Below, piece after piece: positions 1 through 64,000 of a stretch of DNA of 64,000 bases (position 1 is the stretch's first letter; each line of letters opens with the position of its first letter). The notes beneath the pieces were generated by a model. It was not told the DNA's origin. It ran no database searches and was given only the letters and a program-made list of their open reading frames with translations. A program made the position numbers and the translations under genes. Source of the stretch: Dyadobacter flavalbus (lineage in GTDB: Bacteria > Bacteroidota > Bacteroidia > Cytophagales > Spirosomataceae); the NCBI RefSeq assembly GCF_006149045.1, contig NZ_VBSN01000049.1, positions 496,001 to 560,000 of the forward strand. Direction: 5' to 3'.

Positions 1-243
1 AAAGGGCTGGGCAAAGATGCCTTTCTGGATGCAGTGATTCAGGAACGTTCGTGGGAATTTTTTGCAGAAGGCGATCGCTGGTATGATCTCACCAGGACAA
101 ACAAATACCTTACCGTGATTCCCAAAGCCATAAATTCGGTTTATCCCAGCCGTCCGGTTCAGGCCAAACACAAGTATTTCCCAATTCCGCAGGACGAGAT
201 CAATGCCAATCCGCAGCTGGAACAAAATCCCGACTGGAAGTAG
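1..243 (+). CDS. SusD/RagB-family outer membrane lipoprotein, C-terminal fragment (5' end outside window)
   Basis: The reading frame is open from base 1 to the TAG at 241-243, giving the last 80 residues. SusD-type proteins are surface lipoproteins that bind glycans and feed a SusC TonB-dependent transporter. The fragment shows the usual SusD C-terminal pattern: an ERxxEFFxEGxRWYDLxR motif near residues 20-35, then YFPIPxxEIxxNPxLxQNP at the end. The partner SusC and the SusD N-terminus must lie upstream of the window. The downstream genes on the same strand (secreted alpha/alpha-barrel-like protein, symporter, GH2, oxidoreductase) suggest it is the last surface-binding gene of a polysaccharide utilisation locus. 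Confidence 0.9.
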   Translation, partial: KGLGKDAFLDAVIQERSWEFFAEGDRWYDLTRTNKYLTVIPKAINSVYPSRPVQAKHKYFPIPQDEINANPQLEQNPDWK

Positions 244-365
244 CAAGAACAAAAGCTGAAACTTAAAAAGTAGCCGATGAAGTCGCTTCGTGTATTTATT
301 TTTTACACAGATAAAGCGGGCAAACTGAATACGTATGTTACGGATGGAATAAAAGATCTGATTTT

Positions 366-2951
366 ATGAAATGTTCCCTTACCCTGTTACTAAGCATTAT
401 TTTTCTGTCGAACGTTGCTGCACAGCGCCGCCCTGCCGCCAGCCTGATGAATGATCACATTCATGTAAGCTGGACCAGCGCCAATAAACCTGACTGGAAT
501 GTGGATCAGCTTCAGGTAAAAAAAGACGGCAAGTGGGTTAACGTGGCGGCTCCTTCCGGAGCCTATACATTGCTTTTCAGCGAGACAAAACCTTCATCTG
601 AACCCAGGGAAACCTTTGAAAAGATCACAGGCGGCAAGTTTCCCGAAGATAATTACCACTATCAGCAGGCGCAATGGAAGGAAAGCACTACCGAAGTTTC
701 CCTGAACACGGCCGGTACCGCCTATCATTTTTTTCCCTCGTCGGTTTTGATCAAAAAAAACGAGCTGGAATTTAAAAAGGAAACCGAAGCAGCAACGGTA
801 ATCGCCAACTGGAAACTGGACCCGGAATTCCCGACTGATATTCAGGTCACATTGACTTTAATCCCGAAGAAGAAAGGATTTTTCTCACTGGCTACTCCTA
901 CCCTTGCCGCCATTTCTACTGAAAACATGGCCTGGGCTTCGGTTCCGGGCTACTTTCAGGGAAATTTCATGCAGGAGAATTTTGCACTGGCATATGCGTA
1001 CGGCCACGGCATTCCGGGCCGGCCGGCCATTTACAGAGAACGCTGCGCTTCTACACTGAGCCCGCTGGTCAGCACAAAAAATGGGATTACGATTTCGGTG
1101 ATTCCTCAACCGGGTTTGGCGCGCGATCCATGGGAATCGGATAAAATCACGCAGACCGACTGGCATCTGGGCTTGTCGCACATGAACCGGAAAGCGGAGC
1201 TTTCGCCTACGCTGTATTATCCGGTTTTGGGAGAAGAAAACTCGGAAAGGAACATCGGGGAGAAAATCAGTTATTCGTTCCGTTACAGCCTCATTGCAGG
1301 GGACTGGTTTGCAGCAATCAAGCATGCGGCCTATGACATTTACAAGTTTAACGAAACACTTGCGCTGCGCCAGAGCAAGCAGTCATTGACGGACCGCATC
1401 GAAAAAATGCATCATTATCTGACCGATCCTGAAACTTCACTCTGGAACACGGAGGAGTTTAAAGGCAAACAGATCGGCGCACAATCTTACCTCGGCGGTG
1501 TGGTGGGATCCAATAAGGATGCGATGAAAAATTCGGATTACGGTGCCATGTGGATGCTTGCGAAGGCTACTGATGATCCTGAACTGACCCAAAAAGTGCT
1601 TCCGCCGGCAGAAAACTTCAAGCTCGTTCAGCAGCAGACTGAAAACGGCTTTTTCAAGGGAGCTGTGGAAGGACAGTATTATCTGGCGAAAAGCAAAAAG
1701 TTTGTTGAAGAATGGGGCGAGCTCGTCGAGCCGATCGCACTGACTTACTATGTGATGCTCGACATCGGCAACATGCTTTTGTTTGATCCGGCCAACATGG
1801 AATTGAAAGAACGCCTGAAACTCGGAGCTGAAAAATTGCTGAGCTGGCAAAATGCGGATGGAAGCTGGGCTGTGGCTTACGACCGCAAAACCGAGCAGGA
1901 ACTATTCAGGGATATCAAAGATGTGCGTCCGACTTTTTACGGCATGATCGTCGCTTACCGGATGCTGAAAGATGAAAAATACCTGAAAGCTGCCCAGAAA
2001 GGAGCTGACTGGATGATTGAAAATGCCGTCGAAACCGGCGCTTTCCTTGGGGTTTGCGGCGATGCCCGTTATGCTCCGGACTTTGCAACGGGACAATCGG
2101 CTCAGGCGTTTCTGGATCTTTATGATTTTACCAAAGACGAAAAATACAAGGAAGCAGCCATTTCCTGCGCGAAAATCTATACGGCTTCCATCTACACGCA
2201 TCCGATTGCAGATACGAAAGTCAAACATGTGAATGGCACCGAAAGGCAGGACTGGGAGATCAGCCAAACCGGGCTCAGCTTCGAACACGGCGGCATTTTC
2301 GGTTCGGCCACGCGTCACGGGCCTATTCAGCTGGCAAGCCATGCGGGCATGTTCATCCGGATGTTTCAGCTAACGGGCGAGCCGGTGTTCGCCGACATGG
2401 CCCGTTCTGCTGCCATGGGCAGGGATGCTTTTGTAGACAGCAAAACAAGCGTGGCTTCCTATTACTGGAACGCAATGAACAAAGGCGCCGGCCCTTATCC
2501 GCATCACGCCTGGTGGCAGGTCGGCTGGATCACAGATTATTTACTGGCCGAGGCCGAACTCAGATCCAATGGAAAAGTGACATTCCCGAGAGGATTTGTA
2601 ACGCCAAAAGTCGGCCCGCACCAGACCTACGGATTTGCAGACGGAACCATCTATGGCCGAAAAGCAAAGCTGGTGATAAAGGAAGGCTTTGCATCGGGAA
2701 ACCCGCCGGTAACAGACATAATCCTGGCAGAAAATGCAGGCAGCAAAGAGGCTTTTGTAACAATCCTGAACAACCGGGTTCAGCCAACGGAAGGCAAAAT
2801 CACCTTTGATCCCGAAAAATGGGCAGCAGGAAAAAAGATCAAATCCATAATCCATGCAGAAACCGGCAAATCGCTTGCAAATGCAAATCAGCCGGTTTCT
2901 TTTCAGCTAAAAGGATTTGGAATAGAAACCTACAAAATCATTTTCAACTGA
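366..2951 (+). CDS. Large secreted protein with six-hairpin (alpha/alpha toroid) glycosidase-like C-terminal half
   Basis: The product has 861 residues and begins with a signal peptide (MKCSLTLLLSIIFLSNVAAQ), so it is exported. Residues about 25-330 look like a beta-rich N-terminal domain. Residues about 340-750 show repeated helical hairpins with WQNADGSWA, YRMLKDEKYLKAAQ, FLDLYDFTKDEKYKEAA and HHAWWQVGW-type segments, which resemble six-hairpin glycosidase or lyase folds. About 110 residues of beta-rich sequence follow. No single catalytic motif identifies a CAZy family, so the substrate is unknown. It sits between the SusD tail and a symporter, which fits periplasmic or surface glycan breakdown. 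Proteins of this type are sometimes labelled glycerophosphoryl diester phosphodiesterase; I see no support for that in the sequence. Confidence 0.75.
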   Translation: MKCSLTLLLSIIFLSNVAAQRRPAASLMNDHIHVSWTSANKPDWNVDQLQVKKDGKWVNVAAPSGAYTLLFSETKPSSEPRETFEKITGGKFPEDNYHYQQAQWKESTTEVSLNTAGTAYHFFPSSVLIKKNELEFKKETEAATVIANWKLDPEFPTDIQVTLTLIPKKKGFFSLATPTLAAISTENMAWASVPGYFQGNFMQENFALAYAYGHGIPGRPAIYRERCASTLSPLVSTKNGITISVIPQPGLARDPWESDKITQTDWHLGLSHMNRKAELSPTLYYPVLGEENSERNIGEKISYSFRYSLIAGDWFAAIKHAAYDIYKFNETLALRQSKQSLTDRIEKMHHYLTDPETSLWNTEEFKGKQIGAQSYLGGVVGSNKDAMKNSDYGAMWMLAKATDDPELTQKVLPPAENFKLVQQQTENGFFKGAVEGQYYLAKSKKFVEEWGELVEPIALTYYVMLDIGNMLLFDPANMELKERLKLGAEKLLSWQNADGSWAVAYDRKTEQELFRDIKDVRPTFYGMIVAYRMLKDEKYLKAAQKGADWMIENAVETGAFLGVCGDARYAPDFATGQSAQAFLDLYDFTKDEKYKEAAISCAKIYTASIYTHPIADTKVKHVNGTERQDWEISQTGLSFEHGGIFGSATRHGPIQLASHAGMFIRMFQLTGEPVFADMARSAAMGRDAFVDSKTSVASYYWNAMNKGAGPYPHHAWWQVGWITDYLLAEAELRSNGKVTFPRGFVTPKVGPHQTYGFADGTIYGRKAKLVIKEGFASGNPPVTDIILAENAGSKEAFVTILNNRVQPTEGKITFDPEKWAAGKKIKSIIHAETGKSLANANQPVSFQLKGFGIETYKIIFN

Positions 2952-2968
2952 AAAACGAAACAGTCCAA

Positions 2969-3013
2969 AGCTAACAGCCAATAAGCCAACAGCCAAAAAG
3001 CTAACAGCCAAAT
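2969..3013 (+). repeat. Three tandem 15-bp units in the intergenic spacer
   Basis: Bases 2969-2983, 2984-2998 and 2999-3013 are three back-to-back 15-mers of the form AGCYAACAGCCAAWW. They fill most of the 67-bp spacer between the secreted protein and the symporter and end 5 bp before the symporter ATG, where a ribosome binding site would sit. No clear purine-rich Shine-Dalgarno is visible, as is common in Bacteroidota. Confidence 0.8.
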
Positions 3014-3018
3014 CCCAT

Positions 3019-4725
3019 ATGAATACTACTGTTGATACCATTGTAATTGTTGTTTTTTCCGCTTTTGTACTGGCCATCGGACTGCTTTTTGCCCGTACCG
3101 GACGAAACCTTAAGTCGTTTTTCGCAGGCGGAGAGGCCGTTCCGTGGTTTATCGGCGGGCTGTCTTTATTTATGAGCTTCTTTTCGGCGGGCACATTTGT
3201 GGCGTGGGGTTCCATCGCTTATAAACATGGCTGGGTTGCCATTACGATCCAGTGGACCATGTGCATCGGTGCGCTCGTCACGGGTCTGTATCTGGCTCCG
3301 CGCTGGAAACGGACCGGCGCGCTTACCGCCGCCGAGTTCATTCGTGAAAGGCTGGGTATGCCCGTTCAGAAAACGTACATTTTCATTTTTACGCTTGTTT
3401 CGGTTTTTATAAAAGGCTCGGTGCTTTATCCGGTTGCAAGATTGGTCAGCGCCTCGCTGGATTTGCCGCTTGTGCCCTGCACCATTGGACTGGGTTTGTT
3501 TATGATCGCCTACACGGCAGTTGGCGGACTTTGGGCTGTCATGGTCACTGACATACTGCAATTTGTGGTGCTGTGCGCAGCCGTTTTCATTTTATTACCG
3601 CTGTCATTCGACCGCGTTGGCGGCTGGAATGGCTTCACGCAGAATGTTCCCGATGACTTTTTCAATCTGCTCAACGGTGAATACACCTTTGGCTTTGTGC
3701 TGGCTTTTATCATTTATCACATTTGTTACATTGGCGGAAACTGGACCATGGTGCAGCGTTACACCAGTGTAGACAGCGAAAAATCGGCCAAAAAAGTTGC
3801 TTACCTGTTTGCAGGATTGTATCTGATCAGTCCGGTGATCTGGATGTTTCCGCCGATGATCTATAAAGCCATCAATCCTGCGCTGACCGGCCTTGATACG
3901 GAGAATGCTTACCTGATGATCTGCAAACTGGTGCTTCCTCCGGGTTTACTGGGCCTGATGCTGACGGGTATGTATTTCTCCACTTCTGCCAGTGCCAACA
4001 CGGCGCTTAATGTTGTTTCGGCTGTTTTCACCAATGACATTTACAAAGGCATGATCAATCCGGCAGCCTCCGACAAGCAGTTGATTCTGGTGGCGCGCAC
4101 GTCATCTTGGTTTTTTGGACTGGGAATGATCGGCATTGCATTAATGGTGCCGGCAGCTGGCGGGATTGTGGAAGTAGTGCTCAGCATTTCTGCCATTTCT
4201 GGCGGGCCGCTGCTTGCTCCGCCACTCTGGGCATTGTTTTCCAAAAGGCTGAACAGTAAAGTAACACTTTGGGTTTCCTGCACCGGACTTGCTGTAAACC
4301 TGATTTTTAAGGTATTAGCACCGCTTCTGCTCGATTTCAAACTGTCCCGGGGAATGGAAACCATTGTGGGCGTAGGCCTTCCATTGCTGCTGCTGCTGGC
4401 TTATGAACTGTGGGCACGCTCCAGAGGAGTTATTGCCGAGGAATACCGCACTTATCTTATTTCCCGCGAACAAAAAAGAATAGATAATCTGATCGAAGCC
4501 AGTATGGAAGAAGCAACGGAAATACGGCGGCAAAACCGTTTCGGGTTACGCGTGATTGCTGCTGCACTGCTATTCACGGCCGTAATGCTGTATATCCTGA
4601 GCACGTTTGCAACGTCAGGTGCCACCGTAACGGCCATAATCGCGACCGTTGTCCTGATCGCAACCCTTATTCCTTACAATGCTTCCCGGAAAATCAAAGT
4701 AGAACCGGAAGTGATCAACGCCTGA
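3019..4725 (+). CDS. Sodium:solute symporter (SSS family)
   Basis: This 568-residue protein consists mostly of hydrophobic segments; I count about 13 plausible membrane helices, with a short charged cytoplasmic stretch near residues 470-510. The N-terminal pattern (helix, then a conserved KSFFxGGxxxPWxxxGLSLFMSxFSAGTFVAWG-type stretch near residues 30-65) is characteristic of the sodium/glucose-type SSS family, which imports sugars, sialic acids or small organic acids using the sodium gradient in the inner membrane. It lies 67 bp after the secreted protein and 26 bp before the GH2 gene, so it probably imports the sugar released by these enzymes. The exact substrate cannot be read from sequence. 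Confidence 0.9.
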   Translation: MNTTVDTIVIVVFSAFVLAIGLLFARTGRNLKSFFAGGEAVPWFIGGLSLFMSFFSAGTFVAWGSIAYKHGWVAITIQWTMCIGALVTGLYLAPRWKRTGALTAAEFIRERLGMPVQKTYIFIFTLVSVFIKGSVLYPVARLVSASLDLPLVPCTIGLGLFMIAYTAVGGLWAVMVTDILQFVVLCAAVFILLPLSFDRVGGWNGFTQNVPDDFFNLLNGEYTFGFVLAFIIYHICYIGGNWTMVQRYTSVDSEKSAKKVAYLFAGLYLISPVIWMFPPMIYKAINPALTGLDTENAYLMICKLVLPPGLLGLMLTGMYFSTSASANTALNVVSAVFTNDIYKGMINPAASDKQLILVARTSSWFFGLGMIGIALMVPAAGGIVEVVLSISAISGGPLLAPPLWALFSKRLNSKVTLWVSCTGLAVNLIFKVLAPLLLDFKLSRGMETIVGVGLPLLLLLAYELWARSRGVIAEEYRTYLISREQKRIDNLIEASMEEATEIRRQNRFGLRVIAAALLFTAVMLYILSTFATSGATVTAIIATVVLIATLIPYNASRKIKVEPEVINA

Positions 4726-4751
4726 CAATTTTTCATTTGAGCCAAACATCC

Positions 4752-6830
4752 ATGAAACGAATTCCTTTATTCCTGATTTTAATTCTGGCATTTTGCATCT
4801 CCGAACCTGCATCTTCCCAATACACCATCAAGCAGCCCAATGCCATTCCATTGCATGGAGAATGGTCATTTGCACTGGACCCTGCGGAAATGGGCGTCCC
4901 CGGAAAGTGGTTTACGGATAAGGTTGCGCAAGGCAGCCGGTTTGACAAAGTAACCGTTCCGCATTGCTTTTCGGCAGATCCGCGCTATGGATTTTACACG
5001 GGAACGGTTTGGTACCGAAAGCCTTTTTCCTGGAAAGTAACCGGCGGAAAGCGTGTGATCCTGCATTTTGATGCGGCTTATTATAAAACACACATTTGGC
5101 TCAACAATCAGAAGGTGGGTAATCACGAAGGCGGCTATACGCCGTTCAGTTTTGATGTGACTGATTTTCTGAAAGACGGCGATAACCTGCTTGCCGTTTC
5201 GGTGAACAACAATACATGGAAGACCGGCACCATTCCCGGCGCAAAGGATAACAATGATGTCAATGATGCTTTTATGGGATGGCTCAACTACGGCGGGCTT
5301 GTGCGTCCGGTTTACCTGACGATTGAACCCGAAGTTTATGCCGAAAACATCAAAATCGAAGCAACGCCTGATCTTGAAAAAGGAACAGCCGTTTTAAAGA
5401 CCAGACTACGGATCCGAAATGCATCAAAACAGGCTTATTCTGCTAAATCCAGTCACATTGTTTTGTTTCAGAACAAACCGGTTTCTTTAAACTGGAAAAG
5501 CAGATCAGCAAGCATTCCGGCGGGACAAACGGGTTTTCTGGAATCGGAAACCACGCTTTCTGCGGCGCAGGTGAAGCTCTGGAACCTGGATGACCCCAAC
5601 CTGTATCAGTTAAAAGCATCGGCAGGAACAGACACCATTGCATCCGGCTTTGGCATCAGAAAAATAGAGATCCGGAACACCCGGCTGCTGCTGAACGGAA
5701 AGCCGCTGAAACTGGCGGGCGGAAACCGCGTAGTGGATTATCCCGGCCTGGGTTCGCTCGAACCAGACTGGCTTGTAGAGAAAGATTTCAGGTTGATGAA
5801 AGAAGCCGGAATGGAATTTCAAAGGCTGACACATTACACACCTTCCGAGTATTTTTATGAGCTGGCCGACCGGTACGGCATGCTGATCATCAGCGAAGCC
5901 GGCAACTGGCAGCTCACGCCAAACCAGATGGACAATGATTCGATGCGGACCAAATTCCGCTTGCAGTTCCGGGAAATGGCCGAGCGTGACTGGAACCATC
6001 CAAGCATTATCGCGTACAGTGTAGGAAACGAATATTTGTCCGAGCAGCCTGCCGGTCAGCGCTGGACAAAAGACATGATCGCTTATGCACGCGAGCTGGA
6101 TGCCACGCGGCTCTACACTTTTGCCACCATGCGCCTGAATACTTTACCCAAAAAGCCGGAAGACGAAGCAAGCCAGTATGTCGACTTTGTTTCGACCAAC
6201 ACTTATGGAAATCACGCAAAAGCACTGGATCACATTCACGCACTGTATCCGGAAAAACCAATCCTGATCAGCGAATGGGGTATTCGGGCTGACAACAAAT
6301 CAGAAAACTGGCTGAACAATACTGCCTTAAAAGCACATCATTTTGGCGAAAGTGAAGTTAATCAGGCAAAGCACATTTCCGACATCGCAGCCGAGATCCG
6401 CAAACGGGATTATGTGATCGGGGCTTCCTGGTGGACCTACAATGATTATCAAAGCCGCTTTCACGGTACGAACCCGAATGGTTACCGGCCCTGGGGAATT
6501 GTGCGCCCCGACCGCGAGCTGCGGCCTGCCTACAAAACACATCAGCATGAAATGGCTCCGGTGACGCTCGAAAAAGCAAGCTTTCAAGCCGGCGGACAAG
6601 GCGAGCAGCAACTTACGGTTCGTGTCACCGCGCGAAAAGATTTCCCTTCTTATGCCGTAAACGGATATTATTTAATGGCCAATGGCAAAAAGATCCCGAT
6701 TGCAAATCTGAATCCGGGGGAAAGCAAAGAGATAACCATTCCAACTACAGGGTTTGATAAAAACCTTCCCATTAGCATTTACAAACCAACCGGATTTAAG
6801 ATCGTTGACGAGATTTTAGAATTGAAGTAA
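4752..6830 (+). CDS. Glycoside hydrolase family 2 protein (beta-galactosidase/beta-glucuronidase type), secreted
   Basis: I choose the ATG at 4752, not the in-frame TTG at 4737, because it directly begins a signal peptide (MKRIPLFLILILAFCISEPASSQ-like). The 692-residue protein has the GH2 order: N-terminal jelly-roll sugar-binding domain (about residues 25-190, with PHCF, GFYTGTVWYRK and VNNNTWKTG segments), an immunoglobulin-like domain, then a TIM barrel. The acid/base glutamate is Glu427 in SVGNEYL and the nucleophile is Glu508 in ISEWG, so it should be active. GH2 enzymes remove terminal beta-linked galactose, glucuronate or mannose; which one is unclear. The stop is only 2 bp before the next ATG, so the two genes are surely cotranscribed. 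Confidence 0.92.
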   Translation: MKRIPLFLILILAFCISEPASSQYTIKQPNAIPLHGEWSFALDPAEMGVPGKWFTDKVAQGSRFDKVTVPHCFSADPRYGFYTGTVWYRKPFSWKVTGGKRVILHFDAAYYKTHIWLNNQKVGNHEGGYTPFSFDVTDFLKDGDNLLAVSVNNNTWKTGTIPGAKDNNDVNDAFMGWLNYGGLVRPVYLTIEPEVYAENIKIEATPDLEKGTAVLKTRLRIRNASKQAYSAKSSHIVLFQNKPVSLNWKSRSASIPAGQTGFLESETTLSAAQVKLWNLDDPNLYQLKASAGTDTIASGFGIRKIEIRNTRLLLNGKPLKLAGGNRVVDYPGLGSLEPDWLVEKDFRLMKEAGMEFQRLTHYTPSEYFYELADRYGMLIISEAGNWQLTPNQMDNDSMRTKFRLQFREMAERDWNHPSIIAYSVGNEYLSEQPAGQRWTKDMIAYARELDATRLYTFATMRLNTLPKKPEDEASQYVDFVSTNTYGNHAKALDHIHALYPEKPILISEWGIRADNKSENWLNNTALKAHHFGESEVNQAKHISDIAAEIRKRDYVIGASWWTYNDYQSRFHGTNPNGYRPWGIVRPDRELRPAYKTHQHEMAPVTLEKASFQAGGQGEQQLTVRVTARKDFPSYAVNGYYLMANGKKIPIANLNPGESKEITIPTTGFDKNLPISIYKPTGFKIVDEILELK

Positions 6831-6832
6831 TC

Positions 6833-9127
6833 ATGATAACAGAAAAATACACTTATAAAAGAACGCCAAAAACCATTGCGCTTTCCGCTGATCTGGTCAT
6901 CGTCGGCGGCGGGTTGACGGGAACGTGCTCGGCAATTACGGCTGCCAGAGCCGGGATGAAAGTAATTCTGGTGCAGGACCGGCCGGTTTTAGGCGGAAAC
7001 TGTTCGAGCGAAGTCCGGTTATGGATTCTGGGAGCGACTTCGCACATGGGCAATAATAACCGCTGGGCACGCGAAAGCGGCGTGATCGATGAGATCATGC
7101 TGGAAAATATCTACCGCAATCCAGACGGAAATCCGCTGATTTTCGACACGGTTTTATTGGAAAAAATAGTAGAGGAAAAGAACATTACGCTTCTGCTGAA
7201 TACCAGCGTTTATGATCTGGACAAGAATCCTGCCGGCAGTCCGGACGAGGACATTATTACAGCGGTACATGCATTTTGCAGCCAGAACAGCACGCAATAC
7301 CGCTTGGCTGCTCCTCTTTTTTGTGATGCTTCGGGCGACGGCATTGTCGGGTTTCTTTCAGGTGCAGCCTTCCGGATGGGCGCAGAATCTATGGAAGAAT
7401 TTGGCGAGAAATTTGCTCCGGACAAATCTTATGGCGAGCTGCTGGGACATTCCATGTACTTCTACTCCAAAGACATCGGAAGACCCGTAAAGTTTGTGCC
7501 GCCTTCTTTTGCATTGCAGGACATCACTGAAATTCCGCGTTACAAAACCTTTAATCCAAAAGATTTCGGTTGCAGGCTCTGGTGGCTGGAATATGGCGGA
7601 AGGCTTGATACCGTGCATGATACGGAGAAAATCAAATGGGAATTGTGGAAAGTCGTTTACGGCGCCTGGAATTATATTAAAAATTCCGGCTCGTTTCCCG
7701 AAGCTGAAACTATGACGCTCGAATGGGTGGGCACCATTCCCGGCAAGCGGGAAAGCCGCCGTTTTGAAGGCGATTACATGCTGAAACAACAGGACATTGT
7801 AGAGCAAAGAACGTTTGATGATACGGTTGCATTCGGCGGCTGGAGCATAGACCTGCATCCGGCAGATGGCGTTTACAGCGACCAGTCGGGTTGCAACCAG
7901 TGGCATAGCAAAGGCGTTTACCCGATTCCTTACCGTTGTTATTACAGCAAAAACATCAGCAATCTCTTCATTGCAGGCCGCATTATCAGCGCTACGCACG
8001 TTGCCTTTGCATCCACCCGCGTAATGGCAACATCTGCTGCCGGCGGGCAGGCTGTTGGCATAGCGGCTGCTTTATGCAAAAAATACAACTGTTCACCTCG
8101 CGAGCTTGGCCAATTGTATTTGCAGGAACTTCAACTTGAACTCTGGCGGGCAGGCCAATACTTGCCACAAACTGAAATTACGGACCCCGAGAATCTGGTT
8201 AATCACGCTGTGCAGATCACGGCTTCGTCCACATTGCAACTGAAAGAACTTGCACCTTCTGATTTCTGGGCTCCGGTCAAAGATTCGGTGGCGCAAATGC
8301 TTCCTGTTACTCCGGGGAAAATGCCTGCTGTTTCTTTTTGGATCGAAGCAGACAAGGAAACAGATTTCGAGGTGGAACTGCGGAAAAGCAGCAAGTCGTT
8401 CAATCACACGCCGGATGTGATTCTGGAGAAAAAAAGCTTTCATCTGGAAAAAGGAAAACAGGAAATCACAACTGAATGGGACGCAGTTTTTGAGGAGCCC
8501 TGTTATGCCTTTGTCTGTTTCATGAAAAATGCAGATGTAAAAATCCAGTATTCAGAAATACGGATTTCGGGCGTTGTTTCACTTTTCAATGCGACCAATC
8601 CTGCCGTTTCGAATTACGGCAAACAGGAACCAACCGAGGATATTGGTGTGGATACATTTGAATTCTGGTGTCCGCAACGCCGTCCAGAAGGCCGCAATAT
8701 AGCTATGAAACTGAGTGAGCCATTAGACGCTTTTAATACAAGAAATCTTGTAAACAACTATCACCGGCCTGTTTCCCAGCCGAATGCATGGGCTGCTGAG
8801 CTAAGCGACCGTAATCCAATGCTAACCATCAGCTGGGCACAGCCTGAGCTTGTTTCCCGCATCGATCTGGTGTTTGATACCGATTATGATCATCCGATGG
8901 AAAACGTGATATACGTTCACCCGGAAACAGTAATGCCATTTTGTGTAACGAATGTGGAAGTTACCAACTGCAATGATCAGGTCATCGGCAGAATTATCGA
9001 CAATCACCTGAGCCGAAGAACAATCTTGCTGGAAAAACCGATTACAACCCAGCATTTAAAACTACGGCTTTCAGGATCAAATCCGAATGTTCCTATATCG
9101 TTGATGGAAGTGAGGTGTTATCATTAG
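6833..9127 (+). CDS. FAD-dependent oxidoreductase with C-terminal beta-sandwich-like extension
   Basis: The 764-residue protein has no signal peptide. Residues about 18-50 carry the dinucleotide-binding GGGLTG motif followed by LGGNCSSEVR, typical of the FAD_oxidored family. A second FAD contact (FIAGRIISATHVAFASTRVMATSAAGGQAVG region) lies near residues 380-415. The last 200 or so residues resemble a discoidin-like beta-sandwich found in several carbohydrate-active proteins. Members of this family often sit in glycan-use operons of Bacteroidota; a role in oxidising a sugar or sugar acid is inference. It is the last gene of the operon, 2 bp after the GH2 gene. Confidence 0.88.
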   Translation: MITEKYTYKRTPKTIALSADLVIVGGGLTGTCSAITAARAGMKVILVQDRPVLGGNCSSEVRLWILGATSHMGNNNRWARESGVIDEIMLENIYRNPDGNPLIFDTVLLEKIVEEKNITLLLNTSVYDLDKNPAGSPDEDIITAVHAFCSQNSTQYRLAAPLFCDASGDGIVGFLSGAAFRMGAESMEEFGEKFAPDKSYGELLGHSMYFYSKDIGRPVKFVPPSFALQDITEIPRYKTFNPKDFGCRLWWLEYGGRLDTVHDTEKIKWELWKVVYGAWNYIKNSGSFPEAETMTLEWVGTIPGKRESRRFEGDYMLKQQDIVEQRTFDDTVAFGGWSIDLHPADGVYSDQSGCNQWHSKGVYPIPYRCYYSKNISNLFIAGRIISATHVAFASTRVMATSAAGGQAVGIAAALCKKYNCSPRELGQLYLQELQLELWRAGQYLPQTEITDPENLVNHAVQITASSTLQLKELAPSDFWAPVKDSVAQMLPVTPGKMPAVSFWIEADKETDFEVELRKSSKSFNHTPDVILEKKSFHLEKGKQEITTEWDAVFEEPCYAFVCFMKNADVKIQYSEIRISGVVSLFNATNPAVSNYGKQEPTEDIGVDTFEFWCPQRRPEGRNIAMKLSEPLDAFNTRNLVNNYHRPVSQPNAWAAELSDRNPMLTISWAQPELVSRIDLVFDTDYDHPMENVIYVHPETVMPFCVTNVEVTNCNDQVIGRIIDNHLSRRTILLEKPITTQHLKLRLSGSNPNVPISLMEVRCYH

Positions 9128-9162
9128 AAGGAACTTTGTATTGATTTTAACGATGCGCCGTT

Positions 9163-9378
9163 ATGCCTTTCTCGTCAATTCAGGAACAATTCTTTGTCAG
9201 GCGGCTGTCCAAGGCCTACCGCTACATTCTCGACCAGCGGGATATGGCGCTGGTGCCAATCAAGGTGGAGCTGGATTTTATCGATTCCTACACATTCCTG
9301 CTGCAAATGCGGTTTGAAGGTAAATTTCATGTAAATGGCTCGGGCGGTAAATTTCATCCGTCGACGAATGCATATTGA
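9163..9378 (+). pseudogene. Remnant of a LytS-type histidine kinase (His_kinase domain fragment)
   Basis: A 71-codon frame reads FVRRLSKAYRYILDQRD, then VPIKVELDFIDSYTFLLQMRFEGKF. This matches the segment after the NPHFLFN box of LytS-type sensor kinases (compare the LSEFLRYIIRD and ELNYIHNYIGLQKAR segments of the intact kinase at 21577). The sensor part, the histidine box and the ATPase domain are all missing. The frame runs straight into the tandem repeats that start at about 9377. It is therefore a gene scrap and not a working protein. The start chosen is only the first ATG of the open frame. Confidence 0.45.
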
Positions 9379-9877
9379 ATGTTTAGCCGCAGAGCGGCTC
9401 CCTGTTTGTAGAAGGAACGACGTAAATTTTATAGCAACGCCCCGGCGGAGCCGCCTAATTGCCAATTTGCAGGCGGCCCCGCCGGGGCCGACATATTCAT
9501 GAAAATCGCATTTCTATAGCAGGATGCTCCTTCGGAGCTATGAATGCTTAGCCGCAGAGCAGCTCCCTGTTTGTAGAAGGAACGACGTAAATTTTATAGC
9601 AACGGCCCGGCGGGGCCGCCTAATTGCCAATTTGCAGGCGGCCCCGCCGGGGCCGACATATTCATGAAAATTGAATTCCTATAAACAGGATGCTCCTTCG
9701 GAGCTATGAATGCTTAGCCGCAGAGCGGCTCCCTGTTTGTAGAAGGAACGACGTAAATTTTATAGCAACGGCCCCAGCGGGGCCGCCTGATTGCCAATTT
9801 GCAGGCGGCCCCGCCGGGGCAGACATATTCATGAAAACCGAATTTCTATAAACAGGATGCTCCTTCGGAGCTATGAA
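9377..9877. repeat. Three tandem ~165-bp repeats rich in GC hairpins
   Basis: Copies start at about 9377, 9542 and 9708 (periods 165 and 166 bp) and end at about 9877. Each unit holds, in order: a small hairpin (AGCCGC-AGA-GCGGCT), a conserved stretch containing GAAGGAACGACGTAAATTTTATAGC, a long inverted repeat of about 18 bp (GGCCCCGGCGGGGCCGCC-like arms around a 16-nt AT-rich loop), and a short hairpin (GCTCC-TTC-GGAGC). The copies differ at few positions, including the GC arms, where differences partly preserve pairing. No protein is encoded. The repeats separate the decayed kinase scrap from the XRE gene. Confidence 0.9.
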
Positions 9878-9879
9878 GT

Positions 9880-10308
9880 TTACCTATTTATTTCCCCAAT
9901 CAACCGCTCCAACCGCCCCATCATCTCATCCTTCTCCTTCAACATCCGCTCGTATAAGGCAATCTTCTCCTCGTGAAGCTGAATGATCTTGTCTATTGGA
10001 TTAATGTGCTGAATATTTACACCATTGTTGTTTACGGCATTGCCTGAGAAATTGCAGGCTATATTATTGATCGCCTGATCCTCATCAAAATTCCGAATCG
10101 CCTCGGCCGGGATTTTAAGAATCGCCGAAACTTGCTCTAAAATATTGGCATCAATCTTTTCTTTCAGTTCGAGTAGTGAAACTTTCTGCTGGTTCCAGTC
10201 TTCACCAAGCTCAAACGCCAGGAAGTCCTGCTTGATACCCAGCATTTCACGAAATCTTTTAAGGTTGCGGCCTTCGTGGATCTTCGGGTTGGAGGTAGTA
10301 TGTGTCAT
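9880..10308 (-). CDS. XRE-family helix-turn-helix protein with C-terminal coiled coil
   Basis: The 142-residue protein starts with a helix-turn-helix segment (about residues 12-75: GRNLKRFREMLGIKQDFLA, EDWNQQKVSLLELKEKID) of the Cro/CI type. An Asn-rich middle (NNIACNFSGNAVNNNGVNIQ) and a C-terminal amphipathic helix of about 40 residues follow, probably a dimerising coiled coil. It would be a soluble DNA-binding regulator. No partner toxin or operon mate is visible: the next genes on this strand are the tandem repeats downstream and a truncated efflux gene upstream. Targets are unknown. Confidence 0.8.
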   Translation of the reverse strand: MTHTTSNPKIHEGRNLKRFREMLGIKQDFLAFELGEDWNQQKVSLLELKEKIDANILEQVSAILKIPAEAIRNFDEDQAINNIACNFSGNAVNNNGVNIQHINPIDKIIQLHEEKIALYERMLKEKDEMMGRLERLIGEINR

Positions 10309-10410
10309 ACGGCGACGGGTTTTGTTAAAAAGGCAATTTATACAAATCCGCCGGGAAGTGTGGCGGTAATTTACAGACGATGTGATGCGGGTTACCAGAC
10401 TCGGGCATTT

Positions 10411-10995
10411 TCACCACCAGCCGCCTCCCAATGCACGATAAAGTTGTACGACGGCCTGCAATTGTTGCAGCCGGTCGCTCACCCCATTCAGCTGGGCAGA
10501 CAGCAGATTTTGCTCGGCCGTCAGCATGTCGGTGTAATTGGTATTGGAGGTGTAGCGCAAAAGCTCTTTTGTGAAAGAAACAGCCTTTTCCAGTTCTGCT
10601 GTCTGCTGCTGGCGGCTTTCCGCTTTTTCTACGGCCATCTGGTAGGAATACAGCGCATTGGATACTTCCTGACCGGCCGTCAGCAATGTAGATTTGTAGG
10701 TAAAAAAAGCCTCCGCCTGCGTAGCTTCCGCTGCCCGGAGGCGACACCGGTTCTCACCTTTACTCAAAATCGGCTGGGTAAGTCCCGATATCAGGCTTCC
10801 GTAAAAGGTATGGGCAAAAAATCCAGCCAATGTATTCGCCGTCGCAAAGCCGGCCGATGCCGTGATGGTCAGTGACGGATAAAAATAGGTACAGGCCACA
10901 TTGGTAAGCTCGAAGGCATTCCGAAAGCTCAGCTCCGCCTGCTGTACATCCGGGCGAACTGCCAGCAGCTGCGCCGGGACGCCCGTTTGGTGGTT
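10411..10995 (-). pseudogene. 5'-truncated TolC-type outer membrane efflux protein (NodT subfamily)
   Basis: On the - strand the frame reads GVPAQLLAVRPDVQQAELSF, then SLTITASAGF, LTQPIL, GQEVSNALYSYQ and LLSAQLNGVSDRLQQLQAVVQLYRALGGGWW. These are hallmark segments of the C-terminal half of RND-efflux outer membrane channels. A full protein has about 460 residues; only about 195 remain. The frame stays open upstream to an ATG at 11064, but those residues do not resemble the family, so the break lies near 10995. No inner-membrane pump or adaptor gene is adjacent. I judge it a broken gene. Confidence 0.8.
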
Positions 10996-11121
10996 GCATG
11001 TGCCTGGGCAATAAAAGCAGGAAATAATCCCAGGTTGATCTATCGAATAATGTAACTTACTCATTAAGAAGAGATCGTGCCAGATCGATTTGGGACGATC
11101 TCTTTCTTTTGCTGGGCACTA

Positions 11122-11982
11122 CTACTTCACAGCTGATCCTTCAGAGATTTCATATACATATTTCAGAACAGCACCCGTGCTAACGTAGGTCTGGGTGATC
11201 GGTAACCCTTGCGTATTGTAGGTATATTTTCTTAGCTGTGGTGAATTGTTATTGAACTGCGTACTCACTACATTATTGCGGCTGCAATGTAGTGCGGGGT
11301 CAAACAGGTAGGATTTCTGATAAAACGGATTGACCTTGTCATCATATTTATAACTGATTGTAAACTCCGTCTGACCTTGGGCATTCACCATCTTTTGCCT
11401 CACAACGTTGCCGTTTTCATAGGTATACACAACTCGCTGGCTGGTCTCAGAGCCATACCGGATAATACCTTCCTGAATCTGTTCGATGATCTGGCCCTGC
11501 CCGTTTATATGGTAAGTTGTTTTTAGGTTGGGTTCCAGATAGGGAGGCAGTAGCTGTCCATTAGCCTGCACCCGTGCATAGGATTGCACTATCTTGCCTG
11601 TACTACGAGTAAAATTACTCTGTGTGCCCACATAACCTTCATTATTAGAATTTTCATTAAGTACCCGGTATACACTCAGGCGGCCCTGTTGGTCATAGGT
11701 GTATTCATAAGTCAGCTTACCTGCCATTGTATTGGTGGGAGCAGTGGCCTTTTCAAGTTGATTGCCTTGGTTATACTGAAAGTAGGTTGTGGTAAACATA
11801 GGCCCTAAACCTCCGTTGTTCCCGCTGACAAGCATTTGCTTAAGCCGCAGATTTGTCGTTGAAACTCGTGCTGTGCTGGAAGACGATGCTTCCTGATCAG
11901 GCATAACTGTTCCATTTTCTTTTTGACAGCCCAATGCCGTTAGCAGCAGAAGGCAACTCAATAGCCGATAAGTAAACTTCAT
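11122..11982 (-). CDS. Putative lipoprotein with beta-rich YD/RHS-like strands
   Basis: The ATG at 11982 begins a lipoprotein signal peptide ending in TALGC (cysteine about residue 19), which favours it over the upstream in-frame start at 12066. The mature part of about 265 residues has repeated aromatic strand motifs such as YEYTYDQQGRLSVYR, VVYTYENGNVV, ISYKYDD and RKYTYNTQGLP, reminiscent of the short repeat lipoproteins and YD-repeat strands common in Bacteroidota. It would sit in the outer or inner membrane facing the periplasm. Function unknown. It stands alone, with divergent or broken neighbours. Confidence 0.7.
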   Translation of the reverse strand: MKFTYRLLSCLLLLTALGCQKENGTVMPDQEASSSSTARVSTTNLRLKQMLVSGNNGGLGPMFTTTYFQYNQGNQLEKATAPTNTMAGKLTYEYTYDQQGRLSVYRVLNENSNNEGYVGTQSNFTRSTGKIVQSYARVQANGQLLPPYLEPNLKTTYHINGQGQIIEQIQEGIIRYGSETSQRVVYTYENGNVVRQKMVNAQGQTEFTISYKYDDKVNPFYQKSYLFDPALHCSRNNVVSTQFNNNSPQLRKYTYNTQGLPITQTYVSTGAVLKYVYEISEGSAVK

Positions 11983-12256
11983 ACAATAATGATTTGGAAT
12001 GTTGAGAAATGATGGATGACGACTGTTCCAAAAATTTATTATCCGGGTAAATCGCCCTTCATTCAATTGACAAGATTTGATATGCTCCGGGTTGCTTCAG
12101 TGAGAGAATATTATGATCCGGCCTGAGCTCTGATCTGGCTCATAGTTGCTTTTCCTGATCTGCCATTATTGTAAAGCATCTTAACAGGAACCTGTACTAA
12201 CTGATGAGTAAGAAAACACATCCTGGAAAGACAAATAGTAACCTTTCAGAACGAAA

Positions 12257-12286
12257 AGACCGCCCGGAGTAAATGCAGGGCGGTCT
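12257..12286 (-). terminator. Rho-independent terminator of the sigma/barrel-protein operon
   Basis: A 9-bp GC-rich stem (AGACCGCCC / GGGCGGTCT) with a 12-nt loop is followed, on the - strand, by TTTTCGTT. It lies 47 bp after the stop of the gene ending at 12333. Confidence 0.85.
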
Positions 12287-12332
12287 TCTGATATGATATG
12301 GACTGGCAGCTACATTGCAGCAGAGAAATACA

Positions 12333-13628
12333 TTATCTGATCCTGAAATGGAGGGAAACTCCGAACTGGTAAGGCCTGTATTTCCAGCTCTTCCCTGCTA
12401 CATTGCGTTTGGCAAAACTGTACTGGACAAATGGTCCTGCTTCCAGCACATTTCTGTCTGATTGGTAAATTCGTTTGTAAAAACCCAGGTTACCCCAAAC
12501 CATATCCTGACCAATTGGTACAACACGGGTATAGTCCACACCTAAATGCAAGCTGGAAGTTGCCAGAATTTGCCGCGGAACCATAAACCTTTGCCGGATC
12601 CCGATTCCAATCAGATGCGAACGGTCATCTGCTATGTGGCCTTCCCCGAGACGAATCATGCTGTACTGATGCATATCATTTTGTGCAGCAATCACCTGAT
12701 CGGTCCCTATCTCATACTCGTTCCAGCTCCTTAAATATTGATAGCTGAGTAAAAGCTGCGTATGCTTTTTTTCCACGCCGGCTGTCAGTTTGTAAGAAAG
12801 GGATCTGTTAGACAACAATGGCGCAAACTGAAAATTCTGGATACGTTCAGAACCGGAATGGCCCAGGTCTACCAGCTGAAAACTTTGAAGCGCGGCAGCA
12901 GAAAAAATGGCTGTTACGCCATGCATGATCCCCGGCCTTTTAACCGGCTTGCTGCCTTTGTCTGGAAGAACGTTCGGGATAGCGGGCAGTTTGGAGGAGC
13001 TGCCAGGCGCGATCTGATCAATCGCCGGCAAAAACGCCAGATCAACGGGCAATTGAATCGTTTTGGCTCCTGCTTCTATGCTAACTTCTGCATCAGATTT
13101 CCGAATGTCTTTTTTAACTGTATCTTCAAAAGTTTGTAAAGGAATTAATTTGTATCGTCGGGAAATATAAGGTTTAACAAGGGCCAGCGGCCGGCATTTT
13201 TTAGAATCTGCTTTTTTGCTGTTTTGTTTTTGAATGCCTGCTTTCTTTTCTGAAATTCCAGACGTGGTTGCTGCAGCTGAATTTGCCTCAGAAAGCGTTT
13301 TGTCACTATTTTGATGCGTATCTTTTATAACTGATTTTGCATCATCTTTCCTTCTGATTACAATCCTGGTTTTACCTGACGTAGATAAGGCCCCTTTTTG
13401 GTCAGTGTAGCGATCCTTCAACCTTTCACCAAGAAAAAATGCGGCTATTATAAGCAATATACCAAGCGCGGCGAACCAGTACCATTTATTTAGAGATCTA
13501 TCCAGAGCCGCAAAAACATTCAACCGCACCTGTTCATTCACAGGTGCTTCGTAATTTTCAAGTTTTTCCCGCAGCTTTTTGCCGAGTTCATGATCAGCTT
13601 CTTCTTCCGGTGACTTCATAGGATTCAA
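12333..13628 (-). CDS. Membrane-anchored protein with barrel-like C-terminus, sigma-factor partner (putative anti-sigma/sensor)
   Basis: The 431-residue protein (an ATG at 13619 is an alternative start) begins with a charged, cytoplasmic-looking 45 residues. A single membrane helix (about residues 48-67, WYWFAALGILLIIAAFFLG) follows, then a Lys/Ser-rich linker of about 150 residues, then about 200 residues of alternating aromatic beta strands ending in FGVSLHFRIR. That end resembles outer membrane beta-barrels. Its start overlaps the end of the ECF sigma gene by 35 bp, so translation is coupled; by position it is the likely anti-sigma or sensor partner, although I see no classical zinc anti-sigma or FecR domain. 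A protein spanning inner membrane, periplasm and possibly outer membrane would be unusual. Confidence 0.75.
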   Translation of the reverse strand: MNPMKSPEEEADHELGKKLREKLENYEAPVNEQVRLNVFAALDRSLNKWYWFAALGILLIIAAFFLGERLKDRYTDQKGALSTSGKTRIVIRRKDDAKSVIKDTHQNSDKTLSEANSAAATTSGISEKKAGIQKQNSKKADSKKCRPLALVKPYISRRYKLIPLQTFEDTVKKDIRKSDAEVSIEAGAKTIQLPVDLAFLPAIDQIAPGSSSKLPAIPNVLPDKGSKPVKRPGIMHGVTAIFSAAALQSFQLVDLGHSGSERIQNFQFAPLLSNRSLSYKLTAGVEKKHTQLLLSYQYLRSWNEYEIGTDQVIAAQNDMHQYSMIRLGEGHIADDRSHLIGIGIRQRFMVPRQILATSSLHLGVDYTRVVPIGQDMVWGNLGFYKRIYQSDRNVLEAGPFVQYSFAKRNVAGKSWKYRPYQFGVSLHFRIR

Positions 13629-14190
13629 TGCCCAATTCCCTTAATTTTTTTATTAATAATTTTTTCCCCCGGTTCAGCTGGGATTTAGATGTGCCTTCTG
13701 AAATTGAAAGCATCTGTCCAATTTCTGCATGGCTGTATCCATCAATCAAATACATGTTGATTATTGCCCGGTATCCATCGGGAAGGCTGCTGATCACGGA
13801 TAATAAAATGTCTGTATCCAGCTGATCAATGATTGCAACTGATTTATCCACTTCAATTGCTGCCTGCAAGTTTTCAATAGATGAATGCAGCAATTCTTTT
13901 TTTGTAATTCTATGGTAATAATTAATTGCCGTTCTGATAACAGCGGATTTTACCCATCTGTCTACCAACTCCGGTTGTGAAACCTGTTCTATGTTCCTGA
14001 AAATCTTTATAAAAGCTTCCTGCAAAATATCGTCTGCCTCTGCTTCTGTTTTGGCATACCTGACGCAAACCCCTTTCAAGCTGTTTTTGTACCGGTCATA
14101 AAACAGATTCTGCGCCTTTCGCTCCTGGCGCTGGCATCCTTCCACAAGCTCGGTCAGGGAGACGTAATTCCGCCATTTAAATAATCTCAT
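13594..14190 (-). CDS. ECF RNA polymerase sigma factor
   Basis: The 198-residue protein has the two-domain ECF layout. Region 2 spans about residues 18-85 (FYDRYKNSLKGVCVRYAKTEAEADDILQEAFIKIFRNI). Region 4 spans about residues 125-185, with a helix-turn-helix (YSHAEIGQMLSISEGTSKSQLNRGKKLL). It directs polymerase to a small regulon, normally held inactive by a membrane partner; the overlapping downstream gene is the obvious candidate. It is preceded on the same strand by a separate lipoprotein gene read from 15192 to 14248, only 57 bp away, which may be part of the same transcript. Confidence 0.92.
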   Translation of the reverse strand: MRLFKWRNYVSLTELVEGCQRQERKAQNLFYDRYKNSLKGVCVRYAKTEAEADDILQEAFIKIFRNIEQVSQPELVDRWVKSAVIRTAINYYHRITKKELLHSSIENLQAAIEVDKSVAIIDQLDTDILLSVISSLPDGYRAIINMYLIDGYSHAEIGQMLSISEGTSKSQLNRGKKLLIKKLRELGIESYEVTGRRS

Positions 14191-14247
14191 CAGGGGCGTT
14201 TTAAATTCGGGTCGGCAGACCTGTATACTTTGCGTTAAAAATTATTC

Positions 14248-15192
14248 TTAATAGCGTGTACAGGAATAGTAGCTCAGCAAAGGTTTTGCATTTTGATCCA
14301 ATAGGATGTACCAGGTGTCTGTATTGTCCGGTAATTTCGGCTGATGCAAAATAAGGACATAACTTTTCACACCATCCAGCTCACTTCTGCTCATCCCCGT
14401 AATTTCGGCCTCAAACCCGTAGTCCTTGTTCGCATTGGCACTGCTGATATAGGACCTTATATTTTCAGGCAGTTCACGTACGTCATCGACGCGGACAGAC
14501 TGGTCTGAGCCGGCAATCAAATTACAATCCTGATCAAAGAGCAACTGAAAATCAGCATTTGTTTTATGCAACCATACCTGATATGTTTTTCTGAAATCCG
14601 TATCCATAAAAACAGTTGCACGCAGGAACTGAAATCCCTTTTTCTGAAAATACTGCTTCAATAATTCCGGCATATCATCCAGATCGGCAGTGGGAAATCT
14701 TGACTTGAACGGAGACATTTCCAGATCGTAAACCATCTTTGGCCCACCGCGAAATGTAGCTCCCCATTTCAATACATAAGGTTTACCCTTCCATATATAA
14801 TCGGCCAAATAAGTTTTTTCATAACTAAAATCACTAAACGAAATATATTCTTCCTGTTTGAAACCGGAAAGAGTGCCGCCTTTTATTACGCTCGTATTCA
14901 GAAGATTTCGCAGGCTGTCGGGCACATCGGTTCCAGTAAGGCGGTAAGAGACTTTAATGCTGTTCGGGCTTAAAACCGAATTGTACTTTTTTGCCCGGGA
15001 TTCAAGTTCAACATTCCAGATTTTGTTTTCCAGGATTTCGGTGAATACCACGTTTTCAGGATTATCAAAAGACTTTTCGACCAATTGCATGACGCTGGCA
15101 GGAACCAGGGGATCCTCAGGTGCCGGATCGGTTATCGCGTTACAAGCAGATAAGAGAATTGTAATCGTCAATGAGATTAAAAGGGCTTTCAT
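14248..15192 (-). CDS. Putative lipoprotein with PepSY-like repeats
   Basis: The signal peptide ends in a lipobox (LLSAC, cysteine about residue 17), so the 314-residue protein is membrane-anchored and periplasmic or surface exposed. The sequence shows repeated alpha-beta units of the sort seen in PepSY-like lipoproteins of Bacteroidota: VPASVMQLVEKSFDNPENV, LDDMPELLKQYFQKKGFQF and VRELPENIRSYISS, each followed by beta strands. That points to an inhibitor- or binding-type domain, not an enzyme. It lies upstream of, and on the same strand as, the ECF sigma gene. Confidence 0.65.
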   Translation of the reverse strand: MKALLISLTITILLSACNAITDPAPEDPLVPASVMQLVEKSFDNPENVVFTEILENKIWNVELESRAKKYNSVLSPNSIKVSYRLTGTDVPDSLRNLLNTSVIKGGTLSGFKQEEYISFSDFSYEKTYLADYIWKGKPYVLKWGATFRGGPKMVYDLEMSPFKSRFPTADLDDMPELLKQYFQKKGFQFLRATVFMDTDFRKTYQVWLHKTNADFQLLFDQDCNLIAGSDQSVRVDDVRELPENIRSYISSANANKDYGFEAEITGMSRSELDGVKSYVLILHQPKLPDNTDTWYILLDQNAKPLLSYYSCTRY

Positions 15193-15457
15193 AGATGGAA
15201 CGCGCTTCTGATTACGGGTAATAAGTGGATGTTAAAATTATGACTGCATAGCGGAATCATTCGCGATGCTTTATTTTTCTGTTTATGACGGCTAGCATAT
15301 CAGCGAGGTTGCATGTATTGAGGAGCCATCTGATAAACGAGCTTAAAACCTTTGACACTACATGGAGAGCAAGAGGTTGCATCTGTTTCAAGAAAATTAC
15401 GTTTATAGAAAATAAATCGGCAACTGGCTTTTTATGCAGCCTGTATGTCGGGCAGTA

Positions 15458-15505
15458 TGTAATACTCCCCAAAATTGAGACCATCGGTTAAGTTTATTAA
15501 CTTAA
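15458..15505 (+). mobile_element. Solo end of the IS3-type element also seen at 34544, 34825 and 52845
   Basis: About 48 bp starting TGTAATACTCCCCAAAATTG are nearly identical to the upstream end of the IS3-family element whose orfA lies at 34202-34486. The match stops after TTAAGTTTATTAACTTAA, just before the position where orfA would begin. No transposase follows. Confidence 0.8.
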
Positions 15506-15704
15506 TTCAACCTTCTTAAACTGGACAAAGCAAAGATTTGGGTAAATGCTGAATTCTTGCTACATTGGTTGTTTCAAGCATTTTCAGATGAAGCCTGTTT
15601 AAATGGACACTGATGGCCTGTCCCGGAGAACGGCCCTTTTGTAAGGTAAGTGTGTGTTGTGATCTTTAACCATATCGTTCAATTCATTTGTCCCGAAAAC
15701 TAAA

Positions 15705-15734
15705 AATGCCCCTCCTGACACCAAGAAGGGCATT
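15705..15734 (-). terminator. Possible rho-independent terminator without an evident gene
   Basis: A 7-bp stem (AATGCCC / GGGCATT) is followed on the - strand by TTTTTAG. No gene is recognised immediately upstream on that strand, so it may belong to a lost or untranslated transcript. Confidence 0.45.
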
Positions 15735-16179
15735 AAGCAGAGAGAGGGAGTTAAACTCACCTTCAATACTACTTTAAATCAGCAACTTATAACATCTTAA
15801 AAAGTCTGCTCACCGAATTGCTCAACAAGAATTTTTTGACTGCAACTTGGCTTAAATTTAATACTGAAACTTATGAAAACAAAGGATTTTCATCAGCCCG
15901 ATTAGTTGTTTAAAATCAATAATGGTAAGGGGAGAATTTTAACAATTGAAATACAATAACGCTACGAAATGAACCAACTCTAAATTGGCTGTAATTCAGA
16001 GACACTTACACTTGACAATAGGATTCAGTTTGATTAGCATTGTCTCAATAATTTAGGCGCATAGTTAGCATTGAGATATTGATTTGTGAAATAACAGGCT
16101 ATCTGCAAGTAGCATCCTGGTAAATGGTAAATTTATATGAATTTCCTTGTTTTTAGCTTAGAATTCGCAGAACAGAATA

Positions 16180-16278
16180 GGTAGACCAACTGATAACGCC
16201 TTCATTGCCGCAATGGAATTGAGCGTTGGTTCCGGACGATTAACCGAGGGCCCCGGGCGACAAAATACAACTATTTGA
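16180..16278 (+). pseudogene. Scrap of an IS3-family transposase (integrase core end)
   Basis: Thirty-three codons begin GRPTDNAFIAAME, close to the GRPxDNAFIExxN motif around the catalytic glutamate of IS3-type orfB transposases. The glutamate position is not preserved in the expected form, and the frame ends soon after. No inverted repeats were found around it. Confidence 0.35.
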
Positions 16279-16511
16279 ATCCTGAAAAAATGGTCTTGAC
16301 CTATATCAAGGATCAATCATTTTATTAAATGTTGCAATTTCAGGAAGTATCAAGGTATCTGTCGTAAAAAACCAGTAAATATTTATCTGAAGGCCGCTTA
16401 AATTTAATTATCAATGATCAACTGATGGTCCGAAAAGTAGGAAGTACTTCAGATACATATTGCCTGGTCATTCGACACTTTCCTTTAACCCATCCGGTTT
16501 GCAAAAGATAA

Positions 16512-18059
16512 TTACCTGCCGGGCCTCTGGCTGCCTCCGGCAATGGTAACCATTGAACTTGTTGTAAACAACGTGCTTTTTGTTCCATCCGTATAGTTTC
16601 CAGCCGAAAACAGTCCGTTGTAATCGATGCCGCTGGCTACACTTCCGCCAGTGTACACATTGTAAGATGTATTCAGTTTCAGCTTTGGACTTGAAAAAAG
16701 CATCGTTGTAAAGGTTCTCGGAACGGTAAAAGTCAGCGCTTCGGCACCGTTCACCGAACGGATATGGTAGATCTGGTTTGCCGATCCGCCACCCAGGATC
16801 ACAGACGGCTGCGTACTCGCATTCGCCGTAGGCGAGCTGGTGCTCCCTCCTATCCCCACCATGATCCCACCAGTTACTTTAAATGCATTGCGGTCGCAGT
16901 CAAATCCTTCTTCCGGCGATGCCGCACCAATTGAAATGATTTTCCCACCCGTAATCGTCATCGGTCCGTTACTGTCAATTCCGTCGTTGGAAGTACTGTA
17001 CACGTACAAATTGCCGCCATTGATATTTAGCTTCGTTCCGGCATTTAATCCATCGTCGGCGGTTTTGATTGTAAAACTCCCATCGTTGATCGTTAATGTA
17101 CTCTTGCTTTCAATGCCCTCACCTGCCGAAGAATTGATTACAAATGTGCCACCATTAATGGTCACGTAGGGATCGATACTGGTATCTGTATCCCAATTAG
17201 CCGTTATGGCTTTGTCGGCCACGTTAATTGCAAAGCTGCCGTTATTGATAACAATAAATCCTTCTTCACACTGGATCCCGTCGCCGGAAGTGGTGATATT
17301 TAATGTACCTCCGTCAGCAATAAATGCGTCGTTTGCATGGATACCGTCTGATGCGGCGCCGGTTACATTAATGATGCCACCGATTACCCGGATATAGTCA
17401 TCGCTGCAAATAGCGTGTTTGTAATTTCCTTTTACATTCAGCGTTCCGGTTCCGCTGAAAATCAACTGGCCCTCGCTGAACAAGGTACTTTTCATATCCT
17501 CGTCACCACTGGCCACATAGCTAGTCCCGTCGGTTAGTGTGTTGGTTGTATTTTCATTCAGTACAACGAATGCTCTTTTTTTGGACTGAATATTAATGGC
17601 CGGTCCGTCCGTGTTGGTGATGGCAGCGCCATTAAAAGTTAGTTTAAACTTCTTGTCACTGTAAATTTTCAGCGAACCATTCGCAGTTGTGCCTGAAACC
17701 AAATATTCGACTTCCGCAGCGGTTGAAGTAATTGTGACATCGCCATTAACTTGCGTAACACTCACTCCGGCACCGGCCAGCGGATTTGTTATGGTTATGG
17801 CTGTCCCATATTGAATGGAGACAATGGAAGAAAATGTAGAATTTGCCAGAATGTCTTCCTCGTCTGCGGCCGGATCCGTATTTCCTTCCATTGCGGCAGA
17901 GACCGTGGAAACACTGTCGATGCTTGCGGAATCGTCCGCATTCGTGCCGGCGGGCGTTACCGATTCGTCTTCTTTCGAGCAGGAAATGAGAAAAGTGGCC
18001 AAAAGAAAAGCAATGATGCGGACGTTGACGAAGTGGGTTAATCTGAAAGTGGAAGTCAT
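16512..18059 (-). CDS. Carbohydrate-binding beta-helix lipoprotein (DUF4353/Cthe_2159-like)
   Basis: I take the ATG at 18059, not the in-frame start at 18098, because it precedes a compact lipoprotein signal peptide with lipobox LISC. The 515-residue protein is made of repeated short strands such as GPAINIQSKKRAFVVLN, DGIHANDAFIADGGTLNI, DGIQCEEGFIVINNGSF, EGIESKSTLTINDGSF and DGIDSNGPMTITGGKI. This is a right-handed beta-helix ladder typical of the Cthe_2159 group, which binds acidic polysaccharides with calcium and lacks catalytic residues. It is probably exposed on the cell surface. It stands alone between intergenic DNA and a CHU_C protein on the same strand. Confidence 0.8.
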   Translation of the reverse strand: MTSTFRLTHFVNVRIIAFLLATFLISCSKEDESVTPAGTNADDSASIDSVSTVSAAMEGNTDPAADEEDILANSTFSSIVSIQYGTAITITNPLAGAGVSVTQVNGDVTITSTAAEVEYLVSGTTANGSLKIYSDKKFKLTFNGAAITNTDGPAINIQSKKRAFVVLNENTTNTLTDGTSYVASGDEDMKSTLFSEGQLIFSGTGTLNVKGNYKHAICSDDYIRVIGGIINVTGAASDGIHANDAFIADGGTLNITTSGDGIQCEEGFIVINNGSFAINVADKAITANWDTDTSIDPYVTINGGTFVINSSAGEGIESKSTLTINDGSFTIKTADDGLNAGTKLNINGGNLYVYSTSNDGIDSNGPMTITGGKIISIGAASPEEGFDCDRNAFKVTGGIMVGIGGSTSSPTANASTQPSVILGGGSANQIYHIRSVNGAEALTFTVPRTFTTMLFSSPKLKLNTSYNVYTGGSVASGIDYNGLFSAGNYTDGTKSTLFTTSSMVTIAGGSQRPGR

Positions 18060-18321
18060 AATAAGGTAGATTGGTGCCGTTGTTGTTGTTATTCTCACAA
18101 CATTTTACGCCATCAGACAGCTATCTGATGCAAAATTTAAAAATGATTTTGCACAATTCATGGCTTGCTATCATTCCAACTCCGTTCAGCGTAAAGCTGA
18201 TCTGTTCCAGGTCAAGCTCAAACTCTTTTGCCGGATTAATTTCTTGCTATAAACATGCCTACTTCAATGCATATCCAATTCCTGCCGGCGTAGGGCAATG
18301 ATGTCGTGCCTTTTGGGTTTA

Positions 18322-20070
18322 TTATTTAAGTAAATTTACCGCACCTGTATAATCGCGCAAGTTTCCACTATTCAGCTCTACTTTAATTTTGTAGGGATAC
18401 ACGCCTGACGGCGTGAACTTCCCGTGATAAGTTCCATTCCAACCCTGAGCAGGATCCGAAGCGTTAAAATTGCTGTTACGAAAAACAACTTCACCCCAGC
18501 GATTGTAGATAATCATTTCTTTGATCCGCCTGACACAAGCGTCTCCGAAAACATAAAATACTTCATTGACCTGATCCTGATTCGGTGAAAAAGCATCGGG
18601 TATGGAGATACCGCAGGGCTTTACCAGAACTTTAACGGATGCATTCACATGACAGGTTTGGTCTTCACTGCCTATACTTACATTATACACCGTGGAAGCA
18701 TCCGGAGAAGACCAGGGCTGAGGACAATCTGTACAGGAAAGATTTGCCGGCGGACTCCATACAAAGGTGTAATTCCCGGAAGGTTCCAGCAAAGTTTTTA
18801 TCTGAACACTGTCACCCTGTATGATTGAAAGGATCGGATCTACTGAAAGCCCGATTTTTATTACTTCCAGATTGGTCGTTACGATACTGTCACAGCCGGT
18901 GCTCTGCGGGATATTTTTAATATATGTACCGGTATCAGCATAAGCTGTATCTCCGACAATGATGCTGTCACCTTCACAAATGCGAATATTTTGCGTGTAT
19001 TTTACAGCTTTGTTAACGGTAAGCGTAAGTGTAACGGTGCTGTCGCAAACATTACTTTTACTTACATTCCTTACAAAAGTACCGCTGGTTTTGTAAACCG
19101 TATCTCCTACTGCCACCTGCCCGCCTTCACAAATGGTCCTTGAAATGGAAGCACTGCTTTGTTTAAAATTAATGGTATAATCCAGGTTAAGCGCACAGGA
19201 TTCATTCAGGCTTCCGAGCGGAATCAGGCTTACATGATAGGTATCACCAAGATTGGCCTTTACACTGATATTCTGGCCGGTTTGTCCGTTACTCCATGTA
19301 TATTTTGCAAATCCTGTCGGTGCCATTAAGGTCAGATTGCCGTTTTCATCCGGACAGGAGGTAGCCGCCTGAATTTCCGATTTCAGACATTCTGCATCAA
19401 AATAAGCATAGCCAAAGTGCCTTCTGCGCGTGCATCCGTGTGCAGTAACCACAATAGTCAGTGATTTGCCGACGTAGTTTCTGAGATCAATTGCACCGGT
19501 TGTCCAGTTTCTGTACTGAATATCTTCGGAAGTAGAAAAGCCATCAACGGTATTGCTTCCCTGAAGCTGAATGTCATAATTGCTGCAAGATAATTCAGCA
19601 CCGTTACTATCGTAGATCAGTATGTTGAATCCGGGTTTCTGGTAGGGTTCATGCGTAGCCGCCCCTCCGTTCTCGGTTGTATTCTGTAGAATAACAGCAA
19701 ATTTGTACTGAAACAATGTATTGACCTCAGTGACCAGATAACTGGATCGAATTCTTGAAAAATGACTTCCTTCTGTCACGTTTCCAATACGGATCGAATG
19801 TGTGCTGCCGGGTGCAACCATTGGAACTGCCGGAACCTTCGGATCGTTCCCGTCACTCAGACTGGTAACAAAATGTTCATTATTTTGTGTCCCGTTGACC
19901 TCATTCTGATATATCGTCTTCTGATTCAGATCTGTAACGGTTCCGTAACTGGTAATCCATCCCGTCAAGTTTCCCTGTTCAAAACCGATGTTATCACAAT
20001 TTACTTGTCCAAAAACAAGAGCAGTACCCAGCCATAAACAAAACAAGAAGTGTAACAGTAGTTTCATCAA
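18322..20070 (-). CDS. Secreted protein with CHU_C gliding-motility C-terminal domain (type IX secretion, type B sorting)
   Basis: The 582-residue protein begins with a signal peptide (MMKLLLHFLFCLWLGTALVFG). The N-terminal 220 residues form a beta-rich domain. Two repeats of the form ICEGGQVAVGDTVYKTSGTF / ICEGDSIIVGDTAYADTGTY follow at about residues 310-400, then a PKD-like stretch. The last 95 residues are a CHU_C domain (PDAFSPNQDQVNEVFYV, IYNRWGEVVF, GWNGTYHG, SGVYPYKI). CHU_C directs export through the type IX system and attachment to the surface. The cargo function is unknown; an adhesin or matrix role is typical for this architecture. Confidence 0.88.
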   Translation of the reverse strand: MMKLLLHFLFCLWLGTALVFGQVNCDNIGFEQGNLTGWITSYGTVTDLNQKTIYQNEVNGTQNNEHFVTSLSDGNDPKVPAVPMVAPGSTHSIRIGNVTEGSHFSRIRSSYLVTEVNTLFQYKFAVILQNTTENGGAATHEPYQKPGFNILIYDSNGAELSCSNYDIQLQGSNTVDGFSTSEDIQYRNWTTGAIDLRNYVGKSLTIVVTAHGCTRRRHFGYAYFDAECLKSEIQAATSCPDENGNLTLMAPTGFAKYTWSNGQTGQNISVKANLGDTYHVSLIPLGSLNESCALNLDYTINFKQSSASISRTICEGGQVAVGDTVYKTSGTFVRNVSKSNVCDSTVTLTLTVNKAVKYTQNIRICEGDSIIVGDTAYADTGTYIKNIPQSTGCDSIVTTNLEVIKIGLSVDPILSIIQGDSVQIKTLLEPSGNYTFVWSPPANLSCTDCPQPWSSPDASTVYNVSIGSEDQTCHVNASVKVLVKPCGISIPDAFSPNQDQVNEVFYVFGDACVRRIKEMIIYNRWGEVVFRNSNFNASDPAQGWNGTYHGKFTPSGVYPYKIKVELNSGNLRDYTGAVNLLK

Positions 20071-20908
20071 TTACCTTATTTTAAATGCCATAATTTGATT
20101 TCAAAACAAATGATACACCATTAGGTTATGCAGTTAGAATGGACAATTTCAGTATGGAACAGAAAACTACAGCTGCCATGTCGTTTTGTTTTTGGAAACC
20201 TGTTACCAATGCACAATATTTAATTATAGTACCGCTCAGATCCAAACTCCTGCTAGTATACGTTGTACTTTGACTCAAAAAAACCGCGTGTATCTTACCT
20301 GTTAAAAGCAACTCCTAATTTATAAGTCACCAACTAAACCGCGGATGACAGGCGCTATGAAACGTTATACGTACATTCCTGAATCTGTGTTGCATCCACT
20401 TTACATTATACCTGAATTCATTTGGGCGTAAGTGATTACAGTATATTCAAAATACATATTTTTCATCCATGATCATCATGCAAATGAAAGCATGAATAAG
20501 CATAATATTTTCTACTCCTTTCAGATCAGTTGTATAAAATACCTTCAAACAAACACAATGCGGATCTTTATAGATAAACCTGTATTTTTTATTAAAGGCC
20601 TGAGCATTGCCATGCAGACTACCCCAAAGTGATGCGGCACCTGCATAGATTTAATGACTGGTTTAGGCCAGGATGTAAAATTTTATTCAACTGGATGAGA
20701 CCATATGAGTAATTATGCTGGCCACTCAATCTGTAAAGTAACAGCATGTAGTATTTGCCCATCCGGTCACCATATAAAATAGACATCCTGTTGTTGCTTG
20801 GTCCATGAAATTGATTTTAACCACAACATTCCCTTTATTAGTCACTTCTTTTCCCTACCCCATTGCCTTAGCAGCTAAACTTGCATACGTATTAAAAAAG
20901 GAAGTTTT
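20071..20908. other. 840-bp intergenic region, nothing recognised
   Basis: This AT-rich stretch separates the divergent CHU_C gene and the ECF sigma gene, so it must carry both promoters. I see no RNA gene, repeat or convincing small gene. Short open frames within it have no family resemblance. Confidence 0.6.
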
Positions 20909-21496
20909 ATGCATGGTTTTATGCTCAGGGTCATCTTTGATCCTAATAATGTCGACTCTGTTTTAGATGCCTGCATCCAGGGCAACCAATCAGCCCAGCG
21001 TGAGCTTTTCAAAAGATACTTTGGATACAGCAAAAGCATTTGCCAGCGCTACACCAACTGCTCGCAAGATGCAGATGAAGTCCTTAATGAAGGATTTTTG
21101 AAGGTTTTTAAAAATCTTGACAAATACGACCGTTTACAACCTTTTAAGGCCTGGCTTCGGACCATTCTCGTTAATACGGCCATTAGCCATTACCGAAAAA
21201 ACCGAAAATACCTGGATTACCAAACTGGTTATGATGATTTTATTGACTGCAGTATTGATGACGATGTAATTGGGGACATCGCTGCCCAGGAAATCATGGA
21301 AGTGATTCAGCAGCTTAAACCCATTTATAAAACAGTATTCTTATTGAATGTCGTGGATGGCTACTCTTTGAAAGAAATTGCTGTCTTATTGCAAATTAAT
21401 GCTGCCACGGTAAGATCGCATTTTTCACGGGCCCGATTGCAGCTGCAAGATTTAATAACCGTCCAATATCCGCACCTGCGGCAAAGATGTAAGTAA
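20909..21496 (+). CDS. ECF RNA polymerase sigma factor
   Basis: The 195-residue protein carries region 2 at about residues 22-85 (QRELFKRYFGYSKSICQRY, DADEVLNEGFLKVFKNLDKY) and region 4 at about residues 125-180 with helix-turn-helix YSLKEIAVLLQINAATVRSHFSRARLQL. The start at 20909 is preceded by AAAGGAAG, a plausible ribosome binding site. There is no adjacent anti-sigma gene; the next gene, 80 bp downstream on the same strand, is a LytS-type kinase. It may respond to, or act with, that two-component pair. Confidence 0.9.
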   Translation: MHGFMLRVIFDPNNVDSVLDACIQGNQSAQRELFKRYFGYSKSICQRYTNCSQDADEVLNEGFLKVFKNLDKYDRLQPFKAWLRTILVNTAISHYRKNRKYLDYQTGYDDFIDCSIDDDVIGDIAAQEIMEVIQQLKPIYKTVFLLNVVDGYSLKEIAVLLQINAATVRSHFSRARLQLQDLITVQYPHLRQRCK

Positions 21497-21576
21497 CATT
21501 TTATAATTTGATCTCCAGTAGCCAATTCAAAAACAGAAATTCAGACTGCTGGACCGTTTATGACTGATTTGTACGA

Positions 21577-22782
21577 ATGGAATTCTTAAAAAAAATAGGC
21601 ACACCGCTGTTAATCGGGGCAGCTTTAGGAATTCTTCCTATCCTGTATTTTGTAAGTACAGGGGCGAGCTGGCAGCCGCTGGCCCCCCATGAACATTTGG
21701 TGCAGAATGCAATAGCTTATGTTTTCCTGATCCTGTTCACCTATTACAACCATACGGTTTTTGTTCCGCGCTGGTTTTTAAACAAGCAATACCGGCGCTA
21801 CATTCTTATTACCATATGTTGTATTTTGGGGGCAGTGTACCTGCCCTACCGTATTGAGCAATGGGTATTTTTCCAGTCGCCGCAGGAAAATACAATCGGT
21901 GCCTGGGCACGGCAAATTTTTGTAGCTGAAATGATGTTTGGTGATTCAAACGGCAAACCTCTGAATATGCGCGAAAATAAAAGCAGGATGCCCGGCGGGC
22001 CGCCTGACTTTTTCAGTGATTATCCTTCAAAGAAGCCTTTCCGGCCACAAGGCCCGCCCGGCGGGGGTCGACCCCGTGGAGAACCGCCAACTATGTCCTG
22101 GATTTTACCGTCAAAACTGGCCATCTTTTTTCTCATAGGCAGTGTAAGTTCGCTGATATCGATTCTTATCCAGGCAACCAACCGGCTTCACAAGGTTGAA
22201 AATGACCAGCTGCAGGCCGAGCTTCGGCAACTGAAAGCCCAGATCCAGCCCCATTTTCTATTTAATACCCTCAACAGTATTTATGCTTTGGCAATCCGGA
22301 ATGATGAGCGTACGGCAGATACAATCGTGCAGCTTTCCGAATTTCTCCGGTACATTATCCGTGATGCCAACCGTGAGCACGTGGCACTGGTGACGGAATT
22401 AAACTATATCCATAACTACATCGGGCTGCAAAAAGCCAGGTTAAGGGATGCTGTAAAGGTGAACTACCGGCTGGATGGGGATACAAACGGGCTTCAGATC
22501 GCCCCATTGATCCTTTTTTCTTTTATTGAAAATGCTTTTAAATATGGTGTCAATCCTGAAGAAGATTCTCCGATTGACATTCATATTAAGATGGATGAAA
22601 GCGGCTTGCAATTGTTAGTAGCAAACAACAAAGTACAGGTAAATGAGATGGAAGCCTCCACCGGCATTGGCCTGGCGAACACAAAAGAACGGCTTAGACT
22701 GATCTATCCGGCTGCGCATGAGCTGGCTATTGATGATACAGGCAGACAGTTCCGCGTCACCTTAAATCTCACACTGACATGA
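21577..22782 (+). CDS. LytS-family sensor histidine kinase
   Basis: The 401-residue protein has four likely membrane helices (about residues 8-25, 42-62, 72-90 and 180-200). A Pro/Gly-rich loop of about 60 residues (PGGPPDFFSDYPSKKPF region) precedes the last one. The cytoplasmic part has the His_kinase box QIQPHFLFNTLNS, with the phosphorylated histidine at residue 226, and an ATPase domain with IENAFKYG and STGIGLANTKERL. There is no periplasmic sensor domain, so it probably senses within the membrane. The stop overlaps the next gene's ATG (ATGA), and that gene is its response regulator. Confidence 0.93.
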   Translation: MEFLKKIGTPLLIGAALGILPILYFVSTGASWQPLAPHEHLVQNAIAYVFLILFTYYNHTVFVPRWFLNKQYRRYILITICCILGAVYLPYRIEQWVFFQSPQENTIGAWARQIFVAEMMFGDSNGKPLNMRENKSRMPGGPPDFFSDYPSKKPFRPQGPPGGGRPRGEPPTMSWILPSKLAIFFLIGSVSSLISILIQATNRLHKVENDQLQAELRQLKAQIQPHFLFNTLNSIYALAIRNDERTADTIVQLSEFLRYIIRDANREHVALVTELNYIHNYIGLQKARLRDAVKVNYRLDGDTNGLQIAPLILFSFIENAFKYGVNPEEDSPIDIHIKMDESGLQLLVANNKVQVNEMEASTGIGLANTKERLRLIYPAAHELAIDDTGRQFRVTLNLTLT

Positions 22783-23483
22783 TAAAAGCCATTGCGCTGG
22801 ATGATGAGCGGCCTGCACTGGACGTCATCGATGCTTTTTGCAGCAGATTGGAAACCATTACTTCCCTAAAAACCTTTACCCGCACCGGCGAAGCCCGTTT
22901 GTACATGGAAAGCAACCCGGTTGACCTGATTTTCCTGGATATCAACATGCCCAAAGAATCCGGCTTGCAATTTGCAAAAACCGTTGGCCGGCAAACCGCA
23001 GTTATTTTCACGACCGCGTACAGCGAATTTGCCGTTGAAAGTTACGAAGTGCAGGCAGTGGATTACCTTCTTAAACCTTTTACATTTGAGCGTTTTACGG
23101 CGGCTGTCCAAAGGGCACAACAGCGTTTACAGGCATTGCGGCAGACGGCTGGCACAGCCACTGACGGTGAACCGGCTCATGTTTTTTTCCGGGTGGATTA
23201 TGGCCTGGTAAAAGTCGGGCTTAATGATATTCTTTTTATTGAAGGCCTGGATAATTATCTCAAAATCCATATCCGTAACACGCGTCCCCTGGTGGTGCGT
23301 ATGACCATGAAAGCGATGCTGGATAAATTGCCTCACACAAACTTTTTGCGCGTGCACCGTTCCTACATTGTTGCATTGGACAAAATCCAGGGTGTCCGCA
23401 GCAAGATCATCGCCATTGGAGATGAAGAGATCCCAATCGGCAACAGCTACGAAAACGATTTTACTACAAGATTTCTTAACTAA
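22779..23483 (+). CDS. LytTR-family response regulator
   Basis: The 234-residue protein has a receiver domain (residues 1-120, phosphoacceptor Asp54 in IFLDINMP, Lys in YLLKPF) and a C-terminal LytTR DNA-binding domain (about residues 140-234: YGLVKVGLNDILFIEGLDNYLKIH, LPHTNFLRVHRSYIVALDKI). LytTR proteins bind paired direct repeats about 21 bp apart. It overlaps the kinase gene by 4 bp. The neighbouring DUF3500-HupE-receptor genes begin 155 bp downstream on the same strand and are candidate targets by position only. Confidence 0.93.
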   Translation: MIKAIALDDERPALDVIDAFCSRLETITSLKTFTRTGEARLYMESNPVDLIFLDINMPKESGLQFAKTVGRQTAVIFTTAYSEFAVESYEVQAVDYLLKPFTFERFTAAVQRAQQRLQALRQTAGTATDGEPAHVFFRVDYGLVKVGLNDILFIEGLDNYLKIHIRNTRPLVVRMTMKAMLDKLPHTNFLRVHRSYIVALDKIQGVRSKIIAIGDEEIPIGNSYENDFTTRFLN

Positions 23484-23638
23484 TACCTGCCCCAGATTTT
23501 GCTTCATTGATAACAATGCAATCTTCTTGGCCACCACATTCGCCTGATTAGCCACAACTTTCTCACACTTTTGTCCTCACCTGCGAAATTTGAATCATAG
23601 ATAAACAGCGAACTATTATTCACTTATCAATCAGACAG

Positions 23639-24751
23639 ATGAAAGCAATTCTAAAATCAGGATGGGGCCTGATCTTTTTTACCATTTTTACGTTGGCCTG
23701 CAGCTCAGATGATACCGGCGTTACGCCGGAAACCGGCAGCACTTCGTCTTCAATCACAGCGGCATTGCTTACAACAACCAGCGGTAACACCGCTTGCAGT
23801 ACTTCCACTGGCGTGGCCAGAGCCGTTTGCCTTGCCGAAGCCTTCAAGGCAACGCTGAGCAGCAGCCAGGTTGCCACCATGCAGCTGACTTACAGCCAAA
23901 CCAATGCTAAAAAATGGTCCAATCTTCCGGCAGGCTTGTCGAGCCGGATCGGGATTAAGCTGGGATCACTCAATGACTCACAATTGGCTGCATTTCGGGA
24001 CCTGATGGTGGCTTTGCTGGATGTAAGCACAAGCAATGAAGGCTATGACGAAATGCTGGGCAACCTGGTAGCGGACGATTATCTGAACACCATCGGTGGC
24101 GGTTCCGATTACGGGGCGGGTGAATATTATCTGGCATTTCTGGGGACGCCAAGCGCAACAGGGCTCTGGGAAATCCTTTTTACAGGCCATCACTATACAC
24201 AACCCTATACTTTCAACAGCGGCAAGCTGACTGGCGTGACACCTGCTTTCCGTGGCGTTGAACCGGCAAGCGCGGTAACAGCAAATGGTAATACCTACCA
24301 GCCTTTCGAGCAGGAAAGAGCCGTATTTGCTACGATGCTGGGCGGACTAAGTACTGCTGAGCAGGCAACAGCAAAACTTTCCAGCACCTTTTCGGATATA
24401 TTGCTGGGTCCGGGCAAGGACGGATCTTTCCCTTCAACCAAATCAGGGTTACAGGTCGGCTCCCTGACTGCGGCCAAACAGGAACTCGTTCTGAATGCTA
24501 TCAGGCTTTATGTCAATGACCTGGATCAGGCTTCTGCTGCATCGATACTGGCTACCTACACCAACGAACTGGCCGACACCTACATTTCCTACTCGGGAAC
24601 AACAACCGTTGCATCACAAAATGACTACGTACGTATCGACGGCCCCAGTGTTTGGATCGAATTCTCCTATCAGGGAGGCGTTATTGTACGCAATACCCCG
24701 CACCCACATTCTGTCTGGCGTGACCGGAGCAGGGATTACGGAGGGAACTAA
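23639..24751 (+). CDS. DUF3500 lipoprotein, copy 1
   Basis: This 370-residue lipoprotein (lipobox LAC, cysteine about residue 21) belongs to the uncharacterised DUF3500 family. Family marks visible are WSNLPAGL, YDEMLGNLVADDYL, TGLWEILFTGHHYTQPYTFN and the C-terminal block WIEFSYQGGVIVRNTPHPHSVWRD...DYGG. The repeated histidines in GHHY and PHPHSVWRD could bind a metal or haem-like ligand; that is inference. A near-duplicate follows at 24863, then a HupE/UreJ-like membrane protein and a TonB-dependent receptor, all on one strand. The arrangement suggests a periplasmic or surface binding component of an uptake system. Confidence 0.85.
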   Translation: MKAILKSGWGLIFFTIFTLACSSDDTGVTPETGSTSSSITAALLTTTSGNTACSTSTGVARAVCLAEAFKATLSSSQVATMQLTYSQTNAKKWSNLPAGLSSRIGIKLGSLNDSQLAAFRDLMVALLDVSTSNEGYDEMLGNLVADDYLNTIGGGSDYGAGEYYLAFLGTPSATGLWEILFTGHHYTQPYTFNSGKLTGVTPAFRGVEPASAVTANGNTYQPFEQERAVFATMLGGLSTAEQATAKLSSTFSDILLGPGKDGSFPSTKSGLQVGSLTAAKQELVLNAIRLYVNDLDQASAASILATYTNELADTYISYSGTTTVASQNDYVRIDGPSVWIEFSYQGGVIVRNTPHPHSVWRDRSRDYGGN

Positions 24752-24789
24752 CCTTTTGTTCTAAAGTCAATGGCTGCTTTGTAGCATTT

Positions 24790-24812
24790 GCACCGGAACG
24801 CTTGTCCGGTGC
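24790..24812. terminator. GC hairpin between the two DUF3500 genes
   Basis: An 8-bp perfect stem (GCACCGGA / TCCGGTGC) with a 7-nt loop lies 38 bp after the first stop. There is no U-run, so it may be a transcript-stabilising or attenuating hairpin and not a full terminator. Confidence 0.5.
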
Positions 24813-24862
24813 AAGAAGTAAAATTTAGTATCACTTAACAAACCTGTAAATATCAAACAACT

Positions 24863-26086
24863 ATGAATAGACTATTTTCAATTTTCACACTTCTGCTCGG
24901 CTTCTTTCTGGCGACGATGATTGCCTGCGACGACCATGTAACGCCAGATCCGGATCCGGAGGTGCCAGGTGACTCGACAGGAACAGGCATGCCCGGAGAT
25001 TCGGCCGGAAGCCCGGGTGGTCCCGGCGGAAATGGTGGCCCGGGCGGCAGTGGTTCGGGTGCATCCGTGGATACTTCTACGGCTATAACCGCTGCCATGT
25101 ATACGATGACGATGACCAATACGAGCTGTGCAGGTGCTACTGGCCTGGCAAAAGTCGTTTGTCTCACACAGGCTTTTGAAGCAACACTGAGTGACAGCCT
25201 TTTATCTGCTGTACAACTTCCGTACACCCTGGCCAATGCGCAAAAGTGGTCTAATTTACCTGCCGGATTGTCTGCACGTTATGGTATCAGCCTGGCCTCG
25301 CTTAATGGAACCCAGCGCACCGCTTTTAAAGATTTGATGCTGGCGGTACTTGCCTTGAACGGAACCGATGAAGGCTATGATGAGATGATCGGGAGTATGG
25401 TTGCCGACAATTACCTGGCAGTAAACGGAGGTGGGACTACTTACGGCGCAGGTAACTTTTATGTATCAATCCTGGGCACACCAAGCACAACAGGCCTTTG
25501 GGAGCTACTTTTTACCGGGCATCACTACACGCAGCCGTATACGTTCAATGGTTCTGCCGGCAGTGGCTATACGCCGGCATTCCGGGCAATTGAGCCTACA
25601 TACACGGTGACTGAAAATGGCAAGACTTACCAACCCATGGAGCAGGAGCGCCTGGCATTTGCAGCCTTGCTCACCAGTTTGAGCAGCAGCGAACAGACGA
25701 CGGCCAAGCTGAGTTCTACATTTGGGGACGTAGTACTGGGTCCGGGGCAGGACTGGAAATTCCCGGCCACAAAGGTTGGCTTAAAAGTGGGCAGCCTGAC
25801 TGCCGATAAGCAGACCCTTGTCCTGAATGCCATTAAGCTTTATGTCAATGACCTGGATGCGGCTTCAGCAGCGGCAGTTTTGGCCAAATATACCAGCGAG
25901 CTGGCCGATACCTATTTATCTTACGCGGGAAACACGAGCGTGACTGCTGCCAATGATTATATTCGCATTGACGGGCCAAACGTATGGATTGAATTCTCCT
26001 ATCAGGGAGGGGTCATTATCAAAAATATGCCACATCCGCACTCAGTTTGGCGTGACCATACCACCGACTATGGCGGAACTAAATAA
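24863..26086 (+). CDS. DUF3500 lipoprotein, copy 2 (with Gly/Pro-rich linker)
   Basis: The 407-residue lipoprotein (lipobox IAC) is a clear paralogue of the preceding gene: it shares LPAGLSARYGI, GLWELLFTGHHYTQPYTFN and the C-terminal PHPHSVWRD...DYGG block almost residue for residue. It differs by a Gly/Pro/Ser-rich linker of about 40 residues after the lipid anchor (GGPGGNGGPGGSGSG), which would hold the domain away from the membrane. Its end lies 22 bp before the HupE-like ATG chosen here. Tandem duplication followed by divergence of the tether is the likely origin. Confidence 0.85.
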   Translation: MNRLFSIFTLLLGFFLATMIACDDHVTPDPDPEVPGDSTGTGMPGDSAGSPGGPGGNGGPGGSGSGASVDTSTAITAAMYTMTMTNTSCAGATGLAKVVCLTQAFEATLSDSLLSAVQLPYTLANAQKWSNLPAGLSARYGISLASLNGTQRTAFKDLMLAVLALNGTDEGYDEMIGSMVADNYLAVNGGGTTYGAGNFYVSILGTPSTTGLWELLFTGHHYTQPYTFNGSAGSGYTPAFRAIEPTYTVTENGKTYQPMEQERLAFAALLTSLSSSEQTTAKLSSTFGDVVLGPGQDWKFPATKVGLKVGSLTADKQTLVLNAIKLYVNDLDAASAAAVLAKYTSELADTYLSYAGNTSVTAANDYIRIDGPNVWIEFSYQGGVIIKNMPHPHSVWRDHTTDYGGTK

Positions 26087-26108
26087 ATCTATTTTGAAAA
26101 ACCCGTTA

Positions 26109-27416
26109 ATGATCATCAGTCACGCAAGAAAGTGGCTGATGACCCTGGTAATTTCTGCTACATGCTGCTTGAATGCCTATAACACGGTGGCGCATCCGAT
26201 GCCAAACTCGGTTGTATTATTAACCGTACATTCCGATTACATCAGTGCCGAATTGCAGATACCACTTAGTGAATTGCAAGCTGCCATCGGTTTGGCAGTC
26301 AATGATTCTTCCGCACAGCTGATCGGCAGGCATGCTCCCCAGCTCCGAGCTTATTTAGTTCAACATATCAGGCCGAAAACAAGAGATGGAAAGCTTTGGC
26401 GCGTAACTGTCGGAGCATTAAAAGTGCATGAAACGCAAAATGCCATTCATGGTGTTTACCGCGAGCTTACTGCGCAGCTGGACCTTATCCCACCAGCTGA
26501 TGCAGATGTCAGAAAATTCATTTTTGACTACGATGCAGTACTTCACCAGGTCGTAACGCATAAGATATTAGTATCAGTAAGCCAGGATTGGGCTGCCGGC
26601 AAACTTGCAGAAGAATCTCCCAATCAGGTAGGGGTAATCGAGCTCGATATTGTCAACAACAGGATATTACCCCTGCTAGTTAACCTTGAACCCGGAAATA
26701 GCTGGAAAGGCTTTCTATCCATGGTCAGGCTTGGCATACAGCATATTGCCGAAGGTACAGACCACTTGCTTTTTTTATTGGTGCTGCTACTTCCCGCACC
26801 GCTGCTATACACACGCAGGCGCTGGACTGGTTTTGGAGGTACCCGGTACAGCCTGTCACGTCTTTTGTGGATTGTAACAGCTTTTACAGCCGGGCATTCT
26901 ATAACATTATTGCTTGGCGCATTTGGCTGGGTCAGACTGCCGGGGCAACCTGTTGAAATACTGATTGCCTTGTCTATTCTGATTTCTGCCTTACATGCCA
27001 TGCGGCCATTTTTTCCAGGCAAGGAAACCTGGATCGCTGCCGGTTTTGGGCTGATCCATGGGCTGGCTTTTGCAAACACACTGGAAAATCTATCCCTTGA
27101 TGCCGGCAGCATGGCACTCAGCATTTTGGGGTTCAATGCAGGTATCGAGCTGATGCAGCTGCTGATTATTTTGGTTACCATTCCCTGGCTGATTTTATTA
27201 AGCCGCACACCTGTTTATCGATCTGTCCGGCTTACAGGTGCCGTATTGGCTGCGGTGGCTGCCATTGCCTGGACGGCCGAACGTGTGACCGGAAATGCAA
27301 ATGCCGGGGGCGCAGTAATCGAACGTATCGCGGATTATGCCCCTTTTATACTTTTGGCTCTGGCTGTGTCGGCGGTTTATTTTACGTTAAAAACCAGGCA
27401 AGCAAATAAAGCCTGA
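26109..27416 (+). CDS. HupE/UreJ-like membrane protein (HupE_UreJ_2 type)
   Basis: I choose the ATG at 26109, which begins a signal peptide (WLMTLVISATCCLNAYNTVAHP); in-frame starts at 26070 and 25953 overlap the previous gene. The protein of about 435 residues has a periplasmic N-terminal domain of about 200 residues. About seven membrane helices follow, with motifs GIQHIAEGTDHLLFLLVLLLP, TAFTAGHSITLLL and AAGFGLIHGLAFA. The intramembrane histidines in these motifs are family hallmarks; related HupE/UreJ proteins transport nickel or cobalt. Transport direction and metal are not evident here. It lies 7 bp before the TonB-dependent receptor, so they are coexpressed. Confidence 0.85.
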   Translation: MIISHARKWLMTLVISATCCLNAYNTVAHPMPNSVVLLTVHSDYISAELQIPLSELQAAIGLAVNDSSAQLIGRHAPQLRAYLVQHIRPKTRDGKLWRVTVGALKVHETQNAIHGVYRELTAQLDLIPPADADVRKFIFDYDAVLHQVVTHKILVSVSQDWAAGKLAEESPNQVGVIELDIVNNRILPLLVNLEPGNSWKGFLSMVRLGIQHIAEGTDHLLFLLVLLLPAPLLYTRRRWTGFGGTRYSLSRLLWIVTAFTAGHSITLLLGAFGWVRLPGQPVEILIALSILISALHAMRPFFPGKETWIAAGFGLIHGLAFANTLENLSLDAGSMALSILGFNAGIELMQLLIILVTIPWLILLSRTPVYRSVRLTGAVLAAVAAIAWTAERVTGNANAGGAVIERIADYAPFILLALAVSAVYFTLKTRQANKA

Positions 27417-27423
27417 CTTCCAT

Positions 27424-29679
27424 ATGAAATCGTTATTACTCTCATTTTTGCTTTTGATCATCCGCATAGCTGCTTATGCGCACCTGGGTTCGCTGGAAGG
27501 GCGCGTGACAGACGCAGCAAGCGGCCTTCCGCTTCGCGGGGTAAGCGTGCAGCTGGCAGGAACAGGTAAGGCAACCTTGACCAATGAACTGGGTCAATAT
27601 CGGTTTAGTGAGCTGGTGGCATCGGCTTACAAGCTGGAATTCTCATACATTGGCTATGCGCCCCACATTCAGGAGGTGACAGTAACTGATGAATTGACTA
27701 CAAAAGTCCAAACTAAAATGACCGTAGCGCCTGTTATGCTGAGCACCGTTACAGTATCGGGTTTGAAAGCACATGATCAGCAGTTGATCAGCAGCCTGGA
27801 TATCCGACTGCGCCCTGTTACCAATTCTCAGGAAATACTCCGGATTGTGCCTGGCCTTTTTATTGGGCAGCATGCAGGTGGTGGGAAAGCCGAGCAAATT
27901 TTTCTGCGCGGGTTCGATATTGACCATGGGACTGACATTCGTCTAAGCTTGGATGGCATGCCGGTCAACATGGTCTCGCATGCACACGGGCAAGGTTATG
28001 CTGACCTGCATTTTGTGATTCCGGAGCTTGTCGAAACGGTTAATTTCAAAAAAGGCCCCTACACCACCGATATAGGCAATTTTACGACTGCGGGTTGGGC
28101 CAATCTGAAAACAAAAACAACTTTGGATAACAGCTTTATAAAACTCGAAGGAGGCCAGTTCGGGACATTTAGGGCGGTGGGCGGACTAGATTTGTTGAGG
28201 CGAAAAGACAAAAATCAATCGGCTTACCTGGCTTCGGAATATTCCTATTCGGATTCCTATTTTGACAATCCTCAGAACTTTAAGCGGTTCAACCTGCAAG
28301 GAAAATACCACGGCCATTTATCTGCAAATACCAATCTGACTGTAACTGGCTCAACATTCTGGAGTAAATGGAACCACTCCGGGCAAATCCCGAACCGGGC
28401 AGTTGCATCCGGGCTCACCGGCTTTTTCGGATCGGTGGACCCTACGGAGGGTGGCCAGACCAGCCGGACCAATTTCAATGCTGAAACAGTAACCGTCACG
28501 TCAAGCGGCTATACCTTAAAAAATCAGCTCTTTTACAGCAATTACCATTTTGAGCTTTATTCCAATTTTACATTTTTCCTCAAAGATTCTATCAATGGCG
28601 ATCAGATCCGCCAAAAAGAAATGCGCGACCTTTTTGGTTATCAGGGCAGCATTGCACGCACCAATTACGTCGGGAATGTAGCCTTGATCTCTACCGCCGG
28701 CTTGCAGTACCGCCAGGACCTAACTCGAGGAACTGAACTTTCGCATACCAAAAACCGCACAGAAACACTTGAACGCCAGCAGTACGGCAAAATCAATGAG
28801 CTTAATGCAAGTGCTTATCTGGACGAAGTGATCCAATTTTCAGATCGCTTTTCTGCCAATGCCGGCATACGGTTTGATTATTTCCGAAACCAGTATGAAG
28901 ACTTGCTGCTAACCCCGGCAGCCAAAAGGCGAAGTACATCGGCTATCATTTCGCCGAAATTAAACCTTTACTATACCGCCAATCCCGGCCTGCAATTGTA
29001 TCTGAACTCGGGCAAGAGTTTTCACTCCAATGATACCAGGGTTGTAGTGGCAGATAATGGCCGCAAAACCCTTCCCCCGGCTTACGGGTTTGATGCCGGT
29101 ACGATTTTCAAGCCATTTCCGAAGCTTCTGGTCAACGCGGCTGCCTGGTATTTGTGGCTTGCGCAGGAGTTTGTGTATGTGGGCGACGAAGGTGTTGTAG
29201 AGCCGAGTGGCAAAACAAGGCGCTACGGCCTGGACCTTTCCATACGCTACGAGCTGACCCGGCATTTGTATGCGGACCTGGATCTGAATGCTGCCAAACC
29301 GCGGACAATTGGTGTTGAGGCGGGCCAGGACTATCTGCCCCTTGCCCCTACCCTGACTTCTGTCGGCGGATTATCGCTTCGCAATGCCGGTGCATGGAGT
29401 GGATCACTGCGCTACCGTTATATGGGTACAAGGCCTGCCAATGAAGACAACAGCATCGTTGCCAAAGGTTATTTTGTAAATGATTTACAGCTCAATTACA
29501 CCAGGCCCAGCTATGCGCTGGGACTTTCCGTACAAAACCTTTTTAACACACGCTGGAAGGAAACACAGTTTGCAACCGAAAGCCGGCTGCGAGGCGAGAC
29601 TGCATCCGTTGAAGAAATCCATTTCACTCCCGGCACGCCATTGGCTGCCAAGCTTAGCTTTACCTATTTTCTTAAATGA
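27424..29679 (+). CDS. TonB-dependent receptor with carboxypeptidase-like N-terminal domain
   Basis: The 751-residue outer membrane receptor has a signal peptide and a CarboxypepD_reg-like domain (about residues 22-105: GSLEGRVTDAASGLPLRGVSV). A plug domain (about residues 115-225) and a 22-strand-type beta-barrel ending in SFTYFLK follow. The plug contains FDIDHGTDI and MVSHAHGQGYADLHF, with His186 and His188 close together, which may mark a metal-complex ligand. It is not SusC-like and has no SusD partner. Its neighbours are a HupE-like permease and two DUF3500 lipoproteins, so import of a metal chelate is the favoured inference. Confidence 0.93.
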   Translation: MKSLLLSFLLLIIRIAAYAHLGSLEGRVTDAASGLPLRGVSVQLAGTGKATLTNELGQYRFSELVASAYKLEFSYIGYAPHIQEVTVTDELTTKVQTKMTVAPVMLSTVTVSGLKAHDQQLISSLDIRLRPVTNSQEILRIVPGLFIGQHAGGGKAEQIFLRGFDIDHGTDIRLSLDGMPVNMVSHAHGQGYADLHFVIPELVETVNFKKGPYTTDIGNFTTAGWANLKTKTTLDNSFIKLEGGQFGTFRAVGGLDLLRRKDKNQSAYLASEYSYSDSYFDNPQNFKRFNLQGKYHGHLSANTNLTVTGSTFWSKWNHSGQIPNRAVASGLTGFFGSVDPTEGGQTSRTNFNAETVTVTSSGYTLKNQLFYSNYHFELYSNFTFFLKDSINGDQIRQKEMRDLFGYQGSIARTNYVGNVALISTAGLQYRQDLTRGTELSHTKNRTETLERQQYGKINELNASAYLDEVIQFSDRFSANAGIRFDYFRNQYEDLLLTPAAKRRSTSAIISPKLNLYYTANPGLQLYLNSGKSFHSNDTRVVVADNGRKTLPPAYGFDAGTIFKPFPKLLVNAAAWYLWLAQEFVYVGDEGVVEPSGKTRRYGLDLSIRYELTRHLYADLDLNAAKPRTIGVEAGQDYLPLAPTLTSVGGLSLRNAGAWSGSLRYRYMGTRPANEDNSIVAKGYFVNDLQLNYTRPSYALGLSVQNLFNTRWKETQFATESRLRGETASVEEIHFTPGTPLAAKLSFTYFLK

Positions 29680-30010
29680 GAAAATACCAGATGAATAGCT
29701 TGATAGGTGTTCAAGGTAATTAAATAAACCATTTTTCAATTAAAGTTCACGGTTCCGGAATCCCGGTGATCCTTGCTGATTTTTGTTATTTATTACAATC
29801 CAGAAAAGGAATGCTTTTAAATAAAATGAAAGCAATAGTCAGGTTAATCAACCGGACGGCGGTCGCATCGTCTGTAAAAAGACGGGAATGGTAGTAACTT
29901 TTCCAATTTTCGGCCAGGGCCACTCAATTTGTATTTCCATTTTTATAGGTACGCCTTTAGTACTGATCTTAATAAAATCCGTAAATTCCTGTATACGCTA
30001 AATTTACTAT
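29680..30010. other. 331-bp intergenic region, nothing recognised
   Basis: It separates the receptor gene from the acetyltransferase gene on the same strand. I see no clear terminator, repeat or RNA gene; it probably carries the promoter of the next gene. Confidence 0.5.
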
Positions 30011-31273
30011 ATGACTGCTATCTTGTCCAATGCCGATCCCTTTCGTCTGGAAGCTGCCATCGCTCAAAATCACAGCGACCTGTTTTATTTGGATGCCCTT
30101 GCGAAAGGAGGAATGGTGCGGCAGGAAACCGGTTGCAGCTGGACCTACATACCCGAAGAACAGTGTGGGGACATCCTTTTTCCTAAGCAGCTTAATGGCA
30201 CTGCTGCGCTGGATGCAATGTTCGACTTCTATCGGACGCACCCGGTGCGCGACCTGTGCTGCTGGTCCCTGAATCCTCCTGAGACAACCGATCTGGATGT
30301 TCTGCTCCTGGCAAGGGGATTTCAGCCAGGATGGAAGCCATGCTGGATGGCGCTTGAGATTTCCGCAATTCGCCCCAGCTTTGTTGCGCCAGCAGATCTT
30401 GTGATAAAACCAGATAATGAAATGTCGCTGAGCGCCATTGCCGGTCTTCCTTATGCTGGAAACAATGATCTTGGAAACAAGAACCTACCGCAGCTAAATC
30501 CCAAACAGGTGCAGCGTTTCGTAGCCCTGAAACAGGGACGGGTCGTGGCGCAGACCTTGATGCTATTTGGTGGCGGTGTCGCAGGTATCTACAATGTCGG
30601 TGTAGTACCCGAGTACAGTAGGCAAGGCATAGGTAAAGCCATTGTTACAGCAGCTTGCCTACATGCCTTTCAGGAAGGCTATCATTATGTGACGCTGAAC
30701 GCCAACTCCAATGGTCGACCATTATATGAGCAGTTGGGTTTTAAATGGATCAATGATGGCCTTACCTGGTCCATCACTGATGACCGACTGAATACCCGTT
30801 CCCCCGGCCCCGCACAGGTGGCCTTGGCAGAGGCCATAGGCAAAGGCGATTTAACCATGCTTGACAGTCTTCCGGCTACTGACTTGAATGTGCCGCTTTG
30901 CAATGGCATGCGACCATTAGAGCTGGCTGCACATTTCAGGCAAACGATCTGTGCTGAATGGCTGATCGCGCACGGAGCTTTGTGCAGCGTTCTCGATGCT
31001 TGGGATATGGGATGGAGAGATCGCAGTGCCGCCCTGCTTGCCGACGATCCCGAAGCGGTAAATCAATTGTATGGAGTCTATCAGTATACCCTGCTGCATG
31101 TCGCTGCAGAAAGAAATGATAGTGTGCTGGCGCAATTAGTCTTGTCCTTTGATCCTAACCTGCAGCTTCGGGACATGGTATACCAAGGCACCGCATTGGA
31201 ATGGGCTAGGCACCTGCAACGAAAGGAGATAGAAGCATTAATCGGCATCCATATGTCAGGGGTAAGCGACTGA
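30011..31273 (+). CDS. GNAT N-acetyltransferase fused to C-terminal ankyrin repeats
   Basis: The 420-residue soluble protein joins two modules. Residues about 135-260 form a GNAT domain: VALKQGRVVAQTLMLF, the acetyl-CoA loop VVPEYSRQGIGKAIV (R/Q-x-x-G-x-G/A type) and LNANSNGRPLYEQLGF. The preceding 130 residues look like a degenerate N-terminal GNAT half. Residues about 270-415 contain ankyrin-type helices: NVPLCNGMRPLELAAHFRQTICAEWLIAHGA, YTLLHVAAERNDSVLAQLVLSF and GTALEWARHLQRKEIEALI. The ankyrin part probably presents a partner protein to the enzyme. No operon partner is visible. The substrate is unknown. Confidence 0.85.
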   Translation: MTAILSNADPFRLEAAIAQNHSDLFYLDALAKGGMVRQETGCSWTYIPEEQCGDILFPKQLNGTAALDAMFDFYRTHPVRDLCCWSLNPPETTDLDVLLLARGFQPGWKPCWMALEISAIRPSFVAPADLVIKPDNEMSLSAIAGLPYAGNNDLGNKNLPQLNPKQVQRFVALKQGRVVAQTLMLFGGGVAGIYNVGVVPEYSRQGIGKAIVTAACLHAFQEGYHYVTLNANSNGRPLYEQLGFKWINDGLTWSITDDRLNTRSPGPAQVALAEAIGKGDLTMLDSLPATDLNVPLCNGMRPLELAAHFRQTICAEWLIAHGALCSVLDAWDMGWRDRSAALLADDPEAVNQLYGVYQYTLLHVAAERNDSVLAQLVLSFDPNLQLRDMVYQGTALEWARHLQRKEIEALIGIHMSGVSD

Positions 31274-31817
31274 GGAGGCAAATGCTGTTGCACAACTTTT
31301 ACTGGCAATTACTATCTCACTTGGCTCGTCACCTTACACGTTGAGAATTGTACTGACGATAGAGAAGAATTTTCGATTGACCACCTATGGAAACCTCGTA
31401 GGCTTTAACGCCAGTAGGATTGTTACCGATTAGCAGTATTCGAGTTGTGCAACAGCTACGGGAGTATTTCAGAACAATTGCTTTTTATCAACCTAAACTC
31501 TGGACAGTAGAATTTTTAATGAATTTGGCCTATGAAGAAGTGTCGGCTTTTCAAACTGAAACATCCTGTGCAGTCCTGCCGGTCAGGACTATTCTTTTAT
31601 CCAGATATTCAGATTCTTAACATGTTGGCAGTACTATAAGGGAGCTTAACAGACATGCTTTTTGCAAAAAAGTTTAACATTAGATTAAGAGCAATTTTCA
31701 GACTGCAACATTTCCTCTCATTTTAATATGATGAGTCCGTGTAAACACTCTTTCAAATAATGCCTGGCAGGCTGGTTCACCAAATCTGACTGCATGGAAG
31801 GCTGGAAAAAATGGCAG
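31274..31817. other. 544-bp intergenic region with an inverted repeat pair
   Basis: No convincing gene is present. Two 13-bp arms (CTGTTGCACAACT at 31285-31297 and its complement at 31443-31455) enclose about 145 bp, as in a small non-autonomous insertion. The remainder is AT-rich and featureless. Confidence 0.5.
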
Positions 31818-32876
31818 CTATTTTTGCCCTTGAAATACCCTGTTAAAAGGTGTTTCGGCAACTCTTGTAAAGCTGCTGAATCCGGCCAGGATTGCAACCT
31901 CTTCTAACGCATCATCACTGGCAACGGTTCCTAAAGCGTAAGGCCCAAAGGCAATGGCATTCGGCGTACAACATAATACGGATGCTCCCGAGTACACACG
32001 GCCGACCGGATTGAAGTTTTCTTCCGTCTTTCTTCCGGCCATAGGTTCTATCACCATTACCGCCCCATCCTGTGAGAGCGCTTTATAAGCCTGCTTCAAG
32101 GAGCTGACAGGATCACCCATGTCGTGAAGGCAGTCAAAATAAGTGATCAGATCATTGTTCTCACCAGAAAATTCCTAGGCGCTGGCTACATTGAATTTGA
32201 CCCTGTTTTCCACCCCTTGCTCTTTGGCAATCTGATTGGCACGCTCAATGGAAGGCTGATGATTATCAAAACCAAAGAAAAGAGAGTCAGGAAATGCCTG
32301 GGCCATGATCATAGTAGAAATACCATGCCCGTGCCAATGTCGGCAACCTTAGCGCCTGTTTGAAGTTTTTGTACGGCTCCTTCTACTGCCGGTAACCAGT
32401 TCTGTAATAAATTTCTGATGTAACTGGGTTTGGAAAAAGCGTTCGGTACCCTGAAATAAATCATGGTGGTGCTCACCCCATAGCATTCCTTTTCCGGTAC
32501 GAAAGCCGTCTATGATCCGCTCATTTGCCTTGTTCATCGCGTTCACAATCTGAAACCCGCCTACAACATAAAACGGGCTGTCCTCTACCGTCAGGGCCAT
32601 AGCGTGCTCATCAGGCAAAGTGTATTTTTTGCTCGGCGGATCATAGTCCAAGTATCCCCCGGCTGCCTGGTTAACAAGCCATTCCCGCACATAGCGCGGA
32701 TCAGTATTGGTTTTCTGAGCCAGTTCTTCGCTGGAAAGTGGGCCGGCAAAAGCCATCGCTTTGTATAAACCCAATTTATCGCCAATGTAGCATAGTGGAG
32801 CACTGAAGGCAGCGCCGAAGTCTGTTACTACCTCCCCCAGAAAAGCTTCTATTTTCTGATTATCCATGGTAGGCAC
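31818..32876 (-). pseudogene. Class I SAM-dependent methyltransferase pseudogene (Rv2258c-like)
   Basis: Read on the - strand the locus keeps a full length of about 353 codons. It has a winged-helix N-terminal part (ELAQKTNTDPRYVREWL, AAGGYLDYD), the SAM motif region (KVADIGTGMG), FDCLHDMGDP and the family C-terminus. Three lesions break it. A 1-base insertion lies near 32394 (GTTACCG, where the protein needs GTACCG). A compensating 1-base loss lies near 32328 in the glycine-rich SAM loop. An in-frame TAG at 32174-32176 lies before EFSGENNDL. The start of the gene abuts a truncated peptidase gene on the same strand. It is inactive as sequenced. Confidence 0.85.
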
Positions 32877-32878
32877 TT

Positions 32879-33211
32879 CGGCCCAATAAAAGGTTTCGGG
32901 TTCTTTGATATTAACTCGTAATCAAGATAGCCGAGCAACTGGTTAGAATGATTTCCTCCAATGGAACAAATTATGGCACTTATGCTGGAATCCGAAAACA
33001 TCTCGTGGATATCATCAACTCTGGCCTTTATGGAGTCCGAAACATATCCAGTAGAGCTGAGGGCATTTTGCGCTGGCCTAACATTCAGCCCCATTCTTTT
33101 AAGGCAATCCACACTTTGCTTGTAGCGATGCGGAAACGCTCCGGCGCCACCAAAAGACGGAGAGATCACTCCGATTGTGTCGCCAATATGAAGGCATCTT
33201 GGTGTAAACAT
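32879..33211 (-). pseudogene. Truncated S66-family LD-carboxypeptidase (N-terminal third)
   Basis: The first 110 or so codons read IGDTIGVISPS, DIHEMFSDSSISAIICSIGG, LLGYLDYELI and NPKPFIG, typical of S66 LD-carboxypeptidases and MccF-like proteins (about 310-350 residues). After NPKPFIG the homology stops and the frame ends within the start of the methyltransferase pseudogene. The catalytic Ser of the GGN(H)xS region is present, but the C-terminal Glu/His half of the triad is lost. A deletion fused the two loci. It is non-functional. Confidence 0.75.
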
Positions 33212-33308
33212 TAAATCTTTTTGGTTTTGTAGTGATCTTCTTTCAGATTATAAGACAGTTTGAATTTGAGTTTGCGGTGTATTTGGTGATCTTCCAAATT
33301 CCGGACAA

Positions 33309-33440
33309 TCAAAGCTGGAAAATCGGGCTTTTTTTCTTCTCTTTTCACCAGCAACCCGACTTCATTTGATGCCGTCCGCGGTTAAATTCCCAAGTGAACT
33401 GTGTGGCCGAAAACTGTTAATTTGATTCGCCAACTAATTA
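33309..33440 (-). pseudogene. C-terminal scrap of an IS3-family orfB transposase
   Basis: The - strand carries a degenerate [11 protein letters not shown]-like end and a terminal SFDC-type tail matching the better preserved copy at 52971-53318. Frame breaks are visible. Bases 33277-33308 resemble the IS end that follows that copy. Confidence 0.6.
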
Positions 33441-33527
33441 AATGAACTAATCGCACCGGCTACCAGGCTGTTTTTACAATTTTGTCCAACTGTTCAGAGC
33501 TCTAAGACAGGACGAAACTCGAACCGC

Positions 33528-33706
33528 ATTATTTGCCCTATGCAAAACCAGCTTAGAGCGGAATGATTGTCAAGGGTTCTGACGAAGGAGGAACTTGCAA
33601 AGCCCTTGACAATCATGGAGCGAAGGCTAGCTTTGCATTGGTAAATAAGACGCATAGTCTTCTAAACTGATTTGCCAAAACAGTCCGAATAATAGGGGGT
33701 CGAAAC
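33528..33706 (-). repeat. ~180-bp structured dispersed repeat, copy A
   Basis: On the - strand this begins TGTTTCGACCCCCTATTATT and ends GGGCAAATAAT. It matches copy B at 61688-61868 in opposite orientation with few differences. Inside, a 13-bp perfect stem (TGATTGTCAAGGG / CCCTTGACAATCA) encloses a loop that is itself partly paired. The copy interrupts an IS3-type orfB after LSN. A 13-bp inverted repeat (TTGTCCAACTGTT at 33482-33494, complement at 33703-33715) brackets a larger unit. Confidence 0.8.
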
Positions 33707-34201
33707 AGTTGGACAACTGCCATCCAACGATATAGCGGCTATACAGATCAATTGTGGCTGTCAGATACTTAAACCATGCTTCATTGGTATATAGCTGATG
33801 TCCAAAGCCCAAACCTGATTGGGACGGTTAATTTGAAGGCCTCTGAGTAAATATGGGTGAATGTATTTTGCTTTTCCCAAACGGCTAAGGTTACGTTTTG
33901 GATAAATCGGCTAAATAGCCATCTTCCTCATCAGCCGACGGATGCGCTTGACATTGTAGTCCAGCCCTTTTTCACTCAGCTCATCCTGCATTCCCAGCAC
34001 ACCCAGGGTTGGATCAGAAAGGAACAGCTTATCCATAGTCTTCATCAGCACCAGGTTTTCTTTCGCTTCGGCGATCCGATTTTTCACCAGCAGGCCTGTA
34101 ATACAACTGGCTGCGGTTAATGCTCAGAATTTCTGACTGCCGACGAATGCTCAATGGGTGGCTAGTATCGATCAATGCTATGCGCTCTTTCATAGACTGG
34201 C
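33707..34201 (-). pseudogene. IS3-family orfB transposase, broken N-terminal part
   Basis: The - strand begins with KERIALIDTSHPLSIRRQ and runs on to a frame reading TATIDLYSRYIVGWQLSN, a classic rve integrase segment. Several stops and frameshifts lie between. The catalytic C-terminal half is cut off by repeat copy A. It follows orfA (34202-34486) directly. Confidence 0.75.
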
Positions 34202-34486
34202 TTATTTTAAGCTTTTTTTTAAATAGTCGTTCTCCACCTGTAGCTGACCAATCTGCTTAAAAAGATTGTCAACATCCACGGATTTTTCCTCATTGGCTGT
34301 TTCATCTCCGAAAGCCTTCTCAGCCCGTTCCAGAAATTCACGCTTCCATGCAGAGACCTGCGTCGGGTGGATTTCAAATCTGGTTGCCAATTCAGTCAGT
34401 GACTGCCGCTCTTTTAAGGCTTCAACGGCTACTATCGCCTTAAACTTTGATGTAAACTTTCTCCGGCTTTGTTTCATTTTGTTCAT
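34202..34486 (-). CDS. IS3-family transposase orfA
   Basis: The 94-residue protein reads RRKFTSKFKAIVAVEAL, TELATRFEIHPTQVSAWKREFL and a C-terminal leucine-zipper helix (DNLFKQIGQLQVENDYLKK). It is the helix-turn-helix partner of an IS3-group transposase. The frame is intact, but its orfB partner is broken, so the element cannot move on its own. Confidence 0.85.
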   Translation of the reverse strand: MNKMKQSRRKFTSKFKAIVAVEALKERQSLTELATRFEIHPTQVSAWKREFLERAEKAFGDETANEEKSVDVDNLFKQIGQLQVENDYLKKSLK

Positions 34487-34496
34487 CGGTTTTATG

Positions 34497-34544
34497 TTAA
34501 GTTACTAAACTTAACCGATGGTCTCAATTTTGGGGAGTATTACA
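34497..34544 (-). mobile_element. Upstream terminal repeat of the IS3-type element
   Basis: Read from the outer edge at 34544 inward on the - strand, this is TGTAATACTCCCCAAAATTG and about 28 more bases. It precedes orfA and matches the ends at 15458, 34825 and 52845. Confidence 0.8.
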
Positions 34545-34554
34545 CAGTTTCTTC

Positions 34555-34825
34555 CTCGCTGACTGTTTCATCTCCGAAAGCCTTCTCAGCCCGTTCCAGA
34601 AATTCACGCTTCCATGCTGATACCTGGGTTGGATGAATCGCCAGGCGACCCTGTTCAAATCTGGTCGCCAATTCGCTTAGCGATTGCCGCTCTTTCAAGG
34701 CTTCAACGGCTACCATCGCCTTGAACTTTGCTGTAAATTTTCACCGGCTCTGTTTCATTTTGTTCATCGGTTTTATGTCAAGTTAATAAACTTAATCGAT
34801 GGTCTCAATTTTGGGGAGTATTACA
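34555..34825 (-). pseudogene. Second, partial copy of the IS3-type end plus orfA start
   Basis: Immediately beyond the first element lies another copy of its upstream end (outer edge at 34825) and the first 70 or so codons of an orfA (AIVAVEALKERQSLSELATRF-like, HPTQVSAWKREFL). This copy carries extra codons (EQGRLAIHP-type variant), a frame-breaking change near its start, and is cut off at about 34555. It shows that the IS inserted twice or was duplicated in tandem. Its outer edge touches the promoter of the serine hydrolase gene at 34890. Confidence 0.75.
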
Positions 34826-34841
34826 GCAGAGATCTTTGCTT
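34825..34841 (+). promoter_or_regulatory. -7 promoter region of the serine hydrolase gene, upstream part replaced by an IS end
   Basis: The 17-mer AGCAGAGATCTTTGCTT is identical to the one at 40787-40803. It includes GATCTTTG, one change from the Bacteroidota -7 consensus TAnnTTTG. At 40787 it lies downstream of a 21-bp direct-repeat operator; here the IS end occupies that position. Confidence 0.55.
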
Positions 34842-34889
34842 ACATAATACTAAATATGTATATGTGACACTCCTTTTCTGCTGCTCTCC

Positions 34890-36347
34890 ATGAAACACCT
34901 TTTATCACTAATCGTTTGGTTAATTAACTGGATGCCAGCTGGTGCGCAGTCCACTTCGTACTCCAGAGATGTGAATGAAAAAATTCGGCAGGTCGAGCAA
35001 CGCTTAGCCTCAGGTATACGCCTGCCTGCCGATAAAGACTGGACCATCCAGGAACGAATGCAGTACTATGACGTGCCCGGGATCAGTATTGCAGTAGTGA
35101 ATAATTACCAGATCGAATGGGCCAAAGCCTACGGATGGGCTGATGCTGATCAGCGCCGGCCTCTCACTACCCAAACCCGTTTTCAGGCAGGTCGGATCAA
35201 TCAGGCCGTACATGGAACAGGCGTCATGGTCCAGGTACAAAACAAAAAAATCGATCTTTTTGCCGACATTAATACTTACCTGACCAGCTGGAAGTTTCCT
35301 TATGATTCGGTTGCAAAAGGGAAGCGGATCAACCTTATGCAGTTGCTGACTCACCGGGCAGGCCTTGTGCCCGTTCTATTTTCAGGTTACCCGGTGGGAG
35401 TACCTTTGCCTACTGTCGTACAAATTCTAGAGGGTCGCAAACCGGCCAGTACGCCGGCTATCCGGTCTGTTTCCGAGCCCGGCGTCAGGACAAAGTACTC
35501 TGGTGGCGGCCTGATGATTTCCCAACAGCTGCTCATGGACGTGACCGGCCAGACCTATGATCCATATATGTCAGAGAATGTGTTCAAGCCGCTAGGAATG
35601 ATAAACAGTTCTTATATCCTGGCTTCTGGTAAGGACGATGACTTAGCCAGTGGCCACGACTTTACCGGTCAGGTAATAGAAGGGCACTACAAAATTTATC
35701 CTGAACAGGCTGCTACGGGCTTGTGGACTACCCCCAGCGATCTGGCCCGTTATATGATCGAAATGCAACTGGCATATGGAGGAAAGTCAGGTCAGGTGCT
35801 GACACCAGAAACCGCTCGGCTGCAGTTGATGCCCTATGAGGGTAGCTCAAACGCTGTGGGCCTGAATACATTTCCCGATGCGCAGCCTCCGCTCTTCACC
35901 GATTCATATGGCCCGTCTACGGCAGGATTCAACGTTTCCTTTGTAGAAAGCCTGACACAAGGCTATGGCGCCGTAATCCTGATGAATTCCGTTAACGGCT
36001 TTATTGCCGATGAAATCCTGAATAGCATTGCACGCGTTTATCAATGGCCAAATTTTTACAAGCCTACGGTCCGGCAAACAGTAGTTGTTCCTGAGTCAGT
36101 TTTGGAAGCCTATGTTGGCAATTATCAGGAAGACAATCTCATTTATACTATTACACGAGAAAACAACAGGCTGTTTGAGCACGTCAAGGGTAGCAGTCGG
36201 GCTGAACTATTCCCCAAGTCCCCCACCCAGTTTTTCTTTCGCAGCTTTGACGCAGAGGTTGAGTTTGTCCGGGATGCGTCGGGAAAGGTTGTCAAGCGGA
36301 CGATGGTATACAATGGGCAAAAAAGTGAAGCAAAGCGGATCAATTAA
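34890..36347 (+). CDS. Beta-lactamase-fold serine hydrolase lacking the SxxK catalytic residues
   Basis: The 485-residue protein has a signal peptide (MKHLLSLIVWLINWMPAGAQ) and the class C beta-lactamase/esterase fold: VPGISIAVVNNYQIEWAKAYG, LLTHRAGL, KYSGGGLMISQQLL, then a C-terminal lipocalin-like domain (about residues 395-485). In relatives the block FxAGSISK holds the nucleophile Ser and the Lys; here it reads FQAGRINQ, with Arg102 and Gln105. The protein is therefore unlikely to hydrolyse anything by the usual mechanism. It could be a binding protein or a decaying gene. Its promoter is also damaged by an IS end. Confidence 0.88.
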   Translation: MKHLLSLIVWLINWMPAGAQSTSYSRDVNEKIRQVEQRLASGIRLPADKDWTIQERMQYYDVPGISIAVVNNYQIEWAKAYGWADADQRRPLTTQTRFQAGRINQAVHGTGVMVQVQNKKIDLFADINTYLTSWKFPYDSVAKGKRINLMQLLTHRAGLVPVLFSGYPVGVPLPTVVQILEGRKPASTPAIRSVSEPGVRTKYSGGGLMISQQLLMDVTGQTYDPYMSENVFKPLGMINSSYILASGKDDDLASGHDFTGQVIEGHYKIYPEQAATGLWTTPSDLARYMIEMQLAYGGKSGQVLTPETARLQLMPYEGSSNAVGLNTFPDAQPPLFTDSYGPSTAGFNVSFVESLTQGYGAVILMNSVNGFIADEILNSIARVYQWPNFYKPTVRQTVVVPESVLEAYVGNYQEDNLIYTITRENNRLFEHVKGSSRAELFPKSPTQFFFRSFDAEVEFVRDASGKVVKRTMVYNGQKSEAKRIN

Positions 36348-36491
36348 TTGAATTACTTGTAGGGGTTCATAGTTCCGCTGCATCGAATAGCCGGTAAAAT
36401 TCAGGGCAATGCTACGTTTTATTTTTCATTGCTGACTTTACCATCCATAGGTCTCACTACCAGGCCTGTTCCCTGATGCGTTCTTTTGTTC

Positions 36492-36515
36492 AAGTGCAGC
36501 GAATGTTATGAACCA
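36492..36515 (+). repeat. 24-bp direct repeat, left copy
   Basis: AAGTGCAGCGAATGTTATGA plus ACCA; the right copy at 38193-38216 differs at two positions. Together they bracket the serine hydrolase gene at 36560-37918. Confidence 0.6.
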
Positions 36516-36559
36516 GCACACATTAATGCATTTAATTCTTCTGTGTCGCCATGCTTGCT

Positions 36560-37918
36560 CTACTCTCGCTTCAACACAAAATATCCATAAACCTCATCCA
36601 TGCTTAGTCCTGTAACCTGACCTTTTTGTTCTTGAAACAAATAATTGCTATTCCCATCCGACCACATATTTCCCTTGCTATAATTAAGCGTTTGAGGCTT
36701 TTCCTTTTCAAGTGCTACAAGAAGAGAGAGGCCGTTTTTACTAATTTTTACATTCATGTCCTGGCCACGTCCTCTGCCTTTGTAGCTACCTGTAAATTTT
36801 GTTAGGTCATCCCGAAACTGAACAGGCTCATTGAATTGGAAATCCTTTAAAACAAGATCTGCTATTTTATCAGCAACCTCCCTTGCACCAACACTGGTGG
36901 TGTTGATCAAAACAATGATGCTTACATCTTCATCCGGAAAATAACTGTTCTGGGAAAGAAAGCCGTTAATTCCCCCACCATGTTCCACAAGGCGTTTTCC
37001 CTTCCAATTTGTTACTGTAATGCCCTTTGCATACCGAGTCACCGTATCGTCGTTCAGGCTTACAGGTGTTAAAAATTCATTATAACTTTTCTTATTAAGG
37101 ATTTTCCCATGATGCAGAGCATTGTTCCACTTCTCCAGATCTTCTACAGTAGAGCACAATGAACCTGCTGAAAAAGGCCAGGTATGATCAAGATATGCGG
37201 CTCTCACCAACCCTTTTTCGGCTTTGTCATAACCGTGAGCCCTGTTTTTGGTAATCTTCTGTTCGCTGCAGTAATAGGAGTTTGTCATCTGTGCCTTATC
37301 GAACAAATTCTTTTTAACATATTCTTCGTAGGACATTCCACTCACCTTTTCGATGATCAGGCCCAACATGAAAAATCCCGTATTATTATAAATCAATGCT
37401 TCACCGGGTTCGAAATCAAATTGTTCTTTTTCGACAATGCGTAAATGGGTATCTCTGCTATGTTTTTGAACCGATAACATTTCAAAACTGGGTAGCTCAG
37501 TGTATCCTTTAATGCCGGAGGTGTGACTCAGTAACTGTCGTATCGTAACTTTCCTGTTACGGGTATTAAAATCCAGATACTTTTCTATATCATCATCCAA
37601 TGTTATTTTCCCTTGTTCGGCAAGCTGCAAAATGGCTACTCCGGTAAATTGTTTCGTAACCGAGCCAATTTCGAATGAAGCATTAATCGGAAGCTTGACA
37701 TCCAACTCCAGATCAGCGAACCCATAGGCCTTATGAAACAAAGGTTTGTGGTTTTTAAAAACACCGATGGCCATGCCTGCCGCTTCAGTTTTGTCGATGT
37801 GCGGTTTGACAATACCATCAATCTTGGCTTCCAGGCCGGAGTCAGTTGAGGACTTGTTTTGGTTCTTCTCGCAGGAAAGAATTAACAACAATGGAAGCAA
37901 ACCAAGTAAGTATTTCAT
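36560..37918 (-). CDS. Beta-lactamase-fold serine hydrolase, lipoprotein
   Basis: I choose the ATG at 37918 (MKYLLGLLPLLLILSC, a lipoprotein signal) over an upstream in-frame start at 37951. The protein of about 452 residues has all three motifs of the family: SVTK (Ser nucleophile and Lys), YNN as the second motif and HGGG as the third. A C-terminal lipocalin-like domain of about 100 residues follows. Such enzymes act on D-Ala peptides, esters or beta-lactams outside the inner membrane; the substrate cannot be read. It lies tail to tail with the preceding, probably inactive relative, from which it is clearly diverged. Confidence 0.9.
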   Translation of the reverse strand: MKYLLGLLPLLLILSCEKNQNKSSTDSGLEAKIDGIVKPHIDKTEAAGMAIGVFKNHKPLFHKAYGFADLELDVKLPINASFEIGSVTKQFTGVAILQLAEQGKITLDDDIEKYLDFNTRNRKVTIRQLLSHTSGIKGYTELPSFEMLSVQKHSRDTHLRIVEKEQFDFEPGEALIYNNTGFFMLGLIIEKVSGMSYEEYVKKNLFDKAQMTNSYYCSEQKITKNRAHGYDKAEKGLVRAAYLDHTWPFSAGSLCSTVEDLEKWNNALHHGKILNKKSYNEFLTPVSLNDDTVTRYAKGITVTNWKGKRLVEHGGGINGFLSQNSYFPDEDVSIIVLINTTSVGAREVADKIADLVLKDFQFNEPVQFRDDLTKFTGSYKGRGRGQDMNVKISKNGLSLLVALEKEKPQTLNYSKGNMWSDGNSNYLFQEQKGQVTGLSMDEVYGYFVLKRE

Positions 37919-38192
37919 AAAGCCAAAATATTGAGGTTGACTAGGATACAAATTAAAGATTTAATAGATTTTTAAACCTTGATTATCTCCAAATAATCCG
38001 GTTCATTTTAAAATGTTAATTAAGCTAGCTTTTTATTAATGAGATGAATTTGAATCCGCAACGCCCTATTTTATTCGCAACCCTCCGAATCTGCCAGTGG
38101 GAATTGCGATAAAAAATAAGCATCAAGTTAACGAATATCCAGCACCATCAAAGATGCAATTAAAATGCTTTATAGAATTGATGAGTGGCTGT

Positions 38193-38216
38193 AAGTGTAG
38201 CGAATGTAATGAACCA
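38193..38216 (+). repeat. 24-bp direct repeat, right copy
   Basis: AAGTGTAGCGAATGTAATGA plus ACCA; 22 of 24 bases match the copy at 36492-36515, in the same orientation. Confidence 0.6.
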
Positions 38217-38255
38217 TCAAAGCTAAGAAGTGCATTGCTCTATCAGGGTCATACG

Positions 38256-40178
38256 CTATTTAGCAACCTGTTTCTTTTCTCCGGATTTTAGATATTTATC
38301 CAAAAATACAAGTGTCCTGCTGTCCGTAGTGATCTGGTTCTTCTTCTTTACAAAGCCATGGCCTTCATCGGGATATAGGACATATTCCACAGGCACACCA
38401 TTCTTTTTGACACCGGCTACAATTTCGTCACTTTCTATTTGCAACACACGCACATCATTGGAACCCTGAAATACGATCAGCGGTTTTTTGATTTTTGTGT
38501 AATTGTATAATGGCGATGTGTTTTTTAGCATGACGCTGTCCTTTGAATCGGGATCGCCCATTTCGTCATACAAAGCCTTTTTCGCCGACTCCCAATAAGG
38601 AGGTATACTGCGCAGCGTACGCAGCCAATTGGCAACACCAAACAAATTCACCCCGACCTTGAATTCGTCCGGATGGAGCGAAAGAGCATTCAGCACCATG
38701 TTACCTCCATAGCTGCCGCCCAAGATTCCAATTGCATTGCTATCTATATACGCTTGTTGGCTCAGCCATTTTTTTCCCCAAATACAGTCTTTCAGGTCAC
38801 CATAGCCATGGTCTTTATTGTCGAGTTTGTAAAATTCCTTTCCATAGCCACTGCTACCGCGGTTATTAACAGCGAGTACCGCATAGCCATGGTTAACCAA
38901 AAACTGAATACTGTTGCTGAAATCGGTCCGACTCTGGCCACCAGGACCGCCGTGTACCCAAACCAGGGCCGGCACCGGATGATCCTTGTCGGCCTGAAGG
39001 GGTTTATAATAAATTGCAGGAATCTTCCGGCCGTCAAAAGAGGTAAACCGGACTACTTCTGCAGGAACCAGATCCTGCTGGTCAACCGCTTTGTTAAGCG
39101 TGCTGGTGAGCTGCTTTACGTTTTTGGCTTCTGCATTATACACATATAAATTAGAAGGGCTCGTGCTGCTGCCTACAGTGAGCAGGAAATTCTTTTCACT
39201 CCTGCTGATGGCCACATCCTGGATCTCTCCACCTTTGATATCCGGAAAACTGACCGGCTTGATCGTGGCATGGTCAAACAGGAGCACTTTATTCTTGCCA
39301 TCTTCATTGATGTAAATGGTATGGTACTTTTCATTTTCGCTTAATCCGAAACCAACCACGTCCCATTGGGTTTCAAACATTTTTTGGCCTTTACCACTGG
39401 CTATGTTGTACCTGACCAGATAAGCAAATTCTGCTTCGTCATTGGTGATGTAGTACAATGTACTGTCGTTTTTTTCAAAGCCCGAAGCGTACCAAACCGC
39501 CTCATGATCATTGCTTATAGCCTTGATGGATTTATCGGTGCGGTCAAATAGATACAAATCTTCCTTATCCGTTGTAATGCTTTTGCCCAGTGCAATGTAT
39601 CGTTCGCTTTTGCTGACAGAGGAAATGTTGTAAGCCTGATCATTTTTAAAAAGCAACACCGGCTCCCATTGAAGCGTATCGAGCTTCCACAAATCAAATA
39701 CCTTGGGATCTCGTTTGTTGCTCACCACATACATGGCCTTTTTGTCTTCGCTCCACCCGAAGAAATTGTTTTTACTGCCTGGCCACGGCGTGATGTCCTT
39801 TGGCCTGGTGCTTCCTTTTTTACTCAGATATAAATGGTTGTTTTCATCGCCGTTATTGTCAGCTGAATAGATGAACGCATCCTGGCCCGGAAGATAGTCA
39901 ACCGAAAAAAAGGACTCCTTGCCAGATTCTGTTAACGGCATGCTGACAGAGTCGGCCATGTTGATCTGGTATACATTGTAAATTCCGGTCACATTGCTGC
40001 TCAGCAGCACTCCGGATTCATCTGCATTAAACCCTGATCCGAATACGTTTACATTATTTCGCAGCTGCTCTGCGGAATATTGTTTCGGGATTCTCAATTT
40101 CTGTGTATCGCGTTGGCAGATGCCAAGTGCCGCAAACAGGACAGGAAGTACATACAGGAGTTGGTAGTTGCTTTTCAT
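38256..40178 (-). CDS. S9 family peptidase (prolyl oligopeptidase/DPP-type), exported
   Basis: The ATG at 40178 begins MKSNYQLLYVLPVLFAALG, an export signal, and is preferred to the in-frame start at 40211. The protein of about 640 residues has an N-terminal beta-propeller (repeated WSEDKKAMYVVSNKRDPKVFDLWKL-type blades) and a C-terminal alpha/beta hydrolase domain. The catalytic triad is Ser489 in LGGSYGGN, the Asp in QGSNDVRV and the His in DEGHGF. It should cut after proline or similar residues in small peptides in the periplasm or outside the cell. It stands between the serine hydrolase and unannotated DNA, on the - strand. Confidence 0.92.
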   Translation of the reverse strand: MKSNYQLLYVLPVLFAALGICQRDTQKLRIPKQYSAEQLRNNVNVFGSGFNADESGVLLSSNVTGIYNVYQINMADSVSMPLTESGKESFFSVDYLPGQDAFIYSADNNGDENNHLYLSKKGSTRPKDITPWPGSKNNFFGWSEDKKAMYVVSNKRDPKVFDLWKLDTLQWEPVLLFKNDQAYNISSVSKSERYIALGKSITTDKEDLYLFDRTDKSIKAISNDHEAVWYASGFEKNDSTLYYITNDEAEFAYLVRYNIASGKGQKMFETQWDVVGFGLSENEKYHTIYINEDGKNKVLLFDHATIKPVSFPDIKGGEIQDVAISRSEKNFLLTVGSSTSPSNLYVYNAEAKNVKQLTSTLNKAVDQQDLVPAEVVRFTSFDGRKIPAIYYKPLQADKDHPVPALVWVHGGPGGQSRTDFSNSIQFLVNHGYAVLAVNNRGSSGYGKEFYKLDNKDHGYGDLKDCIWGKKWLSQQAYIDSNAIGILGGSYGGNMVLNALSLHPDEFKVGVNLFGVANWLRTLRSIPPYWESAKKALYDEMGDPDSKDSVMLKNTSPLYNYTKIKKPLIVFQGSNDVRVLQIESDEIVAGVKKNGVPVEYVLYPDEGHGFVKKKNQITTDSRTLVFLDKYLKSGEKKQVAK

Positions 40179-40436
40179 ATTCATTAGGTTTAAAAATGTT
40201 TGATAAGACATAAGACATATGAAAATTGAGCTTTCCAGTTATAAAAGGCGTTTTGCTTAGTCGGTAGTGGGCTATCGTCGCTAAAATCACACATTCCTTG
40301 TAGATAATATGTTGCCCAGTGTGGGTGTTAGCTTGCAAAATGGCTTCCAACAATACCTTGTATTTCGTCGGATTCGTACAGCGCCTAAGCTGTTCACTTA
40401 AATGCAAAAAACTTTAATAACTAATGGTGTTCATGA

Positions 40437-40742
40437 TTAAACGCTTTCGCCCCCGCCCGGCTCATGCGCAGCATAATTAGAGCCGAGTAGCGTGTGAAAT
40501 CTGGCTTGCTCACCGGAAACGGTCATTGCATTCACAAAGCCGCCAATCCGCTTAATGTCTTTCAGAGCATTTGGATTCAAGAGCATAGACGCGTTCTGTG
40601 CCAGGAATGCCATGCCGGATAAGCTGCCCGCGCGTACCCAAAGCAGGAAAAAGCAATGTTTTTTCATGGGAAAAAGGATACTTTGACCAAACATAACAGG
40701 TAATTCCAATACCTTGGTCACTGGCTGATCACCTTGTCCCAA
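40437..40742 (-). CDS. Unrecognised 101-codon open frame, probably non-coding
   Basis: An open frame with an internal hydrophobic stretch (CFFLLWVRAGSLSGMAFLA). I recognise no family. Its upstream end overlaps the operator-like direct repeats at 40734-40765 that serve the opposite strand. It may be chance. Confidence 0.2.
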   Translation of the reverse strand: MGQGDQPVTKVLELPVMFGQSILFPMKKHCFFLLWVRAGSLSGMAFLAQNASMLLNPNALKDIKRIGGFVNAMTVSGEQARFHTLLGSNYAAHEPGGGESV

Positions 40743-40765
40743 ACTTTATAGTTTTTGTCTCAAAC
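40734..40765 (+). promoter_or_regulatory. Paired direct repeats 21 bp apart (operator a)
   Basis: TTGTCCCAAAC at 40734-40744 and TTGTCTCAAAC at 40755-40765, exactly 21 bp start to start. The second box ends 27 bp before GATCTTTG (40793-40800), a -7-like element inside a 17-mer shared with 34825-34841. Confidence 0.7.
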
Positions 40766-40846
40766 CAGCTGGTTACACGCTCCATAAGCAGAGATCTTTG
40801 CTTCCATTCAACTCAGTTGCTACGATCCTTTACGCCCATTTCTTCC

Positions 40847-41110
40847 ATGAAACATTTGGCTTCAATGGTTTTTTCACCCCTTTACCTGGTCGCAGCAACC
40901 TATCCTGCTCCTGGGCAAAATCCCTCATCCACCCAAATGCCTACTCTGAATGGCCAGACAGGCAAGGATGTCAGGAAAGACTCCATGATCTCCGGGCAGA
41001 TGCTGTTTTCCCTGGCGCGGCTAAATCCGGAGAAGCCGGCGCCTATCCGGCCACGATTTGGCAGGACACCATTTCATTTATTGATAAAACCTATTCCACT
41101 TTATTCTACC
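40847..41110 (+). pseudogene. Decayed exported-protein gene upstream of the DUF885 gene
   Basis: An ATG at 40847 begins a signal-like peptide (MKHLASMVFSPLYLVAATYP) whose first four residues match the serine hydrolase at 34890. After about 40 residues the frame loses any protein-like character, and an alternative frame reads AYPATIWQDTISFIDKTYST. It runs without a break into the DUF885 gene start. It carries the promoter and operator a, so the DUF885 gene may now use it. Confidence 0.35.
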
Positions 41111-41111
41111 C

Positions 41112-42941
41112 ATGGCAACCTTGAAACGAACCTGGAAATACTGGATATCCCGCTCGTTATTGCTGATTCTGTTGATCGCTGCCGGCTGGCTTATCAATCT
41201 GATCTGGTTTCGCCCGTTTAATATTCGGCATTTCTACGACCGCGTTTTTATTACCGGCATGCTGCGTAGTCCGGAAACAATCACCTATCTGGGTCTGCCT
41301 GTCCTGTATGACTGGACCAAAGACAAATGGGATGATGCAACGGATGCTCAGCAATGGCGCAGTTTTGAACAAATGAAAGACGATTTCCAGATGCTGCAGC
41401 ACTATGATTTTGAGAGTCAGTCGCCGGAGAATAAGTTAAACACCAAAATTCTAAGCTGGTATTTGGAAAGTAACACAGACGGCAAAGTATTCTTCTACTA
41501 TAATTACCCGCTCAACCAGATGGATGGAGCCCAGCTTGAAGTTGTCGATCTGCTACTGAACAAGCACAAGCTACGGAACCGAAGCGACATGGATGCCTAT
41601 ATTACCCGACTTAAAGGCATTGCCACCAAGTTTGATCAGGTATTGCAAGGGCTGATCATCAGAGAGCATAAAGGCATTGTCCCACCCAGGATTATTGTGC
41701 AGCGAGTGCTGGAACAGATGAAAGCATTTATAAATGGTGAAATTAGCAAGAACGTACTTTACACCAATTTCAATCAAAAGATAGCACGCATCAGGGATGT
41801 ATCAGCGGAAGAAAAAAAGATCTATTCCAACCGGGTTGCCAAGGTTATCCGGACATCCGTTTTTGGCGCTTATCAAAAACTAATCCGCTACAACCAGTTC
41901 TTATACCAGCGTACTTCTCCGGATGAGGGCGTCTGGAAGCATCCTTATGGTGATGACTATTATAGTCATCAGCTAAGAATTCATACCACGACCGATCTAA
42001 GCCCGGAGCAAATACATCAGATTGGTTTACGCGAGGTTCGCCGGATTACGCAGGAAATGAGGGCCATTTTGAAAAGTCAGGGTTATGCCGATACCAGCCA
42101 TACGATTGGAACGGTTCTTCAGCGGCTGGCTAAAGAACGTCGCTTTTTGTATCCAGATACACCCGCTGGCAAAGGGTTGATTCTGGCTGAATATAAACGC
42201 ATTATTGACGACGCCAGTAAGCGGGTGGATGTCGCCTTTACCCTTCGCCCGAAAGCCTCCATAACGGTTGAGCCAATGCCCGTGTTTCAGCAAAATACAG
42301 GCGCTCTCGGTAAGTATGATCTGCCTGCCCTGGATGGCTCGAAAGGAGGAGTTTTTGTGGCGAATCTGCGAACGGCATCCGAACACCCGAAATTTTCCAT
42401 GAAGACGCTTGCCTATCACGAAGCTATCCCCGGCCATCATTTCCAATTGGGTATACAGACCGAACTAAAAGGCTTGCCCATCTTCCGTACTGTCATTCCC
42501 TTTAACGCGTATATCGAAGGATGGGCTTTGTACAGCGAGCAACTGGCTTATGAAATGGGCTTTTACCAGCATGATCCGTTCGGAAACCTAGGCCGTTTGC
42601 GTGATGAGCTATTTCGAGCCGTCCGACTCGTGGTCGATACAGGAATTCATTATAAACGCTGGTCACGAGAGCAGGCCATTACCTATATGGTTGCCAATAC
42701 GGGCTGGGCTACCAGTGCCATAACAACTGAAGTCGAGCGGTATATAGTCTGGCCGGGTCAGGCCTGCTCGTACAAGATTGGAATGATGAAGATTCTGGAA
42801 CTACGTGAAAAGGCCAGACAAGCACTTGGTTCCCGGTTCGATTTAAAGCAGTTTCATCAAGCCGTGTTGGCCAATGGCTCTGTGCCACTGCCCATTTTAG
42901 AAGAAATTGTCAATACTTACATCCAGCAGACAAAACCTTGA
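41112..42941 (+). CDS. DUF885 family protein (putative metallopeptidase), membrane-anchored
   Basis: The 609-residue protein has an N-terminal membrane helix (about residues 12-32: SLLLILLIAAGWLINLIWF) and a large DUF885 domain. The zinc-type motif HEAIPGHH spans residues 436-443, followed by the family block EGWALYSEQLAYEMGFY about 45 residues later. This matches gluzincin-like peptidases in which the downstream Glu is the third ligand. It probably cleaves peptides at the outer face of the inner membrane. The neighbouring S9 peptidase on the same strand, 50 bp downstream, suggests a joint role in peptide use. Confidence 0.9.
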   Translation: MATLKRTWKYWISRSLLLILLIAAGWLINLIWFRPFNIRHFYDRVFITGMLRSPETITYLGLPVLYDWTKDKWDDATDAQQWRSFEQMKDDFQMLQHYDFESQSPENKLNTKILSWYLESNTDGKVFFYYNYPLNQMDGAQLEVVDLLLNKHKLRNRSDMDAYITRLKGIATKFDQVLQGLIIREHKGIVPPRIIVQRVLEQMKAFINGEISKNVLYTNFNQKIARIRDVSAEEKKIYSNRVAKVIRTSVFGAYQKLIRYNQFLYQRTSPDEGVWKHPYGDDYYSHQLRIHTTTDLSPEQIHQIGLREVRRITQEMRAILKSQGYADTSHTIGTVLQRLAKERRFLYPDTPAGKGLILAEYKRIIDDASKRVDVAFTLRPKASITVEPMPVFQQNTGALGKYDLPALDGSKGGVFVANLRTASEHPKFSMKTLAYHEAIPGHHFQLGIQTELKGLPIFRTVIPFNAYIEGWALYSEQLAYEMGFYQHDPFGNLGRLRDELFRAVRLVVDTGIHYKRWSREQAITYMVANTGWATSAITTEVERYIVWPGQACSYKIGMMKILELREKARQALGSRFDLKQFHQAVLANGSVPLPILEEIVNTYIQQTKP

Positions 42942-42991
42942 TTGAATATTAAGAAATAAACCCAACCTATTTTTTACTTACCTCTAATCCC

Positions 42992-45160
42992 ATGTTTATG
43001 CCATTTGCTACCAAAATGATTCCGCTAGGGATGCTCATCCTGACTCTGACAGCCTGTCAGTCCGGCGAAAAGTCCGACCCAATAATGCAGCAATCCAACT
43101 ATCCTCCCCCTCCGACTGTGACCAGCAAACCGCAGACGTTCACCGAACACGGCTACTCCCGTGTAGATAATTACTTCTGGCTCAAAGATAAAACCAACCC
43201 GGAAGTAATCAACTATCTGAAAGCCGAAAACACTTATACAGACACCGTACTGGCGCATACGAAGGCCTTGCAGGATAGGTTATTTGCCGAACTGAAGGGT
43301 CGGATCAAAGAGGAAGATGAGTCGGTGCCTACTCTTAATAATGGCTACTATTATTACTCGCGCGACCAAAAAGGCAAGCAGTACAGTATTTTTTGCCGAA
43401 AGAAAGGAGCGCTTACTGCCCCGGAAGAAGTTCTGCTGGATTGCAATAAAGTATCCGAAGGCAAATCAGCGTTCATTTTTGCAGGATATCAGATTTCTGA
43501 CGATAACAACATCTTTGCCTACGCCAGCAATTTCACCGGCTCTTATGCAGAGTTTACACTTAAGTTTATTGACCTGCGCACCGGTAAGCCGCTGCCCGAC
43601 GTGGTGGATAAGGTCGTGGGATTTGCTTGGTCGGCCGACAACAAGACATTTTTTTACACGACCTATACCCCAGCTTTAAGGCCGTATCGAGTGATGCGCC
43701 AGCAGCTTGGCGCGAAGGCACCAGCCTCGCTGGTGTATGAAGAAGAAAATGAGCTATTCAATGTGTATGTAAGCCGCAGTAAATCGAAGAAGCTTATTTA
43801 CGTGACAACGGAGAGTTTCACGAGTTCGGAAACCCGGTTGCTGCCCGCCGATCAGCCCACGACTACGCCTGTCATATTTCTACCTCGCCAGAAGGACATA
43901 CAGTACAATTTGAACGATCACCCGGACCATTTTTTTCTGATGTGGAAAGACCCGCGGAATAAAAACAAGAAAGTATATGCGCTACCCAAAACGGGTTATC
44001 AGGACCGCAAAACATGGCAGGAAGTCATTCCACATAATCCTAAAACACTCATAGAGCGCATAGATGTGTACCAGACGTTTATGGTGATTCAGTCGCGGAG
44101 CAACGGGTTAGTAAATATTCAGGTGCGCGATTTACAAAATGGCCAGACGAAAAATGTTGATTTTCCGGAACCGGTCTATGCTGCTTCAGAGGTCAGACTA
44201 CCCGAATTTGATGCGAAGCAGATCCGGTATGCCTATACCTCGCTGAACCGTCCAAACTCGACTTTTGAGTACGACGTTGCAACAGGCATAAGCAAACTGC
44301 TCAAGCAACAGGAAATTCCTAGTGGCTTCGATCCTGATAAGTACGAGGTAAAACGGCTGTGGGCACCCGCTAAAGATGCACGGTCCGGCGTAACGGTGAA
44401 AATACCGATGGCAATTGTCTACAAAAAAGGGCTGGACCTAAACGGCCAGAATCCAACGCTGCTGTACGCATATGGATCGTACGGGGTCACTATGGATGCC
44501 AACTTCAACCGCAACGTGTTTAGTCTGGTGGACCGTGGATTTTTGTATGCCATTGCGCAGATTCGGGGCGGTTCTGACCTGGGCGAAGCATGGTATGAAG
44601 ACGGTAAACTACAAAAGAAATTGAACACGTTTACGGACTTCATTGCCTGTGCCGAGCATTTGATCGCCGAGAAATACACCAACCCCAAAAAGCTGGCCAT
44701 CGAAGGTGGCTCAGCAGGTGGGCTTCTCATGGGTGCGGTAACGAACCTACGGCCTGACCTTTTTCAGGTAGTAGTTGCTAAAGTGCCGTTTGTAGACGTC
44801 ATCAACACGATGCTGGACACGAGTCTGCCGCTAACCACGCAAGAATACGAGCAGTGGGGCAATCCGAACGTCAAGGCCGATTACGACTATATCCGGCAGT
44901 ATTCGCCTTACGATAATGTGGACAAAAAGGCCTATCCGAATATCCTTGCTACTGGCGGATTGAACGACTCGCAGGTCGGCTTTCAGGAACCCACCAAATG
45001 GGTGGCGAAGCTACGTTCGTACAAAACCGATCAGAATCTGGTTTTACTGAAAACTAATATGGAATCGGGGCACGGCGGGGCTACAGGCCGCTTTGATTAC
45101 CTGAAAGAAGAAGCACTGATTTACGCCTTCATCCTGGATCGCTTGGGATTAACAAAGTAA
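42992..45160 (+). CDS. Prolyl oligopeptidase family (S9A) lipoprotein
   Basis: The 722-residue protein has a lipoprotein signal (lipobox LTAC, cysteine near residue 23), unusual because classical prolyl oligopeptidases are cytosolic. The mature part starts with the family block HGYSRVDNYFWLKDK, continues with a seven-bladed propeller and ends in the hydrolase domain: YAYGSYGVTMDANFN, catalytic Ser574 in IEGGSAGG, an Asp in the TGGLNDSQVGF block, and His in ESGHGG. It is probably active on proline-containing peptides outside the inner membrane. It is coexpressed with the DUF885 gene upstream. Confidence 0.93.
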   Translation: MFMPFATKMIPLGMLILTLTACQSGEKSDPIMQQSNYPPPPTVTSKPQTFTEHGYSRVDNYFWLKDKTNPEVINYLKAENTYTDTVLAHTKALQDRLFAELKGRIKEEDESVPTLNNGYYYYSRDQKGKQYSIFCRKKGALTAPEEVLLDCNKVSEGKSAFIFAGYQISDDNNIFAYASNFTGSYAEFTLKFIDLRTGKPLPDVVDKVVGFAWSADNKTFFYTTYTPALRPYRVMRQQLGAKAPASLVYEEENELFNVYVSRSKSKKLIYVTTESFTSSETRLLPADQPTTTPVIFLPRQKDIQYNLNDHPDHFFLMWKDPRNKNKKVYALPKTGYQDRKTWQEVIPHNPKTLIERIDVYQTFMVIQSRSNGLVNIQVRDLQNGQTKNVDFPEPVYAASEVRLPEFDAKQIRYAYTSLNRPNSTFEYDVATGISKLLKQQEIPSGFDPDKYEVKRLWAPAKDARSGVTVKIPMAIVYKKGLDLNGQNPTLLYAYGSYGVTMDANFNRNVFSLVDRGFLYAIAQIRGGSDLGEAWYEDGKLQKKLNTFTDFIACAEHLIAEKYTNPKKLAIEGGSAGGLLMGAVTNLRPDLFQVVVAKVPFVDVINTMLDTSLPLTTQEYEQWGNPNVKADYDYIRQYSPYDNVDKKAYPNILATGGLNDSQVGFQEPTKWVAKLRSYKTDQNLVLLKTNMESGHGGATGRFDYLKEEALIYAFILDRLGLTK

Positions 45161-45177
45161 GGTAACAAACCTAGCGC

Positions 45178-45209
45178 CTGTTTCAAACTTTACAGTATTT
45201 GTCTCAAAT
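45178..45209 (+). promoter_or_regulatory. Paired direct repeats 21 bp apart (operator b)
   Basis: CTGTTTCAAAC at 45178-45188 and TTGTCTCAAAT at 45199-45209. A weak -7-like TATTTAAG lies 28 bp after the second box, at 45238-45245, inside a hairpin. The next start is the decayed kinase leader at 45292. Confidence 0.6.
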
Positions 45210-45224
45210 GACATGGCCTCTCTA

Positions 45225-45258
45225 TGCATAAGCCACTTATTTAAGAGTGGCTTATGCA
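45225..45258 (+). terminator. Hairpin terminator after the prolyl oligopeptidase gene
   Basis: A 13-bp perfect stem (TGCATAAGCCACT / AGTGGCTTATGCA) with an 8-nt AT loop and a TTTAG tail lies 64 bp after the stop at 45160. It overlaps the expected -7 region of operator b. Confidence 0.7.
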
Positions 45259-45291
45259 TTTAGTCACTGGATTTTTGATTCTGTACACACC

Positions 45292-45517
45292 ATGAATTAC
45301 CACCGTTTACCCTTCCTCTTTTTTATAAGCCTCATAGTTCTGTCCAAAGGGTTGCCTTAGCAGCCTACTCCTAACCACCGGATCACTCGAACGCATCTGC
45401 TTCGACCATATTACCGTAGATTATGGGCTTAATCCAGAGTTGGTAAATAGAAAGATTTTCCAGCTTTTCTTCATCACCAAGCCGACAGGCGAGGTAACGG
45501 AGTTAAATTTGTTATAA
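45292..45517 (+). pseudogene. Decayed histidine kinase: leader peptide and first ATPase-domain scrap
   Basis: The ATG at 45292 gives a signal-like peptide (MNYHRLPFLFFISLIVLSKG) that stops after 22 codons. From about 45389 another frame reads ITVDYGLNPELVNRKIFQLFF, then ITKPTGEVTELNLL, then stop. This is a worn version of the [32 protein letters not shown] block of the HATPase domain in the intact kinase at 50065. Everything between the leader and this block is missing. Confidence 0.6.
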
Positions 45518-45630
45518 AGAAATGCCTTACGCTGTTTCAGAACAAACCAGACAACACACCATTTCTGGCTATCTGCCAATGATTTAGATTTAAAAGCAGC
45601 ATCTGACGAATACCGGAATGATCCAAGTTT

Positions 45631-45845
45631 GGCACAACGGCAAGTATTCCCGACTCGGTAAAGCCTAAAATATTCCAACCATTTTTCACTACTAAGCCTA
45701 CGACGGGCGAGGGTACCGGCTTGGGCTTGTTCATGAGCTATAACATCATCACCAAAGGACATAGAGGAAGCTTAACAGTTGACAGCACGTCCAACGGGGA
45801 GACCAATTTATGATTACCCTGCCGCTTTTATATTTCAACGGTTAA
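45631..45845 (+). pseudogene. Decayed histidine kinase: second ATPase-domain scrap
   Basis: This frame reads [19 protein letters not shown], then [19 protein letters not shown] and a terminal strand, ending in a stop at 45811. A one-base shift then gives [11 protein letters not shown], the usual kinase C-terminus. It is the second tandem copy of the same ATPase-domain end and is less decayed than the first. Confidence 0.65.
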
Positions 45846-45965
45846 CGATTGCAAAACATGAATCAACTTGTCAGTCGTCCAAAGTTTTACCGTTAAATAT
45901 CAGGTTATTGACAAGCCGGAATATTCGATTATTTTTGTTTGCCACCCTAAGACCTTACTCCTTTG

Positions 45966-47948
45966 ATGACGACCAAAATTCTACTGGCCGATGATGAAAC
46001 AGATCTGGAAGACTTATTCCGTCAGCAGTTTCGTCAACAAATTCAAGCAAAAACCTACGAATTTATTTTTGCCACGGACGGCCAGCAGGCTCTGGCCATT
46101 CTCGAGCAACATCCCGACATTGATGTGCTGCTGAGTGATATTAACATGCCCATTGTCGATGGCTTGACCTTGCTCACCAAAGTACCGCAAGTAAACCCCA
46201 GATTACGAACGGTTATTATCACCGCTTATGGCGACATGAGTAATATTCGTACCGCCATGAATGAGGGCGCCTTCGACTTTTTGACCAAGCCCATTAAGTT
46301 CTCTGACCTGAAAAAAACGCTGGAAAAAGCCATTCACTCCGCTGCACAACAACGTGAACTGGTTGAATTGAAAGTGATGGATGAGATGAAAACACGTTTT
46401 TTTGCCAACATCACCCATGAACTCCGCACCCCACTCTCGTTAATAGTTGCTCCCGTAGACAATCTGCTGGAAACGGCTGAGCTTCCACCCGCCCACCAAT
46501 ACCAGTTGGCTACTGTACAACGCAACGCTCGTCAATTACTGCGGTTATTCAATCAATTGCTGGATATCAACAAACTCGAAGCCCAACAGATGAAACTGGC
46601 CAACGAGGTAGGCGATTTGCCCGAATTCGTCCGTCAAATCGTTGAGCTGTTCCGCCCCTCAGCCAATATTAAACAACTGTCACTAAGTTATCAGACCGAT
46701 TTTCCAACCGGCAACTATGTTTTCGATGCCGATAAATGGGAGAAGATCCTGTACAATTTACTGGCAAACGCCATCAAATTTACCGAGGCCGGGGGAATTT
46801 GTGTAAGTCTATTTAAAACATCAGCAACGGCCCAGTTGCTGGTGAGTGATAGCGGTATTGGTATTGATGCTGAACAGCTGCCCCATATTTTCAACCGGTT
46901 TTATCAGGTCAATCAGTCATCCAGCCGAACCCCAATTGGTACCGGCATTGGCCTGGCACTGGTACACGAATTAGTCGTCCGACTGGGCGGTACTATTCGG
47001 GCCTACCAGCAGGAAACCGGTTCGGGTACCCACTTCCTGGTGGAGCTACCCATCCAATCAGCAGGCGCTGAAGGAGCTTCGTTCAACCTGAGCTCACTTC
47101 CCCAGCCCGATTTATTAGCAGCACCACCTATAACAGTCAGTTCTCACGCTGAATGGGTATCCGAACAGCCCGAAACGGCCCCTCTGCTCCTGATCGTCGA
47201 GGACAATTCTGAACTGCGGGAGTTTATGATGACTGAATTAATTACTACGTTTCGGATTCGGTCAGCCGCCAATGGGTATGATGGCTGGTTGATCGCCAAA
47301 GACGAAATGCCCGACCTCATCGTGACGGATCTTGTGATGCCCGTCCAGACCGGTCCGCACCTGGATGGCTACGCGCTAATTGAGCAACTCCGGCTTCATC
47401 CAGAAACCGATCATATTCCAGTTGTGCTGTTAACGGCAAGTCATGATCCGGCAAAGCGGCTGCACGGCTTACGGGCTGGCGTCGACGACTACCTGACCAA
47501 ACCGTTTAGTATGGGTGAGTTGCGGTTACGTCTACGTAACATTCTGAACCGGCAGGATAAACTGCGGGAAGCGTATCGCCGACAACTTTCTGAGCTCCAA
47601 GCTAATCAAAGATCCGAGCCAATGGAAACGGTTCAGGACCAGTTTCTAAATCAGCTGTATCAAATCCTGGAAAGCCGACTCGATGATTCGACGCTGAGTG
47701 TCGAATGGCTAGCCGACGAATTAGCCATGAGCCGTCGAAAGTTACACCGTAAGCTTCAGAGTTTGCTGCAATTATCTCCTCACGATGTGATGCGTCAATA
47801 TCGGCTACGGAAAGCTGTTGATCTACTGCGAGTAGGCTATAATGTATCGGAAACGGCGTATAAAGTAGGCTTTGAGTCTCCCTCCTATTTTACGAAGCTT
47901 TTCAAAGAGTTCTACCATCAGACGCCTACCGATTATACGCAGCATTAA
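45966..47948 (+). CDS. Hybrid two-component regulator REC-HisKA-HATPase-REC-AraC
   Basis: I take the ATG at 45966; an upstream TTG is unlikely. The 660-residue soluble protein has a receiver domain (residues about 1-120, phosphoacceptor in LLSDINMP), HisKA with phosphorylated His151 in NITHELRTP, a HATPase domain (NAIKFTEAGG, GTGIGLALVHELV), a second receiver (about residues 405-525, Asp455 in VTDLVMP) and an AraC-type helix-turn-helix (about residues 555-658). Unlike the hybrid systems of polysaccharide loci it lacks a periplasmic sensor, so its signal must come from the N-terminal receiver or a partner kinase, perhaps the TPR kinase at 50065. It is a candidate regulator of the 21-bp direct repeats. 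Confidence 0.93.
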   Translation: MTTKILLADDETDLEDLFRQQFRQQIQAKTYEFIFATDGQQALAILEQHPDIDVLLSDINMPIVDGLTLLTKVPQVNPRLRTVIITAYGDMSNIRTAMNEGAFDFLTKPIKFSDLKKTLEKAIHSAAQQRELVELKVMDEMKTRFFANITHELRTPLSLIVAPVDNLLETAELPPAHQYQLATVQRNARQLLRLFNQLLDINKLEAQQMKLANEVGDLPEFVRQIVELFRPSANIKQLSLSYQTDFPTGNYVFDADKWEKILYNLLANAIKFTEAGGICVSLFKTSATAQLLVSDSGIGIDAEQLPHIFNRFYQVNQSSSRTPIGTGIGLALVHELVVRLGGTIRAYQQETGSGTHFLVELPIQSAGAEGASFNLSSLPQPDLLAAPPITVSSHAEWVSEQPETAPLLLIVEDNSELREFMMTELITTFRIRSAANGYDGWLIAKDEMPDLIVTDLVMPVQTGPHLDGYALIEQLRLHPETDHIPVVLLTASHDPAKRLHGLRAGVDDYLTKPFSMGELRLRLRNILNRQDKLREAYRRQLSELQANQRSEPMETVQDQFLNQLYQILESRLDDSTLSVEWLADELAMSRRKLHRKLQSLLQLSPHDVMRQYRLRKAVDLLRVGYNVSETAYKVGFESPSYFTKLFKEFYHQTPTDYTQH

Positions 47949-48166
47949 TGGAAAATCTATTCTTTTCAAACAAAGCATGAACGACGTAATGGTTACAGCT
48001 AGTCCTCTTATAAAAACTGTCTTGTATTAATATTAAGTATCCATTACACTTGTCCACAAGAATCATAGTCTAGTTTCAAGCGTGACAGAAAGGCCAACTC
48101 CAAAATACGTGTCCCAACACATGGAAAACGGAGCCAAACAGGAAAATGTAACTTGTTAACTCCCGC

Positions 48167-48198
48167 TTGTCCTAAACGAGACAGGCTTTGTCCCAAAC
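48167..48198 (+). promoter_or_regulatory. Paired direct repeats 21 bp apart (operator c)
   Basis: TTGTCCTAAACGAG at 48167-48180 and TTGTCCCAAACGAG at 48188-48201: 14-mers with one difference, start to start 21 bp. The 11-bp core of the second ends at 48198. Confidence 0.75.
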
Positions 48199-48226
48199 GA
48201 GCTAGGTACGGCCAAAGCCACCAGGC

Positions 48227-48234
48227 TATCTTTG
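48227..48234 (+). promoter_or_regulatory. -7 promoter element
   Basis: TATCTTTG matches the Bacteroidota consensus TAnnTTTG exactly. It lies 28 bp after the second box of operator c and 33 bp before the ATG at 48268. Confidence 0.65.
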
Positions 48235-48267
48235 GTCTATTCGAACACCTATCCCCTTTCTAACGCC

Positions 48268-48408
48268 ATGAAACGCTCCGTAGACACAATCTTTACGCTG
48301 GTAGTAATCGCTTTCGTTGGGATCTTTTGCATTACCTTGTTGATATCTACATCACGCTTAATTAGAAGCGTAGAAATTCCTCAGATCGTACTTCCAACTG
48401 ACTTCTAG
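48268..48408 (+). CDS. 46-residue single-span membrane peptide
   Basis: The frame from the ATG at 48268 encodes MKRSVDTIFTL, a hydrophobic segment (VVIAFVGIFCITLLI, about residues 12-27) and a short polar tail ending TDF. It is the first gene after operator c and the -7 element and lies 60 bp before the DUF418 gene. No known family is recognised. It could be a small accessory subunit of the DUF418 protein or a leader peptide. Confidence 0.5.
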   Translation: MKRSVDTIFTLVVIAFVGIFCITLLISTSRLIRSVEIPQIVLPTDF

Positions 48409-48468
48409 CCTCCCGAATCAGTGTTCAATTCCAAGTCCAAATTTCCTTTCACCATAAACCTATTCTCT

Positions 48469-49836
48469 ATGAGCATGCCAGTAACTGAGGCTGCCCCAGC
48501 CAACATCACTGCACCACGTCCCGTAGCGCAAGCCGAACGTATCCAGATTATCGACATCCTGCGAGGTGTAGCCCTGCTGGGCATCCTGATGATGAACATT
48601 CCCGTGTTTTCTATGGCCGACCGATTTTCGGATACCTTCCGCAACGATCCGACCAACGTCAATTTCTGGGTCAGTGCTGTCATTACCGTGCTTTTTGAAG
48701 GTAAGATGCGAGCTTTGTTCTCCATGATCTTCGGAGTAGGTATCATCTTGTTTATCGCTCGGAAAGAGCAATCGGGTCAGGCAGTAACGGGCCTGTTTTT
48801 CCGGCGCATGGGCTGGCTGGTACTGTTCGGCCTGATTGATTCACACGTGCTGCTCTGGATGGGTGACATTCTATATTTCTATGGGATCATCGGGATGATT
48901 GCCTTCTGGTTCCGAAAAATCAAACCGGGCTATCTGGCGTTGGGCGTAATTCTGGTCGCCATCTTTGACAATGTGATGTATGTATCCTTTTATCAGGATA
49001 TGCGCAACAAACGGCTGGCTTACGTGGCTGTTGAACAGCAGCAGAAGCAGGGGCATAAACTGACGGCGGCCCAGGAGCAGACCGTTAAAGACTGGCAAGA
49101 CGTACAAAAATCGTTTTTACCCAACAAAGTCGAAGCTGCCGAGCATACCCGGCTCATGAAGTCGCCCGATTATTTGACAGTTGCTTCACGTTATCGAAAA
49201 GAGGTATGGGATTTTCAAACCAAATACCTGCTTCATGGAATCTGGGACCCGCTCGCGCTGATGTTACTGGGTATGGCGCTTTACAAATGGGGGTTCGTGA
49301 CAGGCCAATGGCCACGACGACGTTATATTCAAACCATGCTATTGGGCTACGGGCTGGGCCTGCCGCTGGTAATGTTTAGTTTTTATTACGGCTACAGTCG
49401 GCACATCACCGATTCAGAGGCCTTCATCCGGTATATGGAAAAGCATTCAATTATCTGGGCCAATCTGATTTATCCATTCCAGCGCATTCTGCTGGTGATG
49501 GCCCATGCCAGTTTAATAATTCTGATTATACAATCCCATAAGGGACAGGGGCTCCAGTATCGGCTGGGTGCAATCGGCCAGATGGCCTTTACCAACTACG
49601 TCATGCACACGGTAATCTGTACACTGGTATTCTACGGCTATGGCCTCAACCAATATGCCGAGTGGGAATTCTATCAACTGTATTTTCTGGTAGCTGCTAT
49701 CTGGGTTCTGCAATTGATTGTCAGCCCTATCTGGCTGCGTCACTTCCAGTTTGGGCCCCTCGAATGGGTATGGCGAAGCTTGACCTATTGGCAACGGCAG
49801 CCATTCCGCCGAACTATACCGGTTTCAAAGCTTTAA
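48469..49836 (+). CDS. DUF418 (YeiB-like) inner membrane protein
   Basis: I choose the ATG at 48469 over an in-frame GTG at 48421. The protein of about 455 residues opens with RIQIIDILRGVALLGILMMN, the family signature, and has about ten membrane helices. The DUF418 domain proper (residues about 270-435) ends in HFQFGPLEWVWRSLTYW, again a signature. The biochemical role of DUF418 proteins is not established; acyltransferase-like transport functions have been proposed for relatives. It follows the 46-residue peptide in what looks like one transcript under operator c. Confidence 0.9.
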   Translation: MSMPVTEAAPANITAPRPVAQAERIQIIDILRGVALLGILMMNIPVFSMADRFSDTFRNDPTNVNFWVSAVITVLFEGKMRALFSMIFGVGIILFIARKEQSGQAVTGLFFRRMGWLVLFGLIDSHVLLWMGDILYFYGIIGMIAFWFRKIKPGYLALGVILVAIFDNVMYVSFYQDMRNKRLAYVAVEQQQKQGHKLTAAQEQTVKDWQDVQKSFLPNKVEAAEHTRLMKSPDYLTVASRYRKEVWDFQTKYLLHGIWDPLALMLLGMALYKWGFVTGQWPRRRYIQTMLLGYGLGLPLVMFSFYYGYSRHITDSEAFIRYMEKHSIIWANLIYPFQRILLVMAHASLIILIIQSHKGQGLQYRLGAIGQMAFTNYVMHTVICTLVFYGYGLNQYAEWEFYQLYFLVAAIWVLQLIVSPIWLRHFQFGPLEWVWRSLTYWQRQPFRRTIPVSKL

Positions 49837-50064
49837 AATCAAGAAAGCCTGAGAATGGAATTTATATTATCCATCTCAGGCTTAACGCTCATCGCATGAA
49901 ATTGTTTCTACTCTTTATTTTTATGAATCGAATTCACCTGGTAGCCTGAGGGCAACCTATTTTCCGCCTTGACAATTTATCTCAACAAGGGAATCATTCT
50001 CAACTAACAAGTATTTATTTGCTTACATTTAATTCGTATCTTGGCTTTGCTATCTTTCACTGCC

Positions 50065-52623
50065 ATGCATCGATGTGTAGTAACTTGTTTGCTCTTTTGG
50101 TTCACTATTCAGGTGGTACTGGCCCAGTCTCAGCCAATTAACAGCACTTTGAAGGCTAGAATTGATAGTCTGCAGAGATTGCTGACCAAACCGTCTTCCT
50201 CTGATACGCTGAAAGTTATCCGATTACATGCACTTGCCCGACTATGCTTTGCTGATTTACAATTTAAGCGTGGACTACTGGCCACCAGACAAGCCCAAAT
50301 GCTTACCAAACAAGTACAATATGCCAATGGAGTGGGACTATATCAGCAAACATTAGCCGCCTTTACTTATACAACAAGTCTGTGGTATTATTACGAGTTC
50401 CAGTCGGGCATAGCTGCTGACAAGCATCAGCTGGCTCCACCCTTCAAATCTGGAATGAGTTTTAGTCTCGGTTATCCGCTTAGCCTAGATTATTCAGCCG
50501 TAAATCGACAGTTGGAGACGGCCTTAACTTACTTTACCGCGGAACAGGATGCCGAGATGATGGCCGTTATCCTATGTTTTATCAGTACAAACTATCGCTA
50601 TCTGCATAAAGTTGATGAAAGCTTAAAGTACTTAGACCGTTCCATCCAAGCTTTCCGGCAAGCCCATCAATTTGAAGCTTTTTATTACTTATTAGCCTAT
50701 AAAACCCGGCTGCTCCAAGGACCGAATCGGTTGCCAGAAGCCAAACGTTTAGAAGGTCTCGTCAACCAATTTATGACCAGGCACGCCAACAGCCGGCAAG
50801 CCGCCCTGATTGCCTATCAACTGAGCTGGTATTACGTAACCAGGAACCAACTAGTTCGCTCTTTTGAGGTATCCTTTAAGGCCAATGCTGTGTTGGAGCG
50901 CCAAGGTGAAGTGCATCTTCGCCCATTTATCCTTGAAAATTTAGGATATATATATACCACTCTGAAGGCACCTAAAAAAGCATTGGCTTACTATAAACAA
51001 GCAGCCTGGCTATTGGAAAAAACCAATAACCAGTCAAGGCTGGCCTGGATGTACAATAAAGTAGCGTTCACCTTAATCGAATTAAAACGCTTCGATGAGG
51101 CCAACGACTACATTATCAAAGCAAAACGTCTTGCAGATACCGGACTCGGGTCCTTGCAGCCCAAAGTAGATTTAGCAAAATATTATGACGCTACAGGACA
51201 GCGGTTGATGGGCCTGGGGCATTATCAGCAAGCGGTGCCTAACCTCTTAAAAGCACTCCAGATTGACCATACACCAGGTGGCAATGGTCTAGCGTTCTAT
51301 TTTAATTTTTATCTCGCCCAATGTTACCAAAAGCTGGGTAATTTCCCGGCTAGTATCAGCTACGGCCTGAAAAGCTATCAAAAAGCCATTGGCGATAGCA
51401 GTAGTGACGGCCGGGTAATCACGTTGAAATCAAGCCAACTTTTGGTTGAAAATTACCAGCGACAAGGGCAGCCTATGGCCGCTTATCCATATCTGAAAAC
51501 ATATTACTTGTTTCGCAAGGCAATGGACGACCAAAATGCGGCCAATCGCCTAGCGGAAATTGAAATTCAGACGATTATCCAGAAAGCTGAGCAGGACAAA
51601 GCTCGTTTAGAACAATCTCGTTTGTTGAAAGAGAAAGAAAACCTGCAGCAGCGCTGGTGGTTGTTTAGCAGTGCAGCGGCCCTCGTCTGCACACTGATTT
51701 TACTGAGCTTGCTTTACCGAAACAATCAGCACAAGCAGCGAGCCAACAGCTTATTAAACCAGCAAAAGCAGGAAATAGAGCGTCATCGATCCAAGGCGGA
51801 AAAAGCATTGCAGGACTTAAAAGTGACGCAAGACCAACTTATCCAAAAGGAAAAACTGGCTAACCTGGGCGAACTAACGGCAGGCATCGCTCACGAGATT
51901 CAAAATCCCTTAAACTTTGTTATTAATTACTCGGAAGTCAGTGCCGACCTGCTCAACGACCAAAAGCTGGCGTTAGTTAAAAGTGATTTTCAGGGAGCGC
52001 AATTGATAGCTGACGACTTAATACATACCCTGCACAAGATTCTTCATCACGGAAACCGGGCTAGTAGTATCGTTAATGGCATGCTGGAGCACAGTCGCCT
52101 AGATTCTGGAGAGAAGCGGCCGATTAATCTCAACGCTTTGGCCAATGAATGTTTCAAGCTGGCTTTTCACGGCCTGCGGGCTAAGGACACCGCCTTTAAT
52201 TGTCAATTGGTAACCGAATTAGACACTCACCTGGACCCGGTAACAGTAGATCCACAGGAAATTGGGCGGGTCCTGCTCAACCTTTATAACAATGCCTTCT
52301 ATGCAGTCCGAGCGCGTCAACAGCAATCCGACGCTACTTATCAACCGACAGTCATAGTTACCACCGCGAAGACCAAAGAAGGGGTTCAGATAAGCGTTAG
52401 TGATAATGGTATCGGAATGCCCGAAAGCGTTATGCAGAAAATATTCCAGCCTTTCTTCACCACCAAACCCAATGGGGAAGGCACAGGGTTAGGGTTGTCT
52501 TTGAGTTATGATATTGTTACTAAAGGGCATGGGGGCTTGCTGAGGGTGGAGAGCCAAATGGGCGTTGGGAGCGTCTTTACCATCCAGTTGCCCCAAGCAG
52601 ATCAATCGAATGTCTTGATTTGA
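50065..52623 (+). CDS. TPR-containing sensor histidine kinase
   Basis: The ATG at 50065 begins a signal peptide (MHRCVVTCLLFWFTIQVVLAQ). The 852-residue protein has a periplasmic half made of tetratricopeptide-like helices (about residues 90-500: AYYKQAAWLLEK, RLGYIYTTLK, AVPNLLKALQID). A membrane helix lies near residues 530-550, followed by a coiled coil, a HisKA-type box with His610 in AGIAHEIQNPLNF, and a HATPase domain ending in GTGLGLSLSYDIVTKGHGG. No receiver domain is attached. The hybrid regulator upstream begins with a free receiver, so the two may form a relay. The ATPase end resembles the decayed scraps at 45.4-45.8 kb. Confidence 0.92.
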   Translation: MHRCVVTCLLFWFTIQVVLAQSQPINSTLKARIDSLQRLLTKPSSSDTLKVIRLHALARLCFADLQFKRGLLATRQAQMLTKQVQYANGVGLYQQTLAAFTYTTSLWYYYEFQSGIAADKHQLAPPFKSGMSFSLGYPLSLDYSAVNRQLETALTYFTAEQDAEMMAVILCFISTNYRYLHKVDESLKYLDRSIQAFRQAHQFEAFYYLLAYKTRLLQGPNRLPEAKRLEGLVNQFMTRHANSRQAALIAYQLSWYYVTRNQLVRSFEVSFKANAVLERQGEVHLRPFILENLGYIYTTLKAPKKALAYYKQAAWLLEKTNNQSRLAWMYNKVAFTLIELKRFDEANDYIIKAKRLADTGLGSLQPKVDLAKYYDATGQRLMGLGHYQQAVPNLLKALQIDHTPGGNGLAFYFNFYLAQCYQKLGNFPASISYGLKSYQKAIGDSSSDGRVITLKSSQLLVENYQRQGQPMAAYPYLKTYYLFRKAMDDQNAANRLAEIEIQTIIQKAEQDKARLEQSRLLKEKENLQQRWWLFSSAAALVCTLILLSLLYRNNQHKQRANSLLNQQKQEIERHRSKAEKALQDLKVTQDQLIQKEKLANLGELTAGIAHEIQNPLNFVINYSEVSADLLNDQKLALVKSDFQGAQLIADDLIHTLHKILHHGNRASSIVNGMLEHSRLDSGEKRPINLNALANECFKLAFHGLRAKDTAFNCQLVTELDTHLDPVTVDPQEIGRVLLNLYNNAFYAVRARQQQSDATYQPTVIVTTAKTKEGVQISVSDNGIGMPESVMQKIFQPFFTTKPNGEGTGLGLSLSYDIVTKGHGGLLRVESQMGVGSVFTIQLPQADQSNVLI

Positions 52624-52844
52624 GGCAGAGTTCCTTAAGATGAAACGCCCCATGAGTTTACCACAGGAATTGGTTGTTGGAAATACTACATCAAAGATCC
52701 AGATTTGCTGCTAAACGAAATACTGAAATCTCACTCCTTTCTAACTTTTCTCCCATCTAGTTTAATGGTTATCTCCAAGCCAAAGGCTTCTACTTGCCAT
52801 ATAATGGTATTATGGAATAAAATACTACTTGGCAAATATTCAAG

Positions 52845-52892
52845 TGTAATACTCCCCAAAATTGAGACCATCGGTTAAGTTTATTAACCTAA
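52845..52892 (+). mobile_element. Solo IS3-type end, right boundary of the island
   Basis: About 48 bp starting TGTAATACTCCCCAAAATTG match the ends at 15458, 34544 and 34825. The orientation is opposite to the copy at 34825, so the two face outward from the 18-kb segment between them. The match stops after TTAACCTAA. Confidence 0.8.
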
Positions 52893-52906
52893 TATTGAGG
52901 GTCTCC

Positions 52907-53318
52907 CAAATTTTGGACAATCAAAGCTGGAAAATCGGACATTTATGAGGGTCTCCCAAATTCTGGACAATCAAAGCTGAAAAATCGGGCTTTTATTTTC
53001 TTCTTTTTTCACCCGCAACCCGACTTCATCCGGGGTTAGATTTCCCAGTGAACTGTGCGGCCGAAAGCTGTTATACTCTTGTCGCCAACTTTCAATTTTT
53101 TTCTGTGCATCTTCTAAGGACAAAAATCAATGAGCATTCAAACATTCATCCGCGCGGCGTCCGCTCTGAGGCTTCCATTAAATGATTCAATAAATGGATT
53201 ATCTGTTGGTTTTCCAGGCCTGGAAAAATCAAGTGTGACACCGTTATCATAACACCATTTATCTAGCACTTTGGAAATAAATTCTGCACCATTGTCGACC
53301 GCCAAGCGGCTATAATAC
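52907..53318 (-). pseudogene. IS3-family orfB transposase, C-terminal part, frameshifted, with a duplicated end
   Basis: On the - strand the frame reads LAVDNGAEFISKVLDKWCYD, GKPTDNPFIESFNGSLRAD, then after frame breaks [20 protein letters not shown] and a terminal SPIFQL stop at 52971. This is the catalytic D and E part of a DDE integrase. The IS end GGGTCTCCCAAATTNTGGAC occurs twice in tandem (about 52908 and 52950). The 5' part is lost to the next element at about 53320. Confidence 0.8.
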
Positions 53319-53366
53319 TCCCAAAAATCTGGACAGCTACTTAAATTTCTAATTTAGTAGTTGACT

Positions 53367-53690
53367 ATGAAAAAGGAACGTAGAAAATTCAGCGCGAGCT
53401 TTAAAGCCAAGGTGGCCATTGAAGCAATCAAAGAGGTTCAAACCGTCCAGGAACTGGCCTCTAAGTATGAGATTCATCCAACGCAGATAGCGGCCTGGAA
53501 GAGAGAGTTTCTGGAAAAGGCGGAGCTAGTGTTCAGTAAGGAATCTCCACCGACTGGGCATGACGCTGAAAATACAAAGGAGAAGGAATTATATTCCAAA
53601 ATCGGAGAGCTGCAAGTCCAAGTGGATTTTTTAAAAAAGGTAAATGCAATAGGTCGCCTTGCCGACTTTCATGTTACAACATACCTTTAA
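53367..53690 (+). pseudogene. IS3-family orfA, truncated 3' end
   Basis: The ATG at 53367 gives KKERRKFSASFKAKVAIEAI, ELASKYEIHPTQIAAWKREF and a zipper helix ending at VDFLKK (about 53640). The remaining codons (VNAIGRLADFHV) are foreign. No orfB follows. An IS end (TAATACTCCCAAAAATCTGG) lies at about 53316-53335. Confidence 0.75.
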
Positions 53691-53698
53691 ACAGATAC

Positions 53699-53920
53699 TC
53701 AGGTGTCTGTTTGACGAAGCACAATATGGATTTGGGTTTGTGTAAGTTTCATTGTTTTCACAAGTGATTTTTTAATAGTTAAGTTATCAAATTCATTCGA
53801 TTTTTTTATAATTATCGATTGTCCAGCTTTGTAGGGAATGTCAAGTTTGCTACTAATTGGAAATATATGATTTTCAACTTGAATAATTGTTTTTTGTTTA
53901 ATCAAAATATGTAATTTCAT
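53699..53920 (-). CDS. Small hypothetical protein (73 residues)
   Basis: The - strand frame starts MKLHILIKQKTIIQVENHIF and has a plausible soluble composition with alternating strands. I recognise no family. Placed between an IS scar and the ELWxxDGT gene, it may be genuine or a remnant. Confidence 0.35.
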   Translation of the reverse strand: MKLHILIKQKTIIQVENHIFPISSKLDIPYKAGQSIIIKKSNEFDNLTIKKSLVKTMKLTQTQIHIVLRQTDT

Positions 53921-53964
53921 AGAGTAAACATAACAATGACAACAACTTGATAATCTGAAACATT

Positions 53965-56900
53965 ATGAAAATACGTCTATTGTTTGGCATATTATTTGTT
54001 CTGCCCGGGATTATAAATGCCCAGCGCATTGAACTGTTGAAAGATATCAACCAGACTCCAACCGGCATTCAGGTTTATTCCAGTGTTACTGCCAATAATC
54101 TGCTGTTTTTTAGTCTCTCGGTAAGAAATGCCGGCCAGCTCTGGCGAACGGATGGTACTGACGAGGGCACCATTCAGCTGACGGACAATCAGGCAAATGA
54201 GAATGATTATCTTACAGATGCGGGTAGTTACATGGTTTATACCACCTATAACGGGAATGAAACCTGGCTTTACCGTAGTGACGGTACGGTCGGGGGTACT
54301 TTCTTAATTCATAAAACGGGTGTTTATTCAAGAATTACTGCGATTGCAAATGTAAACGGGACCGCCTTTTTCTCTGTTGAAGTACCGGTTTCCGAAGAGG
54401 TTGTCCGGCATCAGCTATGGAAAACCGACGGATCTGTTGCCGGAACAATGCTGGTAAAAGACTTTGGCACCACTCCGGCCGGCGAATCCGGGCTAAGCAG
54501 TCTTTTCAACTTTAATGGAAAGCTCTCTTTTATAGTCCAGGGATCACCAGCCATGCTATGGCTCAGTGACGGAACCGAAGCAGGCACACAGCCCGTAGGT
54601 ACATTGACAGAAAACAATATCCAGCCTGCTGTTTTGGGTAATTACCTGTATTTCGACCAGGGCAGCGGCTTTTACAGAACCGATGGCAAAACAATCTCAT
54701 TGATCAAAGATGGTTTTGTTTTCATCCGGGAGGGTCTGGTAATCGGCAATACCATCTACTTTGCTGCACGGAACACAACGTACGGAGCAGAGCTCTGGAA
54801 GTCCGACGGTACTACGGAAGGAACTGTTCTTGTAAAGGATATTTATCCCGGGCCCAGCAATTCATCCGACCCTGCTGATTTGTCCAACCTGAACGGAACC
54901 CTTTTTTTCAGGGTAAAGACTGCGGAAGGGTTCCGGCTCTGGAAAAGTGACGGCACACCGGAAGGAACCATTCAGGTATCCAGTACAGAACTCAACGTTG
55001 GCAGTTACTTTCCATCCGGATTTCGCACCGTAGGCAATCAGATTGCATTTCCTGATGAAACCGATAAACTTTACAAATCAGACGGAACAGAAGCAGGAAC
55101 AAAGCAGCTTACAACATTTAGCGTCCGGATTCATGGTCAGCTCGGAAATGAAATCTATTTCTCCGGCTCGGATGGAAGCGGTACCCAACTTTACAAAAGT
55201 GACCTTACAGAAGCTGGCACAAAAGCGGTTACAAACCGGTCTGTTACCGCAGGCTCCAACCCACGACAACTGACCGATGTGAACGGCAATGCCTTTTTTA
55301 TAGCTTCTCCTCAGAGCGGTCAGTTTGAGCTTTGGAAAAGTGACGGCACGCCGGATGGCACCGTGAAGATCAAAGATACCAGCACGAAAAAAAGCGATTA
55401 TCCTCCGGGCTTATTAACCAATGTCAATGGAACCCTGTATTTTGTGGTAAACCAGAATGAAATCTGGAAGAGCAATGGCACTACTGAAGGTACCGTGCAG
55501 GTTTACAAGGAAAACGATCCTGATTTTATCAATCCGATTAATGAATTGATTCAGACGGACAAGATCCTTATCTACAACCAGAATTTCTTCAGAAATCATT
55601 TATGGAGAACAGATGGTACCACAGCGGGAACACGCCGCTTTACGGGCAGCAATGCAGTTGAATTGGGTACCATTACCGGGTTGACCAACGTGAATGAAAC
55701 CGTATTCTTTGGCTCCCGAAGAAGTAAGTATAATGATGCTACGGATGAATTTGAATATTTTACTGACTTGTGGAAAACAAACGGTGAAACTCAGAACACA
55801 ATCCTGCTGCGGACATTTAACCCGCACCTGACTTTCAATCCGGTTGCATTCAAAGGAGAACTGTATTTTGGAGCCTGGGACGAAACCAACAGTGTGGAAC
55901 TCTGGAAGAGCGACGGCACCGTAACAGGCACCAAGGTCGTAAGCCAGGTTACGGACAGCCTGGGTACCATTCTGGAACAGGCGGGAACAATCGTCACTGC
56001 CGGAAATTACCTGTACTACATTACCAATGCTGCGGGAAGTTACCCGCTGGTCAGAACGGACGGAACACAGGCCGGTACAAAGGTGATCAAAAACCTGTTC
56101 CCCGGTGGAAATCTGAAAGACTTTAATCTTTACACGGCTATGGGACTCGTGTATCTCACGGCACATGATTCTGACAATAACCAGGAACTCCTCTGGAGAA
56201 CGGACGGAACTGCGGAAGGAACTTATCAGCTTGGCACTTTTGATGCATTTGAGTCCAGTGATTTTGGAAAACCAAGGCCGGCCATCCGCATAAAAGGGGA
56301 AGTGAACGGTAAGCTTTTGTTTGTGCCGTTCAGCCGGCAACTCGGCGATCAGCTCTGGACTACGGACGGAACATCAGAAGGCACCATCATGCTCACGCCG
56401 CCTGTTTCAACACCCTATGATTTTACCATTTCTCCAACAGTCCGCTACGGCAATCTTTTCTATTTTGTCATGCATGATCCGCAAACCGGAACAGAGCTCT
56501 GGCAAAGCGACGGCACGCCGGAAGGCACGCACCTTGCCGCAGAACTGAACCCGAAAGGCAACGCAGTGATCACCGAATTGGCCCTCATAGGCGGTACGCT
56601 GTTCATGTCGGCAGGTGATGGCAATACAGGCGTGGAACTTTATAAATATATCCAGTCACCCGCTGAGGATCAAACACTATATCCCGTGGCAGATGCATTT
56701 ATACGCAATGTGCCTTTTGAGAAAACCAACTTTGGTACCAGTCAGGAACTGGGCGTAAAAGCCGGCAGCCGAGAAGGGTATCAACGGAAAACATACTTAA
56801 AGTTCCCGCTTGTCAGCAAAGGCAACGTAACGTCGGCCAGGCTCAGGATCTACGGTTTTAATTACCAGAATGAACAGCAAGTCCAAATGGCCGTGACAGG

Positions 56901-57465
56901 CATTGAAAACGACAATTGGACAGAAACGGGCATTATCTGGCCGAATGCACCTTCGGTTTCGGGCGAACTGCTGGATTCGGTATTTGTAAATGATCAGCAA
57001 CGGTACCACGAACTGGATGTAACCAGCTTTGTGCAAGCGCAGCTTGCGGGTGACAAGACGGCTACTTTTGTCCTGACCAATCCTACGGAAAGCAACATAC
57101 GCCTGTTTTTGAGCAGCCGTGAAAACAAAGTGAACCCGCCGGAGCTGATCATATCCAGCCACAACGACTCTGATGCAAGAAGGTCAGCTATGAATGAACC
57201 GGAAAAAAAGCGCAGAGAAGCCTCTGTTCTCTATCCCAATCCGGTGCGGGACCGGTTTTCCGTTCAGCTTTCAGAACAGCATAAAGGGAATGCACAGCTC
57301 CTGCTCACCTATCCGAACGGCAAAACACAAAAGCTCCATACGGCTGGCAGCACACCACAGATGCAAGTTGATATTTCCTCCATGAAGCTCACAACCGGAA
57401 AATACCTGCTTCAGGTAAAATCCGACTCACATCAGGAAACTTTCAGCGTGATTGTTTCCAACTGA
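53965..57465 (+). CDS. ELWxxDGT-repeat protein with DNRLRE-like domain and type IX sorting tail
   Basis: The 1166-residue protein has a signal peptide (MKIRLLFGILFVLPGIINA) and more than fifteen copies of a 50-60-residue repeat with the core LWKSDGTxEGTxxVxD...LFF, the ELWxxDGT or hyalin-like repeat, up to about residue 890. Residues about 905-1055 form a DNRLRE-type beta-sandwich (ADAFIRNVPFEKTNFGTSQE, KTYLKFPL, NDNWTETGIIWPNAP). A type A type-IX-secretion sorting domain follows (LYPNPVRDRFSVQL, LTTGKYLLQV). It is exported and probably anchored on the surface as an adhesin-like rod. The next gene is convergent and shares the last two domains. Confidence 0.92.
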   Translation: MKIRLLFGILFVLPGIINAQRIELLKDINQTPTGIQVYSSVTANNLLFFSLSVRNAGQLWRTDGTDEGTIQLTDNQANENDYLTDAGSYMVYTTYNGNETWLYRSDGTVGGTFLIHKTGVYSRITAIANVNGTAFFSVEVPVSEEVVRHQLWKTDGSVAGTMLVKDFGTTPAGESGLSSLFNFNGKLSFIVQGSPAMLWLSDGTEAGTQPVGTLTENNIQPAVLGNYLYFDQGSGFYRTDGKTISLIKDGFVFIREGLVIGNTIYFAARNTTYGAELWKSDGTTEGTVLVKDIYPGPSNSSDPADLSNLNGTLFFRVKTAEGFRLWKSDGTPEGTIQVSSTELNVGSYFPSGFRTVGNQIAFPDETDKLYKSDGTEAGTKQLTTFSVRIHGQLGNEIYFSGSDGSGTQLYKSDLTEAGTKAVTNRSVTAGSNPRQLTDVNGNAFFIASPQSGQFELWKSDGTPDGTVKIKDTSTKKSDYPPGLLTNVNGTLYFVVNQNEIWKSNGTTEGTVQVYKENDPDFINPINELIQTDKILIYNQNFFRNHLWRTDGTTAGTRRFTGSNAVELGTITGLTNVNETVFFGSRRSKYNDATDEFEYFTDLWKTNGETQNTILLRTFNPHLTFNPVAFKGELYFGAWDETNSVELWKSDGTVTGTKVVSQVTDSLGTILEQAGTIVTAGNYLYYITNAAGSYPLVRTDGTQAGTKVIKNLFPGGNLKDFNLYTAMGLVYLTAHDSDNNQELLWRTDGTAEGTYQLGTFDAFESSDFGKPRPAIRIKGEVNGKLLFVPFSRQLGDQLWTTDGTSEGTIMLTPPVSTPYDFTISPTVRYGNLFYFVMHDPQTGTELWQSDGTPEGTHLAAELNPKGNAVITELALIGGTLFMSAGDGNTGVELYKYIQSPAEDQTLYPVADAFIRNVPFEKTNFGTSQELGVKAGSREGYQRKTYLKFPLVSKGNVTSARLRIYGFNYQNEQQVQMAVTGIENDNWTETGIIWPNAPSVSGELLDSVFVNDQQRYHELDVTSFVQAQLAGDKTATFVLTNPTESNIRLFLSSRENKVNPPELIISSHNDSDARRSAMNEPEKKRREASVLYPNPVRDRFSVQLSEQHKGNAQLLLTYPNGKTQKLHTAGSTPQMQVDISSMKLTTGKYLLQVKSDSHQETFSVIVSN

Positions 57466-57488
57466 GAATGCGTATAGCAATTTTTTAA

Positions 57489-57538
57489 ATTTTATTTCTT
57501 ACAGCTATTTTTCTGAAAGTTACTGTAAGAAATAAAAT
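57489..57538. terminator. Bidirectional terminator between convergent secreted-protein genes
   Basis: A 16-bp perfect AT-rich stem (ATTTTATTTCTTACAG and its complement) encloses an 18-nt loop; T-runs flank both sides. It lies 23 bp after one stop and 65 bp before the other gene's stop on the - strand. Confidence 0.85.
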
Positions 57539-57602
57539 GATATAGCAAAGGGCATTGAAAGAAGTTGAAAAGCCAAAACGAAACAAACAAATAGACTGTC
57601 AC

Positions 57603-60569
57603 TTACTCTGCCACCATTACCTTGATTGTTTCAACAGCCTGCTCGGACTGAATCTGCAGCAAGTAAATGCCCGGTTTCAAAGACAGGTTTGAAATGTCAA
57701 TGACATCAGTACTCGCCTGTTGAATAGACCTTTTGACAGCAAAAGATCTTCCTGACCGATCAATCAGTTTCATGGCCATGTCACCTTCATGCCTGCCGGA
57801 AAGTTTTAGTCTGATCTGCTTTTTCACAGGGTTCGGAAAAACAACGGAACCGCTTTCTTCTTTCCGGAACGCTTCTGCCACAAGCTGCGGTTCTGCCGAC
57901 GCTCTGGCAGCGTTGCCGACCGGCCTGTGCGAGGTAACAAGCAGTTGCGGGGCAAAACCGGATGCATTTTCCTTGCTGTGAAATACCAGTTTTTTGTTTA
58001 CAAAAAAAGGATTTTTCAGCACCAGACTGACTACTTTATCGCCGGCAACTTGCGACTGAACAAAATCGGTTACGTCTACTTCTCTGTATCCCGGGTCATC
58101 GTTGATCGTCGTATGGGACAGTTCCTGTGGATTGTTCTGCGGTGCATTGTTGTAAGTAATGCCTGTTTCTGTCCATGAATCATTATCAACGCTGTATACA
58201 AACGTGCCTACCTTCATCGTGCTTTGCACATTTACCCCGTAAATCCTGAGCCTCGCGGAAGTAATCTGCTCGAAGCCGTTCAACTGGAATTTCAGATAGG
58301 TATTTCTGGTGATGTTTAATTCACCGGATTTCACGATCAGCTCGGGCGCCGTACCAAAATTTTCGTCTGGAAAGTAGGTATGTACATAGGCATCAGCGAC
58401 GACAGGCAATGTGCTGATGGTCTTGACATATTCATTTTGCGGAACAATTTCAATGGCTGAAACCGAAGGCAGGTTTGCAGCTCCGCTGATAAAATCAATG
58501 TTGATTGTGCCGTCCGTAACGCTCACCGGAAATGTTTCTTCGATGGCAGTCAAAGGACCGTTTCCCTTGGCATAAATATCATAGTCGGCCAGCTTTCTTT
58601 CTCCTTCCACATCGACATGAAAACGCCTTGAACCCGGCCCGTAATTGTACCCGTCGGGAACACCAAACCAGATTTCGGCAAAGTGCAGCACAACCACATA
58701 GTCGCCATTGTTGACAGGAATATTGTACTGAAAGGAAGTTGCGCTGCGTTCGGTCCGGTAAAGTTCATCGTCGGCTGTGTATTGAATTCCGTTTGCGTCC
58801 GAAGTCTTGTAAGTACGGTCCACTCCGCTATAATATTGATCGGCACTAAAAACGCGGCCGTCAGAAGTTGTAAATCCGCTGCCCCCTGCATCTATGCGGA
58901 TGGTCACCAGCGATTCAAGCGGTTTTACAATCAAATTTACTTCCAATGTATCACTGGTATAACCGGAGGCTCTGGCAATGACTGACGTTGTATAAGTACC
59001 TGGAAGCAATCCTGCGGCGTTAATACCAAATGAAAGGGTACCTGCGGAAGGTGCAGGCAAAACCAGCCATGAATTATCAAGGGACTTTGTCAGCGTAACA
59101 ACCGGGTTTCCCTGAAAAGCTTTCAGATAAACAGTCTTTGGTACCGTGGAAGCACCCTGTACGAGATTGAAATCCAGTTTTGATTCTGAAAAAACAAGGC
59201 GGTTATCAACGGGTGGCGCTGCCAGTTTTACCAACCAGAAATCCTCATAGAATCCATGGCCTGGTTCGGACTTGTCTGCGCCTGCATCCGAGGCAGAAAA
59301 CCCTCCCAAAATAAAGCCTCCGTCCGCAGTTGGTTCCAGATGGTAAAGGACATCGCCAGACAACCCTCCGATTGTTTTATCCCATTGCCGGACGCCATTT
59401 GCATCTGTCTTAATGATCCAGTAATCATCACCGCCCCTGCCCTTCCGGTCTTCGGATTTGTCATTCCCGGCATGTTCATTGGATCCACCCCCTATTAAAA
59501 AGCCGCCGTCCGGAGTGGGCCGCACTGCATAGAGCGTCGCTGTGGGCGCCGGGTCTGAAATTGGATTGGTGACCGGGCCGCCCACATACGTTTTCCGCCA
59601 GACCAATGTTCCCGTACTGTCTAATTTAACCAGCACATACGGCGCATCCGATACGGACTGATCCTGAACCGCTGCCAGATAGCCTCCATCGCTGCTCGGA
59701 ATGATATCGTTTATTTCTGTGCTGAGCATGCCCAGGTTTCTGGTCCAAAGAATGCTGCCTGTGGCAGAAAGTCGGGCTACGAATGCTTCGGCACTGCTGG
59801 CATTCAGTGCCCTTACGCCGCCACCCAGTATGTAGCCGCCATCCGGCGTGATATCAATTCTTGTAAACCGCTCCGAATGGCTGCCTCCGATGCTCTGCGT
59901 CCATTGTATGTTTCCAGCCGAGTTGATACGAACCACCCAGATATCGCGCGAACCGGCAGAAGGCTGCGTCTTGTCGGCCCCGGTCCCAGATAGGGAAGAA
60001 CCGGCAAGAATGTATCCGCCGTCTGCAGTCTGTTTGGCATCTTCCAGCAGATCTTCACTGGTGCCGCCAATGGTTTTGTCCCAGATCTTATTTCCGTTTG
60101 CGTCAATTTTAACAATCCAGAAATCGCCGCGCCTTCCATTGCCGGCAACTTTATCGTTTGCACCCTTCTCGGATCCTGCATCAGATTTGGAATAACCTGC
60201 AAGCACATAGCCGCCATCAGCAGCCTGAAACGTCTGAACAAGCCGGTCGTCCATTGCTCCGCCAAAAGTTTTATCCCATTGCTTGGTTCCGTCCGAAGAG
60301 ATTTTAACAACCCAGTAATCAAAGTCCCCCCGGCCAGCCTGTGTTTTGTCGCCACTTACCGGTCCGCCAGAGAATCCGCCTGCAATAAAGCCGCCATCCG
60401 AAGTAGGCCTTACACTTGTAAGAACGTCACTGGAGGTGCTTCCCAGGGTCTTTTCCCATTGCAGCAAAGGCTGCGCAATTAAACTTGTATTCAAGTGCAA
60501 AAACACAATGGCAATCATGCACCGGGTGAAGGTTTCCAGGATCGCACGGAAATATAGATTTGTTTTCAT
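57603..60569 (-). CDS. Repeat-propeller/malectin/DNRLRE protein with type IX sorting tail
   Basis: The 988-residue exported protein has about eight repeats of about 50 residues (QWDKTFGGAMDDRL, ADGGYVLAGYSKSDAG, DFWIVKIDANGNKIW), a likely beta-propeller, up to residue 440. An immunoglobulin-like stretch follows. Next is a malectin domain (about residues 545-700: RIDAGGSGFTTSDGRVF, YVVVLHFAEIWFG), which binds sugars, then a DNRLRE-type sandwich (about 715-880) and a type A sorting domain (VVFPNPVKKQIRLKL, SLKPGIYLLQI). The last two domains match the convergent neighbour at 53965, so the pair likely arose by domain shuffling. A surface glycan-binding role is inferred. Confidence 0.9.
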   Translation of the reverse strand: MKTNLYFRAILETFTRCMIAIVFLHLNTSLIAQPLLQWEKTLGSTSSDVLTSVRPTSDGGFIAGGFSGGPVSGDKTQAGRGDFDYWVVKISSDGTKQWDKTFGGAMDDRLVQTFQAADGGYVLAGYSKSDAGSEKGANDKVAGNGRRGDFWIVKIDANGNKIWDKTIGGTSEDLLEDAKQTADGGYILAGSSLSGTGADKTQPSAGSRDIWVVRINSAGNIQWTQSIGGSHSERFTRIDITPDGGYILGGGVRALNASSAEAFVARLSATGSILWTRNLGMLSTEINDIIPSSDGGYLAAVQDQSVSDAPYVLVKLDSTGTLVWRKTYVGGPVTNPISDPAPTATLYAVRPTPDGGFLIGGGSNEHAGNDKSEDRKGRGGDDYWIIKTDANGVRQWDKTIGGLSGDVLYHLEPTADGGFILGGFSASDAGADKSEPGHGFYEDFWLVKLAAPPVDNRLVFSESKLDFNLVQGASTVPKTVYLKAFQGNPVVTLTKSLDNSWLVLPAPSAGTLSFGINAAGLLPGTYTTSVIARASGYTSDTLEVNLIVKPLESLVTIRIDAGGSGFTTSDGRVFSADQYYSGVDRTYKTSDANGIQYTADDELYRTERSATSFQYNIPVNNGDYVVVLHFAEIWFGVPDGYNYGPGSRRFHVDVEGERKLADYDIYAKGNGPLTAIEETFPVSVTDGTINIDFISGAANLPSVSAIEIVPQNEYVKTISTLPVVADAYVHTYFPDENFGTAPELIVKSGELNITRNTYLKFQLNGFEQITSARLRIYGVNVQSTMKVGTFVYSVDNDSWTETGITYNNAPQNNPQELSHTTINDDPGYREVDVTDFVQSQVAGDKVVSLVLKNPFFVNKKLVFHSKENASGFAPQLLVTSHRPVGNAARASAEPQLVAEAFRKEESGSVVFPNPVKKQIRLKLSGRHEGDMAMKLIDRSGRSFAVKRSIQQASTDVIDISNLSLKPGIYLLQIQSEQAVETIKVMVAE

Positions 60570-60984
60570 AGGGCTGGTTTAAAATTTTGAAAGACAGGCA
60601 CTTAGTTAGAAGCTACTACCATATTAGATCTACTGTGTATACTTAAAAAATTGGATTTCAGCTAACGAGCTCTTACATAATCAGCCAGTGGTTTATATTG
60701 GCTTTGCAAGACATCGATAAGACAGCCAATCCTATGTTGCTGAACATGTACCTTGCTTAAGCCGGAAGGATTCGCTAGCTACCAGGTGGCTTGTATTACT
60801 CCTCTGCAAAAAAATAGAAAGAAGCAATGGTTTGTGACAGAATCATATTGAAAGAAGTATACTACTAGAAAGAAGCTGAGAGTATAATAATCTATAACAA
60901 GTATTGTATTAATCTCGCTTTCTTTTATTGCTTGGTAAGATCAATCCGCTGATTAAAGTATTGTTGTGACAAGTGAATCAACTC
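60570..60984. other. 415-bp AT-rich intergenic region, nothing recognised
   Basis: It must hold the promoter of the - strand secreted-protein gene. I see no repeat, RNA or protein similarity. Confidence 0.5.
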
Positions 60985-61188
60985 TCATGCATAGTAAAAA
61001 AGCATTTTGGATTTAAAATCTTCACTTTCCTTGTTTAGCTCACTTGCCAAGACTTCTGCTTTGTACTTTTCAATTAACGCATTGCTTCTTAGCTGGTGTT
61101 TTTCAGCAAGTTGCTTTTCTTCTTCATTAAGGTTATTAGCTGTTTTTATTGGTATAAATGTATATCTTTTAAACGCGTAACAATAATT
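60985..61188 (-). pseudogene. C-terminal fragment of an unknown gene truncated by an IS
   Basis: An open frame of 67 codons on the - strand (FKRYTFIPIKTANNLNEEEK, LAEKHQLRSNALIEKY, KSKMLFYYA, stop) has a helical, protein-like composition but no start. It is cut 10 bp before the IS3-type end at about 61199. The family is not recognised. Confidence 0.35.
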
Positions 61189-61198
61189 TCATTAACTG

Positions 61199-61690
61199 AC
61201 CTCCCCCCGCAAAACTGGACAATTGATAACTAGAGAAAATCTGGCGATTTTGATAACTTAACCATTAGAAAAATCGCTTATGAAAACAACAAAATTCACG
61301 GAAGCGCAGATCATTTTTGCGCTTCGACAGGCGGACACCGGAGTGCCCGTTTCAGAGGTTTGCCGTAAAATGGGAGTCAGCGAGGCAACCTATTACAATT
61401 GGAACCGCGGCGGCGGACCGCAAGAAGTACGCCGGTTTAGGTGTACCTGAACTGCGGAAACTCCGGCAACTCGAGGAGGAAAACCAAAAATTGAAACAAC
61501 TTGTGGCCGACCTAAGTTTGGACAAGCAGATGTTACAGGATGTGCTCAAAAAAAAGCTTTAAGGCCGGCCCAGAAGCGGGTGCTGGCCGCAAGCTTAATG
61601 AAAAACTACCGGGTTGCTACCATGCGTGCATGTTCAGTCGTTTGCCTGCAAAGATCCTGTTGGTATTATAAACCGCACCGGCGTGATTGT
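61199..61690 (+). mobile_element. IS3-family remnant: left end, frameshifted orfA, start of orfB
   Basis: A left end (TGACCTCCCCCCGCAAAACT) is followed by orfA from the ATG at 61280: KTTKFTEAQIIFALRQADTG, EVCRKMGVSEATYYNWN. The reading then shifts by one within a GCGGCGG tract near 61410 and continues as KKYAGLGVPELRKLRQLEEE to VLKKKL at 61562. The start of orfB (VLAASLMKNYRVATMRACSV, WYYKPHRRD) follows until repeat copy B cuts it at 61688. It is inactive. Confidence 0.8.
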
Positions 61691-61868
61691 TTCGAACCCC
61701 TATTATTCGGACTATTTTAGCAAATCAGTTTAGAAGACTTTGCACCTTATTTACCAACGCAAAGGTAGCCTTCGCTCCATGATTGTCAAGGGCTTCGCAA
61801 GTTCCTCCTGCGTCGGAACCCTTGACAATCATTCCACTCTCAGCTGTTTTTGCATTGGGCAAATAATT
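61688..61868 (+). repeat. ~180-bp structured dispersed repeat, copy B
   Basis: TGTTTCGAACCCCTATTATT through GGGCAAATAAT matches copy A (33528-33706, opposite strand). The 13-bp stem (TGATTGTCAAGGG / CCCTTGACAATCA) is conserved, and base changes lie mainly in the loop and outside. It joins a broken orfB on its left to the 3' end of another IS3 orfB on its right. Confidence 0.8.
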
Positions 61869-62729
61869 CTAGAAAAATAATTGCCAGTATTTTTCCGGAC
61901 TCATCATTTTGATAGATCCATGCCTTCGTTTACTGTTATAAAAGCGGTAATAATCTGCAATTTTCCACTTTGCATAATGGTAGGTATCAAACCAGTAATG
62001 CCTAATCACTTCTCGATCCAAGATACTATGCAGCGCTTCAATATGGCCGTTCTCTTCTGGTGTTGCCACATGTGTGAACTCCTGCACAACATCATTTTCT
62101 TTTAAATATTCCCTTACTAAATGAGCTATAAATTGACTGCCATTATCATTTCTTAATCGAATGCCCTTTACCTGGTATTCCTGCAACACGCCGTCCAGCA
62201 GTAAAACTACATCGTGCTTTTTGATACTCGGCTTTAAAACATGGCCTAGCACCTTACGGGTACAGATATCAATGACCGTTAGCAAAAATACATTCCGTTT
62301 TTCTCCATGGATGTACACGTATTTGATGTCCATAGCTAAAAACTGCATTGGGTACTTAGCTTCTACCTTCCGAACCTTGACAAACTCCCGTTTTCCAGAA
62401 GTCAAAATAGCTTTTTTGTTTAAGAGCAGTTTCTCATCAGCCATCAACCTGTAAGTCTTTTTTGGATTGATAATAAAGCCTGCGTCCCTGAGCTCTGACG
62501 TGGTTTTCTGATAACCATAGCAAATGAATTCTTCATTCAAGATCTTCCTGATAGCTCCAACAACTTCTTGGTTAGGTACCGAACTGCCAGTAACAGTCAT
62601 CGTATGCGTGCTGGGCTTTCTGCCAGGCCTATTTTCAGACTGTCGATAATACCAGCTGCTCTTATGCTCTGAGAACCAGGCAAGTAAACGGCTGAGCCTA
62701 ACTTTGCACTTGAACTTTTCGACTGTCAT
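61869..62729 (-). CDS. IS3-family transposase orfB (rve integrase)
   Basis: The 286-residue protein has an N-terminal HTH-like part (GYQKTTSELRDAGFIINPKK) and a full DDE core: Asp in FLAMDIKYVYIHG, Asp in LRNDNGSQFIA and Glu in PEENGHIEALHS, then a YNSKRRHGSIKMMSPEKY end. It looks intact. Its stop is followed at once by repeat copy B, so the usual downstream IS end seems to be missing and the element may be stranded. It overlaps orfA by 4 bp. Confidence 0.92.
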   Translation of the reverse strand: MTVEKFKCKVRLSRLLAWFSEHKSSWYYRQSENRPGRKPSTHTMTVTGSSVPNQEVVGAIRKILNEEFICYGYQKTTSELRDAGFIINPKKTYRLMADEKLLLNKKAILTSGKREFVKVRKVEAKYPMQFLAMDIKYVYIHGEKRNVFLLTVIDICTRKVLGHVLKPSIKKHDVVLLLDGVLQEYQVKGIRLRNDNGSQFIAHLVREYLKENDVVQEFTHVATPEENGHIEALHSILDREVIRHYWFDTYHYAKWKIADYYRFYNSKRRHGSIKMMSPEKYWQLFF

Positions 62730-63037
62730 CTTCCTTGCATGCGCATCTGTTCCGTTTTTTTTAAAAGCTCAGTTTTAACAGCCAGCTCTAAAGCCTGGTC
62801 AGCAACAATCCTTTTCAAGCGTTCATTTTCCTGCTGGATGGCCCGTAGTTCCGGATTAATGGTTTTGTACTGCGGTAGAAGCCCGTCCTTACCCTTGAGC
62901 TCGAACTGGTGCTTCCAGCGGTAAAACAAAGCCTGTGATAATTCGAATTTGCGGCAGGTCGTCAACATGCCCTCAGATTCAGCCTCCCGTAGAATCTGCA
63001 TTTTTTGCTCTAATGTAAATTGTCTGCGTTTTCCCAT
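62726..63037 (-). CDS. IS3-family transposase orfA
   Basis: The 103-residue protein has the helix-turn-helix (FTLEQKMQILREAESEG, CRKFELSQALFYRWKHQF) and zipper (LRAIQQENERLKRIVADQAL) of IS3-type orfA. It overlaps orfB by ATGA, so orfB is probably made by coupled translation or frameshifting. The outer end of this element is at about 63100 (TTGGGGGCTAGAAC), where it meets the AbiH-like remnant. Confidence 0.9.
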   Translation of the reverse strand: MGKRRQFTLEQKMQILREAESEGMLTTCRKFELSQALFYRWKHQFELKGKDGLLPQYKTINPELRAIQQENERLKRIVADQALELAVKTELLKKTEQMRMQGR

Positions 63038-63101
63038 TTGAAATCTAATTTAACTCTACTAAATCTTTTTTAAAATTTAGTCCGGTTAATTTGGGGGCTA
63101 G

Positions 63102-63338
63102 AACACTTTTGCTGACGCAGATAAATTTGACATTATCATCTATGGCCACTCCTGTTCAAATACTGATCGAACACTCTTAAACACGTTGTTTGAACATCCA
63201 AACTGTATTTCAATTCAGCCATTTTTACGTAAACCAGAAAGCGCCTCGATCTATACTAATATATACAGATGTTTTAAAGATAAGGCATTAATGCGCAAAC
63301 GTGTAGTAGATGCAACAAATACGATAAGAGGTTTCTAG
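63102..63338 (+). pseudogene. C-terminal remnant of an AbiH-family abortive infection protein
   Basis: Seventy-eight open codons read FDIIIYGHSCSNTDRTLLNT, LFEHPNCISIQPF, YTNIYRCFKDKALMRKRVV, then stop. The IYGHSxxxxDRxLLNxxFEH pattern and the KALMRxRVV end are typical of AbiH, a phage-defence family of about 300 residues or more. There is no start, and the frame begins just at the IS end. The N-terminal half is not found on the other side of the IS pile-up, so it is deleted. Confidence 0.6.
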
Positions 63339-63451
63339 CTCTTATTTTAATTTCAATTATGCTATGATTATAATCAGGTTTTAGCATTGTTACGACCTAA
63401 TTGCTTTTAGCTTGTCATACGTTTATTACATTTGCATATCTAATTTGATTC

Positions 63452-63694
63452 ATGGAAAGACTATATATTGTTGCCCTTATCTGGGCCGTTGCAAACTTGA
63501 TCCTTTTTGGCTTAATGATGTTCATTAAAAAAAATGCAGGTTCACACGATCTGTTTGTTGTTTGCCGGATTGCTTTGTCTGCCAGTATGATCATGATGCT
63601 ACTTTATGGTTTGGGTTTTTACAAACTCGACAAAAGCGGAATCCTTTTTTCTTCAATACATACACACTTAAATATTAAAATTCATGAAACTTGA
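63452..63694 (+). CDS. Small two-helix membrane protein, unknown function
   Basis: The 80-residue protein has two membrane helices (about residues 5-25 and 39-58) with short polar ends. The ATG at 63452 follows an AT-rich leader. Its end overlaps the next gene's ATG by 11 bp, so the two are probably translated together. No family is recognised. Confidence 0.55.
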   Translation: MERLYIVALIWAVANLILFGLMMFIKKNAGSHDLFVVCRIALSASMIMMLLYGLGFYKLDKSGILFSSIHTHLNIKIHET

Positions 63695-64000
63695 AATTCC
63701 TTTTGAGCCGCACGTTTACAAATTCTTGACTTCTCTGGAAATGTACGGAGCCAAGTTGCCACTCAAAGCAAAAAAGGATAATATCTTAGGTCTGGTTATT
63801 ATTATGCTTGCCACAAAAGGAACCATCGAGTTAGGGGACTACTACCATGACCGGTTGTTGCCGGTTGAATCCACTTTATCATCGAGAAGGAATTCATTAA
63901 GGAAGAGAACTTAATGTATGACGACCAGCTGCTTTCCATGATGTTTGAAATGAAAGTAATTTTTTACGCGCTTGGCTACATGGCTTGTCAAGGTAGTGAG
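63684..64000 (+). pseudogene. Unknown small soluble gene, probable frameshift, cut by window end
   Basis: From the ATG at 63684 the frame reads KLEIPFEPHVYKFLTSLEMY, LKAKKDNILGLVIIMLATKG, and after about residue 60 becomes Ser/Arg-rich and stops at 63914. In another frame, protein-like sequence continues from about 63872 to the window end (FIIEKEFIKEENLMYDDQLL, SMMFEMKVIFYALGYMACQG). A one-base change near 63855-63875, real or a sequencing error, would join them. Unknown family. Confidence 0.5.

Follow-up and report, generated by a model that had tools for sequence, protein, structure and literature searches.

Within the window, the 64-kb stretch of Dyadobacter flavalbus DNA analysed here, two DUF3500 lipoproteins, a HupE/UreJ_2 permease and a TonB receptor are encoded at positions 23639-29679 of the + strand, and all four open reading frames were found as the adjacent same-strand genes of the original prediction. 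DUF3500a (370 aa; 23639..24751) and DUF3500b (407 aa; 24863..26086) matched PF12006 with 226 and 214 bits, respectively (Pfam cut-off 27.2 bits), and are 63% identical in the seed alignment A1, which comprises permease-linked sequences only. The gene encoding the anglerase-type HupE/UreJ_2 permease follows (26070..27416; C-terminal permease domain PF13795, 151.3 bits, cut-off 24.5 bits); its start is likely 26070 or 26109, the open reading frame listed from 25953 overlapping DUF3500b, and its stop is separated from the ATG of the TonB-dependent receptor gene (27424..29679) by the predicted 7 bp.

Upstream, also on the + strand, are genes encoding an ECF-type sigma-70 factor (20909..21496; Pfam Sigma70_r2/r4_2), which is syntenic in locus L037 of Dyadobacter sp. 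CY356, a LytS-type histidine kinase (21577..22782; His_kinase, 90.7 bits) and, overlapping the kinase gene by 4 bp, a LytTR response regulator (22779..23483; LytTR, 64.7 bits, and Response_reg, 62.5 bits). Genes of hydrogenase or urease clusters were not detected among the nine genes scanned (18.3-31.3 kb). Riboswitch control of the permease was rejected, with no Rfam match across the 64-kb window at gathering thresholds.

The DUF3500 lipoproteins and the optional receptor

Regarding the DUF3500 proteins, the lipobox cysteines, read by eye from the sequence, are residues 21 and 22, the PF12006 match spans nearly the whole domain (positions 4-296 of 297), and the two predicted motif blocks are present, GHHY at residues 183 (a) and 219 (b) and PHPHSVWRD at residues 354 and 390. 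The model of DUF3500a (pLDDT 94.1) matched ApmL (PDB 9x86) with Z 21.5 over 248 residues, while all other rows of the fold list had Z <=3.7 and were treated as noise. ApmL/Amc20, the sole solved DUF3500 relative found (profile E 7e-18), has the GHH and HxHSVWR blocks in common with the DUF3500 proteins, to which it is 25% identical, and is a dehydratase of the amipurimycin (antibiotic) biosynthesis pathway; the entry 9x86 is titled as a dehydratase and its listing names no metal, and nothing relevant on ApmL/Amc20 was found in the open literature among the matches listed. Judged from the predicted model, DUF3500 has an enzyme-type fold, and the exported clade may perhaps catalyse a dehydratase-like reaction.

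Residues HH184-185, H355, H357, E226 and E341 are conserved family-wide, in linked as well as unlinked DUF3500 proteins, where the linked set denotes the 86 DUF3500 sequences outside the 13 named partner-less loci and includes a few without a partner or with a partner detected by tblastn only (e.g., L029). Almost nothing was found on bacterial DUF3500 in the open literature. A fungal member sharing the Pfam domain, AN10530, is described in the accessible part of a review as a dioxygenase for 1,2,3,5-tetrahydroxybenzene, an activity that is only proposed there (PMC12388069); the gallate-derived phenolic substrate would fit the tannase or gallate genes neighbouring some of the loci.

The receptor has a TonB barrel, a plug and a CarbopepD_reg_2 domain (Pfam), and the predicted HAHGQ block lies in the plug at residues 186-190. 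That it is not SusC-like was borne out, as no SusC-type model was among its eight NCBIfam matches, all of them below cut-off; a SusC-like receptor, as in SusC/SusD glycan uptake, was rejected on this ground, and a role in transport of heme, B12 or PQQ had sub-cut-off matches only. The sequence HAHGQGYADLHF is present in all 13 receptors compared, that of the window included, and the mature receptor probably begins with a histidine (YA/HLGS boundary). The receptor was found in only 10 of the 60 loci in which DUF3500 and the permease are paired; it is a lineage-specific addition and an optional part, outside the core of the system.

Association of DUF3500 with His1 domains

Across 80 loci drawn from several phyla, 60 have a member of the DUF3500 clade and a His1 permease on the same strand within 2 kb of each other; the 80 are the best of 202 confirmed loci, were selected solely on their DUF3500 sequences, and are not independent of one another phylogenetically. 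In four further loci the permease was detected by tblastn only. In the reverse test, DUF3500 was present beside all 30 related permeases examined, the window's own included; these were taken from 49 matches, which 48 of the 150 genomes searched had yielded. Neither gene was detected in 40 random 19-kb windows of related Bacteroidota genomes, unmatched by genus, which argues that the pairing is more than chance. The recurrent co-occurrence of DUF3500 with HupE_UreJ_2 on which the original prediction depended is therefore upheld. The pair also occurs in Gram-positive lineages, e.g., Rhodococcus and Paenibacillus, which are not known to have an outer membrane receptor of the TonB type.

The permease's N-terminal histidine, overlooked in the original prediction, provides the strongest evidence for metal at the locus. 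Its codon (26193..26195, +; TVA/HPMPNS boundary) directly follows the predicted signal peptide, and the histidine is invariant in 65 of 65 aligned permeases, that of the window included; cleavage of the signal peptide would expose it as His1. The recurrence of the pairing in very different bacteria, together with this presumably metal-binding histidine, gives the appearance of a metal-handling module.

The best fold match of the exported domain of the permease (model pLDDT 91.4) is Ang-1 (PDB 9GCE; Z 12.1, E 2.2e-5, rmsd 4.3, 143 aligned), ranked above the other rows. Since neither phmmer nor profile searches returned a relevant sequence relative in the PDB, the anglerase link rests on the fold. 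The next-best matches (Z 8-9) are the zinc-binding proteins ZrgA (8F1B) and PA4063 (7AMX), with only 10-12% identity to the exported domain, and neither is known to be fused to a His1 permease. Residue H58 is conserved in 71 of 71 and H118 in 66 of 71 DUF3500-linked His1 domains, compared with 2/6 and 0/6 in the comparators.

The anglerases, named in 2025, comprise Ang-1 and Ang-2, which resemble the window permease in having a post-signal histidine, a beta-sandwich domain and a C-terminal PF13795 permease (PMC12537917; 9GCE). According to the accessible text of that report, both bind Cu2+ (Kd 74 and 62 nM), Ang-1 occurs mainly in Pseudomonadota and Ang-2 in Actinomycetota only, and the neighbours named are DUF4198, indigoidine A-like proteins, PfkB, metallophosphatases and DUF916 (PMC12537917). 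By analogy, the window permease may bind Cu2+ or Ni2+ via His1. Unlike the anglerases described, the loci reported here are mostly from Bacteroidota, are paired with DUF3500, conserve H58 and H118, and in some cases lack the permease.

In six such loci (L030, L032, L104, L063, L070, and L277) DUF3500 is followed by a separate His1 domain in place of the permease; what is conserved as the partner is thus the His1 domain and not the transporter. No His1 partner was detected in 13 of the 80 loci, a profile search of those 13 included. Neither HupE nor a His1 domain was present beside any of 22 DUF3500 proteins outside the clade (flanks reaching ~1.5 kb), which keep the same His residues, and the family core is therefore independent of the His1 partner.

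Regarding further neighbours, tannase-like or gallate-type genes were detected in 7 of the 60 paired loci compared with 0 of the 40 control windows; such phenolic genes are absent from the other 53, and no subtype B tannase scored above cut-off in the genome of the window. Shinella has a divergent tannase B, Sulfitobacter has a fumarylacetoacetase directly before the DUF3500-permease pair, and RND efflux genes adjoin the pair in Agrobacterium. Five actinobacterial neighbourhoods scanned had no common theme.

The LytS/LytTR regulators and a candidate operator

LytTR operators are built of two direct repeats, spaced by about two turns of the helix and close to the gene for the regulator, and the direct repeats preceding DUF3500 have this layout where a LytTR regulator adjoins. 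In the window, the repeats TTGGCCACC and TTAGCCACAA (23527..23557, +) have a period of 21 bp, agree with 15 of 16 consensus positions and lie 82 bp before DUF3500a. The operator was detected in 14 of 18 intergenic regions between regulator and DUF3500, and 19 of 20 repeat pairs are exactly 21 bp apart. A second, operator-like direct repeat (20817..20847, +; 14/16 positions) precedes the ECF sigma gene by 62 bp and has a counterpart in Dyadobacter sp. CY356 (L037:6153, 14/16). The LytS/LytTR pair, proposed earlier as a possible sensor, is thus a likely control system, and its regulator would bind the candidate operator.

The operator was also found between SCO1 and a DUF4198-MbnP-MauG operon in the related genome G376. 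It precedes DUF4198 in two of the nine genomes with that DUF4198; in the second, G394, neither MbnP nor MauG was present within the fetched flank, and the MbnP locus of the window genome itself has no operator. The suggestion that the operator at SCO1/DUF4198 is the sign of a copper regulon under conservation is weakened, because it precedes DUF4198 in so few genomes and MbnP and MauG follow in one of them only. DUF4198 prefers nickel (PMC12537917), and in 2013 there were no data linking close MbnP homologues to copper (PMC3621798). Among 11 stretches inspected that have sites outside the system, six have them inside an open reading frame (chance-like) and five in intergenic DNA, including that of SCO1/DUF4198. 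The pattern search gave 53 matches compared with 26 for the reversed-pattern control, so that a considerable fraction of the sites outside the operon may be fortuitous.

Proposed metal capture and alternative readings

We tentatively favour, with somewhat less than even confidence, an envelope module controlled by LytS/LytTR that captures a transition metal, most likely copper. The exported DUF3500, with its enzyme fold, would target an organic ligand, perhaps a phenolic one, that is periplasmic or located on the cell surface. Its dedicated partner, the His1 domain, would bind the metal through the N-terminal histidine; in most loci this domain, fused to the HupE permease, would pass the metal inward, and in the lineage of the window the added TonB receptor would bring metal or chelate across the outer membrane. 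Metal binding by the module and the direction of transport are both presumed here. The metal theme of the original prediction is supported; copper is weakly favoured over nickel or cobalt, through the copper binding published for related anglerases and one extra operator in one genome, G376.

A flow in the opposite direction is somewhat unlikely, though it accommodates several of the observations. The His1 domain would then be a dedicated metallochaperone or redox partner loading an exported DUF3500 metalloenzyme active on polyhydroxylated aromatics, the HupE part merely anchoring it or recycling metal. The six loci with permease-free His1 domains, the conserved His and Glu residues of linked and unlinked DUF3500, the dioxygenase role proposed for AN10530 in the accessible part of its review (PMC12388069), and the tannase B of Shinella and fumarylacetoacetase of Sulfitobacter are consistent with this reading; the only solved relative, however, is titled a dehydratase with no metal named in its listing, and the 22 DUF3500 proteins outside the clade keep their His residues with neither HupE nor His1 within ~1.5 kb. 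Rather doubtful is a more specific form of metal capture, in which DUF3500 and its His1 partner would be an unrecognised two-part secreted system mining copper from plant polyphenols, DUF3500 altering or cleaving a phenolic chelator and the His1 domain, whether free, membrane-anchored or importer-fused, taking the freed metal.

The original prediction, in which DUF3500 proteins are non-catalytic binders passing a nickel or cobalt chelate from the TonB receptor to HupE, is improbable as a whole. HupE/UreJ relatives transport nickel or cobalt according to the accessible text of PMC4284471, the receptor with its HAHGQ block lies within the operon, and the nickel-preferring DUF4198 is preceded by the operator in two of nine genomes, but few paired loci have the receptor, the pair extends to Rhodococcus and Paenibacillus, and the window has no riboswitch at Rfam gathering thresholds. 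The enzyme-type fold and family-wide histidines of DUF3500 make a receptor-fed metal-binding lipoprotein not the first choice. Defence by removal of copper or redox-active phenolics harming the envelope, rather than metal acquisition, is very unlikely despite aromatic-catabolism genes near some loci and the efflux genes in Agrobacterium, as the RND-type cluster (a name assigned by reading the sequence) neighbours only 3 of 64 paired loci and HupE is regarded as an importer in the accessible text of PMC4284471, and copper import would not protect.

DUF3500 is a recurrent partner of the anglerase-type His1 domain, by which bacterial DUF3500 gains a strong functional link. The entry of copper into bacteria is poorly understood, and a fixed partner of anglerases across several phyla, with an operator conserved in many Bacteroidota loci, provides a testable handle on the role of anglerases. 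If the polyphenol reading is true, the breakdown of tannins would be tied to trace-metal supply.

Locus organization and co-occurrence of DUF3500 with HupE

The four genes predicted at 23639-29679 of the forward strand, encoding two DUF3500 lipoproteins, a HupE/UreJ_2 permease and a TonB receptor, were confirmed as open reading frames with the corresponding domain matches, and the unit extends further upstream through genes encoding an ECF sigma factor, a LytS kinase and a LytTR regulator, the last two overlapping by 4 bp. The genome containing the window has a size of 6.48 Mb. The order sigma-kinase-regulator-DUF3500-DUF3500-HupE-receptor is identical in Dyadobacter sp. CY356 (locus L037), the nearest named match among the loci listed (best 80 of 202), with a DUF3500 identity of 86%. 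On a Hymenobacter plasmid (L027, 8565-19402), genes encoding CCP_MauG, DUF3500, HupE, a helix-turn-helix regulator and a receptor are followed by two tandem DUF3500 genes. A single open reading frame at 30011-31273 of the window combines a GNAT acetyltransferase domain with ankyrin-like repeats.

Genome context bears out the predicted recurrence of DUF3500 beside HupE. Named genomes were scanned with a DUF3500 alignment and the best 80 of 202 loci were taken; in 60 of these 80, an intact permease with an inferred mature N-terminal histidine (His1) is encoded on the DUF3500 strand at a distance of no more than 2 kb, and permease DNA was detected by tblastn in four further loci (L038, where it is fragmented, L050, L092, and L099). 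In the reverse test, all 30 examined members of the window's His1 permease family (window counted) adjoin a same-strand DUF3500, and neither DUF3500 nor HupE was detected in any of 40 random 19-kb windows from related Bacteroidota. Among the taxa with paired loci are Bacteroidota, Actinomycetota, Ignavibacteria/Kapabacteria, and Acidobacteria, and pairs are also present on plasmids of Deinococcus, Paenibacillus, and Agrobacterium.

In a sample of 247 genomes across the phylum, DUF3500 was detected in 20 and HupE_UreJ_2 in 70, and by listed coordinates the two are side by side only in the window and in genome G222, which contain the three DUF3500 of the sample that belong to the window's clade. 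None of the other 22 DUF3500 of that sample has HupE_UreJ_2 at its side or a His1 domain within about 1.5 kb, and these 22 are separated from all 99 clade members in the tree with a support of 1.0. Among 64 pairs, DUF3500 distances correlate more strongly with the adjacent exported anglerase-type (Ang) domain (r 0.59) than with the membrane part of the permease (r 0.43); the observed value was reached in 0 of 2000 permutations for both correlations.

Permease, His1 domain and DUF3500 protein

Regarding the permease, the N-terminus in the window (NTVA/HPMPNS, the slash marking the cut) has a typical signal-peptide cleavage site as judged by eye, and all 65 aligned permeases of its kind have histidine after the predicted cleavage site. 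The name anglerase was given in 2025 to HupE/UreJ-2 permeases that carry an N-terminal histidine domain, and Cu2+ Kd values of 74 and 62 nM were reported for Ang-1 and Ang-2, respectively (PMC12537917). The window permease shares the fusion of N-terminal histidine and HupE/UreJ-2 described in that paper, and the anglerase structure 9GCE, which was not recovered for it by any sequence search, is the best solved match to its model (mean pLDDT 91.4; Z 12.1, 143 residues). As modeled, the window permease is a predicted anglerase. DUF3500 is not named in the searchable text of the anglerase paper (PMC12537917), and no literature linking DUF3500 to HupE was found using DUF3500, PF12006, and anglerase in a search with coverage mostly outside subscription journals.

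In permease-less loci, the gene directly after DUF3500 encodes a small protein beginning A/H, with a YDAVxHxVxxH-like block (Sulfitobacter L030, Falsirhodobacter L032, Tritonibacter L104, Aestuariibaculum L063, Algoriphagus L070, Shinella L277); the first histidine of the block is tyrosine in L063, the block starts FDAI in L070, and both of these proteins end in a hydrophobic C-terminal stretch. The more distant DUF3500 of Deinococcus (L279) and Qipengyuania (L278) are likewise followed by a small protein with histidine at or near its start. H58 is present in 71/71 DUF3500-linked His1 domains vs. 2/6 His1 permeases elsewhere and H118 in 66/71 vs. 0/6, with six comparators only, and these residues mark the form linked to DUF3500. 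No partner was seen in 13 of the 80 loci (L039, L044, L055, L062, L066, L068, L075, L077, L085, L089, L098, L101, and L106), part of which have contig ends nearby (e.g., L089). The permease can be dispensed with, the His1 domain less readily.

His1 HupE permeases without DUF3500 (L218, 4404-5648; L219, 4696-5910; L220, 4843-6030; L221, 5177-6382) are embedded in gene clusters of Roseovarius and three Bacteroidota genomes that also contain NRPS, adenylation, and acyl-CoA dehydrogenase genes, the gene names in those three genomes being assigned from sequence only; such clusters possibly comprise a metallophore and its importer. In the Croceicoccus/Pseudoalteromonas pair L216 (5920-7038) and L217 (5884-6984), His1 HupE permeases adjoin DUF4331 and ECF sigma/anti-sigma genes, a neighborhood that makes DUF4331 a candidate second exported partner family.

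The DUF3500 model (mean pLDDT 94.1) has a sole solved relative, 9x86 (Z 21.5, 248 aligned residues), below which the next row of the fold search has a Z of only 3.7. The title of 9x86 names ApmL, a dehydratase from amipurimycin biosynthesis; it shares the fold of the model and is 25% identical. Conservation of H184, H185, E226, E341, H355, H357, and R361 extends to 81-86 of the 86 clade members and to 21-22 of the 22 unlinked DUF3500, and these residues thus serve the family as a whole; E138, E208, D294, D329, D334, and W339 are almost invariant among clade members and uncommon elsewhere. A fungal protein with the same domain has been proposed to be a dioxygenase acting on a gallate-derived phenol, a role put forward for the fungal protein (review PMC12388069). 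Judged by its model, DUF3500 looks like an enzyme.

Regulation, metal and gene context

The LytS/LytR pair had been suggested as a sensor. Regulator and kinase do belong to the unit, and TTyrCCmCAA-like direct repeats are present in the regulator-DUF3500 intergenic region of 14 of 18 loci, spaced exactly 21 bp apart in 19 of 20 pairs (base-composition shuffles: mean 0.0 loci with repeats), while the sensing role itself is putative. In the window, an operator-like site matching the repeat pattern lies before DUF3500 at 23527 and a weaker one, also found in CY356, before the sigma gene at 20817. Sites scoring at least 14 on the 16-position consensus number three in the 64-kb window vs. 0.5 expected, the third lying on the opposite strand at 42364. 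Fourteen genomes selected for carrying the permease contain 53 sites, compared with 26 hits of the reversed pattern. Judged by coordinates, a His1 permease lies no more than 6 kb from 18 of these 53 sites, which are spread over 8 of the 14 genomes, and one further site adjoins another DUF3500.

Genome G376 has one more site between SCO1 and a DUF4198-MbnP-MauG operon, and G394 has a site (14/16) before DUF4198 but neither MbnP nor MauG in the flank examined; the operator is absent before the remaining 7 of 9 such DUF4198 loci. G376, G394, and G388 carry one genus label, the site sequences of G388 match Spirosoma endophyticum (L034), and G376 and G394 are probably Spirosoma. Far from the operon in G376, an operator-like repeat (L256, 2486-2516) precedes the gene of a further LytS-type kinase by about 30 bp. 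SCO1 is a copper chaperone. MbnP/MbnH are tied to methanobactin operons in PMC3621798, a paper which states that their close homologs had not been connected with copper by any data. DUF4198 bound nickel best (PMC12537917). Copper is accordingly only weakly favored as the metal.

The receptor had been predicted to be part of the system, and HAHGQ is present in all 13 receptors compared, the window's included, but the receptor occurs in only 10 of the 60 paired loci and is not a core part; it is an addition to the module in some lineages. Histidine directly follows the apparent signal peptide (A/HLG or A/HQG) in 9 of 13 related receptors (window 27424-29679 and 12 others; L041 not judgeable), perhaps as a second His1 metal site.

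Regarding phenolic metabolism, L042 has a subtype B tannase (474 bits, cut-off 300), tannase-B-like proteins are encoded in L040, L049, and L069, and extradiol-dioxygenase-like and gallate-type genes are present in L040, L046, L048, L049, and L067. The 4-carboxy-4-hydroxy-2-oxoadipate aldolase and 4-oxalomesaconate tautomerase of L067 score above NCBIfam cut-offs and the dioxygenases of L040 and L049 just below that for catechol 2,3-dioxygenase, the steps being those of gallate breakdown. Tannase-like or gallate-type genes occur in 7/60 paired loci vs. 0/40 controls (Fisher p 0.024). Outside this set, a DUF3500-His1 pair adjoins an annotated tannase B in Shinella, and a fumarylacetoacetase is encoded directly upstream of such a pair in Sulfitobacter; no tannase B above cut-off was detected in the window genome. 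Inside the gallate-type cluster of L067, a DoxX protein (7339-7755) has weak similarity to HvfX-type copper-RiPP maturation proteins (32.7 bits, cut-off 80).

Proposed role of the module

The module probably handles a metal in the cell envelope. Its dedicated His1 partner, together with the enzyme-like DUF3500, suggests that a ligand is processed while metal is passed on. The main rival, that this enzyme-like DUF3500 is a metalloenzyme which is itself loaded with metal, is considered somewhat less likely than uptake. Uptake is tentatively placed first on the grounds that the majority of forms terminate in a permease of the importer type and that some lineages add a TonB receptor.
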